Source: Desulfobacula sp.
GTDB taxonomy: Bacteria > Desulfobacterota > Desulfobacteria > Desulfobacterales > Desulfobacteraceae
NCBI RefSeq assembly: GCF_030145145.1
Contig: NZ_JAQYWD010000007.1
Location: 93,012-157,011 of the forward strand
Reading direction: 5' to 3'
Length of the DNA: 64,000 nucleotides
This document shows, in pieces, positions 1 through 64,000 of the stretch. Both the position numbers and the translations under genes were made by a program. How positions within the stretch are numbered: position 1 is the stretch's first letter; every line of letters begins with the position of its first letter. The notes below the pieces were generated by a model. The model was not told the origin of the DNA. It saw only the letters and a list, made by a program, of their open reading frames with translations, and made no database searches.

Positions 1-1
1 T

Positions 2-613
2 TGCAGCGCGTTGTCCAGACTTACCCCCCATGTACAGCAGCTGTATATGGAAAGTCTTGGCAAAGGGGTCACGTCTGACGGTAAACTGACGGATTACCAA
101 ACCGGGGTCATTATTTTTGGTGAGCCCGGGACCAATGCACAACATTCCTTTTTCCAGCTTGCCCACCAGGGCAGTCCGTTTCCCATCGAATTTATCGGCG
201 TTGTAAAGCCGGCCTACAATAAAGACCAGGCCAAATCAAAAGGGGTTTACAATCACCAGGAGTTATGGGCCAATATGATTGCCCAGGCCCAGGCCCTGGC
301 AATGGGAAAGGCGGATGATAATACGGCAAAACATTTTACAGGCAACAGGCCCTCTTCCACCATTGTCATCAATACATTGACACCGGAGAGTGTTGGCATG
401 CTCCTGGCCTTTTATGAAGCAAGAACCGTATATGAAGGGTTCATATTGGGGATAAATCCGTTTGATCAGTTTGGTGTTGAACTGGGCAAACATCTTGCTT
501 CTGATATCAGGGAGCAAATCAAACGAAAAAATACAGATGCGGCCTATGCGTTTAACGCCCTTGATCCGGCAGCAGCATTTTATCTTGATACCTTATTTAA
601 AGGCGCGTTATAA
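2..613 (+). CDS. pgi: Glucose-6-phosphate isomerase, C-terminal part (cut by window edge)
   Basis: Phosphoglucose isomerase interconverts glucose-6-phosphate and fructose-6-phosphate in the cytoplasm. The reading frame is open from base 2, so the gene starts left of the window and only about the last 200 residues are present. The fragment holds the family signature GEPGTNAQHSFFQLAHQG near its start, preceded by the typical QQL-x-MES-x-GK segment, and a C-terminal helix with K-x-L. The TTG at 11 is not a real start because homology continues upstream of it. It converges on fabH; the two stop codons overlap by six bases. Family assignment is certain from the signature. Confidence 0.95.
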   Translation, partial: CSALSRLTPHVQQLYMESLGKGVTSDGKLTDYQTGVIIFGEPGTNAQHSFFQLAHQGSPFPIEFIGVVKPAYNKDQAKSKGVYNHQELWANMIAQAQALAMGKADDNTAKHFTGNRPSSTIVINTLTPESVGMLLAFYEARTVYEGFILGINPFDQFGVELGKHLASDIREQIKRKNTDAAYAFNALDPAAAFYLDTLFKGAL

Positions 614-1621
614 AAACTTATAAATCACACTGCCCCAGGTAAGTCCGGCACCCAGACCCGTAAAAAGGACGACATCTCCGGAGGCGCCGATACGGTTCTG
701 TTCCATTGCTTCATGAAGTGCCATGGGAATGCTTGCGGCAGTGGTATTTCCATATTTTTGAATATTATGGAACACCTTATTGTCATCCAGTTTTAAAAAT
801 TGCCCAAGGGCTTGATTGATTCTTATATTCGCCTGATGGGGAATAATTAAATCGATTTCATCCAGACTGATGTGGGCTTTTTCAAGGGATTCGTTGATGA
901 CCTTGGGCAGCATCCTTAAGGCTTTTTTAAAGATAAGCGGTCCATCCATGACAGGATAGTATCTGGCATCATCGGTTGGCACACCTTCCGGCACTCGCAA
1001 TGGCAGTCTTGAGGCAGGCAGTTCCGTCATCAATGCCTCGGCCAAATTGCCATCCGCGTGCAGCGCAGATGACAGCACACCTGCCTGTTCATCGGTTTCA
1101 ACCCCTTCAATACAGACCGCTCCGGCGCCGTCACCAAATATCACCGTAATATCCCGTCCCCGGGTTGTTTTATCAAGGCCTGAAGAATGAACCTCTCCCC
1201 CCACCAGAAGAATTTTATTGGCAAGGCCCGATTTAATATAAGCGTCTGCCGTGGCAAGACCATAAAGAAACCCTGTACACTGCTGCCGGATATCCAGTGC
1301 CGGCGTAGAATCAAGACCTAGCTTTGCCTGAAGCAGGCAACCGGAACCCGGAAACATAATATCCGGGCTGAGGGTCGCAAAAATGATAAAATCAATATCC
1401 TGGGCGGTCCAATCGGCAGCTTTCAAGGCTATTTTAGACGCTTCAAATCCTAAATCAGACGCACCGGTTGCCCCATCCTGATCAATCCAGTATCGTTGTT
1501 CAATCCCTGTTCTTTGTTGTATCCATTCGTCAGAGGTGTCAATTATTTTCTCCAGGTCATGGTTGGTAATGATATTGGGGGGAACAAACATCCCTGTACT
1601 TTTGATGATGCTTTTTTTCAT
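608..1621 (-). CDS. fabH: 3-oxoacyl-ACP synthase III (FabH-like)
   Basis: Condensing enzyme that starts fatty acid synthesis by joining acetyl-CoA (or another acyl-CoA) to malonyl-ACP. The 337-residue length is normal for KAS III. The thiolase-fold triad is visible: Cys115 in RQQCTGF, His262 in IPHQANIR and Asn292 in YGNTTAAS. The start at 1621 (MKKSIIKS) is chosen because AAGGAAG lies six bases before it; the longer frame from 1645 has no ribosome site. It stands alone and is convergent with pgi, not in a fab cluster. A variant priming specificity or a FabH-like role in secondary metabolism cannot be excluded. Confidence 0.93.
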   Translation of the reverse strand: MKKSIIKSTGMFVPPNIITNHDLEKIIDTSDEWIQQRTGIEQRYWIDQDGATGASDLGFEASKIALKAADWTAQDIDFIIFATLSPDIMFPGSGCLLQAKLGLDSTPALDIRQQCTGFLYGLATADAYIKSGLANKILLVGGEVHSSGLDKTTRGRDITVIFGDGAGAVCIEGVETDEQAGVLSSALHADGNLAEALMTELPASRLPLRVPEGVPTDDARYYPVMDGPLIFKKALRMLPKVINESLEKAHISLDEIDLIIPHQANIRINQALGQFLKLDDNKVFHNIQKYGNTTAASIPMALHEAMEQNRIGASGDVVLFTGLGAGLTWGSVIYKFL

Positions 1622-1889
1622 AGCGTCTTCCTTATGCAAATCCAAAATGATCCGATGGCTAAATTGTCTTAAATGCTCTATTATGCAGGCGGTTATAATA
1701 TTATTTTATGGTTTTGGCAAGAACCATGAAATGCCGGGCAACATTTTTATCTCATGAAACCTTTGCTGGATATTGAACCGGATATATCGCAACTTTTTAA
1801 TTTTTTCCTTGCAAGGTCAAACAGATCTATTATATGGAGTACGTATTACAAAAAACTTTCCTTTTCCGTTTCAATTTATGAGGCACATA

Positions 1890-2276
1890 ATGGCAGACCC
1901 ACGCAGACTTTTGATCGTTGATGATAATGAGGACATTTTATCAACCTTTTATGAGTTCTTTAATTCAATGGGCTATGAAGTGAAGACTGCGGTGGATGGT
2001 TTTGCTGCTTTAAAACTCCTGAAAGATAAAGCCAATTTTTTTGATTGCCTGATTACAGACCTTGTCATGCCCAATATCAGTGGTGTCGGTCTGATTTCCA
2101 TTGTAAAAAAAGAATTTCCCCATCTTAAAATTATCGCCATGACCGGGTTTGGTGATCAACCCGGTGCACTGGCGTCTGAAGCCAATGCTGATGTTGTTCT
2201 ATTTAAACCCATCGACCTGTTTGACATTGAACATACGGTTTCCGACTTGATTAATCCAAAGAATGATAACCCATAG
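1890..2276 (+). CDS. Stand-alone response regulator receiver protein
   Basis: A 128-residue CheY-like receiver with no output domain. Acidic pair Asp11-Asp12, phospho-acceptor Asp57 in LITDLVMP, Thr85 and Lys106 in LFKPID are all present, so it should be phosphorylated. The start at 1890 is preferred because GAGG precedes it by six bases; the frame is open back to a TTG at 1773 but that stretch is not receiver-like. It lies 15 bases upstream of a sigma-54 activator that lacks its own receiver, so the pair looks like an NtrC-type regulator split into two chains. No histidine kinase is visible nearby. Confidence 0.9.
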   Translation: MADPRRLLIVDDNEDILSTFYEFFNSMGYEVKTAVDGFAALKLLKDKANFFDCLITDLVMPNISGVGLISIVKKEFPHLKIIAMTGFGDQPGALASEANADVVLFKPIDLFDIEHTVSDLINPKNDNP

Positions 2277-2291
2277 AGTTAAGATAATATT

Positions 2292-3362
2292 ATGAGCACA
2301 CCCTTAATCGGCGTCAGTAAATCCATATTAAAGATCAAAGAATTGATCAGCCACGTAGCCAATACCTGTTTGAATGTATTAATAACAGGTGAAACTGGTG
2401 TTGGTAAGGAAGTGGTTGCTCAAAGTCTTTATGCAGAATCTGTCCGGTCTTCAAAAAATTTTGTAAAAATCAATTGTGCGGCATTGCCTGAAACGCTTCT
2501 GGAAAGCGAACTGTATGGTTTTGAAAAAGGCGCTTTCACCGGTGCCCATAAAAAACGCCAGGGAAAATTTCAGACAGCGGACAAGGGCGTTCTTTTCCTT
2601 GATGAAATCGGTGACATGCCTTTGTCATTACAGTCAAAAATGCTTCATGTGCTTCAAAGTGGTGAATTTTCTCCCCTTGGATCGGATCAGGATTATAAAA
2701 CAGATGTATGGGTCATTGCAGCCACCAACCATAACCTTGAAGACAGCATGGCAAAAAAGATGTTTAGAGAGGATCTGTTTTATCGACTGAACATTATTAA
2801 AATTGATATACCGCCCCTGCGGGAAAGAAAAGAAGACATTCCGTCTTTGATTGAGTATTATATCAGACTCTATCGATCAGAATATCCTGAAAATCATGGC
2901 AGCAAACCCGAGCCGGATATCCTTGAGAAACTTTGCCAGTATACATGGCCCGGCAATGTCAGGCAGCTTCAAAATTGTATTAAAAAACAAATGGTGTTAA
3001 ACTCATGGGAGAAAATTTTAGATGACCTGCCAAGAGAACACCCGGACCTTTCCCCTCAGATCCAGATCAACGGCCAGAGCAGGGAATCGTACTCACTTGA
3101 AAACCATGAATTTGCAAATAATCGGCCCAGCATTATTTCAGAGTTTGTTGATTTGTCCACAAGTTCAGAAAAATTATTTGAAGATATTTCTTTGAAAAAG
3201 ATTAAAAAAATGGCGTCAGACAGGGTCGAAAAAGAAGTCATTGGTTTTGTTCTGGATAAAGTTGGCTGGAACAGATCCCGGGCAGCTAAAATACTTAAAA
3301 TCAGTTATAAAACCCTGCTCTACAAGATGAGTGAGTTTGAAGTGAGTCCACCGGTAAAATAG
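2292..3362 (+). CDS. Sigma-54-dependent activator (AAA+ and Fis-type HTH, no receiver)
   Basis: Enhancer-binding protein that remodels sigma-54 RNA polymerase. Walker A GETGVGKE (residues 33-40), the sigma-54 contact loop GAFTGA (80-85), Walker B LFLDEIGD (101-108), the [10 protein letters not shown] arginine-finger region and WPGNVRQL follow in order. A Fis-type helix-turn-helix (NRSRAAKILKISYKTLLYK) closes the 356-residue protein. There is no N-terminal sensor, so control probably comes from the receiver protein encoded just upstream. The downstream gene is livK, a plausible target, but I found no clear sigma-54 promoter in the 224-base gap before it. Confidence 0.93.
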   Translation: MSTPLIGVSKSILKIKELISHVANTCLNVLITGETGVGKEVVAQSLYAESVRSSKNFVKINCAALPETLLESELYGFEKGAFTGAHKKRQGKFQTADKGVLFLDEIGDMPLSLQSKMLHVLQSGEFSPLGSDQDYKTDVWVIAATNHNLEDSMAKKMFREDLFYRLNIIKIDIPPLRERKEDIPSLIEYYIRLYRSEYPENHGSKPEPDILEKLCQYTWPGNVRQLQNCIKKQMVLNSWEKILDDLPREHPDLSPQIQINGQSRESYSLENHEFANNRPSIISEFVDLSTSSEKLFEDISLKKIKKMASDRVEKEVIGFVLDKVGWNRSRAAKILKISYKTLLYKMSEFEVSPPVK

Positions 3363-3586
3363 TTGCTGCGCCATCGTTATTATCCTTTACTTAATCTAGG
3401 TTTTTACATATAAATTAAACCTGTGCTGCGTTTAAAAGCATCTTTAATGTTAGCAATTAATGGTTAACAATTTGTTTTTTTTGTTACACAGTATTTAAAA
3501 AAGCATGGTTGTTAAAATGGTATTTGCTCAATTAATGCGATACATTAGCGGCTTTTAAAAAACATTTAATCTTATAAGGAGGTAAC

Positions 3587-4762
3587 ATGCGAAAAATTGC
3601 TTGTTTAGTGGTTGTGACCTTTGTTTTTGCCATGATGTTTTCTTCATCCGCTTTTAGTGCAAGAAAAACGGTTATCAAAATTGGTATCAACGCCCCTTTG
3701 ACCGGAGACATTCCAAAGGTTGGCGAAGGTTCCAAATATGCTGCCATGATGTGGCTTGAAGACATTGAAAAACTAGGTGGTCTTGAAGTCGGTGGTAAAA
3801 TCTATGATGTCGAGCTGGTTATCGAAGATAATGAGTCAAAAGCAGAATCCGCTGTAAAAGCAAACACTAAAATGATTACCCAGGATGATGTGCTCGCCAT
3901 TGTGGGCCCCCAATCTTCCAAACAGGCCGTTCCTGCCGGTGAAGTGGCCAACAAATACAAAACAGTGATGATCAGTCCCTGGTCAACCAATCCGAATACA
4001 ACCCTTGACAGACCTTATGTCTTTCGCGGTTGTTTTTTAGACCCATTCCAGGGACCGGTTGTGGCCAATTTTATCACGGAAGAATTTGGTTTTACCAAAG
4101 CTGCTGTGCTGTATGACGTTGCCTCAGATTATCCCAAAGGGTTGGCAGAAGTCTTTAAAGAAGCCTGGGAGAAAAAACATGGCGCAGGTTCTGTGGTTGC
4201 CTATCAAAGCTTTACAACAAAGGATACGGATTTTTCTTCCCAGTTAACTCAAATTGTTAAATCCGGTGCCCAGGTCCTTTTTACCCCCCAGTATTACAAT
4301 GAAGTCCCCCTGATCGTAAAACAGGCAAAAGACCTTGGATGGAAAGGCCCCATCGTGGGATCTGATTCCTGGGGATCTGCTGAAACAGTGGAACTGTGCG
4401 GTGAACCCTGCTACGGGCAATTCTTTTCATCTCACTATGCCGCAGCAGGCGCCAAAGGTGCGACCAAAGCCTTTATCGACCGATACACAGCCACTTACGG
4501 ATATATTCCCGATGACGTTGCCGCCCTTACATGGGATGCACTGCTTCTTGCCCAGCAGGCCATTCAGAATACAGGGAAAATTACCGGTCGAATTGAAACA
4601 GACCGGACTGCGGTGAGAGACAGCCTTGCAAAAATTAAAAATTTTGCCGGTATTACCGGAAATATGACCTTTACGGATGAAGGTGACCCCATCAAATGTG
4701 CTGTTATCGTTAAAATAAATGATAAGGGCGAGTATGAATTTTATAAATCCAGTTGTCCTTAA
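3587..4762 (+). CDS. Branched-chain amino acid-type ABC transporter substrate-binding protein (LivK family)
   Basis: Periplasmic receptor of a HAAT-family importer for branched-chain amino acids, amides or a related compound. Residues 1-25 form a signal peptide ending SSSAFSA. The mature part starts IKIGINAPLTGDIPKVGEG, typical of the type I periplasmic binding fold (Peripla_BP_6), and it has the usual 391-residue length. A strong AAGGAGG site stands seven bases before the ATG. It heads livHMGF, separated from livH by a 16-bp stem-loop that likely gives the receptor a higher expression level than the membrane parts. The substrate cannot be read from sequence. Confidence 0.93.
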   Translation: MRKIACLVVVTFVFAMMFSSSAFSARKTVIKIGINAPLTGDIPKVGEGSKYAAMMWLEDIEKLGGLEVGGKIYDVELVIEDNESKAESAVKANTKMITQDDVLAIVGPQSSKQAVPAGEVANKYKTVMISPWSTNPNTTLDRPYVFRGCFLDPFQGPVVANFITEEFGFTKAAVLYDVASDYPKGLAEVFKEAWEKKHGAGSVVAYQSFTTKDTDFSSQLTQIVKSGAQVLFTPQYYNEVPLIVKQAKDLGWKGPIVGSDSWGSAETVELCGEPCYGQFFSSHYAAAGAKGATKAFIDRYTATYGYIPDDVAALTWDALLLAQQAIQNTGKITGRIETDRTAVRDSLAKIKNFAGITGNMTFTDEGDPIKCAVIVKINDKGEYEFYKSSCP

Positions 4763-4797
4763 GCAATCAAATCGTATGATTTAAATTTTTTATCTTT

Positions 4798-4836
4798 CAT
4801 AAGACTGCTGTGCCGCTTGTGCACAGCAGTCTTATG
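4798..4836 (+). terminator. Perfect 16-bp stem-loop between livK and livH
   Basis: The arms at 4798-4813 and 4821-4836 are exact reverse complements around a seven-base loop. No T run follows, so it is more likely an mRNA-stabilising or attenuating hairpin than a full stop. This arrangement is common between a highly expressed binding protein gene and its permease genes. Confidence 0.8.
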
Positions 4837-4862
4837 CTTATCAACAAAACAGGAGTTGGTGA

Positions 4863-5798
4863 ATGGAAGCATTGACGGAATTTATACCCTATATTCTTCA
4901 AAACCTGATTAATGCACTCCAAAGAGGCAGTTTCTACGCAGTTATATCTATTGGGTATTCAATGGTGTACGGCGTTTTAATGCTCTTTAATTTTGCCCAT
5001 GGGGATATTTTCATGTTGGGCACCTATATCGGCTTTGGGATTGCAACACTCTTTTTGACGTTATTTGCTGGTTTTTTACCCGGACCGGTTATTTTTATTG
5101 CCACGGTGGTTATTACCATGTTTCTGGCATCCTGGATCGGTGTTTTTGTGGAAGTCGCAGGATACAGACCTTTAAGGTCAGCACCCCGTGCATCTGCAGC
5201 CATTACCGGGCTGATGATCGGTATTATTTTTGAGACCGGTATCCTGATCTTGCTGGGGGCAAAAAGGTTAAGTTTCCCGCCATTAATGGAATCCATTGCT
5301 TACAATATCGGCGGCGTGTATTTTACAAATGTAAAAGTGCTGATTATCATCCTGTCCCTTTTCCTGATGCTTGCCCTTCATACCTTTATCCAGCGGACAA
5401 AATGGGGAATGGCCATGCGGGCAATGTCCTATGATTTTCTTGCCGTTCCGTTAATGGGGGTCTCCATAAACGTCATGGCACCGCTGACATTTGCCATTGG
5501 TGCCGGACTTGCAGCGGTTGCCGGAATTTTGTATGGACAGGCCTACCCGATATTAGATCCGTATATGGGCGTTTTGATCGGCTGGAAGGCATTTGTTGCA
5601 GCTATTCTGGGTGGCAGAGGCTCCATAAAAGGGGCGGCCCTTGCCGGCTATCTTTTGGGATTTATCGAGATATTTGTGGCCACGATTTTTCCATCAACCC
5701 TAAGGGATTTAATCGCCTATTCCATTATTCTTTTGATTCTGACCTACAGACCCAGGGGATTTTTTGGAATGGAACACAGCACAAAATTAAGGCTATAA
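4863..5798 (+). CDS. livH: Branched-chain amino acid ABC transporter permease LivH
   Basis: Inner-membrane permease of the Liv/HAAT importer. The 311-residue protein has about eight hydrophobic segments and the LivH hallmarks SIGYSMVYGVLMLFNFAHGD near the N-terminus and a GWKAFVAAILGGRGS loop that contacts the ATPases. AGGAG precedes the ATG by about ten bases. It is followed after 32 bases by livM, as in all HAAT operons. Confidence 0.95.
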   Translation: MEALTEFIPYILQNLINALQRGSFYAVISIGYSMVYGVLMLFNFAHGDIFMLGTYIGFGIATLFLTLFAGFLPGPVIFIATVVITMFLASWIGVFVEVAGYRPLRSAPRASAAITGLMIGIIFETGILILLGAKRLSFPPLMESIAYNIGGVYFTNVKVLIIILSLFLMLALHTFIQRTKWGMAMRAMSYDFLAVPLMGVSINVMAPLTFAIGAGLAAVAGILYGQAYPILDPYMGVLIGWKAFVAAILGGRGSIKGAALAGYLLGFIEIFVATIFPSTLRDLIAYSIILLILTYRPRGFFGMEHSTKLRL

Positions 5799-5830
5799 TT
5801 CTTTACCTTCTACAGATACAGGAACATTAC

Positions 5831-7105
5831 ATGGAAACAGCAAGAAAATTTAAAAACATGTTTTCAACCGTACCCATATTGGGCTGGCTGTTGGGTATTC
5901 TTGCAGCGGTGCTCATCGAGTATTACTGGGGCTATGATTATATTTCATATTATCTGGGATTACCCAAGATTCCGGTTTTATTTGGCGCCCTGATTATGCT
6001 GAAAAATCCAATGATGATACCCGGTGCCATTGGGTATGATCTGGTCGTATATGTTATTCCGGTTCTTTTAATCGCAAAAACAACCGCTTTTTTCACCAAT
6101 CCTTTAGCGGCCATGCTTGAAAAAACACCGCTGTGGCTGTCGGCCATCGTCCATTTGATTTTTTTCTATGGCGTGCTTCATCTATGGGCCGGCATCAATG
6201 ATTACCGGGTGCTGATTGTCAAACTGACACTGATTTCCATTATCTTAACCATCAGTATCAATGTGATTAATGGATATCAGGGAGAATTTTCCTGCTCCCA
6301 CCCCGGGTTCATGGCACTGGGCGCCTATGTTTCTTCGATCATCACCCTGTATTTTTTTGTGAATGATAAAATTTTTGGCATCGCTGTTTTACCGCCGGCT
6401 CTGGGGCCGTGGCTTTTTCCCTTTGCTCTTTTGGCCGGTGGCGTTGCAGCAGCACTGGGATCGCTGCTGGTGGCGATTCCTTCCTTTAGAACCCGGGGGG
6501 ATTACCTGGCGATTATTTCTCTTGCCTTCATGTTTATTGTCAAGAGTGCCGTGGAAAACCTCAATGGTATCGGCGGGGCCAGGGGGATGGGGGGACAGCC
6601 CGATTATGCCCCCCTGCCCATCATCTTCATCTGGACCATGTTGTGTATCTGGATCGTCCACAATTTTGTTTCATCGATTATGGGAAAGGCATTAAATGCC
6701 GTTCGGGATGATGAGGCGGCCTCAGAATCCATGACCGTAAAAACCCGTAAAACAAAGATGACCGCATTTACGTTTGGCGCTTTCTGGGCCGGTATTGCCG
6801 GCGGTTTATTTGCCCACGTTCTGGCCTATATTAACCCGGGCATGTTCAGTATTAACCGTCTGGCCGAAATTTTGGCCATGGTCTACTTTGGCGGGCTCAA
6901 CTCCATTGTCGGTTCCATTGTCGGGGCCGTCAGTATCAATGTTTTGGGAGAAGCCTTAAGACCGCTTGAACTCTTTAAATGGATTATCATTCCCCTTATT
7001 TTGATCCTGGTTATGATTTTCCGTCCCTACGGCCTGATTTCCTTTAAGGAAATCAATGCCAAACAGCTGTTAAGATCTAAATTCAAAAGAGAACAAGGAG
7101 CCTAA
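5831..7105 (+). CDS. livM: Branched-chain amino acid ABC transporter permease LivM
   Basis: Second membrane subunit of the importer, 424 residues, close to the long enterobacterial LivM. An N-terminal hydrophobic region of about 100 residues precedes the core. The core starts around ISINVINGYQGEFSCSHPGF and holds the ATPase-contact segment MGKALNAVRDDEAASESMT. Conserved PYGLI lies near the C-terminus. It ends two bases before livG, so translation is probably coupled. Confidence 0.94.
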   Translation: METARKFKNMFSTVPILGWLLGILAAVLIEYYWGYDYISYYLGLPKIPVLFGALIMLKNPMMIPGAIGYDLVVYVIPVLLIAKTTAFFTNPLAAMLEKTPLWLSAIVHLIFFYGVLHLWAGINDYRVLIVKLTLISIILTISINVINGYQGEFSCSHPGFMALGAYVSSIITLYFFVNDKIFGIAVLPPALGPWLFPFALLAGGVAAALGSLLVAIPSFRTRGDYLAIISLAFMFIVKSAVENLNGIGGARGMGGQPDYAPLPIIFIWTMLCIWIVHNFVSSIMGKALNAVRDDEAASESMTVKTRKTKMTAFTFGAFWAGIAGGLFAHVLAYINPGMFSINRLAEILAMVYFGGLNSIVGSIVGAVSINVLGEALRPLELFKWIIIPLILILVMIFRPYGLISFKEINAKQLLRSKFKREQGA

Positions 7106-7107
7106 GG

Positions 7108-7881
7108 ATGTCTGCATTGCTCAATGTAAATAAAATGACACATTATTTCGGGGGTCTTAGAGCTGTCCATAATTATAATTTAACCATAGAACCCCATCAG
7201 ATCACAGGTCTTATTGGCCCTAACGGTGCAGGCAAGACCACCATCTTCAATTTGATTACAGGCGTTTATACGCCCACAGAAGGTGCCATCACCCTTGAAA
7301 ATGAAAATATCAAAGGGTTGGAAACCAATGAAATTGCGGCCAAGGGGTTGGGCAGGACCTTCCAGAATCTGGCATTGTGGCGGCACATGACAGTTCTGGA
7401 TCATATTAAAATGGCCCATTATTCCCAATTGTCCTATGGGCTGATGGGGGCCTTTTTTAACACCCGTAAATGCCGGCAGCAGGAAGCCCGGGTTGAAGAA
7501 AATGCGTATCGACTGCTGGAGTTGTTTGATATCAAACAACATGCAGATCAACTGGTTACCAACCTGTCTTATGGGGCACAACGGCGTGTGGAAATGGCAA
7601 GGGCCATGGCAACGAATCCTAAAATCCTTTTTCTTGATGAACCCACTGCCGGGATGACCCCTGATGAACTGGTGCAAATGATTAAAATTATTCAACAGGT
7701 TCACCAGGACTTTGACGTGGCCATTTTTCTCATTGAACACAGGATGAAATTTGTAATGGAATTATGCCAGTATATTCAAACGCTTGTATTTGGCGAACTG
7801 ATTGCAGAAGGCCCTCCGGAAGAAATTCAGAATAATCCTGAGGTAATTGAAGCGTATCTTGGCAAGGAGGATCTCACCTGA
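7108..7881 (+). CDS. livG: Branched-chain amino acid ABC transporter ATPase LivG
   Basis: Cytoplasmic ATPase of the Liv importer, 257 residues. Walker A is GPNGAGKTT, the ABC signature is LSYGAQRRVEMARA, and Walker B is ILFLDEPTAGM. The long insertion between Walker A and the signature, containing GLGRTFQNLALWR, is typical of LivG. Its last base overlaps the livF ATG, which points to coupled translation. Confidence 0.95.
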   Translation: MSALLNVNKMTHYFGGLRAVHNYNLTIEPHQITGLIGPNGAGKTTIFNLITGVYTPTEGAITLENENIKGLETNEIAAKGLGRTFQNLALWRHMTVLDHIKMAHYSQLSYGLMGAFFNTRKCRQQEARVEENAYRLLELFDIKQHADQLVTNLSYGAQRRVEMARAMATNPKILFLDEPTAGMTPDELVQMIKIIQQVHQDFDVAIFLIEHRMKFVMELCQYIQTLVFGELIAEGPPEEIQNNPEVIEAYLGKEDLT

Positions 7882-8594
7882 TGCAACTTACCGTTAAAAA
7901 TTTAAAAGTGTCCTATGGTAATATTAAAGCGCTGCATGGCATTGACTTCTCCATTGAAGCCGGTGAAATTTTAACGATAATTGGCGCCAATGGCGCCGGG
8001 AAAAGTACGACCCTGAGGGCCATTTCCCGAATGGTGCCTGCCAAGCCGGGGTCTGTTCTTGAATTTGAAGGGGAAGACATCCTCAAATATAATACCGATA
8101 AAGTCGTTTCAAAGCTTGGCATATCCCACGTCCCGGAAGGGCGACGGATTTTCGGCAACCTGACGGTAACGGAAAATCTTATCCTTGCCTGCTTTGCCCG
8201 AAAAGATGCTGATCAGATTGTCAAGGATAGAAAATGGGTATTTGATCTGTTCCCCCGGTTAGAAGAGAGAAAAGATCAGCTTGCCGGGACACTGTCCGGT
8301 GGTGAACAACAAATGCTGGCAGTGGGAAGGGGGTACATGAGCGCCCGAAAAATGATGCTCCTGGATGAGCCTTCCATGGGACTGGCACCGCTTCTCATGC
8401 TTGAAATGTTTGATGCGTTAAAAGAGATCAATAAACTGGGGACCACCATCCTCCTGGTTGAGCAGAACGCCCGTCTCGCCTTGAAATTTGCCCAGCGGGG
8501 GTATGTCATTGAGAATGGATTTCTGGTGCTGGAAGGCCCGTCAAATGAATTGCTCAATAACCCGGATGTCAAAAAAGCGTATCTGGGGGCTTGA
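7881..8594 (+). CDS. livF: Branched-chain amino acid ABC transporter ATPase LivF
   Basis: Partner ATPase of LivG, 237 residues, of usual length. Walker A GANGAGKST, signature LSGGEQQMLAVGRG, Walker B MMLLDEPSMGLAP and the switch histidine replaced by Gln in LVEQNARLAL, all as in LivF. It ends the operon and is followed by an 11-bp stem-loop terminator shared with the converging regulator gene. Confidence 0.95.
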   Translation: MQLTVKNLKVSYGNIKALHGIDFSIEAGEILTIIGANGAGKSTTLRAISRMVPAKPGSVLEFEGEDILKYNTDKVVSKLGISHVPEGRRIFGNLTVTENLILACFARKDADQIVKDRKWVFDLFPRLEERKDQLAGTLSGGEQQMLAVGRGYMSARKMMLLDEPSMGLAPLLMLEMFDALKEINKLGTTILLVEQNARLALKFAQRGYVIENGFLVLEGPSNELLNNPDVKKAYLGA

Positions 8595-8623
8595 CCCCAC
8601 CGTATCAAACACCTGACCGTATC

Positions 8624-8656
8624 AAACGCCTTGGTAAAAACCTTTCCAAGGCGTTT
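8624..8656. terminator. Bidirectional stem-loop between livF and regulator A
   Basis: Arms AAACGCCTTGG (8624-8634) and CCAAGGCGTTT (8646-8656) pair perfectly around an 11-base loop. They lie between the convergent stops of livF and the minus-strand regulator. Just upstream CCGTATCAAAC occurs twice as a short direct repeat. Confidence 0.75.
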
Positions 8657-10064
8657 ACTCCTTTTGTAACGGGATATTCCATTTGTTCATGTATTTCCAT
8701 ACCGATGTCCGGCTTTTTTGAAGCTGTCTGCCAACCTCTGCTTTGTTCCAATTGCAGTCTTCCAGTAAGGTTAACAGCGCCTCTTTCGTTAATTTTACCG
8801 CCTTATCCGGTTGGGGGGATCGGGGGGGGGACACAGGGGAAAAATGAGATCTTTTTTCTATGTACGTCCGGCTTCCCCGGAGTTCCACAGGCAAATCGCT
8901 GCGTGTAATTTGGTCTGAATTACAGATAACAAACCCATGTTCAATGGCATTTTCAAGTTCCCGGATATTCCCCGGCCACGAATGTTCCATCAATCGCTTC
9001 ATCCCTTCCGTATCAACGCCTTTAATGGATTTTTTTTCCCGTTTATTTCCTTTTTTTATAAAGTGGCTGACAAGTAGAGGGATATCTTCCCGGCGATGTC
9101 TCAAGGGCGGAACAATAATGGGGAAAACCTTTAATCGATAAAAAAGGTCTTCCCTGAATTTTCCTTGTTGGGTCAGCTCGAAAAGATTTTTATGGGTTGC
9201 TGCGATGATTCGGATGTTAATCTTTCTTTTTTTTGAGTCCCCTACCCTTTCGATTTCCCTTTCCTGTAAAACCCTCAGCAGTTTTACCTGCATATAGGGG
9301 GTTAATTCACCAATTTCATCAAGGAAAACAGTTCCCCCGTCCGCCTCTTCAAATCGACCTTTACGATCCTTGTGTGCCCCGGTAAAGGCGCCTTTTACAT
9401 GACCGAAAAGTTCACTTTCAAGTAAGGTTTCAGACAGTGCAGAACAATTGACCGTGACCAGGGGATTCGCTTCACTGGTCCCATTATAATGGATGGCCCC
9501 GGCAACCAGTTCTTTTCCTGTCCCGCTTTCACCCTGGATCAGCACTGTGGCCCGGCTGTTTGCAGCAGCCCGTATGGCATCAAATACGGTTTGCATGACA
9601 GCACTTTTTCCGATGATATTGCCCAGTCGATACGCCTTTTTAAGCTTTCTTTGTGCCTCTTCAGCTGTTTTTTTTATTTTTTTTAATTCAGTCAAGTCTG
9701 TAATCGTTTCAACAATGCCAAGAATCTGGCCATTCTCATCCCGGGCCAGTCGCGCATTTTTAATCACGGCAACATCCTGCCCATCCTTGTGTTTGATGAA
9801 ACATTCATTGGCCTCTGTTTTTCCATGCTGAATGACACCGCATTTATTGATATCCGCTGGGCACATCTTCCCGAAACACTTGCTGCATTCAATAAGACTG
9901 CAATTGTGCCCGATCGCTTCTTGGGAAGTATAGCCGCTGATTTTTTCCATTGACCTGTTCCAGGAGGTGATAACGCCCTGATCATCCAGCGTAAAAAGAC
10001 CTTCTGCCATCGTATCGAGAATCTGGTTTAAAAAATTAACATTCCATAACTGATGGGTTTCCAT
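8655..10064 (-). CDS. Sigma-54 regulator A: cysteine-rich PAS, AAA+, Fis-type HTH
   Basis: A 469-residue enhancer-binding protein. Residues about 10-130 are a PAS domain with an unusual cysteine cluster ([14 protein letters not shown], then C in DINKCG and in NECF). A short coiled linker of about 25 residues follows, then AAA+ with [14 protein letters not shown] and [16 protein letters not shown], and a C-terminal HTH reading [20 protein letters not shown]. The start is supported by AAGGAT six bases upstream. It is paralogous to regulators B (29226) and C (32275). The PAS cysteines suggest sensing of redox state or a bound metal or Fe-S group; that is inference. Upstream DNA carries large GTAACG dyads, suggesting autoregulation. 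Confidence 0.93.
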
Positions 10065-10080
10065 ATGTCATCCTTATCAT

Positions 10081-10140
10081 GTAACGATACGGTAACGCCA
10101 CTTGTTTCGATTTGAAACAAGGTAACGTTACCGTTACGTT
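10081..10140. promoter_or_regulatory. Operator region upstream of regulator A: GTAACG dyads
   Basis: This 60-base stretch holds CTTGTTTC and GAAACAAG as a perfect inverted repeat. It is flanked on one side by GGTAACG (10091) and GTAACG (10081) and on the other by the palindrome GGTAACGTTACC (10121-10132) and a further CGTTACG. The whole block is close to mirror-symmetric. It lies directly before the regulator A start and shares its core with sites near 10490, 32200 and 33945. Confidence 0.75.
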
Positions 10141-10233
10141 CATTGCCTGGGAAATAAAGTGATATTATTCTTTTTTTTCCGGTATGGGGGGGTGAATTTC
10201 TTTCTTGTCTGTCACCTGACAGGCATTTTTCAT

Positions 10234-10323
10234 TCAAGTGGATATCCCCATTTTAGGGAGGATATACACCTGCAGCAGGATATAAACGCCAAGAAAAATA
10301 AGCACATAAATCATTTCTTTCAT
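10234..10323 (-). CDS. Small membrane peptide, 29 residues
   Basis: The sequence MKEMIYVLIFLGVYILLQVY continues ILPKMGIST and then stops. It is one hydrophobic helix with a short positively charged tail. GAGGT lies seven bases before the ATG, and a full sigma-54 promoter lies about 57 bases further upstream on the same strand. It sits between regulator A and the thioredoxin operon. I do not know the family. It may be a membrane-anchoring or regulatory peptide of the neighbouring permease system. Transcription could run on into regulator A. Confidence 0.55.
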   Translation of the reverse strand: MKEMIYVLIFLGVYILLQVYILPKMGIST

Positions 10324-10379
10324 ATGGACCTCATGGTTAAGGGTTAACAGCAGAATATACGATTTTAAATTTAATAAAT

Positions 10380-10395
10380 TGCAAGGGGCATGCCA
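10380..10395 (-). promoter_or_regulatory. Sigma-54 promoter for the 29-residue peptide
   Basis: On the minus strand the sequence TGGCATGCCCCTTGCAA has the -24 GG and -12 GC exactly ten bases apart and the TTGCA element intact. The predicted start of transcription is near 10369, leaving a leader of about 45 bases. Confidence 0.72.
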
Positions 10396-10470
10396 TCTGT
10401 CTATGTTCTAATGATAATAAAGTATATCTGATCTATTATTTGTCAAAAAAAGCACTGTATTTTTTATTGC

Positions 10471-10516
10471 CTTGAAACGGCCGCGTCTTGTAACGTAACC
10501 TTTCAAGTCAGTAACG
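10471..10516. promoter_or_regulatory. Upstream activator site with GTAACG repeats
   Basis: CTTGAAA (10471) and TTTCAAG (10501) form an inverted repeat around GTAACGTAACC, and another GTAACG stands at 10511. The block lies between the divergent sigma-54 promoters at 10380 and 10630, about 90-120 bases from each, a normal distance for an enhancer. Regulator A is the likely ligand because the same core occurs at its own gene. Confidence 0.65.
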
Positions 10517-10629
10517 CTCCTTTTTGTTAAAATATCTGATGGTGCGGGTAAGTATTTATATCATTATATTTATTAATGCCTTTGTTTTCAGTTGGTTATA
10601 TTTGTTTTGTCAATAATGAAAATATGGTA

Positions 10630-10645
10630 TGGCATAGTTTTTGAT
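10630..10645 (+). promoter_or_regulatory. Sigma-54-like promoter of the thioredoxin/RACo/permease operon
   Basis: TGGCATAGTTTTTGAT has the -24 element and correct ten-base spacing, but GA instead of GC at -12. The same deviation occurs in the promoter at 32078 (TGGCATACTTATTGAT), which argues that both are real. Confidence 0.55.
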
Positions 10646-10700
10646 TGTCCGTATACTATTACTATTATTTTACCTAATCATTGATGGAGGTTAATTTAAA

Positions 10701-11000
10701 ATGGATAAGGATCAATTCCAGAAAAATTTAAAAAAAGGGGTTACCCTTGTGGATTTTAATGCAAATTGGTGCGCACCATGCAGAGCCCAGGAACCCGTTA
10801 TTAAACGCTTGATAACCTTATATCAGAATCGCGCCTCTATCATTGAAATTAATATTGATGAAAACCAGGCACTGGCTAAAACATATATGGTTCAAAGCAT
10901 ACCCACCATCATTATTTTTAAGGATGGCAAAGAAATGAAGCGCCTTGTGGGGCTTCAATTCGAAAATAGTATTACCAAAATCCTGGAGGATATATTATAA
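10701..11000 (+). CDS. Thioredoxin-like protein
   Basis: A 99-residue cytoplasmic thioredoxin fold protein with the active site WCAPC (Cys24, Cys27) and the cis-proline Pro68 in SIPTII. There is no signal peptide. GGAGG precedes the ATG. It begins an operon with an RACo-like ASKHA protein and an ACR3-type permease carrying a stress domain. Its likely job is reduction of a partner in that system, for example a cysteine-bearing regulator or the activator protein; this is inference. The promoter region has a sigma-54-like element and GTAACG enhancer sites. Confidence 0.9.
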   Translation: MDKDQFQKNLKKGVTLVDFNANWCAPCRAQEPVIKRLITLYQNRASIIEINIDENQALAKTYMVQSIPTIIIFKDGKEMKRLVGLQFENSITKILEDIL

Positions 11001-11048
11001 GACTTGAATCACTTGAATCTGAATCACTAAACAAAGCGGAGGCTAAAA

Positions 11049-13145
11049 ATGGGTAAATGTATCAATCACCCTGATCGAGAAACCAGTTACATCTGTATGA
11101 AACATAATATTTATCTTTGCGAGGAATGTCTGGAATGTCGTGATCCCGATATATATTGCAAGTTCAGACCTTCCTGTCCGATTCATTTTATTTCAAAAAA
11201 AGGATTTGAAGAGACAGAAACGAAACCGCCTCAAAAAGAATATACCGTTGTTTTTAAACCCGGAGATAAAAAAATAACCGTTGCAGAAGGCACAAATCTG
11301 CTCGAAGCATCCCAAAAAGCAGAGGTTTATATCAACTCCTCCTGCAATGGGAAAGGATCCTGTGGAAAATGTAAATTGATCATACAGTCCGGCAAAGTTG
11401 ACAAAGAAAAAACCTCAATGCTCAGTGACAAAGAAAAAGAAAAAGGATATGTCCTTGCCTGCCAATCCAGTATTCATGAAGATATCATTGTCAAAATTCC
11501 CGAAGAAACCATTGAAAAAAAATTAAAAGCCGCTGGAATGGGAGACGCTGCCACCCAAAAACTGTCGGGTCTTGTGGAAACCATAGAACCGATTGTTGAA
11601 AAAATACCGTTGCAGCTGGAATTGCCGACATTGGAGGATACGGTCAGTGATCTGGACAGGTTAACCCGGGCCCTGAAAAAAAAAGGGTATGATACCTCTA
11701 AAATGAGCACGAATATCAGGGTGATGCGTCAACTGACCGCGTCGGTCAGGAATGATCATTTTAAGGTCATCACCTCTGTGCTATGGAAAAAATGTTCATC
11801 TGAAATCGTTGATGTTTCTCCGGCTTCCCAAGACCTGCAAAACTCCCTTGGCATGGCCGTGGATTTAGGAACCACCTCTATTGTTGTGTACCTGGTGGAT
11901 ATGTCAGATGGCGCTGTACTGAGTGCCGTATCTGATCATAACAGCCAGGCCGCGTGTGGGGATGACGTGATTAATCGAATCGTCTGCTCTGAAAAAGACG
12001 GGGTTAAAAAATTAAAAAAAATGGCGATTTCCACTATCAACAATCTGACCAAGCGAGCCCTTGATTCAATTGGCGCACATCATCAACAGATTGAAAATAT
12101 TGCTATCTCCGGTAACACAACCATGACCCATCTGCTCCTGGGAATTGAGGCCAAATATATTCGAAGGGAACCGTATATACCGACTGTTTCAGAATTTCCC
12201 ATTATTAAAGCCGGTGAAATCGGCTTAAAGGCGGCATCCTATGCCGGCGTTTTTGTCATGCCCGGGCCTGCCAGTTATGTGGGGGGGGACATTGTAGCCG
12301 GTGTGTTATATACAAGGTTTAATCAATTTGAAGCGCTGACCCTTTTTATTGATATTGGCACCAATGGAGAGATCGTTCTGGGCAACAATGAATTTCTCAT
12401 CACAGCCGCCTGCTCTGCAGGCCCGGCTTTTGAAGGCGGAGGGATCCGTTGGGGCATGCGGGCGGAAGATGGTGCCATTGAACGGATTACCCTTGACCCT
12501 GTCACATTTGAACCGGAGTATTCAACCGTCGACAACAAGCCGGCAAGAGGTATTTGCGGAACCGGCATGATCGATTTATTATCTGAAATGCTGTTAAAAG
12601 AAGTGCTGGGTCAGGATGGCAAATTCAAGATTGAAGCAGATCACCCAAGATTTACCCTTTTCAATGACGAACCAGCGTTTATTCTTGAGTTTGCAGCCAA
12701 TATTGACTCGGAAGAAGATCTTATCTTCACCCAGTCGGATATCAAGAGCCTGATTCTCAGCAAAGCTGCTATCTATGCCGGATTCAACATTCTTTTGGAA
12801 CAGGTGGGAATGGATTTTTCTTCCATACAGCAGATGATTATCACCGGCGGATTTGGACAATTTCTGGATATTGAGAAGGCCATCACCATTGGATTGCTCC
12901 CGGATATTGAAAGAGAAAAATTTAATTATATGGGAAACAGCTCCATTGCCGGTGCCTATATGGCACTTCTTTCCAACACCTGTCGAAACCAGGCCATCGC
13001 CATTTCAAATGCAATGACATACCTTGATTTTTCAAGTAACCCCGGGTTTATGGAGGAGTTCACAAAAGCCCAGTTTCTACCCCATACCGATATCAACCTG
13101 TTTCCAAGTGTTCGGCTGACGAAAACAACAAAGGAACTTGCATAA
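11049..13145 (+). CDS. RACo-like ASKHA protein with [2Fe-2S] ferredoxin and N-terminal zinc-finger-like module
   Basis: A 698-residue relative of the reductive activators of corrinoid proteins (DUF4445 family). Residues 1-60 form a cysteine/histidine-rich module (CINHPDRETSYIC then LCEECLEC) resembling a B-box zinc finger, which ordinary RACo proteins lack. A plant-type [2Fe-2S] domain follows, with CNGKGSCGKC near residue 100 and a fourth Cys in LACQSS. An ASKHA ATPase part has GMAVDLGTTSIVVY, LFIDIGTNGEIVLG and CSAGPAFEGGGI. Such proteins couple ATP hydrolysis to low-potential electron transfer onto cob(II)alamin. No corrinoid protein is encoded in the window, so the partner is unknown. It overlaps the next start codon by one base. 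Confidence 0.88.
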   Translation: MGKCINHPDRETSYICMKHNIYLCEECLECRDPDIYCKFRPSCPIHFISKKGFEETETKPPQKEYTVVFKPGDKKITVAEGTNLLEASQKAEVYINSSCNGKGSCGKCKLIIQSGKVDKEKTSMLSDKEKEKGYVLACQSSIHEDIIVKIPEETIEKKLKAAGMGDAATQKLSGLVETIEPIVEKIPLQLELPTLEDTVSDLDRLTRALKKKGYDTSKMSTNIRVMRQLTASVRNDHFKVITSVLWKKCSSEIVDVSPASQDLQNSLGMAVDLGTTSIVVYLVDMSDGAVLSAVSDHNSQAACGDDVINRIVCSEKDGVKKLKKMAISTINNLTKRALDSIGAHHQQIENIAISGNTTMTHLLLGIEAKYIRREPYIPTVSEFPIIKAGEIGLKAASYAGVFVMPGPASYVGGDIVAGVLYTRFNQFEALTLFIDIGTNGEIVLGNNEFLITAACSAGPAFEGGGIRWGMRAEDGAIERITLDPVTFEPEYSTVDNKPARGICGTGMIDLLSEMLLKEVLGQDGKFKIEADHPRFTLFNDEPAFILEFAANIDSEEDLIFTQSDIKSLILSKAAIYAGFNILLEQVGMDFSSIQQMIITGGFGQFLDIEKAITIGLLPDIEREKFNYMGNSSIAGAYMALLSNTCRNQAIAISNAMTYLDFSSNPGFMEEFTKAQFLPHTDINLFPSVRLTKTTKELA

Positions 13146-14698
13146 TGCTGAAATTATTATCTTTCATACAAAAAAACCTGGTATGGACCATCCCGGTCTC
13201 CATGCTCCTGGGGTTGATCTACGGATATCTGTTTAACGCAAGCCCTTTAAAACAATTCATTATCCCGGTCACCTTTATCATGGTGTACCCCATGATGGTG
13301 ACATTAAATGTTAAAAGCATTCTTAAAGGCCAGGATTTTAAGCTCCAACTGGTCACCCAGATCATTAATTTTATCTTTATTCCGCTGATCGTATTTTTTA
13401 TTGGAAAAATATTTTTAACCGGCCAAGATCCCAAATTTGGCCTGTGGGCAGTCGGGCTTTTTTTGATCGGTGTTCTTCCCACATCGGGAATGACCATCTC
13501 CTGGACCGGATTTGCCAAAGGCAATAAAGAAGCTGCCATTAAAATGGTGGTATTCGGACTTGTCATCGGGTCTCTTGCCGCGCCAATTTTTACAAAAATT
13601 TTTATGGGCGCCACCATTGAAGTGAATATGCTTCACATGTTCAAACAGATTGCTATTTTCGTATTTTTACCGTTAATCTTCGGGCTTCTTACCCAGACGT
13701 TCGGAATGAAAAAATATGGACCGAAAATATGGAATGAAAAGATCAAAACCAAATTCCCGCCGTTTTCAGCCCTCGGGGTTGTTTTAATTGCCTTTTTGGC
13801 CATGTCTTTGAAGGCCAGACATATCATTGCCAATCCCGGTGATATCCTGATCATTTTAATGCCATTGGCTGTTTTTTATTTGATATCCTATATTTTATTG
13901 ACCATCACCGGCCGGCTGTTGTTTAAAAGAGAAGATGCCATTGCCATGGTTTTCGGTGTTGTCATGCGGGATCTGTCCATTGCCCTTGCCATTGCCATGA
14001 CCGCTTTTGGTAAAGAAGGCATGACCATTGCCCTTTTGATTTCTCTTGCCTATATTATCCAGATCCAGACAGCAGCATGGTATGTGAAATTCATTGATGT
14101 GATATTTGGTAAACCCATACCTAAAACACAAGAACCCCCCGAACAGGAAAAAACCGATGCCCTAAAAGTGCTGGACAGTGAACGAGATATTTCCATGATC
14201 ATTGATGTAAAAAAAATACTTTTTGCAACGGATTTATCCGAAACAGCCCGGCATGCCGTTAAATATGCCTGCAGCATTGGCAATAAATATGGCGCACAGG
14301 TTCATGCCATCCATGTTGTTCCGGATGTTCTGGATGAATACTCGTCCGGCACAGGTAAGAATCTGTCAAATTTAGTCGATACAGAGAAATGGAAAGAATT
14401 TAACCGGAAGAATATCGAGGCTGCAAAAATTGCCATGCGTGAACGGATGAGAATGACATCTCAAAAGGTTCTGGAACAACTGCCCCATTGTCCGCTTTCA
14501 GAAGACCGAATCATTGTAACCGCGGGCAATCCGGTTGATGAAATCGTTAAGATGGCCCTGGCTGACAACTTTGATTTGATTATCATGGGAACCCATGGAC
14601 ATGGACAGTTTGAGGAAATGATGATCGGCAGTACGGCCAGTGGGGTCATCCTTAAATCCAGTGTGCCTGTGCTTGTGGCACGGCCATCTTCATCATAG
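13145..14698 (+). CDS. ACR3/BASS-type permease fused to a universal stress protein domain
   Basis: Residues 1 to about 330 form roughly ten membrane helices of the bile acid/arsenite (ACR3-like) transporter superfamily; the start LSFIQKNLVWTIPVSMLLGL and the segment VLPTSGMTISWTGFAKGN are typical. A soluble domain from about residue 355 is a universal stress protein: KKILFATDLSETARHA, the ATP-binding GTHGHGQ and a terminal SSVPVLVAR. The domains are joined in one reading frame with no sign of a frameshift. The start overlaps the previous stop (TAATG). The substrate is uncertain: arsenite, another oxyanion or an organic anion are all possible. The stress domain may gate transport by nucleotide state. 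Confidence 0.85.
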   Translation: MLKLLSFIQKNLVWTIPVSMLLGLIYGYLFNASPLKQFIIPVTFIMVYPMMVTLNVKSILKGQDFKLQLVTQIINFIFIPLIVFFIGKIFLTGQDPKFGLWAVGLFLIGVLPTSGMTISWTGFAKGNKEAAIKMVVFGLVIGSLAAPIFTKIFMGATIEVNMLHMFKQIAIFVFLPLIFGLLTQTFGMKKYGPKIWNEKIKTKFPPFSALGVVLIAFLAMSLKARHIIANPGDILIILMPLAVFYLISYILLTITGRLLFKREDAIAMVFGVVMRDLSIALAIAMTAFGKEGMTIALLISLAYIIQIQTAAWYVKFIDVIFGKPIPKTQEPPEQEKTDALKVLDSERDISMIIDVKKILFATDLSETARHAVKYACSIGNKYGAQVHAIHVVPDVLDEYSSGTGKNLSNLVDTEKWKEFNRKNIEAAKIAMRERMRMTSQKVLEQLPHCPLSEDRIIVTAGNPVDEIVKMALADNFDLIIMGTHGHGQFEEMMIGSTASGVILKSSVPVLVARPSSS

Positions 14699-14733
14699 GA
14701 AATGAAATATTCTCCTGAAACCGACTTAAAAAG

Positions 14734-14772
14734 CGCTGGATAATAGACGGAACACGTTATCCAGCGTTTTTT
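14734..14772. terminator. Intrinsic terminator between permease and flavodoxin genes
   Basis: CGCTGGATAA (14734-14743) pairs perfectly with TTATCCAGCG (14757-14766), followed by TTTTTT on the plus strand and preceded by AAAA, which gives a U run on the minus strand. It can therefore stop both convergent operons. Confidence 0.9.
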
Positions 14773-14778
14773 GAATGA

Positions 14779-15255
14779 TTACAATTTAGCGATGATCTGC
14801 TTTAAGGCGGATATATCGTCTGCATTGGGATGACCAACCGCATCATCTGCATCCCCAATCCAAACCGGAGGCTCCGGTTTTTGTTTCACTTTTTCCAAAA
14901 CCTTTGGATTGACCTCTCCCTGGCAGGTAAAGACACCGGCAAGGTCTGATTCATTCGTGAGACCAATGGCATGATTCATTGCATTTTTGACATGGTCGGA
15001 TCCTGCTGCTGCACCATGGGTGGCAAACAAAAACAGGCGGTCTTGCTTGCCCAGGGTTGGCAGATATTCGCTGATTTTTGGATCTGGTTTCCCCCCCATA
15101 AGCCAGAACCCAACTGCGATCAGGTCATAACTATCAGCTGAAGGCGCTAAATTAACGGGAAAGATATCCTTTTCTCCTTCCAGGCTCTCATAAATTGCAT
15201 CAGCAAGTTTTTTGGTATTTTTACTTTGAGTGGAATAAACAATCAATGATTTCAT
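14779..15255 (-). CDS. Flavodoxin-family protein
   Basis: A 158-residue soluble FMN-binding electron carrier. The phosphate loop STQSKNTKKLA near the N-terminus and the GFWLMGGKPDP loop are typical of the flavodoxin fold. The start at 15255 (MKSLIVYS) is chosen because GGAG lies nine bases before it; the in-frame ATG at 15270 overlaps that same GGAG. It resembles the small flavodoxins of anaerobes that serve dedicated reductases. Neighbours do not show a partner. Confidence 0.85.
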   Translation of the reverse strand: MKSLIVYSTQSKNTKKLADAIYESLEGEKDIFPVNLAPSADSYDLIAVGFWLMGGKPDPKISEYLPTLGKQDRLFLFATHGAAAGSDHVKNAMNHAIGLTNESDLAGVFTCQGEVNPKVLEKVKQKPEPPVWIGDADDAVGHPNADDISALKQIIAKL

Positions 15256-15408
15256 TCGGTTTTTCTCCATTTTTTATTGTTATCGTTTGGTAACATCCTG
15301 GATACCAATCCATATGATATATGTAGAATAGCAAAAAATATACCATCGGGATTGTGATCTTTGAAAAACCGGGGGTTATCTAAAAAAAATTTTGTTTTTA
15401 AAACCTCA

Positions 15409-15852
15409 TTAGAACTTTCTGATGAGGATAACGCCTGCCGTAATAAGGGCGATCCCTGCCAGGCGCTGCAGGGAAAAAGATTGTGTGGGCACCCCCAGAA
15501 GACCGAAGTGATCCATACCAACCGCCATGATCAGCTGACCTGCCACCACAAGGCCAAAGGTAAGTGCTGCCCCAAGTTTTGGCGTCAGGATGATGGTCGC
15601 TGTCACGTAAAAGGCCCCCAGAAAACCCGCAGACCAGACAGACCAGTGGATGTCAGCAGCCTGCCGGATACTGCCCAGATTCACCCGGGTTACCACAGCA
15701 TAGAAAAAAAGGGCGAAAGACCCCACTACAAAGGATATCAATGCCGCATACACAGGATCGCCAATGGCACGTCCCATTTTACCATTCAACCCTGCCTGCA
15801 GGGGGGTAAGCATTCCGGCAACCAGGGCAACAAACAACAATAAAATTTTCAT
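15409..15852 (-). CDS. YdcZ-type DMT family transporter (DUF606)
   Basis: A 147-residue membrane protein with five hydrophobic segments. It starts LLFVALVAGMLTPLQAGLNG and carries the internal GALTFGLVVAGQ and terminal RLAGIALITAGV stretches, all hallmarks of the DUF606/YdcZ family of small drug/metabolite transporters, which work as dimers or pairs. Only a weak purine-rich stretch precedes the ATG. No substrate is known for this family from sequence. Confidence 0.85.
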   Translation of the reverse strand: MKILLLFVALVAGMLTPLQAGLNGKMGRAIGDPVYAALISFVVGSFALFFYAVVTRVNLGSIRQAADIHWSVWSAGFLGAFYVTATIILTPKLGAALTFGLVVAGQLIMAVGMDHFGLLGVPTQSFSLQRLAGIALITAGVILIRKF

Positions 15853-15900
15853 GATCTATATCTATCTCTCACAAATGGCCAATCCCGAAAGTTGAATTAA

Positions 15901-16752
15901 TCAGTAGTACTTTGCCAGCTCAAGGGCTCTTTTTAGTCTGTCAAGAAATCCTTTGGTAACGTCCGGATAATGGCCCAATCCTTTATAGATTTCTTGTCCG
16001 TCATAGGTAATGGTTGGACAGTCTACCTGGAAACCAAGTGCTTCTAAAGCACTTCGCCAGCTCTCCTTTTTTCCCATCAGGTCCTGTTCGGCATGAAGGC
16101 CGGCAAAATATATCATGGGAATAATTTTTATTTTTTGGTACGCTGTTGCAAGGTTATTTCTTTTGATACGGGCAAACACGGCCCGGTGATCCGGAATACC
16201 TTCCACCGTGGCTGCCAGGACGTTGGGATACAGATTTTCCAGCAGTCGCTCCAGTCCCATGTAGACGATGTTCACCGGGTCTGCTGTCAAAGGGGTGCCA
16301 TGCAGGGCCAGGAGGTTATATCCTTGTTCCGGGGATAAAAATTCCGGCTCAATGGCTTTCAGTATCTCATGGACAAAATTCCAGCGATGGAGCAGGGTCT
16401 CGCCCATGAAAACCCGAAGTCCAGGGAAAAAGTTGCATGTCTCCGCAAGCTGTTGGTATTCCGTGCCGGGAAAGATATGCAATGGCTGGACAACGACCTT
16501 TCGGTATCCGTCCGCCTCTATTTGAGACAGGGTTTGCTGCAGGCTCGGCAGGTTGAGTTTTTTACGAATGATCTCTGATGTGTAGGCCCAGTAAACAGAT
16601 TCATCCGGATAACGGTTTTCCAACGCCTTCTGAAAAAGAGATAGCACTGCTTTGGCCCGTTTGTTACTGCCAAAAGTGGCCATCACAATGGCCGGTTTTT
16701 CTTTGAGCTTCGGCAGCCGCATTTTGCGGCCAATATACCCGTTTTGATGCAT
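15901..16752 (-). CDS. cbiK: Sirohydrochlorin cobaltochelatase (CbiK type)
   Basis: Inserts Co2+ (or Fe2+) into sirohydrochlorin for cobalamin, sirohaem or haem synthesis by the alternative route of sulfate reducers. The 283-residue protein shows IVMATFGSNK at the start, VVQPLHIFPGTEY in the middle and metal-ligand histidine motifs LALHGTP and FAGLHAEQDLMG, as in class II CbiK. The start at 16752 has AGAGGAT six bases upstream. No signal peptide is evident, so this should be the cytoplasmic form. It fits a corrinoid-dependent metabolism suggested by other genes here. Confidence 0.9.
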   Translation of the reverse strand: MHQNGYIGRKMRLPKLKEKPAIVMATFGSNKRAKAVLSLFQKALENRYPDESVYWAYTSEIIRKKLNLPSLQQTLSQIEADGYRKVVVQPLHIFPGTEYQQLAETCNFFPGLRVFMGETLLHRWNFVHEILKAIEPEFLSPEQGYNLLALHGTPLTADPVNIVYMGLERLLENLYPNVLAATVEGIPDHRAVFARIKRNNLATAYQKIKIIPMIYFAGLHAEQDLMGKKESWRSALEALGFQVDCPTITYDGQEIYKGLGHYPDVTKGFLDRLKRALELAKYY

Positions 16753-17068
16753 TTTATCCTCTTTATAAGTTCCGCTGGAGTCTGTTTCGATTTTATCATC
16801 CTGATGGAGCAACTAACTGGTTGCGTATTTTCCAATTTTTTAATCAAATTAAGCCTTTTTGTCAATCGTTTCATCTGTATGGCAGTAATTCTTATTATGA
16901 AACTGATCTGGTTGATTGCGTTGGTTGCGCTTAAGCACACAGGATGTTGATTGCGTCTGTCCGAAAAACAGATTTTTATTGTAATTAAGCGATGATCGTG
17001 CCATGGTCTGTTGCAACAAAATGCGCCGGACCCCAAATTAATTTTTATGGTTTTGAGGAATTTGTATA

Positions 17069-18553
17069 ATGTCTTTCAATGTTCTGACCGCCGAAATATC
17101 TCATGAAACCAATTCCTTTAGTCGTCAGGAAACTGATGAAAAGGCTTTCAGGAACCGTTATGTGCTGATGGGCGCCCAAGCGATCGCCGAGCGCGGCCAG
17201 GAGAATACGGAACTTGCCGGCTTCCTCGATGTCGGTCGAGCGCATGACTGGCATATCACCCATGTGCTCAGCGCAGCTGCCGGGCCAAGCGGCAAAGTAA
17301 GGCGGACAGCATTTAACTGGCTCTGTGATCCAATTATCTCCGCAATCAAGCAGCACCCATTCAACGGAGTTCTCCTTGGGTTGCATGGTGCGATGGACCT
17401 TGATTTCTGTGAAGATGGTGAAGGCGAGTTGCTTTGGCGCATCCGCAGCGTGGTGGGCGAGGAGATGCCAATTGCCATCACGCTTGATCCGCATGCAAAT
17501 GTCAGCAATAAGATGTGTGCCCTGGCTGACATTATTGTGTCGTTTAAAACCTATCCGCATATTGATATGCGCGACACCGGTCGCCATGCCGGTGAGATTT
17601 TACACCGAACAATGGCTGGTGAGATCAAACCGCGTACGATCCTCGTGAGTAAGCCTATGCTGGAAGAAGTAAATGGTGGGCGCACCGACGTTGGTCCGAT
17701 GATCAAGCGCATTGCAGCAGCGAGGGCGTATGAGGAGAAGACAGACGTATTTGCCGTGAGCATCAATGCGGGTTTTGCCAGTGCAGATGTTGCAAGGATT
17801 GGCCCAACCGTGTTGGTCACAGGTCAGGGGGATTTTGCAGCACACATTGCTTTTGCCGAAACGATTGCTGATGACATCTGGAACAGACGCTTTGAAGTGC
17901 TGAACGACTATCTCAGTGTTGAAGCGGCTGCAGAGATTGCAGATAGATACGAGCCTGACAAAGGGCCGCTGGTCATAGCAGACTATGCGGATAATCCCGG
18001 TGCAGGCGCCTATGGCGATTCAACTGAGCTCTTGCGTGCACTGCTTGAGGCGGGTGTGACAAATGCCTGTCTTGGTCCCATGGTGGATGGTGAGGCAGCA
18101 CAGGAGTTGCATGCTGCGGTTGTTGGTGAACGGGTTCACATTATGCTGGGGGGCAAAACCGATCCAAGTTTTGGTGGTGGACCACTCGCCGTTGAAGGCG
18201 AGCTCATTTCTATCAGCGACGGGATTTTCATCGGTGATGGTCCCATGATCCATGGGCTCAGCGGTTCTTTCGGTCCCACTGCTGTTCTACGCGTCAATAG
18301 TATTGAGATATTGGTGGTCACCATTGCCCGCCAAATACTTGATTTGCAGCAATTCAAAGCATTTGGTATTGATCCGCTGAACAAGCATGTCGTGGCGCTA
18401 AAATCGATGCAACACTTCCGTGCTGCGTTTGAGGCAATTGCAGGACAGATAATTATTTGTGACAGCGGTGCACTTTGCACCCCGCAATACAACCGACTGC
18501 CCTACCGCAACATACCAAGACCGATTTTCCCTCTAGATCAGGCAGAAAGCTGA
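17069..18553 (+). CDS. M81 family metallopeptidase (MlrC-like)
   Basis: A 494-residue member of the MlrC/M81 family, whose prototype opens microcystin-derived peptides; most members act on unknown small peptides. Visible landmarks are TAEISHETNSFS, the HGAM loop in LLGLHGAMDLDF, DPHANVS, and KTYPHIDMRDTG, which hold the metal ligands. Codon use (GCG, CGC, GGC endings) differs from neighbours and resembles alphaproteobacterial genes, suggesting transfer. It converges on a DUF1611 gene with only eight bases between stops. The leader before it lacks a strong ribosome site (GAGG at 17053). Confidence 0.9.
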   Translation: MSFNVLTAEISHETNSFSRQETDEKAFRNRYVLMGAQAIAERGQENTELAGFLDVGRAHDWHITHVLSAAAGPSGKVRRTAFNWLCDPIISAIKQHPFNGVLLGLHGAMDLDFCEDGEGELLWRIRSVVGEEMPIAITLDPHANVSNKMCALADIIVSFKTYPHIDMRDTGRHAGEILHRTMAGEIKPRTILVSKPMLEEVNGGRTDVGPMIKRIAAARAYEEKTDVFAVSINAGFASADVARIGPTVLVTGQGDFAAHIAFAETIADDIWNRRFEVLNDYLSVEAAAEIADRYEPDKGPLVIADYADNPGAGAYGDSTELLRALLEAGVTNACLGPMVDGEAAQELHAAVVGERVHIMLGGKTDPSFGGGPLAVEGELISISDGIFIGDGPMIHGLSGSFGPTAVLRVNSIEILVVTIARQILDLQQFKAFGIDPLNKHVVALKSMQHFRAAFEAIAGQIIICDSGALCTPQYNRLPYRNIPRPIFPLDQAES

Positions 18554-18561
18554 TTAGGAAA

Positions 18562-19689
18562 CTAGGCCAAAGCGGATTCTATATTAGGAATTTCTTCTAA
18601 AACCTCTCGCATAATTATTTGATTCAGTTTTGGAAAACGATGGCTTAAGGTTTGGATAAGTTTATGGCATCCATGGTTTAATACATCTGTTGTCGGTAGT
18701 TGAAACCGCATCTCATACCGCTTGATAGTTTTCACCATTTCTTCGTCCGACAGGCCTTCATGGCTTAATGCAATAGCCATCACTTTCGCTTGAGAAACCG
18801 CTTCAATCAGTTTAATTTCGCTTTCAACAATGGGCATTTTCAGATCGGGAAAATCGCACCGGAACGTCCTTGCAGGTGGATGTTGAAGGATAATGCCATC
18901 GGGCATGCTGCCTTTCAAGATGCCGATAGAACTCATAAATGCGGGATGACTAAGGGCACTTTGTCCCTCAACTAAAATGATGTCGGGATTTTCGTTTTCA
19001 AACGCTTGAATAACAGAGTTTTCGATTTCACCGATCACAAACTGGGAAACCAGGGCATCCATCGATACGCCGTACATTGCTCCTTGCATCAGGCCACTTT
19101 GGCCTGTCGCGATTAGTACCGAGTTTATCCCGAGATCATTCAAAGCATAATTGAGCTCTACTGCGGTAGTCCTTTTTCCGCACGCACAATCGGTGCCTAA
19201 TACGGCGATTACAGGAATAGTTACTTTAGATATCTGGCCGGTAAAGACATGCAAATCTTTAAGTTCCGGGGGTTTTCTGATGTCTTTTATTTGGATATTG
19301 TTCCGGGCAGCCATCTGAGCAAACTCTCGATCTTCGGAGAAGAACTGATGAAGACCGTTAATGATGTCCATCCCATTTTCCATTGCCTCTAAGATCAGAT
19401 TCCTTTCTTCAGTTGATATATAAGCATCTATAGGCGCTTTCCCATAAATGTAACAATCCGGGACTTTAGAAAGCTTACCCAAGGCATCTTCTAAATTGAT
19501 AAAAATGGGAATGCCGCTCTTATCTCCCCCTAATTCTTCCCCTGAATCCTTGCCAGCTAATGAACTATCTATAACCCCAACAATATCATAGATTTCTGAA
19601 TGCCGAACTAACCCCGTAGCAGTTTTTCCATCCACTAAGCCGAATTGTTTTTCACAGTAGACTAAAGCTGTTTCTTTTATGGTGGCCAT
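18562..19689 (-). CDS. DUF1611 family protein (DgcN-like, P-loop)
   Basis: A 375-residue member of the DUF1611 family. Members include DgcN, a D-glutamate N-acetyltransferase. A Rossmann-like N-terminal part is followed by a P-loop domain with VLGTDCACGKRTT, then SGLMQGAMYGVSMDAL, VEGQSALSHPAF and LQHPPAR. There is no linked dgcA epimerase gene, so the exact substrate is open. It converges on the M81 gene; both may belong to catabolism of unusual peptides or D-amino acids, which is inference. Confidence 0.8.
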   Translation of the reverse strand: MATIKETALVYCEKQFGLVDGKTATGLVRHSEIYDIVGVIDSSLAGKDSGEELGGDKSGIPIFINLEDALGKLSKVPDCYIYGKAPIDAYISTEERNLILEAMENGMDIINGLHQFFSEDREFAQMAARNNIQIKDIRKPPELKDLHVFTGQISKVTIPVIAVLGTDCACGKRTTAVELNYALNDLGINSVLIATGQSGLMQGAMYGVSMDALVSQFVIGEIENSVIQAFENENPDIILVEGQSALSHPAFMSSIGILKGSMPDGIILQHPPARTFRCDFPDLKMPIVESEIKLIEAVSQAKVMAIALSHEGLSDEEMVKTIKRYEMRFQLPTTDVLNHGCHKLIQTLSHRFPKLNQIIMREVLEEIPNIESALA

Positions 19690-20182
19690 TAAATTAACCT
19701 CATTCTTTTTACCAGACTTTCAAAAACAGTTTAAATCCAATAAACGTTCTGGAAAGTATAGAATTTTATCTTTATGTTAAAATCATGCATTAGCACAATT
19801 ATAGTTAGGCCAAACCCAGGTTCAAAGCGAGTCGATCATTTTGATCGGAGTCTCGATCCAAAACCTATAATAGTGCGGATGAGTAGGCACTCAGCAACCA
19901 CAATACCGGCTCAGGCTTGGAAACGATTTGTGAACGGTGTTGGCATTGTAAAATGACCTGCAATTCGCTCGTATCGCAGTGCATGCAGTCATCGTTAAGA
20001 AAAAGGGTTGCAGTTCATTTGGATCGCAGCATGTATTCGTCTTTTGCTTCTTCTTTGCTCGATGCTTACTTCAATAGTCAGGCTTTTTGCTCTTCTCTTT
20101 CGTCTGATCTTTTGTTCTGTTCTTTTTTGTTTTTCTGATTCCGCTTTAATTGCTCGCTGTGCGTTAGCTGCGAAACCGCAGA
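19690..20182. other. Intergenic stretch without a recognisable gene
   Basis: About 490 bases with no supported reading frame. It contains the dyad CGATCA-TTT-TGATCG near 19835 and, at its right end, a small hairpin CTGCG-AAAC-CGCAG that follows the stop of the minus-strand orphan gene and could be its terminator. The sequence is T-rich from 20040 to 20150. No tRNA or repeat was recognised. Confidence 0.5.
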
Positions 20183-20662
20183 CTATAGCTCCATACAGCG
20201 TTCTCGCACAGATCGGAACGGCATCCCCGAGGTACGCACGTAGCGCTCGGCACGAATGAACCAGAATGCCAGCCCGCCCGTGTTGTGGTTGAAGTGTACT
20301 CCCTTCCTCGGTGTACGGACACCCAGCGACCCTTTTCGGCCGGTTTTCTGCCACCCGCGGGCCTGCATGACCATACGCACGACAACCCCAACGGCCTGCC
20401 GCAACCGTTTGCTCCTATGATTGGTTGTGTCGGCCAGGGATCGATTGATGGCTGGATGTGATTCAAACTCTCGGACGACGCCAGCCAAAGAAGGTCTGTC
20501 ATGGTGAATTTCAGACTCCTCCATCCGTCGTTGCCTGCCGTCATCATTAAAAAACTCCAGAACTGCTTCAAAAGGCTGCTCTGGATCGTTTACAACATCG
20601 GAAAACGTTCGGCCCTGAATGTCTTTGAGGAATTTATCACGTGTAATTTTCAGGCGGTGCAT
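20183..20662 (-). CDS. Hypothetical protein, orphan
   Basis: A 159-residue arginine-rich soluble protein that I do not recognise. It begins MHRLKITRDKFLKDIQGRTF, and CAGGAGT stands eight bases before this ATG, which decides the start over the longer frame from 20716. The second half is basic and Gly/Arg-rich with no obvious domain. Base composition differs from the neighbours and the flanks are gene-poor, so a small acquired cassette is possible. There are no membrane segments or cysteine motifs. Confidence 0.5.
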   Translation of the reverse strand: MHRLKITRDKFLKDIQGRTFSDVVNDPEQPFEAVLEFFNDDGRQRRMEESEIHHDRPSLAGVVREFESHPAINRSLADTTNHRSKRLRQAVGVVVRMVMQARGWQKTGRKGSLGVRTPRKGVHFNHNTGGLAFWFIRAERYVRTSGMPFRSVRERCMEL

Positions 20663-20817
20663 TTTGGACTCCTGTTTATCGATGTCAATCATAAGCAACA
20701 GGCAAATTTTGGACATTCATTTTTTGTATTTACAATGATTGTATATTGTTTATCAGGAAAAGCAAGACTTACCGTTGCAAGAAATCATAACTTTGGGTCG
20801 ATCAAAATTCAAGCAAA

Positions 20818-21705
20818 CTATATTCGTTTTGTTTTTGGCTCTTTTGGATGGCCTGGAATTGGTAAACCTCCCATTTCAAGGCTGATTGCATTGAGTTTGC
20901 ATACGTTGCTGCAAGACATACAAGAGATGCATTCCATGTCTTCGGGTGACTCATTGAAACGAACACCCATGGGGCAAACCTCATGGCACGCCCCACAATG
21001 GGTGCACTTGTTGTAATCAAGGCTTAACTTGACCAATTTTATTTTGCTGAACAGAGCATAAAAGGCGCCAAGCGGGCAGGCTGTTCTGCAAAAAGGACGG
21101 CTTGCCAAAACAGCCCAGACAATAAAAACAATTAGGATAAATATCTTGACTAGAAAAATCCAACCCAGATTCATGCGGAGGGCTGGCTGCAAAAATATCA
21201 TTGGGATTCCTGCTTCCAGCGTTCCTGTCGGACAAAAATATTTGCAGAACCAAGGCTCTCCGGTTCCAAATTCATCTATGGCAAAAAGCGGTAATAGAAT
21301 TACCATGAAAATCAGAAGACCATATTTTCCATAGCGCAGGAAAGGCCAGATGTTAAATTTGGGTGAGGGAATTTTATGGAGAAGTTCCTGGAGGAGACCG
21401 AATGGACAGGCCCAACCACAAACCATTCGTCCAACAAATCCACCGATAACACCCATTGTGCCAATAACATAAAACCCTATAAAAAATTGCCCGGTTTCAA
21501 TAGACATCCGAATCCCTGCAAGAAGTTGCTGTAAAGAACCTATGGGACAATAGGTAGTTGCCGCCGGACACGAGTAACAATTAAGGCCCGGTGAACAAAC
21601 TACCTTTAATGGCCCCTTGTAGATTGCTTTGGTAACAGGGAAGTTCCAATAGCCATTGGTAATAAGAAAGAATAGGGTTTGAACCCATTTGCGTATGACA
21701 TCCAA
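20818..21705 (-). CDS. NapH/RnfB-like membrane ferredoxin with two C-terminal [4Fe-4S] motifs
   Basis: A 295-residue integral membrane iron-sulfur protein. It has a Cys cluster LNCYSCPAATTYCPIG near residue 40, CGWACPFGLLQ near 100, CKYFCPTGTLEAG near 155 and CRTACPLGAFYAL near 210, the NapH/NosR/CcoG pattern. Two ferredoxin motifs, CTHCGACHEVCP and CISCMSCSNVC, close the protein. About five membrane helices are visible. The likely start is TTG at 21705, in frame directly after a TAG. It ends a cluster with a CxxC mini-protein, TlpA, DsbA and DsbB, and probably carries electrons between the quinone pool and a periplasmic thiol system. Confidence 0.88.
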   Translation of the reverse strand: MDVIRKWVQTLFFLITNGYWNFPVTKAIYKGPLKVVCSPGLNCYSCPAATTYCPIGSLQQLLAGIRMSIETGQFFIGFYVIGTMGVIGGFVGRMVCGWACPFGLLQELLHKIPSPKFNIWPFLRYGKYGLLIFMVILLPLFAIDEFGTGEPWFCKYFCPTGTLEAGIPMIFLQPALRMNLGWIFLVKIFILIVFIVWAVLASRPFCRTACPLGAFYALFSKIKLVKLSLDYNKCTHCGACHEVCPMGVRFNESPEDMECISCMSCSNVCKLNAISLEMGGLPIPGHPKEPKTKRI

Positions 21706-21708
21706 GGG

Positions 21709-21870
21709 CTATCCTATTCCTATACAAGACAAACAAATTTGTGTTGCCTGATTAAGGACCCGTGCTGGCTCATTTAAAGTGATGCCAATCACCCCAAGGA
21801 TGATAAAAATGAGTATCACCACAAATGGAACAATCTTGATTTTTTTTATTTCTGATTGTTTTTTGAGCAT
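21709..21870 (-). CDS. Small membrane CxxC protein (CD1871A-like), 53 residues
   Basis: A short gene beginning MLKKQSEIKKIKIVPFVVIL: a charged start, one membrane helix, a short loop, then a tail with QICLSCIGIG. The C-terminal ICLSC-x-GIG matches the CXXC mini-protein family known from clostridia as CD1871A. It ends three bases before the TTG start of the NapH-like gene and begins five bases after the TlpA stop, so it is embedded in the operon. It probably donates or accepts thiol electrons at the membrane. Confidence 0.78.
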   Translation of the reverse strand: MLKKQSEIKKIKIVPFVVILIFIILGVIGITLNEPARVLNQATQICLSCIGIG

Positions 21871-21874
21871 ATTT

Positions 21875-22381
21875 TTATTGGTTAATATATTTCATAATCA
21901 TTTGCACTGAATCAGGAGTGTCCCATTGGGAACCCCCAATAACTTTTTCACGGATTATCCCCTGTTTATCAACAATGAAAGTTTCAGGCAAACCTGTTAA
22001 AAAATATTTTGAACCCACCACATTCTGAGCATCATCAAGAATGGGAATAGTTATACCCTTTTGGTTTGCAACGAAATCCGCCAGGGCCGTCTTGTCCTTG
22101 TTCAGGATAGCGAGCATTTTGAAATTATGTTTAGGTAGCGTTGTGTAAAGGTTCTGCATTGAAGGTAACTCTTTCAGGCAAGGGGGGCACCAGGTTGCCC
22201 AGAAATTGATAAATACTACCTGCCCCTTAAGTTCGGAAAGCGTCCAGGTCTTACTCTGCCTGTCAATCAAAGAAAAATCCGGTGCGGGATCACCTACCTT
22301 TAAAATAGCGGTTTCCTGTCCACAGGCAAAAATGAACAGGGACAGACAAAATGTTAAGGTTAGAAATAACAACTTTTTCAT
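21875..22381 (-). CDS. TlpA-like thiol-disulfide oxidoreductase, lipoprotein
   Basis: A 168-residue periplasmic redoxin. The N-terminus LTFCLSLFIFACGQE is a lipoprotein signal with Cys20 as the likely lipidated residue. The thioredoxin active site is WATWCPPC, and a cis-proline occurs in GLPETFIVD. Such proteins reduce apocytochrome c or other exported thiols. AGAGGA precedes the ATG. It stands between DsbA and the CxxC mini-protein genes. Confidence 0.9.
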   Translation of the reverse strand: MKKLLFLTLTFCLSLFIFACGQETAILKVGDPAPDFSLIDRQSKTWTLSELKGQVVFINFWATWCPPCLKELPSMQNLYTTLPKHNFKMLAILNKDKTALADFVANQKGITIPILDDAQNVVGSKYFLTGLPETFIVDKQGIIREKVIGGSQWDTPDSVQMIMKYINQ

Positions 22382-22458
22382 ATCGTTTGATTTCCTCTAA
22401 AATTTATTACTGAAGGCCCAAAACGCCATCCGTTTATTTAGCAATGGGCCCTGAATAA

Positions 22459-23112
22459 TCAATTCGAATATTGGCGGTTTATTTCTGATTGAATCAATTC
22501 ATACAATTGCTGACGTCCAAAGGTCACGAGTGGTTTTCCATTAACGAAAAAGCCCGGTGTTTTTCGAACATTAAGCGTTTTTGCATCGGCAAGATCCTGT
22601 TCAATTATTTTTTCAATTGCCGGGTCATTCATATCTTTTTTAATTTGATCTACATTAATTCCGGCCTTTGGTAAAAATTGCCATATTTTTTCGGGGTGTG
22701 CAACATGATGACTCGTCCAGTATGCCTGAGATTTGAACATCACATCCAAAGTCTCCCAATATTTTCCTTGTTTTTTTGCAGCTTCAAGAATTTTTACAAA
22801 GTAATCAGCTCCCTCATGAAAAGGAGCATATCTAAGAACCAGCTTTATTTTGCCGGGATTGGCAGCCATCATTTGTTTAACAAGGGGGGAAAAAGCAGCG
22901 CAGGTCTCACATGCCGGGTCCATAAATTCAACAAGAAAGACCTTTGCGTCATCGTTGCCAAGTATCTGGGAATAGTCCCTCACAAAAGTTGAAGCATTGT
23001 TTTGGGCCATAAAGTTATACATTTGAGCTTGTTGATTTTTATAATAAAAACTGGTTGCCGCAAATATACCAATCAAAACAAGGCAGGTGCCTGCAAATAT
23101 TTTATATTTCAT
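22459..23112 (-). CDS. DsbA-like periplasmic thiol oxidoreductase
   Basis: A 217-residue exported thioredoxin-fold protein with an N-terminal membrane anchor (residues 5-25). The active site is CETC in MDPACETCAAFSP and a cis-proline lies in VRKTPGFFVNG, the Thioredoxin_4/BdbD pattern. GGAGG precedes the start, which abuts the DsbB stop, so the pair is co-translated. The expected role is disulfide introduction with DsbB reoxidising it. Confidence 0.9.
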   Translation of the reverse strand: MKYKIFAGTCLVLIGIFAATSFYYKNQQAQMYNFMAQNNASTFVRDYSQILGNDDAKVFLVEFMDPACETCAAFSPLVKQMMAANPGKIKLVLRYAPFHEGADYFVKILEAAKKQGKYWETLDVMFKSQAYWTSHHVAHPEKIWQFLPKAGINVDQIKKDMNDPAIEKIIEQDLADAKTLNVRKTPGFFVNGKPLVTFGRQQLYELIQSEINRQYSN

Positions 23113-23547
23113 TTAAGATATCCTCCGCTTTAATAGAACTAAAAGTATTATAATTATTGAAAACGAAATCAAAGAAATCATGGGGATTGTTAAGAAACCA
23201 AACAAATCTATGTATTCCTCCGTACATGAAACCCCCTGACTGCATGGCTGTAGATCCTGTGGTATAATTCCGGAGTAGAGTAAGTTATGGTAAAACGCTG
23301 TTATCCAGCCTGCAATTGCCAGGGGCAGCGAATATTTTATTGCATGCTTGTCGAAAGGAAAAAGCCCTGTGGCCAAAATGATAACCAGAGGGAATAAACA
23401 TATCCTTTGGTACCAGCACAAAACACAGGGGGCAAACGCCATTACATGACTGAAAAACAGACTTCCCAGAGTTGATACAGTAACCAAAACCCAGGCTGAA
23501 AAAAGAATAGCCCAGTTTTTATTGGATTCTTGAATTGTTTGTGACAT
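23113..23547 (-). CDS. dsbB: Disulfide bond formation protein DsbB/BdbC
   Basis: A 144-residue inner-membrane quinone reductase that reoxidises DsbA. Four hydrophobic segments are present. The first redox pair is CVLC in APCVLCWYQR and the second is CSQGVSC in the second periplasmic loop, the compact BdbC spacing. It lies directly upstream of the DsbA gene. A disulfide-forming pathway in an anaerobe would discharge electrons to menaquinone. Confidence 0.92.
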   Translation of the reverse strand: MSQTIQESNKNWAILFSAWVLVTVSTLGSLFFSHVMAFAPCVLCWYQRICLFPLVIILATGLFPFDKHAIKYSLPLAIAGWITAFYHNLLYSGIIPQDLQPCSQGVSCTEEYIDLFGFLTIPMISLISFSIIIILLVLLKRRIS

Positions 23548-23665
23548 TTAAAAATCTTCCAAATTGTATTTTTTAGATTCAAGTATTAATACAGATACAT
23601 CAAATCGGATAAATATTCATCGACAGTACAAGATAATTGTCGATCTTGTCTGCTAATTTTCAGTT

Positions 23666-23831
23666 TAGGGACTCGGAAATACATAATTACACAAAATATG
23701 GCGTAGGATTTCAGCTCGTGTTCAAGGCGAATCAAAGGGAGCATATTGAAATATGTGCACTTTGATGCAACGCAGAAGCCGAGCTGAAAGACAAGCAAAA
23801 TGGCGTAATTATTTGTTTCCGAGCCCCTTAA
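23666..23831. repeat. Palindromic MITE-like element, about 165 bp
   Basis: The two ends are imperfect inverted repeats: GGGACTCGGAAATACATAAT at the left matches the complement of the right end (ATTATTTGTTTCCGAGCCCC), and GGCGTAGGATTTCAGCTCG pairs with CGAGCTGAAAGACAAGC further in. The middle has no gene; the 70-codon minus frame across it is a by-product. The look is that of a non-autonomous, palindromic interspersed repeat. No second copy was seen in this window. Confidence 0.7.
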
Positions 23832-23844
23832 GGACGATGATTAT

Positions 23845-24264
23845 TTAACACAAAAAGGATTGAACTAGTGTGTAAATAGAAATGGATTGTCTTGATTTAT
23901 GTTGCGCAAAGACTGGACGTAAAGTCCTACTGTCCAACTGCCTTTGGCTTGTAGATACAAAAGGAATAGATGTTGTCTGAGTTTTAGGATTTTGAGTGTT
24001 TAAAAAAAAATTTTTATCACGCGAACATTCTTTTTTTTTGCAACAACTATCTTTTTTACTGGAAGTAGTAGAGAGCAGTCCCCAATAGTGGCAATTATAT
24101 GCACAGATCGAACTATCTGTCTCGATCTGTGAAAAAAAAGAAGATACCGAATAGGATCGACAGTTTTCCGAATCATCACAAATTGATTTGGTATATGCCG
24201 TTCCGGAAATGATTATCCATAAAAAAAGGATTAACCAGAATGATTTGTTAAATATAGTTTTCAT
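23845..24264 (-). CDS. Hypothetical exported cysteine-rich protein
   Basis: A 139-residue protein with an N-terminal signal or anchor (FWLILFLWIIISGTAYT) and eight cysteines, mostly between residues 29 and 80, including CCKKKEC. I do not recognise a family. Position just upstream of dsbB (beyond the palindromic repeat) and the cysteines suggest a substrate of the disulfide system, which is inference. Only a weak ribosome site is visible. The low-complexity Ser/Thr tail is unusual. Confidence 0.55.
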   Translation of the reverse strand: MKTIFNKSFWLILFLWIIISGTAYTKSICDDSENCRSYSVSSFFSQIETDSSICAYNCHYWGLLSTTSSKKDSCCKKKECSRDKNFFLNTQNPKTQTTSIPFVSTSQRQLDSRTLRPVFAQHKSRQSISIYTLVQSFLC

Positions 24265-24447
24265 TTTAAATTATCTTAATTTTCAGGTTTAGATACCTTA
24301 ATATGATTGGATTTGTCAAGAAATTCTTGATAGTTGTTGATTCTCTCCCCCAGAAAATTTAACCAATGCTTAAGCCATTTTTAATGGTGATTGATAAGCG
24401 ACCATCGTGTATTCTTCTTCAGGTATTTGACCGCCAATTTTTACAAG

Positions 24448-24494
24448 AACGCCTGATGTGCCAGGCAGATTATCTCCTGGCAACATCAGGCGTT
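24448..24494 (-). terminator. Long stem-loop after the multihaem cytochrome gene
   Basis: AACGCCTGATG-T-GCCAGG pairs with CCTGGC-AA-CATCAGGCGTT, an 18-bp stem with one bulge, about 22 bases after the stop codon at 24516. No clean U run follows. The remaining 180 bases up to 24264 hold no supported gene. Confidence 0.7.
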
Positions 24495-24515
24495 TGCGGA
24501 CAACAATGAAATTAT

Positions 24516-26537
24516 TTATTCTTTTTTTTCATATCCCATGGGCAGTTGTTTAAACCGACCGCCATGGATGATGGGGTCCCCTTTATATCCCAGGGCTTTA
24601 AAATTGATATAATCGGTTTTTTCAATCAAATGCGCCACATCCCTTCCCTGGGATTTCATGTAGGAAAAGTCTGTCCCCTTGTGGGCAATCTGTTTAAAAT
24701 TAACATTGCGATTGTCCTGGTGGCAGCGGTTACAGGTTTTGTCCCCTTTAAGGCTGTCATGACACTGAACACAGGACAGGGCCATGTTGGCCGGCATGAC
24801 TTCATGGTCCAGGCGCCAGTACATCCAGGTCTCTTTCCACCTGTATGATCCGCTGTAGTCAAGCCCCACCGCCTTCATACCATCCTGGAACGCTTTTTCC
24901 CAATCAAAGTGTTTCCAGTAAGCTGTGCTGTCTTCCTTGTCCCGGGGCCAGAGATGGGGAACCAGGATATAATCATGGTCTGCATCCACCGCCTGGATCG
25001 CTTTCATCATTTTAAACGGGGTTATTTTGGATCCTGGATCATGAATGGACCCCACAGGCTCAGTGAGGTTGATAATATCGGCATTGATGTCCACCTTGTC
25101 GCCGATGAAGACGCGCTTCATATAGCCTGAGTCCCATGCATAATTGGGTACGGCAGATTCTTCCCATTTGAATTCACCCTTTTTCTTGTTGTAATCGGGT
25201 TTGCCGTATTTGTCTTTTTTGGGTTTACGGTTTTTGTCCCCGGCTTTGGACCAGTCCCACCAGGTCTTGGTGGGTTTGCATTTGGCAAAAACCGGTGCAT
25301 GACAGACATTGCAGTCCAGGGTTTTGGCATGGTTGTTTAAATGGTGATCCAGAACACTGCCGCAATAGTGGGGGTCTTCTGAATGGCACTGCTGGCAGGA
25401 CACCTTGCCTTCGGCAACCGGGACGGATGAGCTCCGGCCCGCAATTTTATGGTTCCGTGTCTCATGGCACTCGGTACAGGAAAAATCATATCCCCCCATG
25501 TGAATATCACAGCTCCGGCTGGGTTCAAGGAGCTGCCGGGACAGGTCTGCATGTTTAACCGCATCCCCTCCCCCGCCATTGAAGTGGCAGGAGCCGCAAC
25601 TGGCACGACTGGAATGACCCACATTCTGGGCAACCAATTTCAAGTCCACATCTTTTTCGGGCATGCCAGCTCCCGGCGGTGCTTTTTTATATTTGCCCGT
25701 GGTATCATGGCACACCAGGCAATCCATTTTTGTTTTATCGGTGAAATCAAATGACGCATCTTTCCATCCATACCCTGCATGACAGCTTGTGCAACGAGCC
25801 TCGTTGCTGATGGGGCTGATTCAGTAGTTGTTCAGGGCGGTGGTGCCCTTGCCGTGCATGATATCCTTTCGATGCCCTGTGGTATAAGGAGAGGGCCCTT
25901 TCCACAGCCAGTGGGCGGTTGTCAGCATGTCTTCTGCCTGGGTGTCATGGCACCGCAGACATTCTGCCGTCACCTGGAAGGGATCTGCATTGTCCGGCAA
26001 GTTCACCAGTTCTTTATGATCGGGAACATTCTGCAAATGACACCCTTTGCAGTCCACAGGCCCTTTGGCCTGTTCCTGGTGGCAGGCCATACATTGTTGA
26101 TGGTATGCGGCCTTAAGGCCGATCCGCTCCGGATGATCCGGGTTAAAAGAGTCCTGATGGCAGGCAGAGCACCGTGTTGTTTCCAGGGCAGTGTCATCTT
26201 TTGGCCGGTAATGATGGCACTTGCTGCAATCGTTGGTGAGATTTGCATGCCGTTTGTGGGAAAACCGCACCGGCTCGTAATGGTCTTCTCTTTTTTTGAT
26301 GATGGGACTGTCCAGCAGGAAATAGGTATCTGTCACATCTTGTATGGAGATGCCGGTATCCATAAGGGATATCCGCCGTGTAATCTGATCGTCATTCTTG
26401 TATTCTGTCACAAAGGGGACCACTTCCTTTGCCCGTTCCTTTGCCCGTTCCTGATCTGGTGCCTTCCAGACCTCTGCCACACAAAGGACAGGGGTCAAAA
26501 TCAGGCAAGTCACCAGAAAAATAATGCGCTTTATCAT
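24516..26537 (-). CDS. Putative selenocysteine-containing octahaem tetrathionate reductase-like cytochrome c (13 CxxCH), UGA read-through
   Basis: Two adjacent frames are one gene broken only by UGA at 25821-25823. Read through, it gives 673 residues: a signal peptide, four CxxCH in an N-terminal c3-like segment (CSKCH, CSACH, CMACH, CKGCH), then CLRCH, NNY-UGA, CTSCH, CLVCH, CGSCH, CTECH, CQQCH, CNVCH, CVQCH and CNRCH. From CLRCH on it follows the octahaem tetrathionate reductase (OTR) family, including GYGWKD and GGGGDAVKH, which holds the Asp and the haem-ligand Lys of the OTR active site. UGA replaces the active-site Cys of NNFC. A SECIS-like hairpin follows. A simple nonsense mutation is the alternative, but both halves are intact. 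ATGA overlap couples it to the HybB-like gene upstream. Confidence 0.82.
25783..25823 (-). promoter_or_regulatory. SECIS-like stem-loop following the in-frame UGA
   Basis: Minus-strand RNA after the UGA contains GCAACGAGGCUCGUUGC (25807-25791): a 6-bp stem with the loop AGGCU, or 7 bp around GGC. CAGC and GCUG form a possible lower stem. The apical loop begins 19 bases after the UGA; in E. coli fdhF the distance is 17 and the loop is AGGUCU. Both the distance and the GG-containing loop fit bacterial SECIS rules. Confidence 0.7.
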
Positions 26538-27733
26538 GTTGAGACCTCCTTGGGTGCCTGTAAAACCGGCAGATATGTCACAGCAAATCGATAGATAAAC
26601 ATCAGCGTTGCAATGAGTCCCAGCGTGACCATCAGTTCTCCGGGTGCAGGGAAATAAACGTTTTCACTCAATGGCGGTTGGTATCCGACAATAAACACAT
26701 TGATCCGGTTCAGCGCCACACCACCGACAATCAAAGACGCTGCTGTAAAAATACCGGTCCGGGAATGCCTGACCCGTTCAAAAAGCAGCATCACCCAGGG
26801 CATGATCACCCCGAACAGCAGTTCTATTACAAATGAATTGGTCTGATAATTCCCATCGAAAAGGTACACATAGGTCCCCCTGACAACCATGTCGCCAATT
26901 TTGAGCAGCAGGTAGATGCCCAGGAGAAAAATCGTCACCCGGGTTAACGGTGTCAGAATATTCATCTCGGCATCCAATTTGAATGAAGACGTGGCAATGG
27001 TTGTTTCAACCACCACCATTGGATACCCCACGGCAAAGGCGGATGTCAGGAACAAAAGGGGTAAAATGGGGGTGTACCACAACGGGTGAAGTTTGGTGGG
27101 TGCCACCAGCATGAGGGACCCCAGACTGGATTGATGCATACAGGACAGGACAACCCCGAGAATGATAAAGATCCACATGATTTTATCCAGGATGGCATCC
27201 CCGATTTTCAGTATCATATCCACCAGGCCATTCAATGCGGACAACAGACCCGGAAGGTTCACCCGGCCTTTAAACTGCTCTGCAATAATGGGAAAAAATT
27301 CGATGTATAACACATTCAGATACACCATGACACACATGGCCACTTCAAACAGAACCGAGTTGGTGTTCCAGTTCACCATGGGTTTCCATATGGCCCAGGA
27401 CCGGCCGATATCCACTAAAAGCCCCAGGACAACAAAGGTATATCCCAGTACTGCCGTTAACAGTGCCGGCCGCGTAATGGGTTCGTAGAGATGTTTTCCA
27501 AGGATGTGCGCCAGGGCAGCCGTCGTAAACCCGCCGGCAGCAAGGGCAACACCGGTGGCCACATCCACGCCCACCCAGAGTCCCCAGGGCCGGGCATTGC
27601 TCAGATTGGTGACATACCCGATGCCGCCGGTAAATCTGGCAATAATAGAGATGGCCCCGGCAATCATAAACACCAGCATGACAAACACACCGGGGGTCCA
27701 GAATTTTTTATTTAAAGGACGTGCTCGCATCAT
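26534..27733 (-). CDS. HybB/NrfD-type quinol-oxidising membrane subunit
   Basis: A 399-residue polytopic membrane protein, about ten helices, of the NrfD/HybB/PsrC family. It has the characteristic early segment [23 protein letters not shown]. Members oxidise menaquinol and pass electrons to a HybA-type ferredoxin partner. ATGA overlaps join it to HybA upstream and to the UGA-containing cytochrome downstream, so the three are one translationally coupled unit. AAAGGAGG precedes the ATGATG start. Confidence 0.93.
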
Positions 27734-28644
27734 GCCCCTCCTTTGTTTTGCTGCTTTTCAGCTGTTTTATTTGATTTGGACATGACCGCACCTAAAACGC
27801 CAAACAGTGCCAGGGGCGACCACAGATAGCTGAACAGCGAATGTTGTATGGTTTCAGACAGTTTGGGTGAGGGAGTGTCCGGTAACACCGGCAGATTCAA
27901 GCGATCAAAGGGTATCGCCGAAATGTAGAGCCATGATGTGCCGCCGACCTCCCGCTCACCATACACATGCTGGATATATTTGCCTGGATTGTCTTTCAGC
28001 TTTTTATTGGCCACTTTTAAAAGGGTTTCGCGTTTTCCAAATGTCAGCGCCTCTGTGGGACAGATGGTTGCACAGCCGGGGATCCCCCCGTCTTTGGATA
28101 TCCTGTCATAACAAAAAGTACATTTCATCACCCGGGGGGTGATGGGATCATGATATTCATAGGCAGGAATTTCAAAGGGACAGGCCACCATACAATATCG
28201 GCAGCCAATGCATTTGCTTACATCATATCTGACCGTACCGGTCTCATCTTTGGTCAATGCACCGACAATGCAGGCAGATACACAGGCCGGGTCCTGACAA
28301 TGCATGCACTGAACCTTGACAAAGGTTGGCAGGGGGTTGTCAAACGCATCCAGTTTGCCGGTAAAATACCGGTTGACCACTGTAAACGCTTTTTCATCCG
28401 GCCGCCGTTTTTTCTCAAAGATCGTACATTGGCAATTGGGCCGTTCCGGTGTGGGCAGACCATTCACCTCACTGCAGGCCTCCTCGCATTTGCGACAGCC
28501 AACGCACCGGGTCAGATCCACCAGACATCCATACGGATCCGGGGGGGCTTTAGATTCCCATGCGCTGGCAGATGACGGCAGTGCTGCCACAGAGGCACCG
28601 GCTGCTCCCATGAATTTAAAAAAATGTCGTCTCGTAAGTTTCAT
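27730..28644 (-). CDS. HybA-type [4Fe-4S] ferredoxin subunit, Tat-exported
   Basis: A 304-residue periplasmic electron-transfer protein. The twin-arginine signal [13 protein letters not shown] starts at residue 3. Four cluster motifs follow: [35 protein letters not shown] and CTFCYDRI with CATICP. A C-terminal helix ([14 protein letters not shown]) anchors it, as in HybA. The start at 28644 has GAGAGG directly upstream. It links the HybB-like quinol oxidase to the multihaem cytochrome encoded downstream. Confidence 0.93.
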
Positions 28645-28710
28645 ATCCTCTCCCATGAATAACCATCCATATCAATTGTACCTTCACCTTCCGGGGCGAT
28701 AAAACCGATT

Positions 28711-28986
28711 TTAAACATAACTTGTCCGGGTCACTTGATCCTTATGATTATAACTTCGCGACCCTTTTTGTATGCCAAGACAAATGCCATCATCGGCCTC
28801 GTTCGTATATATCACCTCATCATTGGATCTTTTCACAATGATGATCAAATCCTTTACCACATCCCTGTCTGCCAGCATGACCTCTAATATTTCCCCTTTC
28901 TCCATGGATTTAAGGCGGCTTTTGCATTTGAGCAGATTCAGCGGTGAAATGACGCCCCTGAGATCCAATCTGATTTTTGATGTCAT
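28711..28986 (-). CDS. TusA/SirA-like protein lacking the catalytic cysteine
   Basis: A 91-residue TusA-fold protein: LDLRGVISPLNLLKCKSRLK, then MEKGEILEVMLAD and VIIVKR-type strands. Family members carry sulfur on the Cys of a CPxP motif; here the position reads ISPL with Ser instead of Cys, so direct persulfide transfer by that residue is not possible. A Cys six residues later may substitute. The start at 28986 has GGGAG before it. It is first in the cytochrome operon, just below a sigma-54 promoter. Confidence 0.8.
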   Translation of the reverse strand: MTSKIRLDLRGVISPLNLLKCKSRLKSMEKGEILEVMLADRDVVKDLIIIVKRSNDEVIYTNEADDGICLGIQKGSRSYNHKDQVTRTSYV

Positions 28987-29030
28987 ACCGACTCCCACCC
29001 TTAAACAATAAAATAATAAAAAGACCAGGG

Positions 29031-29047
29031 TTGCAACAGGCGTACCG
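29031..29047 (-). promoter_or_regulatory. Sigma-54 promoter of the TusA-HybA-HybB-cytochrome operon
   Basis: The minus strand reads CGGTACGCCTGTTGCAA: GG and GC are ten bases apart, the ACG and TTGCA parts match the consensus, and only two positions deviate. It lies about 45 bases before the TusA-like start and about 115-175 bases from the TTTAAAC dyads by regulator B. Confidence 0.72.
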
Positions 29048-29123
29048 TTGACACCCGACAGGTCTCCTGAAATCCCTATCTATCTGGTTTTATGTATAAA
29101 ATATTCGGATTAAGTGGGGCCGG

Positions 29124-29152
29124 TTGACACTGGGAAAAATTGATAGTATTTA
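29124..29152 (+). promoter_or_regulatory. Sigma-70 promoter of regulator B
   Basis: TTGACA (29124-29129) and TATTTA (29147-29152) are separated by 17 bases. The operator dyads start immediately downstream, where a bound protein would block the polymerase. Confidence 0.6.
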
Positions 29153-29159
29153 AATATAT

Positions 29160-29207
29160 GTTTAAATGTGAGTCACATTTAAACGATTGTTTAAACACTT
29201 AAACAAT
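29160..29207. promoter_or_regulatory. Double TTTAAAC dyad: operator/enhancer of regulator B
   Basis: First dyad: GTTTAAATGTG and CACATTTAAAC, 11-bp perfect arms with a three-base spacer (29160-29184). Second: ATTGTTTAA and TTAAACAAT with a four-base spacer (29186-29207). Both are likely sites for the Fis-type HTH of the adjacent regulator, serving autorepression and activation of the divergent cytochrome operon. Confidence 0.75.
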
Positions 29208-29225
29208 TGTTAACGGAGGGCGTTA

Positions 29226-30623
29226 ATGAATGAGCATGAGATGAATACGTTCTGGAAAAAAATTGTCAATACCATTAATGACGGATTGATGTTCATTGGG
29301 CCCGAAGGGTCCATTTTAATGGTCAATAAAGCCTTTGAAACCCTCACCGGATATACGTCAAAACAAGCCATCGGCATGTCCTGCGAGATGCTGGGGTGTG
29401 ATGCCTGTGAACACACCCTTCAAACGAACAAACAATCGGCATGGTGCAAATTGTTTGAACCGGGCCAGCAGGATATGAAAAAATGCAGATGTCATGTGAA
29501 GTGCAAGGATGGCAGTTTTTTACCGGTGTTAAAAAATGCGTCCGTGCTGTGGGATGAAAACCAGACAGCCCTCGGCATTGTTGAAACGTTAACCGACATT
29601 TCCGAGTTGACCAAACTGGATGAAAAGGTCCATATCCTTTCCCGGCAATGCGACAGGGAAAATGATTTTCTCGGTATCGTGGGCAGATCGCCTGAAATGC
29701 AGCAGGTGTTTGACATGATTCGAAAAGCGGCGGACAGCAGAGCACCTGTCATCATTCTGGGGGAAAGCGGCACCGGAAAAGAACTGGTGGCAAATGCGAT
29801 TCATTTATGCGGTTCCCGGAAGAACGGCCCATTTCTTCAGCTCAATTGCGCGGCATTGAATGACGCCGTCCTTGAAAGTGAATTGTTCGGCCATGCCAAA
29901 GGGGCTTTCACCGGTGCTTACAATAATCGTATCGGTCGATTTGAAGCGGCCAACAATGGTGATTTTTTCCTGGATGAAATTGGTGATATCCCCATGTCGA
30001 TTCAGACCAAACTCTTGCGGGTTCTCGAGTCAGGACAATTTGAAAGAGTGGGGGATATCTCCCCCATCAAGGTGGACGTCCGCATTATTACCGCCACCAA
30101 CAGGGATCTTGAGGAACTGATCGATAAAAATGAATTCCGACAGGATTTGCTGTTCAGGATTAATGTTATTCCCATCCACCTGCCGCCCTTGAGAAACAGG
30201 CGAGAAGATATCCCTTTGTTAATCCATTCGTTTATTCGTCACCTGAATATCCATACCGGCAAACACATCAACGGGTTAAGTCATGGTGCCATGGAAGCGG
30301 TCATGGATTACCGCTGGCCAGGCAATATCAGGGAACTGAAAAATGCCATGGAGTATGCGTTTGTCATAACAGACGGCCCGGCCATCCAGCAGGACCATTT
30401 ACCCAGGAAAATCAGTGCGGCAAACCTCCCCATCTATTCCCCTGCCCCGCCCTTGCCCAAAAAAGATGCCGCGTTCAATGAAAAAGCGCAATTGATCGAA
30501 GCGCTCCAACAGACAAACGGCAACCAGACAAAGGCGGCAAAACTGCTGAAGATTAACAGGGTGACGGTCTGGAACCGGATGAGAAAATACGGACTTGACC
30601 TGAAAAAAGTGTTGTCCGTATGA
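29226..30623 (+). CDS. Sigma-54 regulator B: cysteine-rich PAS, AAA+, Fis-type HTH
   Basis: A 465-residue enhancer-binding protein with the same plan as regulators A and C. Its PAS domain is the richest in cysteine: CEMLGCDACEH, WCKLF, and KKCRCHVKCKDG, nine in about 60 residues. AAA+ landmarks are [22 protein letters not shown] and WPGNIREL. The HTH reads NQTKAAKLLKINRVTVWNRM, which differs from A and C at the recognition helix, in line with its different operator. GGAGGG precedes the start by five bases. It is divergent from the UGA-containing cytochrome operon and is its likely activator. Confidence 0.93.
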   Translation: MNEHEMNTFWKKIVNTINDGLMFIGPEGSILMVNKAFETLTGYTSKQAIGMSCEMLGCDACEHTLQTNKQSAWCKLFEPGQQDMKKCRCHVKCKDGSFLPVLKNASVLWDENQTALGIVETLTDISELTKLDEKVHILSRQCDRENDFLGIVGRSPEMQQVFDMIRKAADSRAPVIILGESGTGKELVANAIHLCGSRKNGPFLQLNCAALNDAVLESELFGHAKGAFTGAYNNRIGRFEAANNGDFFLDEIGDIPMSIQTKLLRVLESGQFERVGDISPIKVDVRIITATNRDLEELIDKNEFRQDLLFRINVIPIHLPPLRNRREDIPLLIHSFIRHLNIHTGKHINGLSHGAMEAVMDYRWPGNIRELKNAMEYAFVITDGPAIQQDHLPRKISAANLPIYSPAPPLPKKDAAFNEKAQLIEALQQTNGNQTKAAKLLKINRVTVWNRMRKYGLDLKKVLSV

Positions 30624-30636
30624 TCCTGATCCAGAG

Positions 30637-31329
30637 TTATTGATTTTTTAAACGGATTAACGCATCGGTTAACAATCCCTTAAACCGATCCAGTGTAATG
30701 GGATATGCCTGCATGGGGATGCCCATCCAGTCACAATAGTCAAGAAATTCTTCGGGTTTTTCCGCCATGTATTGATCCAGGTATCCGATACCATCAAGGA
30801 CAATGGCCCCCCCGGTATGTCTTGGAAAGTTTTCATTGGCAAGGGCTTTATCCCACCCGTCAAAAACCTGTTTTTTAAATTTTACCCATCCCGGTGTCAT
30901 AAACCATACGGGTTCACCACCGGCCAGTTCGTCTACAGCCTGTTTCATCTCCGCCTCACTGGCCAGCATTCCCATGCAATGGGAGGCTTCGATCCTGGAA
31001 ACGTGCACACCTTGTTCCTCGATAATGTGTTTCATTAACCGGGTGGGATTGTCCGCATTCACATAGCAGTACTTGCCACCATAGACAACGATCACTCCCT
31101 TGGCAACTGCCTTGGCTTTATCGATAAATTTTATGAGCTGGGTTTCCAGTTCAGGAATATCCTGGTGAAGTCCCGGGGTTGTAAAAAAAATATGAGGGGT
31201 ATCAAGAAACCCTTCTTTTACCAGGTAGTTGATTTCAGGGCTCAAGGTGCCACAGGATACGATTGCTGTCTCATTAAACGTTTGTTCTTCCAAGGTAATC
31301 TCCTCAATATCATTATTAATCCGAATCAC
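30637..31329 (-). CDS. DUF1638 domain protein
   Basis: A 230-residue soluble protein of the DUF1638 family, recognised from IVSCGTL at the start, VVYGGKYCYVN in the middle, ASHCMGML and WFMTPGWVKF. Members often occur with corrinoid methyltransferase genes in anaerobes and archaea, but the biochemical role is unknown. Conserved Cys, Tyr and His suggest a metal or cofactor site. It is last of three genes read from a sigma-54-like promoter at 32078 and overlaps the preceding gene by 14 bases. Confidence 0.75.
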   Translation of the reverse strand: MIRINNDIEEITLEEQTFNETAIVSCGTLSPEINYLVKEGFLDTPHIFFTTPGLHQDIPELETQLIKFIDKAKAVAKGVIVVYGGKYCYVNADNPTRLMKHIIEEQGVHVSRIEASHCMGMLASEAEMKQAVDELAGGEPVWFMTPGWVKFKKQVFDGWDKALANENFPRHTGGAIVLDGIGYLDQYMAEKPEEFLDYCDWMGIPMQAYPITLDRFKGLLTDALIRLKNQ

Positions 31330-31579
31330 TGTTCAATTCACCTTCAGGGATATCTTCACCTGGCCGCCAGGTTACAAATTCGGTTGTTAACAGCACATCG
31401 CCGGCAGCCACGGCTTTATCTGTCCAGACAATGCGAGTATTGCATTCCCAGACTTTTTTTCCCAGTTCGTTTTGTCTTTTCGATAAGGCCTTATCAGATT
31501 CATCTCTGCCGGCATGAACGGAAATAACTTTTTTTTGAGTTTGATCTAAATGATGATCATCATAAATTAATGCATACAT
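31316..31579 (-). CDS. Hypothetical protein, 87 residues
   Basis: A small acidic protein that I do not recognise. It starts MYALIYDDHHLDQTQKKVIS and contains a KKVWECNTRIVW stretch with its only cysteine. GGAGGCC precedes the ATG, so it is probably translated. It overlaps the DUF1638 gene by 14 bases and follows the DUF4242-like gene, so the three form a mini-operon. No signal peptide or membrane helix. Confidence 0.7.
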   Translation of the reverse strand: MYALIYDDHHLDQTQKKVISVHAGRDESDKALSKRQNELGKKVWECNTRIVWTDKAVAAGDVLLTTEFVTWRPGEDIPEGELNSDSD

Positions 31580-31677
31580 GGCGGCCTCCTTATTGTTAGA
31601 AAATTGGCGGTGTTTTTAACCATTAACGGGGCAGAGTGCAGGCTATTATTGTCGCCTGCACGCTTAAGTTAACGGCA

Positions 31678-31992
31678 TCAGTTACCCAGGGTATCTGCCA
31701 TGGACTCTTTTTCAAGATGCTCATCCCATTTTTCTCCCCACAGATCAGGAACGGTTTCTTCAACCTGAACAATGGACTCCCAGCTGATCCCGATTTCCGT
31801 AAAAATATTTTTAAGATCTTCTTCACTGGGGGCCAGCCATAAACAATAGCGAACCCCTTTTTTGTCATTAAAATAGGTTCTAATCCAGGTGGCTGTTTCA
31901 ACCTGGGCTAATTTTCTCCAATTGTCCTGCACCTCTTCACAATTGACGCCGGGGTTGTTATGAACCATCATATATTTATTGAGTTTTGTCAT
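31678..31992 (-). CDS. DUF4242-like (SCO4226-type) small protein
   Basis: A 104-residue protein with ferredoxin-like-fold features: an N-terminal KYMMVHNNPGVNCEEVQDNW and a central RYCLWLAPSEEDLKNIF. This resembles DUF4242 proteins, one of which binds nickel. The match is by eye and moderate. AAGGAGAC precedes the ATG. It is the first gene of the mini-operon ending in DUF1638. Confidence 0.55.
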   Translation of the reverse strand: MTKLNKYMMVHNNPGVNCEEVQDNWRKLAQVETATWIRTYFNDKKGVRYCLWLAPSEEDLKNIFTEIGISWESIVQVEETVPDLWGEKWDEHLEKESMADTLGN

Positions 31993-32077
31993 GATCCGTC
32001 TCCTTTTTTATCTGTTTTGTGTTTTTTTTAGTGCCCCAGCAAATGCGCATTTTAACAACTGAGTTAAAAAAGAGTAG

Positions 32078-32093
32078 ATCAATAAGTATGCCA
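32078..32093 (-). promoter_or_regulatory. Sigma-54-like promoter of the DUF4242/DUF1638 mini-operon
   Basis: The minus strand reads TGGCATACTTATTGAT, with the -24 TGGCA and ten-base spacing but GA at -12. It is nearly the same as the element at 10630. The start codon is about 85 bases downstream. A GTAACG half-site lies at 32201-32208 in the promoter of regulator C. Confidence 0.55.
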
Positions 32094-32186
32094 GGCAGTG
32101 GAAAATAGACTTCTATTTTTTATAACCATCTGTAATTAAAGATTAAATTTGATTTTATCCAATGAGGCTGAAAAAAAAATAACCGC

Positions 32187-32216
32187 TTGACAAGCCCGGG
32201 AACCGTTACCTATGAT
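32187..32216 (+). promoter_or_regulatory. Sigma-70 promoter of regulator C with embedded operator half-site
   Basis: TTGACA (32187) and TATGAT (32211) are 18 bases apart. The spacer carries CGTTACC, the complement of the GGTAACG core. The in-frame ATG at 32212 lies inside the -10 box, so translation must start later, at 32275. Confidence 0.7.
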
Positions 32217-32274
32217 GATATCTGTTCAGGGTGGCGCCATGGGTGGCGCCGACAATCAACAAAAGGATACGGAT

Positions 32275-33705
32275 ATGCAGGACATACAAAGTGAAATACA
32301 AACCAATGAATTTGTCCGGTTACTGCTCGAATCCATTGGTGACGGGATATTTGTTCTGGATACCCACGGCAGGATCATCGCCTGGAATCCGGCCATGGAA
32401 AAGATTACCGGGTATTCAGTCGATGAGATAATGGGCAAAAGTTGTAGAGTTTTAAACTTCAGTCAGTGTTTTGATAAGGATTGCCCGGCGGGTATGGCAG
32501 ACTGTGGTATTTTAAAATACGGAAAGGTCGACCCCACGGAATGCTTGCTGAGTCATAAGAACGGGCATGCGCTTTGTGTGACAAAGAATGCCCGGGTGAT
32601 AAAAAATCAGGAACAAAAAGTCATTGGCATTGTGGAAGCGGTTACCGATTTAACAGAACTGAAAAATGCCCGGTTAAAAATGGAAGAGGCCACCCGCCGC
32701 CTGGGAGAATTGAATCGGCTGGGCGGCATTATTGCCAAAAGTCAGATCATGCAGAATGTCTTTACGTTTATCAAGGCTTCGGCCGCAAGTGATGCCACCA
32801 TACTGATCCAGGGGGACAGCGGCACTGGAAAAGAACTGGTGGCCGGTGCCATTCATTCCATTGGTGAACGAAGGGACAAGCCCTTGATAATCGTAAATTG
32901 CAGCGCCCTGTCGGAATCCCTGCTTGAGAGTGAATTGTTCGGCCATGTAAAGGGCGCCTATACCGGTGCTGTCCGGGACCGTATCGGGCGGTTTGAGCAG
33001 GCTGACACGGGGACCATCTTTTTGGATGAAATCGGGGAGATCACGCCGTATATACAGGTAAAACTGCTACGGGTGCTGCAGCAAAAAGAAATAGAACGGG
33101 TGGGCGATACCCGAAAACGGAAAATTGATATTCGTATCATCACCGCCACCAACAAAGATCTTAAGTCCCTGGTAGATGCCGGCCGGTTTAGAGAAGATCT
33201 GTATTACCGGCTGAAAGTTTTTCCCATTTTTCTGCCGCCCTTGAGAAACAGGCGAGAAGATATCCCCCTTCTGGTCAACCATTTCATTCGAATAAACAAT
33301 GAAAAATCCGTGATGAAAGCCAAAGGCATCTCAAAATCCGCTCTAAAGGTATTGATGGAGTATGCCTGGCCGGGTAACATAAGAGAGCTGGCCAATGCCA
33401 TTGAGCATGCCTTTGTGTTATGTTCAGACCGCCAAATTGATGTAGACGACCTTCCCCTGGAAATCAGGGAACCGCAATCGATCTGCCGGCCGGTTGAACC
33501 CGCGTATCAACCGGCCCCGGGGACACCTGTTCAGGCCAGAGTACCGTTGACCCGGGAAAAATTAATTGAACTGCTCCATGACAGCGGCTGGAACAAGGCT
33601 GAGGTTGCCAGACGCGCAGGATTGAGCCGGGCATCCATATGGAAATATATGAAAAAGTGGAATATCCCCCAAAAAAAATCCGGGGCAGCTAGTGACGGTA
33701 ATTAA
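32275..33705 (+). CDS. Sigma-54 regulator C: cysteine-rich PAS, AAA+, Fis-type HTH
   Basis: A 476-residue enhancer-binding protein, closest in the window to regulator A. The PAS domain has CRVLNFSQCFDKDC, C in MADCG and TECL at the same places as A. AAA+ shows GDSGTGKE (Asp instead of Glu in Walker A), GAYTGA, IFLDEIGE and WPGNIREL. The HTH NKAEVARRAGLSRASIWKYM shares the recognition helix pattern of A, and both genes lie beside GTAACG sites. The start at 32275 is set by AAGGAT upstream and by the promoter position. It probably controls the Hdr-MetFV operon downstream and the DUF1638 mini-operon upstream. Confidence 0.92.
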   Translation: MQDIQSEIQTNEFVRLLLESIGDGIFVLDTHGRIIAWNPAMEKITGYSVDEIMGKSCRVLNFSQCFDKDCPAGMADCGILKYGKVDPTECLLSHKNGHALCVTKNARVIKNQEQKVIGIVEAVTDLTELKNARLKMEEATRRLGELNRLGGIIAKSQIMQNVFTFIKASAASDATILIQGDSGTGKELVAGAIHSIGERRDKPLIIVNCSALSESLLESELFGHVKGAYTGAVRDRIGRFEQADTGTIFLDEIGEITPYIQVKLLRVLQQKEIERVGDTRKRKIDIRIITATNKDLKSLVDAGRFREDLYYRLKVFPIFLPPLRNRREDIPLLVNHFIRINNEKSVMKAKGISKSALKVLMEYAWPGNIRELANAIEHAFVLCSDRQIDVDDLPLEIREPQSICRPVEPAYQPAPGTPVQARVPLTREKLIELLHDSGWNKAEVARRAGLSRASIWKYMKKWNIPQKKSGAASDGN

Positions 33706-33715
33706 GCTGCCCCGG
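33671..33715 (-). terminator. Strong minus-strand terminator overlapping the end of regulator C
   Basis: CCGGGGCAGCT and AGCTGCCCCGG pair perfectly (11 bp, loop 14). On the minus strand the stem is followed by A and eight U (complement of 33671-33678). On the plus strand no T run follows, so its natural direction is minus, where no protein gene ends. Confidence 0.8.
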
Positions 33716-33781
33716 ATAACGGTGAGGTGGTTCATCAGATTTTGGAGGTAAGTAAATGCCTTTACTTGCATCTGATAACAC
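33671..33781 (-). ncRNA. Candidate sigma-54-dependent small RNA, about 110 nt
   Basis: A minus-strand unit framed by a sigma-54 promoter (33791-33808) and the strong U8 terminator. Its predicted RNA has a hairpin AAGUAAA-GGCA-UUUACUU, enclosed by AUCAGAU/AUCUGAU, then an exposed stretch with ACCUCC and CCACCUCACC, then the terminator stem. CCUCC-type loops can pair with ribosome binding sites. No minus-strand gene with good coding features is present here. A plus-strand small ORF overlaps, so one of the two readings may be wrong. Confidence 0.45.
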
Positions 33782-33878
33782 AAAAGTATGTTGCATACTC
33801 TGTGCCAGACAAATTTTATATCTATCCATAATTCTATTTTTCCCCATCTGCCCCGGTGACGTAAAAAGAGTTCCATAA
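33756..33878 (+). CDS. Possible 40-residue ORF with a consensus ribosome site
   Basis: GGAGG stands eight bases before ATG at 33756. The product begins MPLLASDNTKVCCILCARQI, continues hydrophobic and ends GDVKRVP; it has four cysteines and one helix. No homologue is known to me. It overlaps the candidate small RNA on the other strand, and no promoter is evident other than read-through from regulator C. Confidence 0.3.
   Translation: MPLLASDNTKVCCILCARQILYLSIILFFPICPGDVKRVP
33791..33808 (-). promoter_or_regulatory. Sigma-54 promoter of the candidate small RNA
   Basis: The minus strand reads CTGGCACAGAGTATGCAA: perfect TGGCAC, ten-base GG-to-GC spacing, and TGCA at -12 with one deviation. GTAACG sites begin about 110 bases upstream of it. 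Confidence 0.6.
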
Positions 33879-33914
33879 AAAAACCTTTCCTAAAATTTTA
33901 TTGTGTCATTGAAA

Positions 33915-33973
33915 GTAACGGTTATCGGAATAAGTACCGCAACCGTAACGTTACCCCCTCCCTTTTGGTAACG
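33915..33973. promoter_or_regulatory. GTAACG enhancer cluster before the Hdr-MetFV operon
   Basis: GTAACGGTTATC (33915), the perfect palindrome GTAACGTTAC (33945-33954) and GGTAACG (33967) lie within 60 bases. They are 110-170 bases upstream of the sigma-54 promoter at 34082 and on the other side face the small-RNA promoter. The core matches the sites at 10081-10140 and 10490. Confidence 0.72.
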
Positions 33974-34081
33974 ATTTAACACTCCCAGCTTTTTTTGATC
34001 CTTATCTTTAAATTTTAGATATCCTTTATCAACAGGTGTCTTGAGTTATTCATGCCCTGGTGTTGGTGATTTTTAACCGTT

Positions 34082-34097
34082 TGGCACCAACCTTGCT
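34082..34097 (+). promoter_or_regulatory. Consensus sigma-54 promoter of the Hdr-MetFV operon
   Basis: TTGGCACCAACCTTGCT is a full match: TGGCAC, five bases, TTGCT, with GG and GC ten bases apart. Transcription would start near 34108, about 70 bases before the first gene. Confidence 0.88.
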
Positions 34098-34178
34098 CTA
34101 AGCAGTTTCTAACAGAAAAACACCGTATCTTCACAAGAGTGACAGATGCCATCATAAACCCTAACGGAGGATAAAAAA

Positions 34179-34427
34179 ATGACAGATCTTAATTCATTAG
34201 ACGCAGCAGATCAGGTTGACGCAAGGGGCAGTGCATGTCCGGGACCCCTTCTTGAAGCAAAAAAAGGCATCGGCAAAGTCCAGGTGGGTCAGATCATTGA
34301 AATCCTTTCCAATGACAGCGGCACCAGAACGGATATTCCGGCCTGGGCCGGGAAAGTTGGACATGAGTACCTTGGATTTCTTGAAGCCGACGGATATGAC
34401 CGGCATTTTGTAACCCGAAAAAAATAG
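34179..34427 (+). CDS. TusA-family sulfur carrier
   Basis: An 82-residue TusA-fold protein with the active motif SACPGPLLEAKKGI, so the persulfide-bearing Cys is present, unlike the relative at 28711. The last strand region has RTDIPAWAGKVGHE, usual for TusA domains joined to DsrE/Hdr systems. CGGAGG precedes the ATG. It is the first gene of the eleven-gene operon and could deliver sulfur to, or accept it from, the DsrE protein and the Hdr subunits. Confidence 0.92.
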   Translation: MTDLNSLDAADQVDARGSACPGPLLEAKKGIGKVQVGQIIEILSNDSGTRTDIPAWAGKVGHEYLGFLEADGYDRHFVTRKK

Positions 34428-34437
34428 GCAGGTGATG

Positions 34438-34863
34438 ATGTCACCCCAGGCAGAAAAAGAAGACAACAAAATTTTAATCCTTGCCACAGAAACCTGTGCC
34501 TATCCCGGTGCAGATTCCGTGGGCCAGGCCCATTCCCCCTACCCTGCCAATACGTATATTTTAAGGGTAAGGGCACCGGTATTGTTTCCTGAATCTTTTT
34601 ATTTTGACTGCTTTAAAAAAGGCATCAGTGGCATCATTATCATGTCCTGTGGTGAAGAATGCCCCTATGACGGTGCCTATAAGGCCCTGGCAAAACGGCT
34701 GGATGCGGTTTACAAAAAAATGAAGGAAATGGCGATTGATTTAAGACGTCTTCGCCTGACAGCGATCTGTACCGTTTGTAACCGGGCCTTTTTAAAAGAA
34801 GTAAATGATATGGATAAGTCGGTGCGGGAACTGGGTCCCCCTTTAGTTAACCCATCACTTTAG
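34438..34863 (+). CDS. MvhD-like hydrogenase iron-sulfur subunit (HdrA partner)
   Basis: A 141-residue protein of the MvhD/FlpD family, which holds a [2Fe-2S] cluster and passes electrons to HdrA. Cysteines occur in TETCAYPGADS, YFDCFKKG, IMSCGEECPY and TAICTVCNRAF. Its usual C-terminal helix with VREL is present. GTG and two ATG codons stand in a row; the third is preferred because AGG is then at good spacing. The next gene is separated by a 12-bp stem-loop. Confidence 0.85.
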   Translation: MSPQAEKEDNKILILATETCAYPGADSVGQAHSPYPANTYILRVRAPVLFPESFYFDCFKKGISGIIIMSCGEECPYDGAYKALAKRLDAVYKKMKEMAIDLRRLRLTAICTVCNRAFLKEVNDMDKSVRELGPPLVNPSL

Positions 34864-34878
34864 CAACAGACAACTCAT

Positions 34879-34912
34879 GGGTTCACTGCCCCGAAGTGAT
34901 GGCAGTGAACCC
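34879..34912 (+). terminator. Intercistronic stem-loop between MvhD-like and HdrA-like genes
   Basis: GGGTTCACTGCC (34879-34890) pairs perfectly with GGCAGTGAACCC (34901-34912) around a ten-base loop. No T run follows, so it probably adjusts mRNA stability or partial termination. Its position also argues against the GTG start at 34896. Confidence 0.75.
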
Positions 34913-34940
34913 GGACAACAGATCTTTTATGGAGGATTTA

Positions 34941-36248
34941 ATGGTCTCCCCAGATATTAAAAAGTTTGACACGCTTGTTGTGGGTGGCGGCATTGCGGGA
35001 TTGCAGGCAGCTTTGGATCTTGGTGATCAGGGATATACCGTGGCAGTGGTGGAAAAAGATGCATCCATTGGCGGCAAAATGATCCGGCTGTCAAAAGTGT
35101 TTCCCACGCTTGACTGCGCCAGTTGTATTACCACCCCTAAAATGTCAGCTGCAGCACACCATGAAAACATCACCCTGTTTACCTATTGCGACCTGGTCTC
35201 CCTGGATACAGATGAATCCGCAAACGGGTCGGGCATAAACTGCCGCATCATTCAGCGGCCACGATATGTTGACCCGGTAAAGTGTATTGGATGCCGGCAA
35301 TGCGAGTATATCTGCCCGGTCCATGTGCCGGATATGGAACAAGGCGGGTTAAGTGCCAAACGAGCGATATCCATCCCTTTTTCAAATGCCATACCCCAAC
35401 TGCCCATACTGGATATTGAGCACTGCATGCTGTGCGGCCAATGTGAAAAGGTCTGCCCCACCAATGCCATTGATTATTTTCAGCAACCCGAAGACATGAT
35501 GCTTTCCGCAAACACGGCCATCGTTACCACAGGGTTTGAGTTATTGCCCGTGAAGACGTTTGTTCAATACGGCAATGGGTCCATCCCCAATGTGGTTGAT
35601 GCGTTACAGATGGAAAGACTGCTGGCCCCCCATGGCCCTTATAACAGGGTAATACGGCCGTCAGACGGCATGGAACCCGATTCCATCGCCTATGTTCAAT
35701 GTGCCGGTTCAAGAGACAAAAGCCACGGGGTACCCTACTGCTCAAGGGTGTGCTGTATGTATGCCATAAAACAGGCCATGCTGCTGTCCGGGTCCCTGCC
35801 CCTGGCGGATATCACGATTTATTACATGGATATCCGGGCCTTTGGAAAGGGGTATGAACAATTTTATCAAAATGCAAAAGCCATGGGCATTGAGTTTGTC
35901 AAAGCCAAGGTGGCCCGGATTGACCAGGGGGATAATGGCAGTGCCACCGTTCGGTATGAACGACAGGACGGGTCGGGTACGGCAAGCCAGGACCATGATC
36001 TGGTGGTGCTTTCCATGGGGGTTGTTCCGGGCTGGAATCCAGAGCCCATCTGCGCTGTTTCAAAAAGTACCGATCACTTCATCACCTCGATAAAACCCAA
36101 AATATCCCCGGTCCTCACCAGTATAAATGGTGTGTTCGTGGCCGGTGCAGCAGCAGGCCCCAAAGATATCGTGGACACCATTACAGAATCGGGCTCTGCA
36201 GCCATGGAAGCTGCCAAATTCATGTCCAACAGCCCCAGGGGGAATTAA
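34941..36248 (+). CDS. HdrA-like flavoprotein, short form
   Basis: A 435-residue FAD and iron-sulfur protein of the HdrA/QmoA group. FAD binding VVGGGIAGLQAALDL comes first, then FPTLDCASCITTPKM, which is diagnostic, then two ferredoxin motifs CIGCRQCEYICP and CMLCGQCEKVCP, and a C-terminal GVFVAGAAAGPKDI. It lacks the N-terminal cluster domain of full HdrA. The start at 34941 has GGAGG six bases upstream. With the next gene it gives two different HdrA subunits, as in Qmo or in flavin-bifurcating assemblies. Confidence 0.92.
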   Translation: MVSPDIKKFDTLVVGGGIAGLQAALDLGDQGYTVAVVEKDASIGGKMIRLSKVFPTLDCASCITTPKMSAAAHHENITLFTYCDLVSLDTDESANGSGINCRIIQRPRYVDPVKCIGCRQCEYICPVHVPDMEQGGLSAKRAISIPFSNAIPQLPILDIEHCMLCGQCEKVCPTNAIDYFQQPEDMMLSANTAIVTTGFELLPVKTFVQYGNGSIPNVVDALQMERLLAPHGPYNRVIRPSDGMEPDSIAYVQCAGSRDKSHGVPYCSRVCCMYAIKQAMLLSGSLPLADITIYYMDIRAFGKGYEQFYQNAKAMGIEFVKAKVARIDQGDNGSATVRYERQDGSGTASQDHDLVVLSMGVVPGWNPEPICAVSKSTDHFITSIKPKISPVLTSINGVFVAGAAAGPKDIVDTITESGSAAMEAAKFMSNSPRGN

Positions 36249-36250
36249 AA

Positions 36251-38050
36251 ATGGAAGAAAAAAAGAATAAAGTCGGTGTCTATATCTGCTATTGCGGGGG
36301 CAATATCTCGGATCATGTAGATGTGGAAGAGGTCCGAAACAGGGCCTTGAAACTACCGGATGTGACCGTGGCCCGAACCAACATGTTCATGTGTTCCGAT
36401 CCCGGCCAGGAAATGATTATCGAGGATCTGAAAAGCGGCAAAATTGATCGGGTGGTGGTGGCATCCTGTGCCCCAAGCCTCCATGAAACCACTTTCAGGG
36501 GAGCCATTGAACGGGCGGGATCCAACCCTTTTATTTACGAGCATGCCAATATCCGGGAACAGGTCAGCTGGGTGCACCATGGCGATCCTGCCACGGATAA
36601 GGCGGCCATCCTTATCGCTTCTGCCACGGCCAAGGCAAAACATCTCAAACCCCTTGCCCCCATCCATGTGGATGCCAAACGTCATGCAACGGTTATCGGC
36701 GGCGGTATTGCAGGTATCAAAACCGCATTGGATATTGCAGGTCAGGGAATTGATGTCACCCTTATTGAACGATCGCCCCTTCTAGGGGGACAGCTCAACT
36801 CCCTGGGACAACTTGCTCCATACGGAGATCATGCATCAGACATCCTCAAAGAATTGATAGACCAGGTGACGGGTCATACCGCTATCACCATTCATACCAA
36901 TACCAAGGTAGAAGCGGTCAGCGGATATGTGGGCAATTTCAGCCTGAATCTTTTGAAAAAATCAGATCCTGAAAATATCCCATTGACCCTGGATACCGGT
37001 GCCATTGTCATGGCAACCGGATCGGTCTCCTATACCCCTTTTAAGGGCGAGTACGGGTTTGGTCAGTACGAATCCGTCATCACCCTTCCGGAGTTGATTC
37101 GGCTTTTAAAAGCCAATACATCATCAAGGTCTATGCTTGAAGTGAACGGAAAACCCATTAAAAACATGGTCATGATTCATTGTGTGGGCAGCCGGCAGAT
37201 CCCGGGCATTCATCCGCCCAAAGAAAACGGCACCCTCAATGAATATTGTTCCAGGACGTGTTGTTCCGCCATGTTGAATGCCGCCAACCAGATCCGGGAA
37301 ACCTTTCCTGAAACCAGTATTTATGAAATGTACAGGGATATCCGGACCTATGGCCGGGGACAGGAAGAGTTGTATATGCAAGCATCAGCCAACAAGGTTG
37401 TTTTCATGCGGTATGAGGCGGATGAACCGCCGGAAGTCAGCAAAAATGATGATCCTGATTATCCTTTGCAGGTCAGGATTAAAGATGGGTTGACCTTTAA
37501 TGAATCCCTGACGGTTCCGGCGGACCTGGTGGTGCTGGCCACGGGCATTGAGCCCAATGATGTGACGAATCTGGCCTCACAAATGAAACTTCCCATTGGA
37601 ACCGATCGGTTTCTTCTGGAAGTTCATCCCAAACTCAGGCCGGTGGAATTCCCCATCACCGGCATTTTTCTGGCCGGTACCTGCCAGGCCCCCATGGATT
37701 CAGGGGAAGCCTGCAATGCCGCCGGTGCAGCAGCCGTCAAAGCATCTGCCCTGTTGAGCAAAGGGTATATTGAGCTGGATCCGTTTGTGGCGGAAGTGGA
37801 CACGGATAAATGCCAGGGACATGGCGCCTGTGTAGAGGCCTGTATTAAAGAAGGAGCCTTGACCCTTATGGAAGTTATCAACCCGGACGGCAACCCCGTC
37901 AAACAGGCCCAGGTAACGCCTGCCATGTGTCTGGGGTGCGGGGCCTGTGCTGCCGTCTGTCCCGAAGGCGCCATTGATATCAATGGATGGGCGTTAAAAC
38001 AATATGAAGATATGGTGGATGCCATTGTCTCAGATAGCGTTGCGGTCTGA
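36251..38050 (+). CDS. hdrA: HdrA, full-length flavin-containing subunit
   Basis: A 599-residue HdrA. The N-terminal domain has VGVYICYCGGNISDHVDV and VASCAPSLHETTFRG; the FAD motif is VIGGGIAGIKTALDI; NEYCSRTCCSAML lies in the middle. The C-terminus has two clusters: an unusual CQGHGACVEAC and a standard CLGCGACAAVCPEGA. In known complexes HdrA splits electrons at FAD toward ferredoxin and HdrBC. It follows the short HdrA-like gene after two bases, so they are probably made in equal amounts. Confidence 0.93.
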   Translation: MEEKKNKVGVYICYCGGNISDHVDVEEVRNRALKLPDVTVARTNMFMCSDPGQEMIIEDLKSGKIDRVVVASCAPSLHETTFRGAIERAGSNPFIYEHANIREQVSWVHHGDPATDKAAILIASATAKAKHLKPLAPIHVDAKRHATVIGGGIAGIKTALDIAGQGIDVTLIERSPLLGGQLNSLGQLAPYGDHASDILKELIDQVTGHTAITIHTNTKVEAVSGYVGNFSLNLLKKSDPENIPLTLDTGAIVMATGSVSYTPFKGEYGFGQYESVITLPELIRLLKANTSSRSMLEVNGKPIKNMVMIHCVGSRQIPGIHPPKENGTLNEYCSRTCCSAMLNAANQIRETFPETSIYEMYRDIRTYGRGQEELYMQASANKVVFMRYEADEPPEVSKNDDPDYPLQVRIKDGLTFNESLTVPADLVVLATGIEPNDVTNLASQMKLPIGTDRFLLEVHPKLRPVEFPITGIFLAGTCQAPMDSGEACNAAGAAAVKASALLSKGYIELDPFVAEVDTDKCQGHGACVEACIKEGALTLMEVINPDGNPVKQAQVTPAMCLGCGACAAVCPEGAIDINGWALKQYEDMVDAIVSDSVAV

Positions 38051-38087
38051 TCTTTTCACAACACTTCTTTTAAGAGGAAATCACACT

Positions 38088-38411
38088 ATGGAAACCATGG
38101 ATACCGATAAAGCGGCAAAAAAAGCAGCCATGAAAGACTTGCGTGCCCAGAGAAAAGACTTGATCGAAGCGGCATCTTTGCAAATGAAGAAACAGAAAAA
38201 GGATATCAAGGCCATTGAAGCGTTTTTAACCGGCCGGGCGGCCACCATCCCTGATATCGCCCAGGGGATCGGACTGCCCACGGACAAAACCCTCTGGTAT
38301 ATTGCCAGCCTGAAAAAATACGGCCGGATTGTGGAAGGCAGTAAAGCGGGTGCTTTTTTTAATTACGCTCTGAATGAACCGGCGAACAACACAGAACAAG
38401 AAGAGGTGTGA
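38088..38411 (+). CDS. Small winged-helix-like protein in the Hdr operon
   Basis: A 107-residue protein with a charged, coiled N-terminal half (Lys/Ala-rich, residues 5-45) and a C-terminal winged-helix-like part: IPDIAQGIGLPTDKTLWYI followed by SLKKYGRIVEG. Similar small proteins accompany hdr genes in sulfate reducers; a structural or regulatory role is possible. AAGAGGA precedes the ATG at 38088. It ends one base before HdrC. Confidence 0.75.
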   Translation: METMDTDKAAKKAAMKDLRAQRKDLIEAASLQMKKQKKDIKAIEAFLTGRAATIPDIAQGIGLPTDKTLWYIASLKKYGRIVEGSKAGAFFNYALNEPANNTEQEEV

Positions 38412-38412
38412 T

Positions 38413-38712
38413 ATGAGCTCAGTCAACCTGGCGTTTGCAAAAGAATTAAAAGCATACAGTGAAGATACCGCGCTTGAGTGTTTTAACTGCGGAACATGTT
38501 CCGCTATCTGCCCCCTTGTCCATGATAATTTTCCCAGGAGAATGATCCGGTATATCCAGGTGGGGGCAAAGGATAAAATACTTGAAAATGCCAACGACCT
38601 CTGGCGTTGCCTTCACTGCGGGTTGTGTACCCACACCTGCCCGAGACAGGCAGATCCGGGTGAAATTATTCTGGGGTTGAAACGATTTGTTGTTGCCAAC
38701 TGGAGGGCTTGA
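38413..38712 (+). CDS. hdrC: HdrC, [4Fe-4S] ferredoxin subunit
   Basis: A 99-residue protein with two complete motifs, CFNCGTCSAICP and CLHCGLCTHTCP, the defining pattern of HdrC. It transfers electrons between HdrA and HdrB. Both short helices between the clusters match the family. AGAGGTG precedes the ATG, and HdrB follows after three bases. Confidence 0.93.
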   Translation: MSSVNLAFAKELKAYSEDTALECFNCGTCSAICPLVHDNFPRRMIRYIQVGAKDKILENANDLWRCLHCGLCTHTCPRQADPGEIILGLKRFVVANWRA

Positions 38713-38715
38713 AAA

Positions 38716-39642
38716 ATGTTTAATCCGAAAGAAATCATCCACATCCTGGCCAATAATGTCCGACAAACCCAAAGCCCATTTGGGATCCCCAAGTTCATGG
38801 CAAACACATGGTTCAAAGACCTTGCCCTGCCGGAAAAAGGGGAATATCTGTTGTTCACAGGATTGATGTACCAGTTCGCCCCGTATATTGAAACGTCCAC
38901 TCAATACCTGGAAAAATATGAGGACACCCCCATGGCAGACTATTTGAAATATGCCAAATATGTTCCTGCCTATCTTTCCGGTATCGGGCTTGCCCTGATG
39001 ACCCCGGGAAAAGAGAAAAAAAAGGCGAGGCAACCCCTTAAAAACATCGCCTTTCTGCTGGAACAATCCAAGGTGGATTTTTGTTACCGACCTGATCTGG
39101 ATCATTATTCGGGCATACTGCTCTATGATATGGGAGACCAGGCAGGCTTTGTGGCCCATGCGAAAAAAGTGGCCCACCGCCTTCAGCAGGCAGGGATAAA
39201 AAAAATTATTACCATAGATCCTCACACAGCCTATGCATTAAAGGAACTCTTTCCTAAATATACCGGCATCCAGTTTGAGGTCACCCCTTATTTTGAATTG
39301 CTGGATCTCGACCCCAAAGACTGCGGTATTGAGGTCACCCTCCATGACCCGTGTTTCTTTGGCAGATATCTTCACGTGTCGGATATCCCCAGAAAAGTGC
39401 TGTCAAATCTGGGGATACAAACATCAAAGATCAGGAATCAGGGCGAATTTACCAGTTGTTGCGGTGGACCGGCCGAATCCATTTCTCCCGCGCTTTCCAA
39501 TGACATCATGGACAAGCGAGTCAAAGAACTTGAAACGACCGGAAAGCCGATTATTGCCTATTGTCCCATTTGTCTTGGAAACCTGAAAAAATCCGGGGCC
39601 AATGTTGAGGATTTATCCAGTTTGCTTGTCAGACATGCTTGA
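38716..39642 (+). CDS. hdrB: HdrB-like CCG-domain protein with one complete motif
   Basis: A 308-residue protein of the HdrB/HdrD/GlpC group. The C-terminal CCG domain is complete: HDPCFFGR, TSCCGGPAES and AYCPICLGN, the set that holds a noncubane [4Fe-4S] cluster. The N-terminal domain has a single Cys (VDFCYRPD) and no CCG, so only one catalytic cluster is expected, where classical HdrB has two. It may therefore act on another disulfide or serve only as electron relay to MetFV. It is co-transcribed with HdrC. Confidence 0.87.
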   Translation: MFNPKEIIHILANNVRQTQSPFGIPKFMANTWFKDLALPEKGEYLLFTGLMYQFAPYIETSTQYLEKYEDTPMADYLKYAKYVPAYLSGIGLALMTPGKEKKKARQPLKNIAFLLEQSKVDFCYRPDLDHYSGILLYDMGDQAGFVAHAKKVAHRLQQAGIKKIITIDPHTAYALKELFPKYTGIQFEVTPYFELLDLDPKDCGIEVTLHDPCFFGRYLHVSDIPRKVLSNLGIQTSKIRNQGEFTSCCGGPAESISPALSNDIMDKRVKELETTGKPIIAYCPICLGNLKKSGANVEDLSSLLVRHA

Positions 39643-39684
39643 TTGTCACCTAGTGTTTAAACTATTTATTTAAAGGAGAATACA

Positions 39685-40059
39685 ATGCCTGAAAAAGTAG
39701 AAAAAATCGTTTATTATTGTACCCATGGGGGAGAAGACGCTGAAAAGGCATCCATCTGTTTTGCAATGGCAGGCGCTGCCGTTGCCCTTGATCTTGACAC
39801 CACCGTCGCCCTCCAGGGCAGTGCCGTCTACCTGGCCCAAAAAGGATATACAGATCATGTCCCCCAGGCAGGGGGATTTTCACCGTTGTCCAAGATGATC
39901 AGTGATTTCAGGGAACTGGGGGGAAAACTGCTGGTGTGCAAACCCTGCATAGCAGAAAGAAACATAGAGGAAACAGATCTTATTGATGGTGCCGAGATCA
40001 CCGCTGCCGGTACGCTAAATTTACTGGCCCTGGAATCTGATGCCCATCTGGTTTATTAA
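39685..40059 (+). CDS. DsrE-family sulfur transfer protein
   Basis: A 124-residue DsrE-fold protein. The start KIVYYCTHGGEDAEKASICF and the loop LLVCKPCIAERNI carry three candidate sulfur-binding cysteines, with CKPC at the place of the usual active-site Cys. AAAGGAG precedes the ATG. With TusA at the front of the operon it forms a sulfur relay like those tied to sHdr and Dsr systems. Confidence 0.88.
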   Translation: MPEKVEKIVYYCTHGGEDAEKASICFAMAGAAVALDLDTTVALQGSAVYLAQKGYTDHVPQAGGFSPLSKMISDFRELGGKLLVCKPCIAERNIEETDLIDGAEITAAGTLNLLALESDAHLVY

Positions 40060-40094
40060 ATTTTCTTTTAAGCATATTTAATAAAGGGAAGAAA

Positions 40095-40820
40095 ATGAAA
40101 CAATCATCCATTAACAAAGTGCCCCAAAGGATAACCGATCTTATCGGCCTGATGAATACGGGTGAGAACATTACCTGCGAAACGGTTTTTGAAATTGTCC
40201 CGGTGGATTTTGCCCATGGCAACATCGCCTTTCAAGCATATATTTTTCTGTGCAAATTTTCCGGGATTGTTGGGTCCAGCCCCTATTTTTTCAGGAAATG
40301 TTATGCCAGAGGATGTCCCAACAATCTTTGTCCCCATGTATCCCAGGCGGTGATGATTGCCAACCGGTATTTGAAAAGAGATTATAAACGGCTGTTGGAT
40401 GCGGGAATCGTTTTGGCAGAAAATTTTTTCAGCCTTGAGGACATGATGGTCAAATACGAAGGGATTGAATTGGAAAAAAATGCTGACACCGGCGGTATTC
40501 TAACCCTTCATGATTATATCAACATTGCAAAAGAAGGAAACCGTGTGGACATTCAAATTGATCTTGAAATCATTCCAGCGGTTGAACATTTTGCCCATCA
40601 AAAAAATAAACAGACCTTTCTCATGGGAGATTTCGCCATTACCACCCTTGGACGAACCAGTTCTTTCCAACGGTGCTTTTCCTGTTTTCAAACCGATCAT
40701 GAATTCCGGGAAAAACCGGGGGCCATAACCACTGCCAATGATCGGTTAACCCTTTTGTACAGTGAATTTGATGATGCAATGATTCATTATCAAGCCTGTT
40801 TTTTTAATAAGGAGAAATAA
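40095..40820 (+). CDS. Conserved-looking protein of unknown function in the Hdr-MetFV operon
   Basis: A 241-residue soluble protein that I do not recognise. A cysteine-rich patch FRKCYARGCPNNLCPHVSQA near residue 70 could bind a metal or cluster, and a second pair RCFSCFQTD lies near 195. No membrane helix or nucleotide motif is visible. AAAGGGAAG precedes the ATG, and MetV begins one base after its stop, so it is firmly in the operon. A linker or cluster protein of the complex is a guess. Confidence 0.75.
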   Translation: MKQSSINKVPQRITDLIGLMNTGENITCETVFEIVPVDFAHGNIAFQAYIFLCKFSGIVGSSPYFFRKCYARGCPNNLCPHVSQAVMIANRYLKRDYKRLLDAGIVLAENFFSLEDMMVKYEGIELEKNADTGGILTLHDYINIAKEGNRVDIQIDLEIIPAVEHFAHQKNKQTFLMGDFAITTLGRTSSFQRCFSCFQTDHEFREKPGAITTANDRLTLLYSEFDDAMIHYQACFFNKEK

Positions 40821-40821
40821 C

Positions 40822-41541
40822 GTGCATGCCACCATTCAAAAACCCATAAATGAAATAGTGCGTCATATCCAACCTGGCGAACGCGTCTTTGTTGTTGGTT
40901 GCAATAATTGTGCATGGAAATGCCATTCCGGAGGTGAAGATGAAACCCGCATGATGGCCAAACGGTTGTCTGACAGGGGGATTGAAGTGTCCGGCTATAC
41001 CGTGCCGGGGCCCCAGGGCATGTCTTTGTGCAAATTATCCCACACCCGTAAAGTCTTGATGGAAGAGTATGCGGATCAGGTTAACGCATCAGATTCTTTT
41101 TTAATCCTGGGGTGTGGACAAGGGGTTCACACCGTGATCGATGCCACGGACGGCGGAATGGTCCATCCCGGGTGCGATACGATTTTTGGTGGAGAAACTG
41201 TTTCAGATACAGAGATCGAAGAATTCTGTTCCCTTTGCGGCGATTGTATTATTGAATTCACCGGGGGGCTTTGCCCCATGACCCTTTGCGCCAAACAATT
41301 GTTGAACGGTCCGTGTGGTGGTGCGGAAAACGGTCACTGTGAAGTGGATCCGGACCGTCCCTGCGGCTGGATACTGATTTATGATCGTTTGAAGAAACTG
41401 GGGCGCCTGGACCTTCTGGATCCTTACCAGCCGGCGAAAAACAATTCAAAATGGAGCCGTCCCCGGACCCTCAAGGTCAGTCCGACGGAAGCCACGTTCT
41501 GTTCTGCCGGTGGCAGCGTTACCGTCAGTAACCAGGATTAA
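40822..41541 (+). CDS. metV: MetV, zinc/iron-sulfur subunit of methylene-tetrahydrofolate reductase
   Basis: A 239-residue protein with the methylenetetrahydrofolate reductase C-terminal (MTHFR_C) fold. Cysteines occur in VGCNNCAWKCHSGGEDET, FCSLCGDC, GGLCPMTLC and NGPCGGAENGHC. In acetogens MetV partners with MetF and links it to other electron carriers. The start is GTG at 40822 with AAGGAGA upstream. The extra C-terminal 40 residues have no obvious motif. Confidence 0.9.
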   Translation: MHATIQKPINEIVRHIQPGERVFVVGCNNCAWKCHSGGEDETRMMAKRLSDRGIEVSGYTVPGPQGMSLCKLSHTRKVLMEEYADQVNASDSFLILGCGQGVHTVIDATDGGMVHPGCDTIFGGETVSDTEIEEFCSLCGDCIIEFTGGLCPMTLCAKQLLNGPCGGAENGHCEVDPDRPCGWILIYDRLKKLGRLDLLDPYQPAKNNSKWSRPRTLKVSPTEATFCSAGGSVTVSNQD

Positions 41542-41550
41542 TCCGCCCAG

Positions 41551-41568
41551 GGGGGATGTTCATCCCCC
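41551..41568 (+). terminator. Small stem-loop between metV and metF
   Basis: GGGGGAT and ATCCCCC face each other around GTTC. It is too short and lacks a T run to stop transcription fully; it may tune metF relative to upstream genes. Confidence 0.5.
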
Positions 41569-41606
41569 TCCCCCAGGACAACCGTTTAATTTTTAAGGAG
41601 TTACCA

Positions 41607-42500
41607 ATGAAGCTGACAACCTTATTTGACAAAGGCGAGTTTGTTATCACCGGTGAAGTCGGACCCATTAAAGGGGCCATTCACAGAGATAAAAGTATTG
41701 AACCCAGCTGTGCCATTGAAGCCCTTCAACTGCAGCAGCATGTGCATGCGGTAAATGTCACCGATAACCAGTCTGCTGTCATGAGACTGGGGTCTCTTGC
41801 CGCCAGTGTGCGGTTAAAAACAAATGGCATCGAACCGGTCTATCAACTCACCTGCCGGGACCGGAATCGGCTGGCATTGCAGTCTGATCTGCTCACAGCC
41901 TATTCTTTGGGCATCGACAATGTTCTGTTGTTGACCGGGGACCATATCCAACTGGGGGATCACAAGGAGGCCAAACCCGTGTTTGACCTTGATTCGGTGC
42001 AATTGATCGAAATGGCAAAAGGTCTTAAACGGGGCTATGATATTTCAGGCAACCGCATTGAAAATTATCTGGATATGGCCTTTGGCGCAGTGGTCAATCC
42101 CAATTTTGATCCCATTGACCTGCAGGTGATGAAAATGAAGAAAAAAATTGATGCCGGAGCGCAATTTTTTCAAACCCAGGCGGTGTATGATGTCAAGATG
42201 TTTGAAGCCTTTATGAACAAAGCCCAGCAATTCAACTGCCCCATACAAGTCGGGGTCGTTATCTTGAAATCTCCACAAATGGGACGGTTTATGAACAAAA
42301 ATGTCTCCGGTATCCATGTTCCCAAGGATTGGATTGATGAAATCGGATCTGTTGACAAGCAAGACCGGAAGAAAAAGGCTGCCGAAATGGCCGGCCGGTT
42401 TATAGAAGAAACCAAAGCCATGGTCCAGGGTGTCCATATCATGCCCCTGGGGTGGACAGATATTGTACCGGATATTTTAGAACATGCTCACGTCAATTAA
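41607..42500 (+). CDS. metF: MetF, methylene-tetrahydrofolate reductase
   Basis: A 297-residue TIM-barrel flavoprotein that interconverts methylene- and methyl-tetrahydrofolate, a key step of the Wood-Ljungdahl pathway. FVITGEVGPIKG, the folate-region VNVTDNQSAVM, LTCRDRNRLALQSDLL, LLTGD and FFQTQAVYD are family landmarks. The start at 41607 has AAGGAG seven bases upstream. With MetV, HdrABC and MvhD-like genes it matches the Hdr-linked reductase described in acetogens, here in a likely sulfate reducer. Confidence 0.94.
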   Translation: MKLTTLFDKGEFVITGEVGPIKGAIHRDKSIEPSCAIEALQLQQHVHAVNVTDNQSAVMRLGSLAASVRLKTNGIEPVYQLTCRDRNRLALQSDLLTAYSLGIDNVLLLTGDHIQLGDHKEAKPVFDLDSVQLIEMAKGLKRGYDISGNRIENYLDMAFGAVVNPNFDPIDLQVMKMKKKIDAGAQFFQTQAVYDVKMFEAFMNKAQQFNCPIQVGVVILKSPQMGRFMNKNVSGIHVPKDWIDEIGSVDKQDRKKKAAEMAGRFIEETKAMVQGVHIMPLGWTDIVPDILEHAHVN

Positions 42501-42518
42501 TTTTTAAATTTTTACCCA

Positions 42519-42552
42519 TTGAATCTGGGGGATTTTCGTCCCCCAAGTTCAA
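42519..42552 (+). terminator. Stem-loop terminator after metF
   Basis: TTGAA-TCT-GGGGGA and TCCCCC-AAG-TTCAA pair around TTTTCG, giving a two-part stem of 11 pairs soon after the metF stop. No T run follows; the gene beyond is on the opposite strand. Confidence 0.65.
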
Positions 42553-42593
42553 GCGATCAAACCCTTTGGGCCCTTTCCCCTTTTTATCTTGGT

Positions 42594-43556
42594 TTATCCA
42601 TCAGCTGGATTCGGTTTCTTGTAACGGTATGCGGTTAATATTTCATCCAGGTCTGAAGTAATTTTCCTCACAGCCCTTGAAAATTCGTGATCAAATGCCT
42701 TGTTTTCCCCGGGTGTGAATTTTGTAAAATCAATCAGATGAAATTTTTTCACCAGATTAAGCAGAGCAAGGATACTGGTCTCAGCAACGCTATGGATGGC
42801 CGAATCTCTCATTTTTTTGTCGTCAGCGGTTTTACCTGCCTCAGTCAGGCCTTTGCACAGGGTATCTGCATCTTCCTGGAAACGATGGTGCAAGACCTCG
42901 TAAATCATTAAAAACAAGGCGTCAACCCGATTGGTTTTGATCAATGTGGGGCGATGGAAAAAAGAAAAGTTTTCATCCACACTCACATCTGCTTTATCAA
43001 GATATTCCGTTTTTTCAAACCAGTTCAAAGTATACGCCAGGTAATCTTTTCGCTGCCACTTGTCTTTTTCCCAGATATGGGCCCGGATGGCTTTTGTCAA
43101 TTCCGAGATACAGACATCATGGGTGGGATAATCAAAGGTTCCCAAAAGGGCACCGGACTGGAAAATTTCCATGCCGGGTCGATGGGCATGTTCTGAAATC
43201 TCTACACAAACGATCCGGTTTTCCTTGCCCGGTCTCAGGATGATGATTTTATAGGATGGTTTGCCCTCTTCAACACGCACCAGCTCTTCTGCGGAATCGG
43301 GTGGAATAATGGCATCGGCAACAACCGGGGGTAAAAAGGCAGCCAAAAGACCCGGGCTCAGGTCCACTTTTTCCAGGGCCGCCTTGAATACGGGCAGATC
43401 CTGTTCTTCCAGGGGACGAACAGGTGTCAGTTTTCCTTTTTCCAGATGGGGGGCAAACAGGTCCATGACCGCTTCAAGACCGGCTTGCCAATAGGCGCTC
43501 CTGGGATCTTTTTTTTCATCAATCCATTGTTTTGCTTTTGTTGCCATTGGGTTCAT
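42594..43556 (-). CDS. Hypothetical soluble protein, 320 residues
   Basis: I do not recognise a family. The protein is acidic and mostly helical at its C-terminus. It begins MNPMATKAKQWIDEKKDPRS, has a hydrophobic patch LLAAFLPPVVADAIIPP near residue 90, and one Cys-containing strand ENRIVCVEISEHAHRP near 138. GGAG lies about ten bases before the ATG. It converges on the Hdr-MetFV operon and shares no obvious theme with it. Confidence 0.7.
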   Translation of the reverse strand: MNPMATKAKQWIDEKKDPRSAYWQAGLEAVMDLFAPHLEKGKLTPVRPLEEQDLPVFKAALEKVDLSPGLLAAFLPPVVADAIIPPDSAEELVRVEEGKPSYKIIILRPGKENRIVCVEISEHAHRPGMEIFQSGALLGTFDYPTHDVCISELTKAIRAHIWEKDKWQRKDYLAYTLNWFEKTEYLDKADVSVDENFSFFHRPTLIKTNRVDALFLMIYEVLHHRFQEDADTLCKGLTEAGKTADDKKMRDSAIHSVAETSILALLNLVKKFHLIDFTKFTPGENKAFDHEFSRAVRKITSDLDEILTAYRYKKPNPADG

Positions 43557-43816
43557 TCAACCGATCTCCTTCTTTAAATTTCCATATATCAAACCCGGGA
43601 CAGGCAAATATATTGTCTTTTTGTCCATGGGCATTTTAATTCACACCACAATAGTTTAAAATCAGCATTACCCTTTTGTTGTCAACCTATTTTCCACACA
43701 TGGGGGATCGGTACGGATAACTGATCTGGATAATATTGACGTTTTATTTGTTATTTTAATGGGTTGTTTGCGCATAGGTGTGTAGTCAATTACCGATTTT
43801 TGTCTTCTTTTTTGCA

Positions 43817-43860
43817 TTTCCCGTTTAATTTTGATTGCTATCAATTGATTAAACGGGAAA
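43817..43860. terminator. Long hairpin in the 369-base gap before the FmdB gene
   Basis: TTTCCCGTTTAAT and ATTAAACGGGAAA form a perfect 13-bp stem, with a second stem TTGAT-TGCT-ATCAA inside. A possible promoter for the next gene overlaps its right arm: TTGATT (43845) and TATACT (43867), 16 bases apart. The rest of the gap (43557-43816) shows no gene. Confidence 0.65.
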
Positions 43861-43925
43861 AGGCGTTATACTATTTAGGTTAACGGTAGAACAAACCCAT
43901 TAGTAATGATACGAAAGGATATATC

Positions 43926-44117
43926 ATGCCGATTTTTGAGTATACATGCAATCAATGTAAAAAGGACTTTGAAAAACTGGTTTTTGCCGGTGAAGACAAA
44001 AATATTTCCTGCCCAAACTGCACCAGCAAGGATGTGATAAAAAAAATGAGTGCCACAAGTTTTATGGGGGCCAGTATGGGAAAGTGTGCCACAACGTTTC
44101 CCAAGGGCGCTTCATGA
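43926..44117 (+). CDS. FmdB-type zinc ribbon protein
   Basis: A 63-residue protein with the zinc ribbon YTCNQCKKDFEKL and SCPNCTSKDVIKKM, the FmdB (CxxC_CxxC_SSSS) family. Such proteins are small regulatory or accessory factors. AAAGGATAT precedes the ATG. The 233 bases to the next gene hold no supported frame apart from a weak 5-bp hairpin. Confidence 0.9.
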   Translation: MPIFEYTCNQCKKDFEKLVFAGEDKNISCPNCTSKDVIKKMSATSFMGASMGKCATTFPKGAS

Positions 44118-44350
44118 GCGGGTTAAAACTTTCCTTCAGTTTGAAGGTTGCAAGAACATGAACTTCAGGACAACCCAACCGTTTATGAGTCCTATGTTTT
44201 TAAAAAATATCGGGTTGCTGCCGAACAAGGTTTCCCACCGCCGCTCCAGAAACAACAATCCCCTGCCCCACCGGGATCTTAACCGTTTATTGAGGACCTT
44301 TTCAAAAACAGGTCTTCAACATTCTCTATGTTACACAAGGAAAAATCCAT

Positions 44351-45334
44351 ATGGTACAAGAAATATGCCCTGAGTTGTTCTGCATTGAGGTGCCCCTGCC
44401 TGACAGCCCGCTCAAAACCCTGAATTCCTATGTTGTCCGCACGCCTGATCGTAGTTTGATTATTGATACCGGTTTCAACCACAAGGTATGTCTGGAAGCC
44501 ATGACCAAGGGGTTGAACACCCTGGGGATAAACCTGGCAAAGACAGATATTTTTGTTACCCATTTTCACGCAGACCATTTCAGCCTGGTTCCCAAATTAA
44601 GGACCCCCACCACCCGTGTATATTTTAATCGACTGGAAGCCGAGATTTTGGAAAACTGGCAAGGATTCGGCCCCATGCTGAAAAATGCCGATCGGCATGG
44701 ATTCCCCAAAGGCAAGCTGAAAGCTGCCCTGGAATCCCATCCAGGCAGTAAATTCGGAGCGGACTGGGCCCCGGAGTTGAATATTCTGTCCGAAGGCCAG
44801 ACCCTGACCTATGGTGATTACACCTTCACCTGTGTTGAAACGCCGGGACATACACTGGGCCATCTTTGCCTGTATGATGTGGCAAATAAAATTTTTGTCT
44901 CAGGGGATCATGTGCTCATTGACATTACACCGAATATCCAGGGGTGGATGGATCATGAAAATCCGTTAATGCGGTATATGGAGAGTCTCAAAAAAGTCCG
45001 GAATTTTGATGTAAAATTTGTTTTGCCGGGTCACCGACGTCGTTTTACAGATCTGGCATCCCGGGTGGATGAGTTGATATCCCACCACGAGGATCGGTTG
45101 AATGAAATCCGCAACATTCTTGACCAGGGACCTGGAACGGCTTATGAAACCGCCGCCCGGATGACCTGGGACATCAAAGCGGCAACCTGGGATGATTTTC
45201 CCGTTGCCCAGCAGTGGTTTGCAACCGGGGAAGCATTGTCCCATCTGCGGTATCTTGAAGCAAATGAAGAGATTCATCAGCACGTCATTGACCAGCATGT
45301 TCGGTTTGTACTGCCTGAAACGATTTCTCGTTAA
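44351..45334 (+). CDS. MBL-fold metallo-hydrolase
   Basis: A 327-residue metallo-beta-lactamase fold protein. The metal motif THFHADH lies near residue 73, with further ligands in ETPGHTLGH and SGDH. A helical C-terminal domain of about 110 residues follows, as in glyoxalase-II-like or LACTB2-type proteins. AAGGAAA precedes the ATG by about nine bases. The substrate is unknown; thioester or small phosphoester hydrolysis is most likely for this subgroup. Confidence 0.9.
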   Translation: MVQEICPELFCIEVPLPDSPLKTLNSYVVRTPDRSLIIDTGFNHKVCLEAMTKGLNTLGINLAKTDIFVTHFHADHFSLVPKLRTPTTRVYFNRLEAEILENWQGFGPMLKNADRHGFPKGKLKAALESHPGSKFGADWAPELNILSEGQTLTYGDYTFTCVETPGHTLGHLCLYDVANKIFVSGDHVLIDITPNIQGWMDHENPLMRYMESLKKVRNFDVKFVLPGHRRRFTDLASRVDELISHHEDRLNEIRNILDQGPGTAYETAARMTWDIKAATWDDFPVAQQWFATGEALSHLRYLEANEEIHQHVIDQHVRFVLPETISR

Positions 45335-45417
45335 TCACCCAACTTTCGGTGTTCAGCTTTAATGGACCGGTTCAACCGATTGTTTTTTTGTGCCACAGCT
45401 TCTTTGAGTGTTGCCAT
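45331..45417 (-). CDS. Small ORF, 28 residues, with a consensus ribosome site
   Basis: A short basic peptide beginning MATLKEAVAQKNNRLNRSIK and ending HRKLGD. AGGAGGC stands five bases before the ATG. It is convergent with the MBL gene and shares the last four bases. A single amphipathic helix is likely. No family known to me. Confidence 0.45.
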   Translation of the reverse strand: MATLKEAVAQKNNRLNRSIKAEHRKLGD

Positions 45418-45825
45418 TGCAGCCTCCTGTCAATTTAATATTTTTTTTGTGAGGTCATAAAACAAAACCGATTGTTTGTTGGCAAATATTTCTGCCATGA
45501 AATTCACCATTTCCGGAACCATTTTTCCACCCCAACCGGCCTTATAAAAACAAAGGGACAATAAAAAAACAATTGAAATGTATAAAAAACTTATTAAACG
45601 CCAACCTGCCTACTGGGCAGGTTATGCTTGCCTGGCAGTCTTTTACAGTGCTTTAGGAGAGAAAAAAAGGCAAAAATGGCGGTAAAGAAACGTCTGATTT
45701 TATTTCCTGATGATCCAATAAAAAATTCATCAATGGTTCAAAATCAAAAATGTTCATTGACATCTTATATAAAAACCCTTAAATGGAATCATTGATGCTT
45801 TGATTCAGCTGCAATATCAAATGTC
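45418..45825. other. Gene-poor stretch before tRNA-Val
   Basis: About 400 bases without a convincing gene. It holds the perfect hairpin AACCTGCC-TACTG-GGCAGGTT (45603-45623), and two short open frames of 35 and 39 codons without clear ribosome sites, which I do not call. A promoter for the tRNA was not identified with certainty. Confidence 0.5.
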
Positions 45826-45900
45826 GGGCGGTTAACTCAGCGGGAGAGTGCTACCTTCACACGGTAGAAGTCACAAGTTCAATCCTTGTACCGCCCACCA
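45826..45900 (+). tRNA. tRNA-Val (anticodon CAC)
   Basis: The acceptor arms GGGCGGT and ACCGCCC pair. The anticodon stem CTACC/GGTAG frames the loop TTCACAC, giving anticodon CAC for the Val codon GTG. The T arm carries GTTCAATCC. The discriminator is A and CCA is encoded (45898-45900). No repeat of its 3' end was seen downstream, so no island attachment is indicated. Confidence 0.95.
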
Positions 45901-45965
45901 CTTAAAATTTTACTTTTTTTTCACGTCTATTTCATTCAGTCTGTCATATTCTGTGCCCATTATAA

Positions 45966-46355
45966 ACACGAAGAAGTCTGAACACCTGGACAAAAAAAGG
46001 ATGGAAAAATGAAGATGTCAAAGCGATCACACACAGTATTCGCAATACAGATCCTAAATATGAGATCATTATCAATTCTGCTGATTATTATGATTCTGGA
46101 GGAAACCTTCTAAAAAACTATGTGGAACAACCTATAAAATTAAAAACCCTTGCCTCAATTCGCTATGTTATTTAAAGTAAAGATAAAACCGGAGGGTCTG
46201 GTATAAAATTTATTGTGAGATGGGAATCCAAGGAACATGTAAATTTACCAATAATAGAAGCAATAATGATCCGTACACAAGGGCTTTCTTTTACATCCCA
46301 AGCCGCCCTTTTAGAGGATAGGCCCCTATGGCTTGTAATGCCATCCTATACATAA
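45966..46355 (+). pseudogene. Broken ORF with one in-frame TAA, just upstream of the DUF1538 operon
   Basis: One frame stays open from 45966 to the TAA at 46353 except for a single TAA at 46173. The first part includes GWKNEDVKAITHSIRNTDPK and INSADYYDSGGNLLKNY; the second includes GIKFIVRWESKEHVNLPIIE and [13 protein letters not shown]. Both read like real protein, and there is no start codon with a ribosome site, so a 5'-truncated, decayed gene is the best view. I do not recognise the family. Its end lies eight bases before the first DUF1538 start, so it may have been the first gene of that operon. Confidence 0.6.
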
Positions 46356-46363
46356 GGAAAATA

Positions 46364-47098
46364 ATGATCATCTCAATAATTTTAAAAAAAATTACGCGTG
46401 CTTTTACTGATCTTTTGCCAATTATTCTGGTGATTGCTTTTTTTCAGATTGTTGTCTTAAAACAATCATTACCACAAATGGGAGATGTCCTTTTTGGTGC
46501 TTTTCTTGTCGTGACCGGTCTTACCCTGTTTGTTGAGGGACTTGAAATGGGTTTGTTTCCCATTGGTGAGTCAATGGCTCATGCCCTGGCCAGGAAGGGA
46601 AGTCTTTTCTGGCTGCTTTGTTTTTCCTTTGCTTTAGGGTTCTCAACCACTGTGGCAGAGCCTGCGCTCATAGCCGTGGCCTGGGAAGCAGCAGAAATTG
46701 CCAGTCAGGGAGGCCTTATTGACCCAAGTCAAGAATCTTTAAACAACTATGCCCTTGGACTACGCATGTCTGTTGCCTTTTCAGTGGGACTTGCAATCCT
46801 TATCGGTGTCTTACGCATTCTCCGTGGTTGGCCCATTCATTATCTGATCATCAGCGGATATGTCCTTGTTATGCTGATGACCATTATTGCTCCCAAAGAA
46901 ATTATTGGCATCGCCTATGATGCTGGCGGCGTCACCACGTCCACCATCACCGTACCTCTGGTTGCAGCTCTTGGCGTAGGTTTGGCCTCATCCATCAGAG
47001 GAAGAAGCCCTCTTGTGGATGGATTTGGACTCATCGCTTTTGCTTCTCTTCTCCCCATGATTTTCGTTATGGGGTATGGATTAATTCTTTTCGGATAA
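46364..47098 (+). CDS. DUF1538 membrane protein, first copy
   Basis: A 244-residue polytopic membrane protein of the DUF1538 family, about seven helices. Hallmarks are [15 protein letters not shown] at the start, [16 protein letters not shown] in the middle, and the signature [20 protein letters not shown]. The start at 46364 has AAGGAAA upstream; the longer frame from 46328 does not. Paired with a second copy, a PII protein and a CBS protein it should form a regulated transporter, perhaps of an ion or ammonium-linked solute. Confidence 0.9.
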
Positions 47099-47114
47099 AA
47101 AGGAGCCTGTATTC

Positions 47115-47909
47115 GTGGACTTCATATATGATTTCAGCAAAATATTGATAGCAACATGTAGAGATGTATTGCCGATTATTATTCTTATTGTCAGTTTTCA
47201 GCTCCTGGTGTTGCGACAGCCAATCCCTCATCTGCGTCGTCTTATTGTGGGTGGGGTCTATGTTGTCATTGGACTTGCCCTGTTTCTGGCAGGACTTGAA
47301 AAAGCACTTTTCCCTCTTGGGAATATTATGGCGACGCAGTTGTCGGATCCGGCCTTTATTTATGGTCCGGGAGAAATAGTTACCCAGGCGGACTGGACGA
47401 AATATGGATGGGTCTATCTGTTTGCAGCCATGATCGGTTTTGCAACCACCATTGCTGAGCCATCTCTTATTGCAGTGGCTTTTAAAGCCAACGAGGTATC
47501 TGCCGGGACTATCAAGCAATGGGGGTTAAGAATCACAGTTGCTATAGGTGTTGCTTTTGGAATCAGCCTTGGAACGTTTCGGATTGTCACAGGCACCCCA
47601 CTTTATATGTACATTCTTGTGGGCTATATGATTGTTATTGTACAAACCATCTTTGCCCCCAAAAATATTATTGCCCTTGCATATGATTCAGGTGGTGTAA
47701 CAACCTCAACAGTTACAGTACCTCTGGTAGCCGCGCTTGGCCTTGGATTGTCTGCCACCGTACCTGGACGAAATCCGGCTTTGGACGGTTTTGGGCTCAT
47801 CGCTTTTGCCAGCCTCTTTCCAATTATAGCCGTTATGGGGTATGCTCAGTTAATGAATTGGTCAACTCAACGCAAAATTAAATACATGGAGAAAAAAAAT
47901 GCTCTTTAA
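47115..47909 (+). CDS. DUF1538 membrane protein, second copy
   Basis: A 264-residue paralogue of the preceding gene with IVSFQLLVLRQPIPHLRRL, GFATTIAEPSLIAVAF and [20 protein letters not shown]. The two halves likely form a pseudosymmetric pair. The start is GTG at 47115 with AAAAGGAG at slightly long spacing. Its end overlaps the PII gene by 11 bases, so PII is made together with it. Confidence 0.88.
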   Translation: MDFIYDFSKILIATCRDVLPIIILIVSFQLLVLRQPIPHLRRLIVGGVYVVIGLALFLAGLEKALFPLGNIMATQLSDPAFIYGPGEIVTQADWTKYGWVYLFAAMIGFATTIAEPSLIAVAFKANEVSAGTIKQWGLRITVAIGVAFGISLGTFRIVTGTPLYMYILVGYMIVIVQTIFAPKNIIALAYDSGGVTTSTVTVPLVAALGLGLSATVPGRNPALDGFGLIAFASLFPIIAVMGYAQLMNWSTQRKIKYMEKKNAL

Positions 47910-48246
47910 ACTTATATTAGCCTCGGTAAAGACGGATATCACCGATAAGGTTGTTGATGCCGCGAAAGGGGCAGGGGCCACCGGGGCAACGATCATACCT
48001 GCCAGAGGAACCGGTATTCATGAGGCAAAAACTTTTTTCGGTCTCACCCTGGAGGTACAAACCGACATTATCATGTTCCTTGTTGAAGAGCATATTATTA
48101 CTAAAATTCTGGACTCAATAAAACAAGCGGGGGAATTCCATAAGCCTGGCACAGGCATTGCTTTTGTGCTTCCGGTTGAACATGTTGTGGGCCTGGAAAG
48201 TCAGATGGAAAAATTCAAACAAGAGGTTCGGAAAAATTATTTTTAA
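47899..48246 (+). CDS. PII-like signal protein
   Basis: A 115-residue ferredoxin-fold protein of the PII superfamily. It starts FKLILASVKTDITDKVVDAA and has GATGATIIPARGTGIHEAK and GTGIAFVLPVEHVVGL, matching the GlnB-type core, but the T-loop lacks the uridylylated Tyr context of GlnB. It probably binds adenine nucleotides or another small ligand and gates the DUF1538 membrane pair whose second gene it overlaps. Confidence 0.9.
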   Translation: MLFKLILASVKTDITDKVVDAAKGAGATGATIIPARGTGIHEAKTFFGLTLEVQTDIIMFLVEEHIITKILDSIKQAGEFHKPGTGIAFVLPVEHVVGLESQMEKFKQEVRKNYF

Positions 48247-48275
48247 ACACTGCTTTTTTATAAAAGGAAATAGGT

Positions 48276-48680
48276 ATGGAAACAGACAATACTAAAATCG
48301 TTCGCACAAGGGACGTGATGAACAAGCAGATTTTGACCGTTGACGGTATGGCTACAGCCAGGGAAGCTGCTGCCATCATGCGTTCTGAAAGAGTGTTCTC
48401 TCTTCTTGTCACGAAAAGGCATGAGAATGATGCCTGGGGTATACTGGTTGTTCAGGATTTTGTTAAAGGGGTGATAATACCGGGTCGCTCCCCTGACGAT
48501 GTGAATGTCTATGAAATCATGACAAAACCGATTATCACCGTTCCGGCGGATATGGATATTCGCTATGCCGCCCGTTTGATTTATCGTGCCGGTATCCGAA
48601 GAGCACCGGTTGAGGATAAAGGGGAAATTGTCGGGATGATTTCTCTATCCTCTTTGATTCTAGATAATGATCTTTTTTAA
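48276..48680 (+). CDS. CBS domain pair protein
   Basis: A 134-residue protein made of two CBS motifs: VRTRDVMNKQILTVDGMATA and YEIMTKPIITVPADMDIRYA, each followed by the usual R-R-x-P/L-V strand. CBS pairs sense adenine nucleotides or ionic strength. AAAAGGAAA precedes the ATG. It is the fourth gene of the DUF1538 operon and probably a second regulator of the transporter. Confidence 0.92.
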   Translation: METDNTKIVRTRDVMNKQILTVDGMATAREAAAIMRSERVFSLLVTKRHENDAWGILVVQDFVKGVIIPGRSPDDVNVYEIMTKPIITVPADMDIRYAARLIYRAGIRRAPVEDKGEIVGMISLSSLILDNDLF

Positions 48681-48785
48681 ACCTGAATAATGGAATTTAT
48701 CAATACTGAAAAATAATCCGATCAGATTACGTCTATTTAGACAAAGACATATAACCCATTTTAAAATAGCAAAAGCGGGTTACAC

Positions 48786-49487
48786 TTATAATTGAGGTCC
48801 AGAAAACTTATCAATAGAGGCGCTGGATTCTTTCTTCTGATGGGCGTGATATATATTCACACGTCCAAATTCAGCCGGCTCGCCCAAATCAGGGATCGTA
48901 AAACTATCGAGTTCTGCAATCTTTCGATAAAAAGGGGCGTTAAACTGTTTAACCCTGGAGTCCGCCACAAGAACTTCAGGCGCCCGTGCAGTAAATTGAT
49001 CGAGCAACGTCAGATTTTTCCTGTCATACAGCACATCTGCGGCTAAAATAATGTCCAGCTCTTCTGCACAGGCTTCCCAGTCTTCAATGACGTCAACCGA
49101 AACTGAATTAAATTGACAGTTAAGCGTTGTTGCATGAACTGCATATGGATCTATATCACAGGCCCAAACTTTTGCCGCCCCTGTTTTCGAAGCGGCGATG
49201 GCTGCCACCCCGGAGCCGCAGCCAAAGTCCAACACGCGTTTACCCTTGATTAACTGTGGATTGTCTAACAGGTATCGCGCCATAGCCTGGCCACTTGCCC
49301 AGCAAAATACCCAAAACAGCGGTTCCGCCATCAAACGCAGCCCCTGTTCCCTGCTCAATTCGTGTTCGGGATAATCCGGATTCAATAGATACAGTGATAT
49401 GTCATCTCGTTGGGGGAGAACCGTGGTTTCAACCCGCCCTTCCGGTATAAAATCTGAAATTATTTTTGTAAGGGTTTTTTCTATCAT
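48786..49487 (-). CDS. Class I SAM-dependent protein methyltransferase (ETFB-lysine/PrmA-like)
   Basis: A 233-residue methyltransferase. Motif I is [16 protein letters not shown], the acidic residue after strand 2 is in [14 protein letters not shown], and [12 protein letters not shown] serves as motif IV. The [15 protein letters not shown] segment is typical of the ETFBKMT/PrmA-related group. It lies nine bases after the neighbouring editing-domain gene and is probably co-transcribed. Confidence 0.85.
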
Positions 49488-49496
49488 CTTTTTTAT

Positions 49497-49904
49497 TTAA
49501 AATTCCTTGAAAATTCTGGCAAGGGGGTGGCCTTTGGCATCTATGAGAAGATCATTAAAATACCCATAGGCAGTCTGGGAAGCCTCATAGTCTGCTTTTA
49601 CAAGCCTCTCCTGTACCCGGTCCAAAAGGGGTTTTGCCTGATCCGGTTCAGCCTTCTCTTCTGCCAGATGAGTAAAGGAATGCAAAAGGATCTTTGTTAC
49701 ATCCCATTTGCGGGCCAGCCATTTTGCATTTTTTACAAGTTTTGTTTCCGCTGAACTGTCATTTTGAAGGTCTTTGGGTTCCACATGGATAAAGGCAACC
49801 ACCACTTTTTTGTGCTCCTCCGGTAAAGCAGCAGGAACATTTTTCAGGGTTTTTAATGTCGGTGTCCAGGCAAATTTTTCACAATACCAGAATAATACTC
49901 TCAC
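49497..49904 (-). CDS. Free-standing archaeal-type threonyl-tRNA synthetase editing domain
   Basis: A 135-residue protein that matches the N-terminal editing domain of archaeal ThrRS (DTD-like fold): MRVLFWYCEKFAWTP, VVVAFIHVEPKD, KILLHSFTHLAEEKA and AYGYFNDLLIDAKGHPLARI. In archaea this domain removes serine from tRNA-Thr. No synthetase part is attached, so it is a trans-editing candidate. A DTD-like activity on D-aminoacyl-tRNA is an alternative. No strong ribosome site is visible. Confidence 0.8.
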   Translation of the reverse strand: MRVLFWYCEKFAWTPTLKTLKNVPAALPEEHKKVVVAFIHVEPKDLQNDSSAETKLVKNAKWLARKWDVTKILLHSFTHLAEEKAEPDQAKPLLDRVQERLVKADYEASQTAYGYFNDLLIDAKGHPLARIFKEF

Positions 49905-50049
49905 GATGTCACCTTATTTTTATGTCAAAGATATCATTACTATTACTGCATACAAGTTTAAAAAAAATTAATCAATTTATATTAATGTTGACCAAGAAAA
50001 TAATAAATGTTAATTGATAATTATTATTATTTAAAAAAAGAGACATCAA

Positions 50050-50493
50050 TTGGCAGACCATAAAAAAAGAGATGAAATCATTATTCGGAAATTAAGGGAT
50101 AATGGCCACAAGATAACACCTCAGCGGATGGCTATCGTTAAAATTCTTGCCAAAAGTTTAGGTCATCCCCGTGTTGAAGATATCTATGATCAAATCAAAA
50201 AAGATTTTCCAACAATGAGCCTTGCCACGGTATACAGAAATATTGTATTAATTAAATCACTGGGTGAAATTCTTGAGTTAGGATTTCCGGATGGGAGCAA
50301 TCGATATGATGGCAATAAGCCTTATCCCCATCCACATGTCATTTGTATCAAGTGTAAAAAAATTGTCGATTCAGATCTGGATAGTCTGGAAGGTCTGCAA
50401 AAGGAAGTCGCGGCAGCGACTAATTTTAAAATTCTAAATCACCGATTGGATTTTTTTGGTATTTGCAGCAATTGTATGGCAAAGAAAGTTTAA
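50050..50493 (+). CDS. Fur-family regulator, PerR-like
   Basis: A 147-residue Fur superfamily protein: winged helix with GHKITPQRMAIVKIL and MSLATVYRNIVLIKSLGEI, then the metal domain with PHPHVICIKCKKI and FGICSNCMAKK, giving two CxxC zinc pairs. Its position 77 bases before katG suggests PerR-type control of peroxide defence. The start is TTG at 50050 after AAGAGACATCAA. AT-rich dyads (TGATAATTATTATTAT) upstream may be its own operator. Confidence 0.9.
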   Translation: MADHKKRDEIIIRKLRDNGHKITPQRMAIVKILAKSLGHPRVEDIYDQIKKDFPTMSLATVYRNIVLIKSLGEILELGFPDGSNRYDGNKPYPHPHVICIKCKKIVDSDLDSLEGLQKEVAAATNFKILNHRLDFFGICSNCMAKKV

Positions 50494-50561
50494 TCTATTT
50501 ATTTGCCCATAATCAACAATTGTTATCATGTAATATTAAACTTTTATTAACCTGAAAATAA

Positions 50562-52784
<2,223 letters not shown>

Positions 52785-52912
52785 TCCTCTCATGAAGATC
52801 TTCCATGGTTTCTAAAGCGTATTCTGAACAGCAGACCCGATGATCAGGCAGCGATAAATGCCACGGATTAGACGGAAGTTTTGAATGCGCACAAAAGCCA
52901 TTTTACCCTATG

Positions 52913-52948
52913 AGCGCGGCGTTTCACTGCAAGTTGAAGCGCCGCGCT
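52913..52948 (+). terminator. GC-rich terminator after katG
   Basis: AGCGCGGCG (52913-52921) pairs perfectly with CGCCGCGCT (52940-52948), followed by TTCTTTCC. Its GC content resembles katG, not the recipient flanks, so it probably arrived with the gene. Confidence 0.8.
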
Positions 52949-52970
52949 TTCTTTCCTGAAATGCTTAGTC

Positions 52971-53114
52971 CTGCCTATTCTTTTAGCCGCCACGGAAAAG
53001 CTAACTGCCGTTTATACGCCCGCCATGGAAGATGAAGCACTCCGGGATATGGTCCGTGCCCGTGATGATTCTGTTAATACACTCAAAAGTATCGGAGCAG
53101 TGGCAGACGTCTAA
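52971..53114 (+). pseudogene. IS110-family transposase remnant
   Basis: The frame ending at TAA 53112-53114 encodes AATEKLTAVYTPAMEDEALR followed by DMVRARDDSV. This is the conserved middle segment of IS110 transposases (VYTPAMEDEALRDMVRAR type). Both the DEDD catalytic part and the C-terminal part are absent, and the reading shifts after the match. It marks an old insertion event next to katG. Confidence 0.75.
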
Positions 53115-53578
53115 TCATATTTGCAGACATCCACCCATTCTTTACAGTTTGAATATTTTTCAAGTTCTTCTATGGTCAATCGTATTGACGAATACCGGTC
53201 TCCGGCAGCTGGAATGATTTCCGAGTGTTTTTTAAGTGATACATCCAGGTAAACGTCAATTGTTTTCTTTAATCCAAAAGGACAAATGCCGCCTATTGCA
53301 TGTCCAGTATGCTCCAGGGCCTCCTCTTTATTGAGCATCCTGGCTTTTTTGGAGAAAAAGTTTTTATATTTTTTATTATCAATCTTCGCTTTTCCAGCAA
53401 CAACAATTAAAATCGGTTCCTCGTCAAATTTAAACGATAGTGTCTTTCCTATCTGATCAGGGTCTACTTCATGGACTTGGGCAGCTTCTTCTACGGTTGC
53501 GATGGAATTTTCTAAAATCATAACACGGTGATCCATATTGTATGCTGAAAAATATTCAATAACAGCTTGTAATGACAT
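53111..53578 (-). CDS. YbaK/EbsC-family aminoacyl-tRNA deacylase
   Basis: A 155-residue protein of the YbaK/ProX family that hydrolyses mischarged tRNA. Landmarks are IGKTLSFKFDEEPILIVVAG, the KIDNKKYK stretch with the conserved Lys, and GHAIGGICPFGL. The distal segment DVCKYD is at the C-terminus. AGGTTACCAG precedes the ATG. Its stop overlaps the IS110 remnant by four bases on the other strand. Confidence 0.88.
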   Translation of the reverse strand: MSLQAVIEYFSAYNMDHRVMILENSIATVEEAAQVHEVDPDQIGKTLSFKFDEEPILIVVAGKAKIDNKKYKNFFSKKARMLNKEEALEHTGHAIGGICPFGLKKTIDVYLDVSLKKHSEIIPAAGDRYSSIRLTIEELEKYSNCKEWVDVCKYD

Positions 53579-53884
53579 CTGGTAACCTCCATTCTTAAAT
53601 ACGATCGTACCCTCAAAGATATAGTGAATATAAAAACCGTATACAAGGATAAAGTGACCCTCTTTCGGGAAATTAACAAAAAGTTAAACTAATTTTGAAG
53701 GTGTTTTTGAAAATTTAGATCGTCCGCACCATATCAGAATGGGAATTATTTCAACTCAATATACTTTAATGGCATCTTGATTTGGTTATCCTTTTTCCTG
53801 TATAGTGAAATTTTCCTTCTAAAGTATCCGTTGTACCGTTCAATTTGAAATATCAGTCAACGTCAATAAAAAAGGAGAAAAGTC
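53579..53884. other. Intergenic stretch between YbaK and pirin
   Basis: A 306-base AT-rich gap between divergent genes. Only the pirin ribosome site (AAAAAGGAG at 53870) stands out; I see no repeat, hairpin or further reading frame. Confidence 0.5.
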
Positions 53885-54733
53885 ATGCCAGATGCAAGAA
53901 AAATTAAAATAATATTAACCCGTCAGCCGACCCTGGAAGGTGCCGGAGTCCACTTGAATCGAGTATTCGGATACAATGAAGCCCCGACATTTGATCCTTT
54001 TCTTATGTTGGACGATTTTCGGTCTGACACCCCCGAGCATTATCTGAAAGGGTTCCCCTGGCATCCCCACCGGGGTATTGAAACCATCACCTATGTCATG
54101 AAAGGAGACGTGGAACACGGCGACAGCCTGGGCAACAAAGGGATTATTTCCTCTGGGGATGTGCAGTGGATGACCGCAGGAAGTGGTATTGTCCACCAGG
54201 AAATGCCCAAAGGAGATGCAAACGGATCTATGTACGGTTTTCAGCTGTGGGCAAATTTACCAGCAGCCCAGAAAATGACCCGCCCGAAATACAGGGATAT
54301 CACGGCAGATAAAATTCCTGAGGTCCGAGTGCAGAACAGGGTCAGAATCAAAGTAATTGCTGGTAATATTAATGGCGCACGAGGCCCCATGAATGACGTT
54401 GTTATTGATCCGGAATTTCTGGACTGTACCGTGCCGCCAGGGCAATCCTTTACCCATAAGGTTGATCCATCCTATACCGCCTTTATTTATGTGATCGGCG
54501 GCAAAGGGTCTGCTGATAACAAAGCTATCGAGAATGGCAATCTGGTCCTTTTTGAAAGCGGGGATCATTTATCAGTAACCGCTTCTGATAAATCCCTGAG
54601 GTTTTTGCTGCTCACGGGCAAACCTTTAAAGGAGCCAGTGGCCTGGAGAGGTCCCATTGTCATGAATACCCAGGAAGAATTAACTATTGCATTTCAGGAG
54701 TATCAGGACGGCAGATTTATTCGAACAAAATAA
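53885..54733 (+). CDS. Pirin-family cupin protein
   Basis: A 282-residue bicupin. The N-terminal cupin has the iron ligands in WHPHRGIETITYV and GDVEHGDSLGN, with QWMTAGSGIVHQEMP following, the pirin signature. The C-terminal cupin is complete. Pirins act as redox-sensitive cofactors or quercetinase-like enzymes; the role here is not known. A strong AAGGAG precedes the start. Confidence 0.93.
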   Translation: MPDARKIKIILTRQPTLEGAGVHLNRVFGYNEAPTFDPFLMLDDFRSDTPEHYLKGFPWHPHRGIETITYVMKGDVEHGDSLGNKGIISSGDVQWMTAGSGIVHQEMPKGDANGSMYGFQLWANLPAAQKMTRPKYRDITADKIPEVRVQNRVRIKVIAGNINGARGPMNDVVIDPEFLDCTVPPGQSFTHKVDPSYTAFIYVIGGKGSADNKAIENGNLVLFESGDHLSVTASDKSLRFLLLTGKPLKEPVAWRGPIVMNTQEELTIAFQEYQDGRFIRTK

Positions 54734-54888
54734 TTCCCATTATACATATCTGATCTTCGGATTATTGAATACTCAACTTTCGGGCTTTAGCTTTAATTTG
54801 TTATGTTTGTATGTTCAACAGAAAAAAACGGGTAAACTTATTTATGCCCGAGCATCAAAGATTACAGAATACTTGAGGAGAAAATGAA

Positions 54889-55503
54889 ATGTTTAGTACG
54901 GAATTTTTGATAACGTCACTGATAGTTGTTCTGATACCCGGTACGGGGGTGATTTATACGATTTCGAATGGTCTTTTTCTTGGGTGGCGGGCCAGTATTG
55001 CAGCCGCTTTTGGCTGCACAGCAGGAATTATCCCCCACTTATCTGCCAGCATACTTGGACTATCTGCTATTCTTCACATGAGTGCTCTGGCATTCCAAGT
55101 CATCAAATTTGCAGGCGCTGCTTATTTGATGGTTTTAGCGTGGGCAATGTGGAGAGAAACCGGTGCATTAAAATTCGACTCGCCTTCCTCAAAAATTGGA
55201 TTATGGCAGATCATTAGAAGAGGATTCTTGATCAACATTCTCAACCCAAAACTTTCCATGTTTTTCTTGGCATTCTTACCTCTTTTCATCAATCCAAATG
55301 CTTCATCGCCAGCTTTAAATATGGTTTTTCTCAGTTTAATGTTCATGGCCATGACTTTAGTTGTTTTCATACTCTATGGTATTTCGGCAAATGGTGTTCG
55401 CAGGTATGTAGTGAATTCACCCCGGGTTGTTATTTGGTTAAAACGTTCATTTGCATTCACCTTTGCAGTGCTTGGAATAAAACTCGCTATGACAGAGCAA
55501 TAA
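54889..55503 (+). CDS. LysE/RhtB-family amino acid exporter
   Basis: A 204-residue membrane protein with six helices. The family signature VLIPGTGVIYTISNGLFLGW is near the N-terminus, and GFLINILNPKLSMFFLAFLP in the middle. It should export an amino acid such as homoserine, threonine or lysine. GAGGAG precedes the ATG. It stands apart from pirin by about 155 bases. Confidence 0.92.
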   Translation: MFSTEFLITSLIVVLIPGTGVIYTISNGLFLGWRASIAAAFGCTAGIIPHLSASILGLSAILHMSALAFQVIKFAGAAYLMVLAWAMWRETGALKFDSPSSKIGLWQIIRRGFLINILNPKLSMFFLAFLPLFINPNASSPALNMVFLSLMFMAMTLVVFILYGISANGVRRYVVNSPRVVIWLKRSFAFTFAVLGIKLAMTEQ

Positions 55504-55565
55504 GGATAATTCGACAAAATCGAAAAACACGAGTCCCTGGCCAGAGCATTCACCAGAGGAAAAAA

Positions 55566-56021
55566 TTATTGGATTGATCCGGAAATATTCAGCAACAGGA
55601 CCCCATTTTTGAATTGCGGCCCGCCAATGGTGATGCTGCTATTGTTTCTCAACAAGACCCGGGTCTGGAAAACAGAACGATTGTTTTTCAGGATATTGAT
55701 CTGGTATCGAATTCTTCGGCCTTCCATATCAGCCGGCATAACGATCATGGTTCTTTTTCCCGGTAGCGTTACCCGGCCTTTCTGTTTAAAGCCCAGGTTC
55801 ATTTGTTGATCATTTAAGAGCCGGTATGAGGTATATTTGAATACCGATCTTAGCTCGGGAATGATGTCTTTCAGGCTTGCATCCACGGTTTCTGATGTTG
55901 TTGAAGCATGAATCACCTTTACATTCGTCAACACCCGGTTCTCTGCCATGGCTGGTTGAGAAAAACAGCACAACAATGAAAGCCCTGCTACCAGGCATAT
56001 TATTTTTATCAATTTACCCAT
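55566..56021 (-). CDS. Hypothetical exported protein, third gene of the ECF sigma operon
   Basis: A 151-residue protein with a signal peptide (IICLVAGLSLLCCFSQPAMA). The mature part is beta-rich: VLTNVKVIHASTTSETVDAS, TYRLLNDQQMNLGFKQKG and RVLLRNNSSITIGGPQF. I do not recognise a domain with certainty; it looks like a small periplasmic beta protein. The start at 56021 has AGAGGGGA upstream. It follows the anti-sigma gene closely and is probably co-expressed. Confidence 0.75.
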   Translation of the reverse strand: MGKLIKIICLVAGLSLLCCFSQPAMAENRVLTNVKVIHASTTSETVDASLKDIIPELRSVFKYTSYRLLNDQQMNLGFKQKGRVTLPGKRTMIVMPADMEGRRIRYQINILKNNRSVFQTRVLLRNNSSITIGGPQFKNGVLLLNISGSIQ

Positions 56022-56037
56022 GCTTCCCCTCTTTGCA

Positions 56038-56508
56038 TCAGGTTTCTGAAAACCAGATGATGGTATGTTTTTCCCTTTGCGTTTCAATAATCATAACCGA
56101 AGCAAAATCTGTGTCAACAGATTTTACAATTGCGCTTGGTCCTGACGGCCCCATGAGGTCTCCCTGGAACATAAAAAGGCTGATCACCAATATGGCAGCA
56201 ATGGAGGCGAATTTTATATAAATGTTTTTACCAAAGTACCCCCAGACAGGTCTATATGATTTTTCGGGTGACGGTTTTACGGACAGCGCCAGTTTATGGG
56301 TTAGCTGGTCAGGGTCAATCATTAATTTTTGTTGATCTGCATGGCGGTTAAATGCCAGTGATATGGATCGGTATTGTTCAACAAGGCGGTTGCAATCCCT
56401 GCAATGGGTAAGATGTTGTGCTATTTTTTGATAGTGATCCGGGGGAAGTTCGTTATCAACAAACCGGCTGATTTCTTCGGGTTTATATAAGTTGCATATT
56501 TTTCCCAT
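56038..56508 (-). CDS. Zinc-finger anti-sigma factor
   Basis: A 156-residue membrane protein. The N-terminal anti-sigma zinc-binding motif HLTHCRDCNRLV and FVDNELPPDHYQKIAQ precede a helix around residue 95 (IKFASIAAILVISLFMF), so the C-terminal part faces the periplasm. The start at 56508 is chosen for the upstream AGGGAAA. It overlaps the tail of the sigma gene only if the GTG at 56529 is used. It should hold the ECF sigma factor inactive. Confidence 0.88.
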   Translation of the reverse strand: MGKICNLYKPEEISRFVDNELPPDHYQKIAQHLTHCRDCNRLVEQYRSISLAFNRHADQQKLMIDPDQLTHKLALSVKPSPEKSYRPVWGYFGKNIYIKFASIAAILVISLFMFQGDLMGPSGPSAIVKSVDTDFASVMIIETQREKHTIIWFSET

Positions 56509-56521
56509 ATGGTTTTCCCTT

Positions 56522-57091
56522 TCAGTCACCCAATTTTAAGGACGCGATAAGCGTTTTTCTGGCAAAGTGAAGCCGTGAACTGACCGTTCCTTTTTTGATC
56601 TTGAGTGTCCTGGCAATCTCGTCATATGAAAGACCTTCAAAGGCATTCAAAACAAAAACCAGCCTTATTTTTTTCGGCAGGGCTTTGATGTCCTGCATCA
56701 GATTTTCCTCCAATTGCTTTTCCTGGAAGAGCATTTCCGGATCATTCCCTTTTTTGTTTTCATTTAACAGGTATTTATCGTTTTCTGATTCAATGGCATC
56801 ATGATGCCATCTGAATCTTCGTTTCCATTTGCGTTTCCAGTTCAGACAATGGTTAATCGTGATTTTTCGAAGCCAGGTGGCAAGACTGGCATCCTGCCGA
56901 AAGGTCTGAATATTCTTAAACACACTGACAAACACATCCTGCACGATCTCCAGGCTTTCCTCTCGATCAAGGGTGATGCCATAGGCTATTTTCAGCAGCC
57001 GGCCCTGGTATGTGGAGACAAGAGCTGTGAAAGCCCATTGCTGACCTTTTTTAAGTCGTTCTACAAGGGTCTGCTCATCAATATTGTCCAT
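56522..57091 (-). CDS. RNA polymerase ECF sigma factor
   Basis: A 189-residue RpoE-like sigma factor. Region 2 shows DVFVSVFKNIQTFR and ATWLRKITINHCLNWKR; region 4 shows GLSYDEIARTLKIKKGTVSS. Downstream lie its anti-sigma factor and an exported protein. The start is taken at the ATG 57091; a GTG at 57112 is in frame but neither has a strong ribosome site. The stress signal cannot be read from sequence; an envelope signal is likely because the partner spans the membrane. Confidence 0.9.
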   Translation of the reverse strand: MDNIDEQTLVERLKKGQQWAFTALVSTYQGRLLKIAYGITLDREESLEIVQDVFVSVFKNIQTFRQDASLATWLRKITINHCLNWKRKWKRRFRWHHDAIESENDKYLLNENKKGNDPEMLFQEKQLEENLMQDIKALPKKIRLVFVLNAFEGLSYDEIARTLKIKKGTVSSRLHFARKTLIASLKLGD

Positions 57092-57141
57092 GGTCACTTC
57101 TGGTTTGTTCACAGTGAATTACATATTGTGGCCGTGTTATC

Positions 57142-57582
57142 TTACCGCCGCACCCACACTTTTTCTTCCCGATAATAGCCTTGTTTTATCAAAAATTTTT
57201 CATGTCTGCCACTGACCCATATTCCCTTGCGGTTATAATGCCCCGGGTTCCATTTTTTCTTATAAACAGGAGCGATCCATATTTTTTCAATTTCCCAATA
57301 TCCTCTGGGGCCATGGGATTTGAGTTTACTGTGATTTTGAGCTCTGCAGCCATCATCATATCGGGCAGGGTGACGTCTGGCTGGGCGGGCGTAGCTTTCC
57401 GCGTAGTGCCTCTTTGAATCCCGATGTATTCCGTTGATGATGGCAGCACTTAAAATGGCGACACCTGTACCCAGCATGAATCCTTCCACGGTATGCCGCC
57501 TGGCGGCACCGGCATGGGCAGATACGGTTGAAAAGCATCCAAACAAAAGAATTGCAGTTGTTATGGCGGTTATCTTTTTCAT
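57142..57582 (-). CDS. Hypothetical exported protein with W/Y-G repeats
   Basis: A 146-residue protein with a signal peptide (MKKITAITTAILLFGCFSTV then AHA). The first mature part has a glycine-containing helix (GFMLGTGVAILSAAI); the second is basic and aromatic: WIAPVYKKKWNPGHYNRKGI, then WVSGRHEKFL, like a short YxWxPGHW repeat found in small envelope proteins. AAAAGGAGAATGG precedes the ATG. It lies upstream of the ECF sigma gene and may be a target of it. Confidence 0.75.
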   Translation of the reverse strand: MKKITAITTAILLFGCFSTVSAHAGAARRHTVEGFMLGTGVAILSAAIINGIHRDSKRHYAESYARPARRHPARYDDGCRAQNHSKLKSHGPRGYWEIEKIWIAPVYKKKWNPGHYNRKGIWVSGRHEKFLIKQGYYREEKVWVRR

Positions 57583-57702
57583 TTGTCCATTCTCCTTTTT
57601 CGGGTTAATAAAGACGTATTTTAAAACCGTTTGCGCGTCTATTAACCATTGACACCGGGAAAGGTAAAATGTTCAAAAATAATTTTAGAATCATGTTAAA
57701 TA

Positions 57703-57754
57703 TTATTCCGGTTGCCGGGCTGTCGCTGGTATGACAACCCGGCAACCGGAATAA
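57703..57754 (-). terminator. Long stem-loop after the flagellin gene
   Basis: TTATTCCGGTTGCCGGG (57703-57719) pairs perfectly over 17 bases with CCCGGCAACCGGAATAA (57738-57754). It lies about 35 bases past the flagellin stop. AT-rich sequence follows on the minus strand. Confidence 0.85.
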
Positions 57755-57787
57755 ACGGGCCAACGGGGCGAACAGCCAGAGGGTATA

Positions 57788-58537
57788 TTACCCCAATAGG
57801 GCAGCTATCCGTTGGGTATTCAAGTTTCCTGCCTGTTTCTGGGCAAAAGCCGATGTCTGTTTGAGCAGGTCCAGCCGGTTCAGGTTCATGACCTCTTCTG
57901 CAATATCCACATCCCTGATCTGGGACTCTGAACTTCTGGCAGCGATTTCCTGGGCTTTCAGATTGGAAATTTCCCGTTCCAGCTGGTTCTGGCTTGAGCC
58001 CAGGGCTGACCGGGAAGCACTGACGGTATCAAGGGCTGAGTCAACCGCTTCCTGGGCTGCTTCCGCCCCCGCAACAGAAGAGAGATCAATATCTGAAAGC
58101 GCTGCCAGTCCCGGTACATCAGAAAGAAGGGACGTTCCATTATAGCGGGTATTCTGATAAAGGTCGTTTAAGGCGCCAAGGGAACCTGTCACATCCGCCT
58201 GGATAGCCTTCCTGGTTTCAGCTGTCTGGGCATCGGACGCTGCCTGAACCGTTTTTTCACCAATGCTCTGGATGATCTGGGTGGCCTGGCCCAGGGCGGC
58301 TTCTTTGATCTGGATCATGGAAATATTATCCACGGCGTTGCGACTTAGCTGCCCCATGCTGTTTGCAGCACTGTTGAGGTTGTCGGCAATGACCAGGCCG
58401 GATGCGTCATCCGAAGCCCGGTTAATGGCTTTACCCGATGATATTTTCTCCAGGGAGCTGTCAAACCCATAGGAAAATGTTCTAAACGCATTCCCTGCAG
58501 ACTGGCTTAACGTGTTCGTATGAATGGAAAAAGACAT
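57788..58537 (-). CDS. fliC: Flagellin, short form
   Basis: A 249-residue flagellin made only of the conserved D0/D1 ends: ISSGKAINRASDDASGLVIA at the N-terminus and QIRDVDIAEEVMNLNRLDLL with KQTSAFAQKQAG at the C-terminus. The variable D2/D3 region is absent, as in several deltaproteobacterial flagellins. The start at 58537 has GGGAGGT upstream. It is alone; no other flagellar gene is nearby. Confidence 0.93.
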   Translation of the reverse strand: MSFSIHTNTLSQSAGNAFRTFSYGFDSSLEKISSGKAINRASDDASGLVIADNLNSAANSMGQLSRNAVDNISMIQIKEAALGQATQIIQSIGEKTVQAASDAQTAETRKAIQADVTGSLGALNDLYQNTRYNGTSLLSDVPGLAALSDIDLSSVAGAEAAQEAVDSALDTVSASRSALGSSQNQLEREISNLKAQEIAARSSESQIRDVDIAEEVMNLNRLDLLKQTSAFAQKQAGNLNTQRIAALLG

Positions 58538-58818
58538 GGCACCTCCCGTTATATGGCATTGTATTCCAACCATAAAGGCTGGAATCGTTGAAAAGAATCA
58601 ATTGGTTCATTTATAACACAAATTTTATAGCAATTTTCAGGCCAGATAAAAACAATTGTGGAAAGTTTTATCAAAGCAGTGCGTATTACCTATGTTTTTA
58701 TAACCAGACGTAATAGGTGTGTCTTAACCGTACTGACATTTTTTGTGAAAAGAAAGAGAAAATTTGTACGGTCAGTATTTTATACCCGTCCGGCCTGGAC
58801 CAGGGATGGGATATCCGG

Positions 58819-60489
58819 TTAAATTTGCCTGCGAATCTCATCAAACCGGTTTGAACCGGCTGAAAAAGCATCCACAATATCCGGATCAAAATGCTGTCCT
58901 TTTTCGTTGTGTATAATCTCCATGGCCGTCTTGTGGGAGTAGGCCTCCTTATAAACACGCTTTGAGGTGAGTGCGTCATAGACGTCTGCCACGGCAACGA
59001 TTCTTGCAGATAACGGTATATCAAGTCCTTTTACCGCAAATGGATATCCTTGCCCATTCCATTTTTCATGGTGATAGTAGGCAATTTCCTTGCCCAGTAA
59101 TAAAAATGAGGTGCCATTTATCTTTGATTCAACGGCGGTTAGGGCATCTCCGCCATATCTACAATGGTTTTTGATGATGTTGAACTCTTCCGGGGTAAGG
59201 CGGCCGGGTTTCAGGAGGATTAAATCGGGAATTCCCACCTTTCCAATATCATGTAAAATGGATGAAAGGCAGATGTTTTCAATATATTCACGATTGATTA
59301 TATGGCGAAATCCGGGCAGGTTGCCAAGCTCCGTTGTCAGTACCCGGCAATAGGCCTGAATTCTTTCAAGGTGGGATCCTGTTTCATTGTCCCGGTATTC
59401 GGTCAATTTGGCAAGCCCCATGATGGTGGCGGCCCGGGTATTTTTCAAGGTGTCAAAAGAGGTGATCAGATCTTTCTCCAACTTTTTCCTGGATGAAATA
59501 TCCCTTAATACCAGTTGATACCCCATGCCGTTACGGGCTTTCTGCATGGCCCTTGCACTGCATTCCACATGGAGGGTTTCATTTTTACTGTTAATGATCC
59601 GGAATTGAAAATCTCTTATTTCAATATGCTGGAAAAGTCGTTCGAGCATTAAATTGCTGACAGCGTTCACATCTTCCGGATGGATAAACTCCAGGAGGGA
59701 AGGCTGTTTTTCTTTCGAAGATTTCGCTTTGATCAATTTGTAAAAACGGGGGTTAGCCATCATGATGATCCCGTTTGTATCGATCAGGACCAGACTGTCC
59801 ATGATATTTTCATACAACGCTTTGTACCTGAGTTCTGAGTCTGCATACTTTTGGATGCCCAGTTTAACTTCCTGCTCCAGATGGCCCGCATAATAATCCA
59901 GGTCTTTTCGCAGCAAAAATTCCTTTTTCCGGGATTTGTAATCTTCCCGGCTTTTTATCACACTGACAATGAAAAAAAACAGAAAGAAAAAATTATTGTT
60001 AAAGAACAGCAAGAGGCTTTTTTTTTCAGGTTCGTTAAACAAGAGGACCGGAACGAGATACATGAGATACATGAGGATGCCGGATCCGATGGACTGGTAA
60101 AAATTCAATGGGAGTATGGAGGCAAAGGCCACGACAACGCAGATCATCCCCACGTAATAAAACGAATCATATCCACCGGTCTGCACCACCATAAGGGAGA
60201 TAGCGGTCCCGCAGCACATGTAACCGGCAAGGGCAAAAAGAAACGGATATCGCCTGCCACAGGTATGCTTGTGTAGGATAAACAGGCATAAAAGGGCAGC
60301 CGATACCACTCCCCGGTATATCAGAAAAGAATGGTAGAACTCATTGATGACAAAATAATCCAGCACCAGAAAGCTTGGGAAAAGGATAATTCCAACCCAG
60401 AAAAGAAGAGAGAGCCGTTTGTTGAAAAAATGGAATAGCTCATTTTTAAAGTCCAGGGTGTTTTGATAGTCACTGCCGGTTTTTTTCAT
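58819..60489 (-). CDS. Membrane PAS/HD-GYP signalling protein
   Basis: A 556-residue protein. About five to six helices fill residues 20-180, followed by a coiled region, a PAS domain (MDSLVLIDTNGIIMMANPRF onward) with a PAC segment, and a C-terminal HD-GYP domain: HDIGKVGIPDLILLKPGRL, then HHEKWNGQGYP. HD-GYP domains cleave cyclic-di-GMP. The His-Asp and GYP motifs are intact, so it should be active. It neighbours flagellin, fitting a role in motile-sessile control. Confidence 0.92.
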   Translation of the reverse strand: MKKTGSDYQNTLDFKNELFHFFNKRLSLLFWVGIILFPSFLVLDYFVINEFYHSFLIYRGVVSAALLCLFILHKHTCGRRYPFLFALAGYMCCGTAISLMVVQTGGYDSFYYVGMICVVVAFASILPLNFYQSIGSGILMYLMYLVPVLLFNEPEKKSLLLFFNNNFFFLFFFIVSVIKSREDYKSRKKEFLLRKDLDYYAGHLEQEVKLGIQKYADSELRYKALYENIMDSLVLIDTNGIIMMANPRFYKLIKAKSSKEKQPSLLEFIHPEDVNAVSNLMLERLFQHIEIRDFQFRIINSKNETLHVECSARAMQKARNGMGYQLVLRDISSRKKLEKDLITSFDTLKNTRAATIMGLAKLTEYRDNETGSHLERIQAYCRVLTTELGNLPGFRHIINREYIENICLSSILHDIGKVGIPDLILLKPGRLTPEEFNIIKNHCRYGGDALTAVESKINGTSFLLLGKEIAYYHHEKWNGQGYPFAVKGLDIPLSARIVAVADVYDALTSKRVYKEAYSHKTAMEIIHNEKGQHFDPDIVDAFSAGSNRFDEIRRQI

Positions 60490-60514
60490 TCCCTATAGAT
60501 CGTACCCATGGCCG

Positions 60515-62035
60515 TTATTCTTTAATTGCCATGGCAAAAAGCTGGATTTGAGCCTCTTTTTCCATCATGATATCGACATTGCTGCCAAAAAAAGTGTTGG
60601 AAAATATTGAAATCAGGTCTTCCTTGTTCCTGTAAATCAATCGCCATTCAAGCAAATGGTCCATGAATATCTTGTCCGGGTTGGGTTGAAAGTTACCGAT
60701 TACGAGGATGCCCCCCGGGTTTAAGAATTCATGGCACCGGTTTGCCAGCATCACGAAGAGGTCTTCATCCAGATAATCAAAAAGGCCTCCCGAATAGATG
60801 ATGTCCTGTTTTTCCAGGTGCTGGGATGAGGTACCCAGGGCCCATTTGATCAGGTTGTCTTTCATGATCCTGATGGTGGCATTGTGAGAAAAGGACCTGG
60901 AGATGTCATCCGTGTATTTCAACGCTTCAGGGTCGATGTCAAGACAGGTGGCCGTCACCTTGTCGTCCTGGTCAAAGGCTTTGATAAAATCAAACAGTTC
61001 CCGACTGGGCCCACATGCGAGGTTCATGATGTTGACATGGTCTTTGTGCCGAAGCACCCGATTGCTCTGTTCTTCAAGCATGTGGGCCAGAAATTTTCTT
61101 CTGCCCCTGACCGCCCTGCATGGGGGACGGTTGAGCAACCACCCATCCACCAGTTTTCCGATTTTTCCATCCCCGGAAGGTGTGTTCTGGTACATCATCT
61201 CAATCATCTTAAAGTCCCCGGCATATCCATTGGGTTTGAAATAAGCTCTTTCCGTAAGGCTGGAGCGCATAAAATAAGGAAAGGTCTCTTTAAAGAGATA
61301 CCCCCAGACGTCATCCTTGAGATCAGAATCCGCAAGGATGTGATGGAAGGCTTCCAGTTCGTTGAAAAAAATATCCATGGCATCCGTGAAATCTGATTGA
61401 ATCTTGTCCTGGATTGTGTCGGTTGGTTCCTGCTGCAGGCGAAGAGAAAGGTTAAACAGCTCCGCCTTAAGATCTTCAATAATCCGGTTGCTGAGTCTTC
61501 CTTCCCTGGAGTTGAAAAAGTCCAGAGGCAGGGGTTTGGACTCGACAAAATTGTGGGCGCCCGTGGAAAGGGATGCTGCATAGGCTTTCAGGGGGGATCT
61601 CTCCGTTAAGATGTTGCGGAATTTTTTACAGATACCCGTTGTGATAAAGGTGATAAACCGGCCATAGAGTTCAGGATCCTCCTTTTGCATTTTATCCACA
61701 AGTTCACCCTGAAAGACATTTACAAAGGTGTTTTCAACCGCACTGATATCCCTGACCCGGGAAATACCGTCAAAAAAACCGATTTCACCGAAAAATTCAT
61801 TGGCCCCCAGAATGGCCACCACCACTTTGGTGTCATCCATGGTATAAGAGACATCCATGGCACCGGATTCAATATAATAGAGGGACCGGGAGATGTCGTC
61901 CCTTATGTTCAGGTCCTGGCCTTTTTTCAGGTTCAACCCCTTTGAATAGGGCATGATTTCCCTGATGAGCATTTTTTCCTGAAATGCCTTGTCAATACAA
62001 CAGGTGGAATCTTTCACAGCAGAAATATAGGTCAT
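60515..62035 (-). CDS. Cyclic nucleotide-binding domain fused to a methyltransferase-like domain
   Basis: A 506-residue protein. Residues about 25-150 form a CRP-type cNMP-binding domain (YYIESGAMDVSY, GEIGFFDGISRVRDI). A helical middle region of about 150 residues follows. The C-terminal domain is a class I methyltransferase fold with MNLACGPSRELFDFI and CLDIDPEALKY as the SAM-site motifs. There is no HTH, so it is not a CRP regulator. The start at 62035 is supported by AAAGGA upstream. It may methylate a small molecule or protein under nucleotide control. Confidence 0.85.
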   Translation of the reverse strand: MTYISAVKDSTCCIDKAFQEKMLIREIMPYSKGLNLKKGQDLNIRDDISRSLYYIESGAMDVSYTMDDTKVVVAILGANEFFGEIGFFDGISRVRDISAVENTFVNVFQGELVDKMQKEDPELYGRFITFITTGICKKFRNILTERSPLKAYAASLSTGAHNFVESKPLPLDFFNSREGRLSNRIIEDLKAELFNLSLRLQQEPTDTIQDKIQSDFTDAMDIFFNELEAFHHILADSDLKDDVWGYLFKETFPYFMRSSLTERAYFKPNGYAGDFKMIEMMYQNTPSGDGKIGKLVDGWLLNRPPCRAVRGRRKFLAHMLEEQSNRVLRHKDHVNIMNLACGPSRELFDFIKAFDQDDKVTATCLDIDPEALKYTDDISRSFSHNATIRIMKDNLIKWALGTSSQHLEKQDIIYSGGLFDYLDEDLFVMLANRCHEFLNPGGILVIGNFQPNPDKIFMDHLLEWRLIYRNKEDLISIFSNTFFGSNVDIMMEKEAQIQLFAMAIKE

Positions 62036-62086
62036 CAGGCGTCCTTTCTTTGAAAAATTAAGTAACTCTTTCGGGGGCAGCGCCAT

Positions 62087-62858
62087 TTGACAGCGCCCTT
62101 ATCCCAGGAGGTCATTGCTGGAATCATTGATCCGTCCAAAGTATTGCAAAATCAGGGCCATCTTGATAATTTGATGGGTCGGATGGGAAAGAGCACTGGT
62201 TTACCGGTAAAAAATGGCGGCACCCTCCCCTTTTGGCAAAAAGATTTTAATGAAATATCATCAAAAGAGGTGGTATGTCATTATTTTTCAATGGGGTTTC
62301 ATCAATGTTCTCTGAGTAAATTTAAACACCCGAGATCCTGTCCCCTGAATTCTTAAAAGTTACAATTTTGTTTTAATTATCAACACCATTTTTAAGATGG
62401 GTTTATATATTCCTCAACTTTAGGAGTTGGCTATTTTTACATGGGGTCAGGCTTTCCTTATGGCAGTTTTTAACCGTCTGGTTATGAAATAAGAAATCTG
62501 ACGCAAACAGGTTAACCGTTCTTTTCTTATAATGCAAATATGAAATATTTATAATACGATAATGTAATAAAAAACACGTTACCCTACACTACCGGCCCCC
62601 ATGACAAGTTTATTTTTGTATGTTTAAATATAAATTTATTTAAAAAACAGATAGTTATATATTTTTATTTTTATTTTTTTACAGATGGCACTTTTTTTGT
62701 ATTACCGGGTTAATTGCTGACTACAACAGGTTATGATTGGTTTCAAGACGTTTGTAATCATGAAAAAACGATGCATCAGATGAGAACAGAGAAAAGAAAA
62801 AAAATAAAATAAATACCGCATTAAGGTTTAATTAATTTAACACCGTAAGGAGAAAAAA
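62087..62858. other. Long AT-rich gap before the TRAP receptor gene
   Basis: About 770 bases without a convincing gene. The 89-codon plus-strand frame at its left end has no ribosome site or recognisable motif and is not called. The right half is very AT-rich and holds a sigma-54-like element at 62686. No RNA structure of a known class was recognised. Confidence 0.5.
62686..62701 (+). promoter_or_regulatory. Possible sigma-54 promoter of the TRAP receptor gene
   Basis: TGGCACTTTTTTTGTA has a perfect -24 element and ten-base spacing but GT at -12. It lies about 160 bases before the start codon. Many TRAP receptor genes for organic acids are controlled by sigma-54, which supports the call modestly. 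Confidence 0.4.
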
Positions 62859-63911
62859 ATGACAGGAAAAACAATTTTAAAGAAATTGGCACTCATTTCA
62901 ATGGTTTTACTCGTTTGTAGTGTGTTTACGATTGGTTCTTCATTTGCCGGGGACAAAGTATACCGATGGAAACTTCAATCCGGGTATCCCCATGGCGATC
63001 TTTCGTTTGAGCTGTTAAAGGGATTTGCTGCAGATGTAAAAAAATTCAGTAACGGCAAACTTGTGATCTCTGTTTTTGCCGATGCGGAGATTGTGCCCCT
63101 GGAGCAATTGTTTGAATCCACTCAAAGAGGTGTGCTGGATATCCTGCACTGTATGGGAGCGTTCTGGGGCGGCATTGTTCCTGTGGGAGAAATTGAGTTT
63201 GGCATCCCGTTTGCCTATACCATAGACGAAGCAGATACGTTTGCAGCCAAAGGGGAAGTCATCCGGGATTTTTACTACGAAAAAGGCTTTGTCGACCTGT
63301 TACGACAGGAATATGGAAAACATGGTCTTTACTGGCTGGATATGCATACCTATGGCGGACCGTTTGTCCTCTCAACCAAACCCCTGGATACCTATGATGA
63401 TTGGAAAGGTGTCAAAATCAGGGACGAGGGAATCTATACCCAGTTCCACAACATGATCGGTGCAAGAGGGACCTATGTATCCGGTGGCGAAGCCTATATG
63501 GCATTAAAACTGGGCACGCTTGACGCCAGCCAGTGGGACATCAGTGCCATATCCGGTCTTAAATGGCATGAAGTGGCGCCCTATTGGGTACAAGCCGGAG
63601 ACAACGATCATGTCATCGGTCACATGCTCATCAACGATAAATCCTGGAAGTCTTTGCCGGAAAATTTACAGATAGCCCTGCAAAAAGCAGCAAAGAATTA
63701 TTGGACGGCCACTGTAAAAGGGTATGGTGCAGAATTTGAAAATGCAAAAAAAATGGTAGAAAAAGGCACCCTGAAAGTCAGCCGGGTAAAACCGGAAGCC
63801 ATCGAAAAACACAAAAAAATAGCCCATGAAATCTGGGACGAGGTGGCAACGAGAGATGCTGCCTCTGCAAAAGCGATCCAGATGATCAAAGAATGGAGAG
63901 GGGTCAAATAG
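62859..63911 (+). CDS. TRAP transporter solute-binding protein (DctP family)
   Basis: A 350-residue periplasmic receptor. Residues 1-30 are a signal peptide (LALISMVLLVCSVFTIGSSF then AG). The mature start YRWKLQSGYPHGDLSF, the segment VRGVLDI-like TQRGVLDILHCMG and the conserved Arg region WKGVKIRDEGIYTQF match DctP proteins, which bind a carboxylate through that arginine. The length is usual. AAGGAG precedes the ATG. The matching membrane genes would lie beyond the right edge. Confidence 0.93.
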   Translation: MTGKTILKKLALISMVLLVCSVFTIGSSFAGDKVYRWKLQSGYPHGDLSFELLKGFAADVKKFSNGKLVISVFADAEIVPLEQLFESTQRGVLDILHCMGAFWGGIVPVGEIEFGIPFAYTIDEADTFAAKGEVIRDFYYEKGFVDLLRQEYGKHGLYWLDMHTYGGPFVLSTKPLDTYDDWKGVKIRDEGIYTQFHNMIGARGTYVSGGEAYMALKLGTLDASQWDISAISGLKWHEVAPYWVQAGDNDHVIGHMLINDKSWKSLPENLQIALQKAAKNYWTATVKGYGAEFENAKKMVEKGTLKVSRVKPEAIEKHKKIAHEIWDEVATRDAASAKAIQMIKEWRGVK

Positions 63912-64000
63912 TTTTTGCCCAAACACGGGTTTTCGGTCAGGCACTAAATAAGCATTTATTACAGGGTCATAAAAAGACTGGCATCAGGCGGCTTAAGGGC
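63912..64000. other. End of window: short downstream stretch
   Basis: The last 89 bases after the TRAP receptor contain no start of a recognisable gene and no clear terminator stem. Confidence 0.4.

Follow-up and report, generated by a model that had tools for sequence, protein, structure and literature searches.

A predicted selenocysteine at the Cys64 position of an octahaem tetrathionate reductase homologue of Desulfobacula, and probable cysteine/selenocysteine switching among its relatives

The window, i.e. the whole stretch of 64,000 nucleotides of Desulfobacula sp. that was analysed, contains a multihaem cytochrome gene with a single in-frame UGA, and this UGA is almost certainly decoded as selenocysteine (Sec). 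Desulfobacula is a genus of sulfate reducers. The cytochrome is a homologue of octahaem tetrathionate reductase (OTR), and we have high confidence in Sec as the best explanation of the UGA in this gene. Judged from the sequence, the predicted residue, Sec239, is probably part of the active site, and the protein is probably a c3-OTR cytochrome with 13 haems that sits on a membrane module resembling Hmc/Hyb. Sec239 is likely to lie in the pocket of the Lys-ligated catalytic haem. The gene and its UGA have the following positions:

24516..26537, minus strand: gene of the c3-OTR selenocytochrome (predicted), 673 codons with the UGA at codon 239, 13 CxxCH motifs (4 + 9), TIGR04315
25821..25823, minus strand: TGA in frame at codon 239, predicted Sec239, opposite Cys64 of 1SP3

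The original prediction had described two cytochrome frames that share one reading frame and are separated by UGA alone. Indeed, the minus-strand frame from 26537 to 24516 is open apart from the TGA at 25823-25821 (codon 239), which is its sole interruption. The sequence on each side of the UGA had been claimed to be intact and typical of the OTR family, and the motifs that had been named are all present in the read-through protein, i.e. CLRCH (193), NNY-UGA (236-239), SNEARCTSCHAGYGWKD and GGGGDAVKH (D325, K328). Translation with table 11 yields two ORFs, one of 238 amino acids (25821-26537) and one of 403 amino acids from an internal ATG (24516-25727). The split annotation that had been foreseen is also found in the databases, where 5 of the 120 listed relatives are C-terminal fragments of 382-405 amino acids that lack the UGA column. 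Four of these five start 32-35 residues past that column (M271 in window numbering), and the fifth starts further on. Because entries are split, the enzyme may be undercounted in sulfate reducers. The OTR TGA gives the longest TGA read-through of the window, ranking first of 26 candidates with at least 60 open codons on each side, and no other of comparable length was seen among the 25 of 26 candidates that were listed.

The read-through protein has two parts:

26037..26288, minus strand: N-terminal tetrahaem cytochrome c3 domain, residues 84-167 (PF02085; second Foldseek match 3cao, E 4.1e-3)
24753..25991, minus strand: OTR domain, residues 183-595 (TIGR04315; 1SP3, E 1.3e-113; Foldseek 1sp3, E 6.5e-40)
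25554..25565, minus strand: D325 to K328 (GGGGDAVKH) within the OTR domain, aligned with Asp150 and the haem-ligand Lys153 of 1SP3

In a profile search, TIGR04315 matched residues 183-595 with 489.7 bits (cut-off 375). Four of the 13 CxxCH motifs are in the c3 domain and nine in the OTR part, after residue 190; together with the Lys column, the latter nine place the protein in TIGR04315 on the basis of its core haem motifs, with ligation of the haems being predicted. The sequence of 1SP3, the Shewanella OTR, matched residues 174-594 with 384.5 bits (E 1.3e-113) and was the only one among 12 matched solved-structure sequences that covers the OTR domain. With an AlphaFold model of moderate quality (mean pLDDT 73.2, most of residues 310-379 below 50) as query, Foldseek also had 1SP3 as its top match (42% identity, E 6.5e-40), followed by a cytochrome c3. 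The OTR of Shewanella oneidensis (1SP3, SO4144) and the window protein thus have the family TIGR04315 in common. They differ in that the window protein has a Sec codon where the Shewanella enzyme has Cys64, and in that it has an additional N-terminal tetrahaem c3 domain as well as a ninth CxxCH motif in the OTR part. In addition, the window gene resides in an operon with Hmc/Hyb-like membrane subunits.

The residues N61, C64, D150 and K153 of 1SP3 match N236, UGA239, D325 and K328 of the window protein. The Shewanella numbering had been given in the original prediction, and the same values were computed from the 1SP3 alignment. UGA239 is located ten residues ahead of the second CxxCH motif of the OTR part (249). 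Cys64 of the Shewanella OTR is taken to be catalytic and to line the pocket. The claim that the UGA falls on the catalytic cysteine has two components: the alignment with Cys64 was established directly, while the catalytic status is presumed, with support from the alignment, by the place ten residues before the second OTR haem motif, and by the interchange of Cys and Sec. The excerpted text of a 2024 paper (PMC11024163) describes the second haem of OTR as being involved in catalysis and as ligated by a conserved Lys.

Homologues were collected by searching TIGR04315 in 97 relatives (75 with a match, 70 above the cut-off) and in 395 genomes of the phylum (185 with a match, 69 above the cut-off), and a protein search (P0001) of genome contigs gave 61 loci. 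In the resulting 199 aligned OTR domains the Cys64 column contains Cys in 109, UGA in 86, Thr in one (L216) and a gap in three cases; these counts are not frequencies, since all TGA matches above the cut-off were taken and the Cys matches only in part. Two of the gap rows (L081 and L160) are one frame-broken gene that is present twice among the rows, and the third (L095) is a fragment at a contig end. An alignment with OTR homologues had been proposed as a check for Cys or UGA at this column, and 195 of the 199 domains have Cys or Sec, while the column of the haem-ligand Lys153 is Lys in all 199. At the DNA level, the 177 distinct rows have TGA in 73, TGC in 63, TGT in 40 and ACT in one case. 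A conserved in-frame UGA opposite the Cys of homologues, which is characteristic of bacterial selenoproteins, is thus present (73 TGA versus 103 TGC/TGT and one ACT). Among the 120 listed of 3806 database proteins that were found, the column has Cys in 105, Leu in 8, Thr in one, Ala in one and a gap in 5. The residue is therefore strongly kept but not universal, and it can be lost (Leu, Thr, Ala). A second OTR of 549 amino acids is encoded in the same genome and has TGT at the Cys64 column (L179).

Directly downstream of the UGA, a hairpin is predicted at the place that is typical of a bacterial SECIS element:

25791..25807, minus strand: predicted SECIS hairpin of type A, GCAACGA / GGC / TCGTTGC, 7 bp, with a 3′ arm that ends in the first Cys codon of CTSCH (249)

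The type A stem is complete in all 41 distinct type A Sec rows versus one of 103 Cys rows, and a second stem, type B (CTGGTGC / loop AGGT in most rows / GCACCAG), in all 30 distinct type B Sec rows versus none of the 103 Cys rows; the types were assigned from encoded residues (E-A/S or W-C), which makes these counts partly dependent on the assignment. The exceptional Cys row that can form all seven type A pairs is L187, and two further Cys rows reach six. Conservation of the hairpin relative to Cys relatives had been named as a point on which the prediction could fail, and we found that the hairpin goes with the Sec rows and is all but missing from the Cys rows. The pairs of type A are invariant and thus give no covariation evidence; for type B, one compensatory C-G to U-A change (3 rows) and G-U pairs in two rows were observed. 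The remaining two distinct Sec rows, L177 and L178, form a divergent group with neither hairpin type. An Rfam search of the window retrieved a tRNA as the only family at threshold, and no SECIS match.

The constraint on the hairpin region is also visible in codon usage. No synonymous difference was seen at codons +5 to +10 past the UGA among the 47 rows (35 distinct) of the window clade. This is the lowest value of 428 codon windows, the average of the 433 scored codons being 0.484. Likewise, no synonymous difference was found at these codons in the six distinct OTR-only type A Sec rows (1 of 302 codon windows), and the 24 type B Sec rows have a value of 0.032 at codons +6 to +11 versus 0.542 (1 of 325 codon windows). 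The Cys relatives are ordinary at codons +5 to +10, with 0.467 versus 0.514 in one set (15 rows) and 0.447 versus 0.443 in another (17 rows). In type B, the 3′ arm overlaps in part with the codons for Cys, Thr and Ser of the CTSCH haem motif. As a consequence of how the types are defined, all 41 rows of type A have Ala or Ser two residues before the haem-motif Cys, and all 30 rows of type B have Cys there. The combinations EA, ES and WC do not occur among the 103 Cys rows, 60 of which have Pro at that residue. The DNA that encodes the haem motif next to Sec also carries the hairpins, at a cost that can be read from the protein.

These values can be compared with the expectations for an ordinary stop codon or a nonsense mutation, which would turn the two halves into a broken or split gene. 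Such a reading would agree with the two ORFs that table 11 gives and with the 5 of 120 listed entries that represent the C-terminal part. It is contradicted by the occurrence of the UGA at one column in 73 of 177 distinct rows, by the hairpin together with the synonymous constraint, and by the mean identity to the window protein in the OTR part, which for 46 Sec rows from the window clade is 0.827 before the UGA and 0.808 after it, so that the probability of this reading is negligible. A pseudogene or sequencing error was ruled out by the conserved UGA, the synonymous constraint and the equal conservation on both sides, and a stop with re-initiation was ruled out on the same grounds.

Incorporation of Sec depends on a dedicated machinery, and the genome had been proposed to be checked for selA, selB, selC and selD. 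All four are present with one match above the cut-off each, in accordance with a selenoprotein: tRNA-Sec (selC) with 76.5 bits (cut-off 47), SelB with 346.7 bits (cut-off 242.25), SelA with 603.1 bits (cut-off 267.9) and SelD with 366 bits (cut-off 125), the gene of the latter having one in-frame TGA of its own. Two fdhA genes for formate dehydrogenase are also above the cut-off, each with one TGA. The hairpins of the two fdhA genes, selD and the OTR gene have a similar layout; in each, the inner stem begins 14-16 bases from the first base of the UGA, and the loop opens with GG. The UGA could be read as another amino acid, e.g. by near-cognate insertion of Trp or Cys. This is very improbable in view of the complete Sec machinery, the other TGA-bearing selenoprotein-type genes with a like hairpin layout, and the exchange with Cys codons at the column. 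The replacement of Cys by Sec, as originally proposed, is instead upheld by the Cys or Sec occupancy of the column, by the Sec machinery, and by the association of the hairpin with the Sec rows.

SelB is above the cut-off in 45 of 46 Sec genomes and in 32 of 34 others (80 of 99 intended genomes). The sole Sec genome without SelB above the cut-off, G177, has an assembly of about 610 contigs. The presence of SelB was rejected as a discriminator between Sec and Cys genomes, because nearly all genomes have it; SelB thus permits, but does not predict, Sec in OTR.

To relate the two states of the column to phylogeny, a tree was calculated by a quick method with SH-aLRT support only and with the trait column left out; it gives no direction of change. 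Rows with a motif starting with N and at least 380 aligned residues were used (190 of 199), excluding L079 (a frameshifted copy) and L058 (a duplicate of L198). Removal of same-state rows with more than 95% identity left 164 rows, and removal at more than 85% left 125 rows, to which 1SP3 was added. The final tree, with 44 Sec rows, 81 Cys rows (1SP3 among them) and 1 Thr row, 126 in total, requires at least six changes between Cys and Sec, all six of which are forced by starred branches. With shuffled labels the mean was 36 changes, and none of 500 shuffles was as low as the observed six. A single clade for all type A rows was rejected (AU test, p 1.03e-70), while a single type B clade was not rejected at the 0.05 level (AU test, p 0.056). 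The occurrence of type A in two places would be explained by convergence as well as by the exchange of a short segment.

Within the window clade, only two Cys genes were found, versus UGA in 47 rows (35 distinct). One is from Desulfospira joergensenii (L058, also present as L198) and the other from G046 (L199). Both have TGC, Pro instead of Ala, and no stem. Located within an otherwise Sec clade, they appear to be recent returns from Sec to Cys. Taking these results together, we lean slightly towards the view that sulfur and selenium have replaced each other at least six times at the active site of this one family, as the codons for the attachment motif of the catalytic haem itself (R-C-T-S-C-H) can fold as a SECIS element. 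Two hairpin designs would have arisen, each with one substitution (Pro to Ala/Ser, or Pro to Cys), with a return to Pro upon loss of selenium. If so, Sec would operate next to a Lys-ligated haem, a kind of redox site for which, to our knowledge, no counterpart has been described. The repeated switching would also be a natural laboratory for the origin of SECIS elements inside coding sequences. Sec/Cys pairs among close relatives make the role of the residue and the benefit of selenium directly testable, including what selenium does for the poorly understood OTR enzyme. A natural pair that differs at the Cys64 column is Desulfocicer vacuolatum (UGA, L063) versus Desulfospira joergensenii (TGC, L058).

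The genes upstream of the cytochrome gene point to a membrane-bound partner:

26534..27733, minus strand: HmcC/HybB-like membrane subunit of the NrfD family (PF03916), 4-base overlap with the cytochrome gene
27730..28656, minus strand: HmcB/HybA-like Fe-S subunit (NF008134, HybA, 278.3 bits, above the cut-off of 263; HmcB 344.1 bits, below 420)
28711..28998, minus strand: TusA-like protein (PF01206), first in the operon in some members of the clade
29226..30623, plus strand: divergent sigma-54-dependent regulator with a PAS domain (PF00158, PF13426)

The membrane subunit matched the HybB type with 326.3 bits (cut-off 450) and HmcC with 269.1 bits (cut-off 550), both below the cut-offs. Neighbours were counted at distinct loci with OTR domains at least 60% identical and with enough flank. 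The HmcC-like gene is directly upstream of the cytochrome gene at 29 of the 30 Sec loci and at all 8 Cys loci, and the HmcB-like gene is upstream at 27 of the 28 Sec loci and at all 5 Cys loci. The respective fractions are 14 of 27 and 1 of 3 for the TusA-like gene, and 15 of 22 and 3 of 3 for the sigma-54 regulator. One Sec locus, L159, lacks HmcC and HmcB on its own strand and has HmcB and TusA matches on the opposite strand. NrfD and c3-OTR are joined in one open frame at e.g. L028, L031, L036 and L190, all of which are Cys loci of a sister clade, and a database protein of 1043 amino acids (P0111) has the Pfam domains of both parts. The gene order and the NrfD/c3-OTR fusion suggest that the products form one membrane-bound, quinone-linked complex, in the Sec and Cys forms alike.

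The arrangement resembles the Hmc complex and HybA/HybB, in which an HmcB/HybA-like Fe-S protein and an HmcC/HybB-like NrfD protein likewise adjoin a multihaem c3-type cytochrome. In contrast to Hmc, the HmcB, HmcC and HybB matches are below the curated cut-offs, with HybA above, and the cytochrome is a c3-OTR protein rather than the 16-haem HmcA. The operon is therefore not assigned to the Hmc complex (HmcB 344.1 of 420 bits, HmcC 269.1 of 550 bits, no 16-haem HmcA). For a sigma-54 promoter site, one pattern was searched, and none of its 16 matches is in 28999-29225, between operon and regulator. Of the loci retrieved, many end too close to the OTR gene to show its downstream neighbours. Among the neighbours that are covered, there was no match to DsbA or DsbB and one match to a ResA-like protein (30%), and genes of these kinds were left out of the system.

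In the mechanism that we propose, the UGA would be decoded as Sec with the aid of the hairpin directly behind it, and Sec239 would be placed at the Cys64 position. Menaquinol would deliver electrons to NrfD, from which they would move by way of the Fe-S subunit to the c3 part with its four haems and then via the OTR haems to haem 2, where Sec239 may act on the substrate. More tentatively, the selenolate might attack tetrathionate, thiosulfate or polysulfide at a sulfane S-S bond, giving a Se-S adduct for reduction by haem 2. Sulfane-sulfur substrates are preferred here because a selenolate would be suited to attack on S-S bonds.

It is conceivable, but rather unlikely, that Sec is incorporated without being catalytic, and that it tunes haem 2, guards against oxidation, or reflects near-neutral drift between Cys and Sec in Sec-rich genomes. 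The Leu, Thr or Ala residues at the column in 10 of the 120 listed relatives, the Thr in L216, and the common operon of the Cys and Sec forms are compatible with that reading. It is at odds with the near-constant occupancy of the column by Cys or Sec (195 of 199 domains), next to a Lys ligand that never varies, and with the retention of UGA in 47 rows (35 distinct) despite the cost of recoding and the linked substitution, compared to two Cys genes in the clade. The excerpted texts of PMC4484225 and PMC11024163 state that the Shewanella OTR reduces nitrite and hydroxylamine in addition to tetrathionate, and the Sec enzyme could, with a lower but appreciable probability, mainly be a nitrite or hydroxylamine (or detoxifying) reductase rather than a reductase of sulfur compounds. 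A thiol or selenol beside a haem would, however, be easier to place in S-S chemistry, and many of the named loci are from genera of sulfate reducers; reduction of sulfane sulfur is the reading that we prefer.

The author of the original prediction was not aware of a described selenoprotein in this cytochrome family. Sec in TIGR04315 is, however, already recorded in a review of May 2026 (PMC13188914), whose table of Sec-containing families has one row for it, WP_331457571.1. In the excerpted table the row is given as GenBank annotated, with the Sec motif not available and a 1 that we take as the Sec count; its main text uses "octaheme" and "tetrathionate" one time each. The row and the window protein have the NCBIfam family in common, while the excerpts give nothing about the site, the hairpin, evolution or the operon. 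The main text of a 2022 review on this subject (PMC9312934) contains neither octaheme nor tetrathionate. Other papers on Sec in OTR, on the hairpins or on the switching were not found among the open full-text matches listed, a set that mostly excludes subscription papers. Sec in the OTR family is thus not unprecedented, and, relative to the searched literature, the residue-level placement, the hairpins, the switching and the operon are new.

A different multihaem c-type cytochrome with a predicted Sec had also been reported. The excerpted text of a 2007 study (PMC1914089) predicted the multihaem selenocytochrome GSU2937+GSU2936, which is probably identical to ExtKL (NF040886), listed in the excerpted table of PMC13188914. 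According to these excerpts it is not placed under the OTR family, its C-terminal part is unlike characterised proteins, and its N-terminal part has five CXXCH motifs.

Eight of the 120 listed database proteins, all c3-OTR relatives (P0105, P0107, P0108, P0110, P0113, P0114, P0116, and P0119), have leucine rather than cysteine or selenocysteine at the alignment position of Cys64 of the Shewanella OTR, i.e. at the column occupied by the UGA in the window. These proteins perhaps catalyze a different reaction or none at all. The genome of the window itself contains a second OTR (L179, 549 aa) with TGT at this column, which is a Cys paralogue from another subfamily. Where the hairpin is of type B, e.g. 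at loci L123 and L127, the Sec protein has an additional cysteine (NWC-x-C) two residues ahead of the haem motif. This cysteine either results incidentally from the hairpin or serves Sec as a redox partner.

Two divergent OTR-like multihaem genes, L177 (genome G249) and L178 (G360), score below the family cut-off (TIGR04315, 375 bits). In both, a TGA aligns with the Cys64 column, but its sequence context differs and neither the type A nor the type B hairpin is present. Possibly, they represent another family of Sec cytochromes.

Frame-broken gene copies were present in metagenome bins (L079, and L081 together with L160). The frame breaks are probably assembly errors, and these copies were excluded from the tree. 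A degenerate short OTR stretch containing TGA, TAG, and TAA (G049:C25:38233-38367) is a possible remnant of a lost OTR copy.

The selenocytochrome operon and the genes adjoining it include:

28711-28998, minus strand, TusA-like protein, head of the operon
21875-23547, same strand as the operon, ResA-, DsbA-, and DsbB-like genes, adjoining it

Among the loci with sufficient flanking sequence, roughly half have a TusA-like gene at the head of the operon. TusA-like proteins are expected to contain a CPxP motif; the protein encoded in the window has ISPL at this place, and the active cysteine typical of such proteins is apparently absent. In the related loci that were compared, many of them with little flanking sequence, no ResA-, DsbA-, or DsbB-like genes were seen beside the selenocytochrome gene. 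At loci L028, L031, L036, and L190 a single open frame encodes an NrfD-type membrane protein together with the c3-OTR cytochrome, which is a natural fusion. The HmcB and TusA neighbours of one Sec OTR gene (L159, genome G051) are on the opposite strand, owing either to a rearrangement at this locus or to the assembly.

Elsewhere, the window, which comes from a probable anaerobe, encodes a catalase-peroxidase-like protein:

50571-52784, haem peroxidase of 737 aa, catalase-peroxidase-like (PF00141, two stretches)
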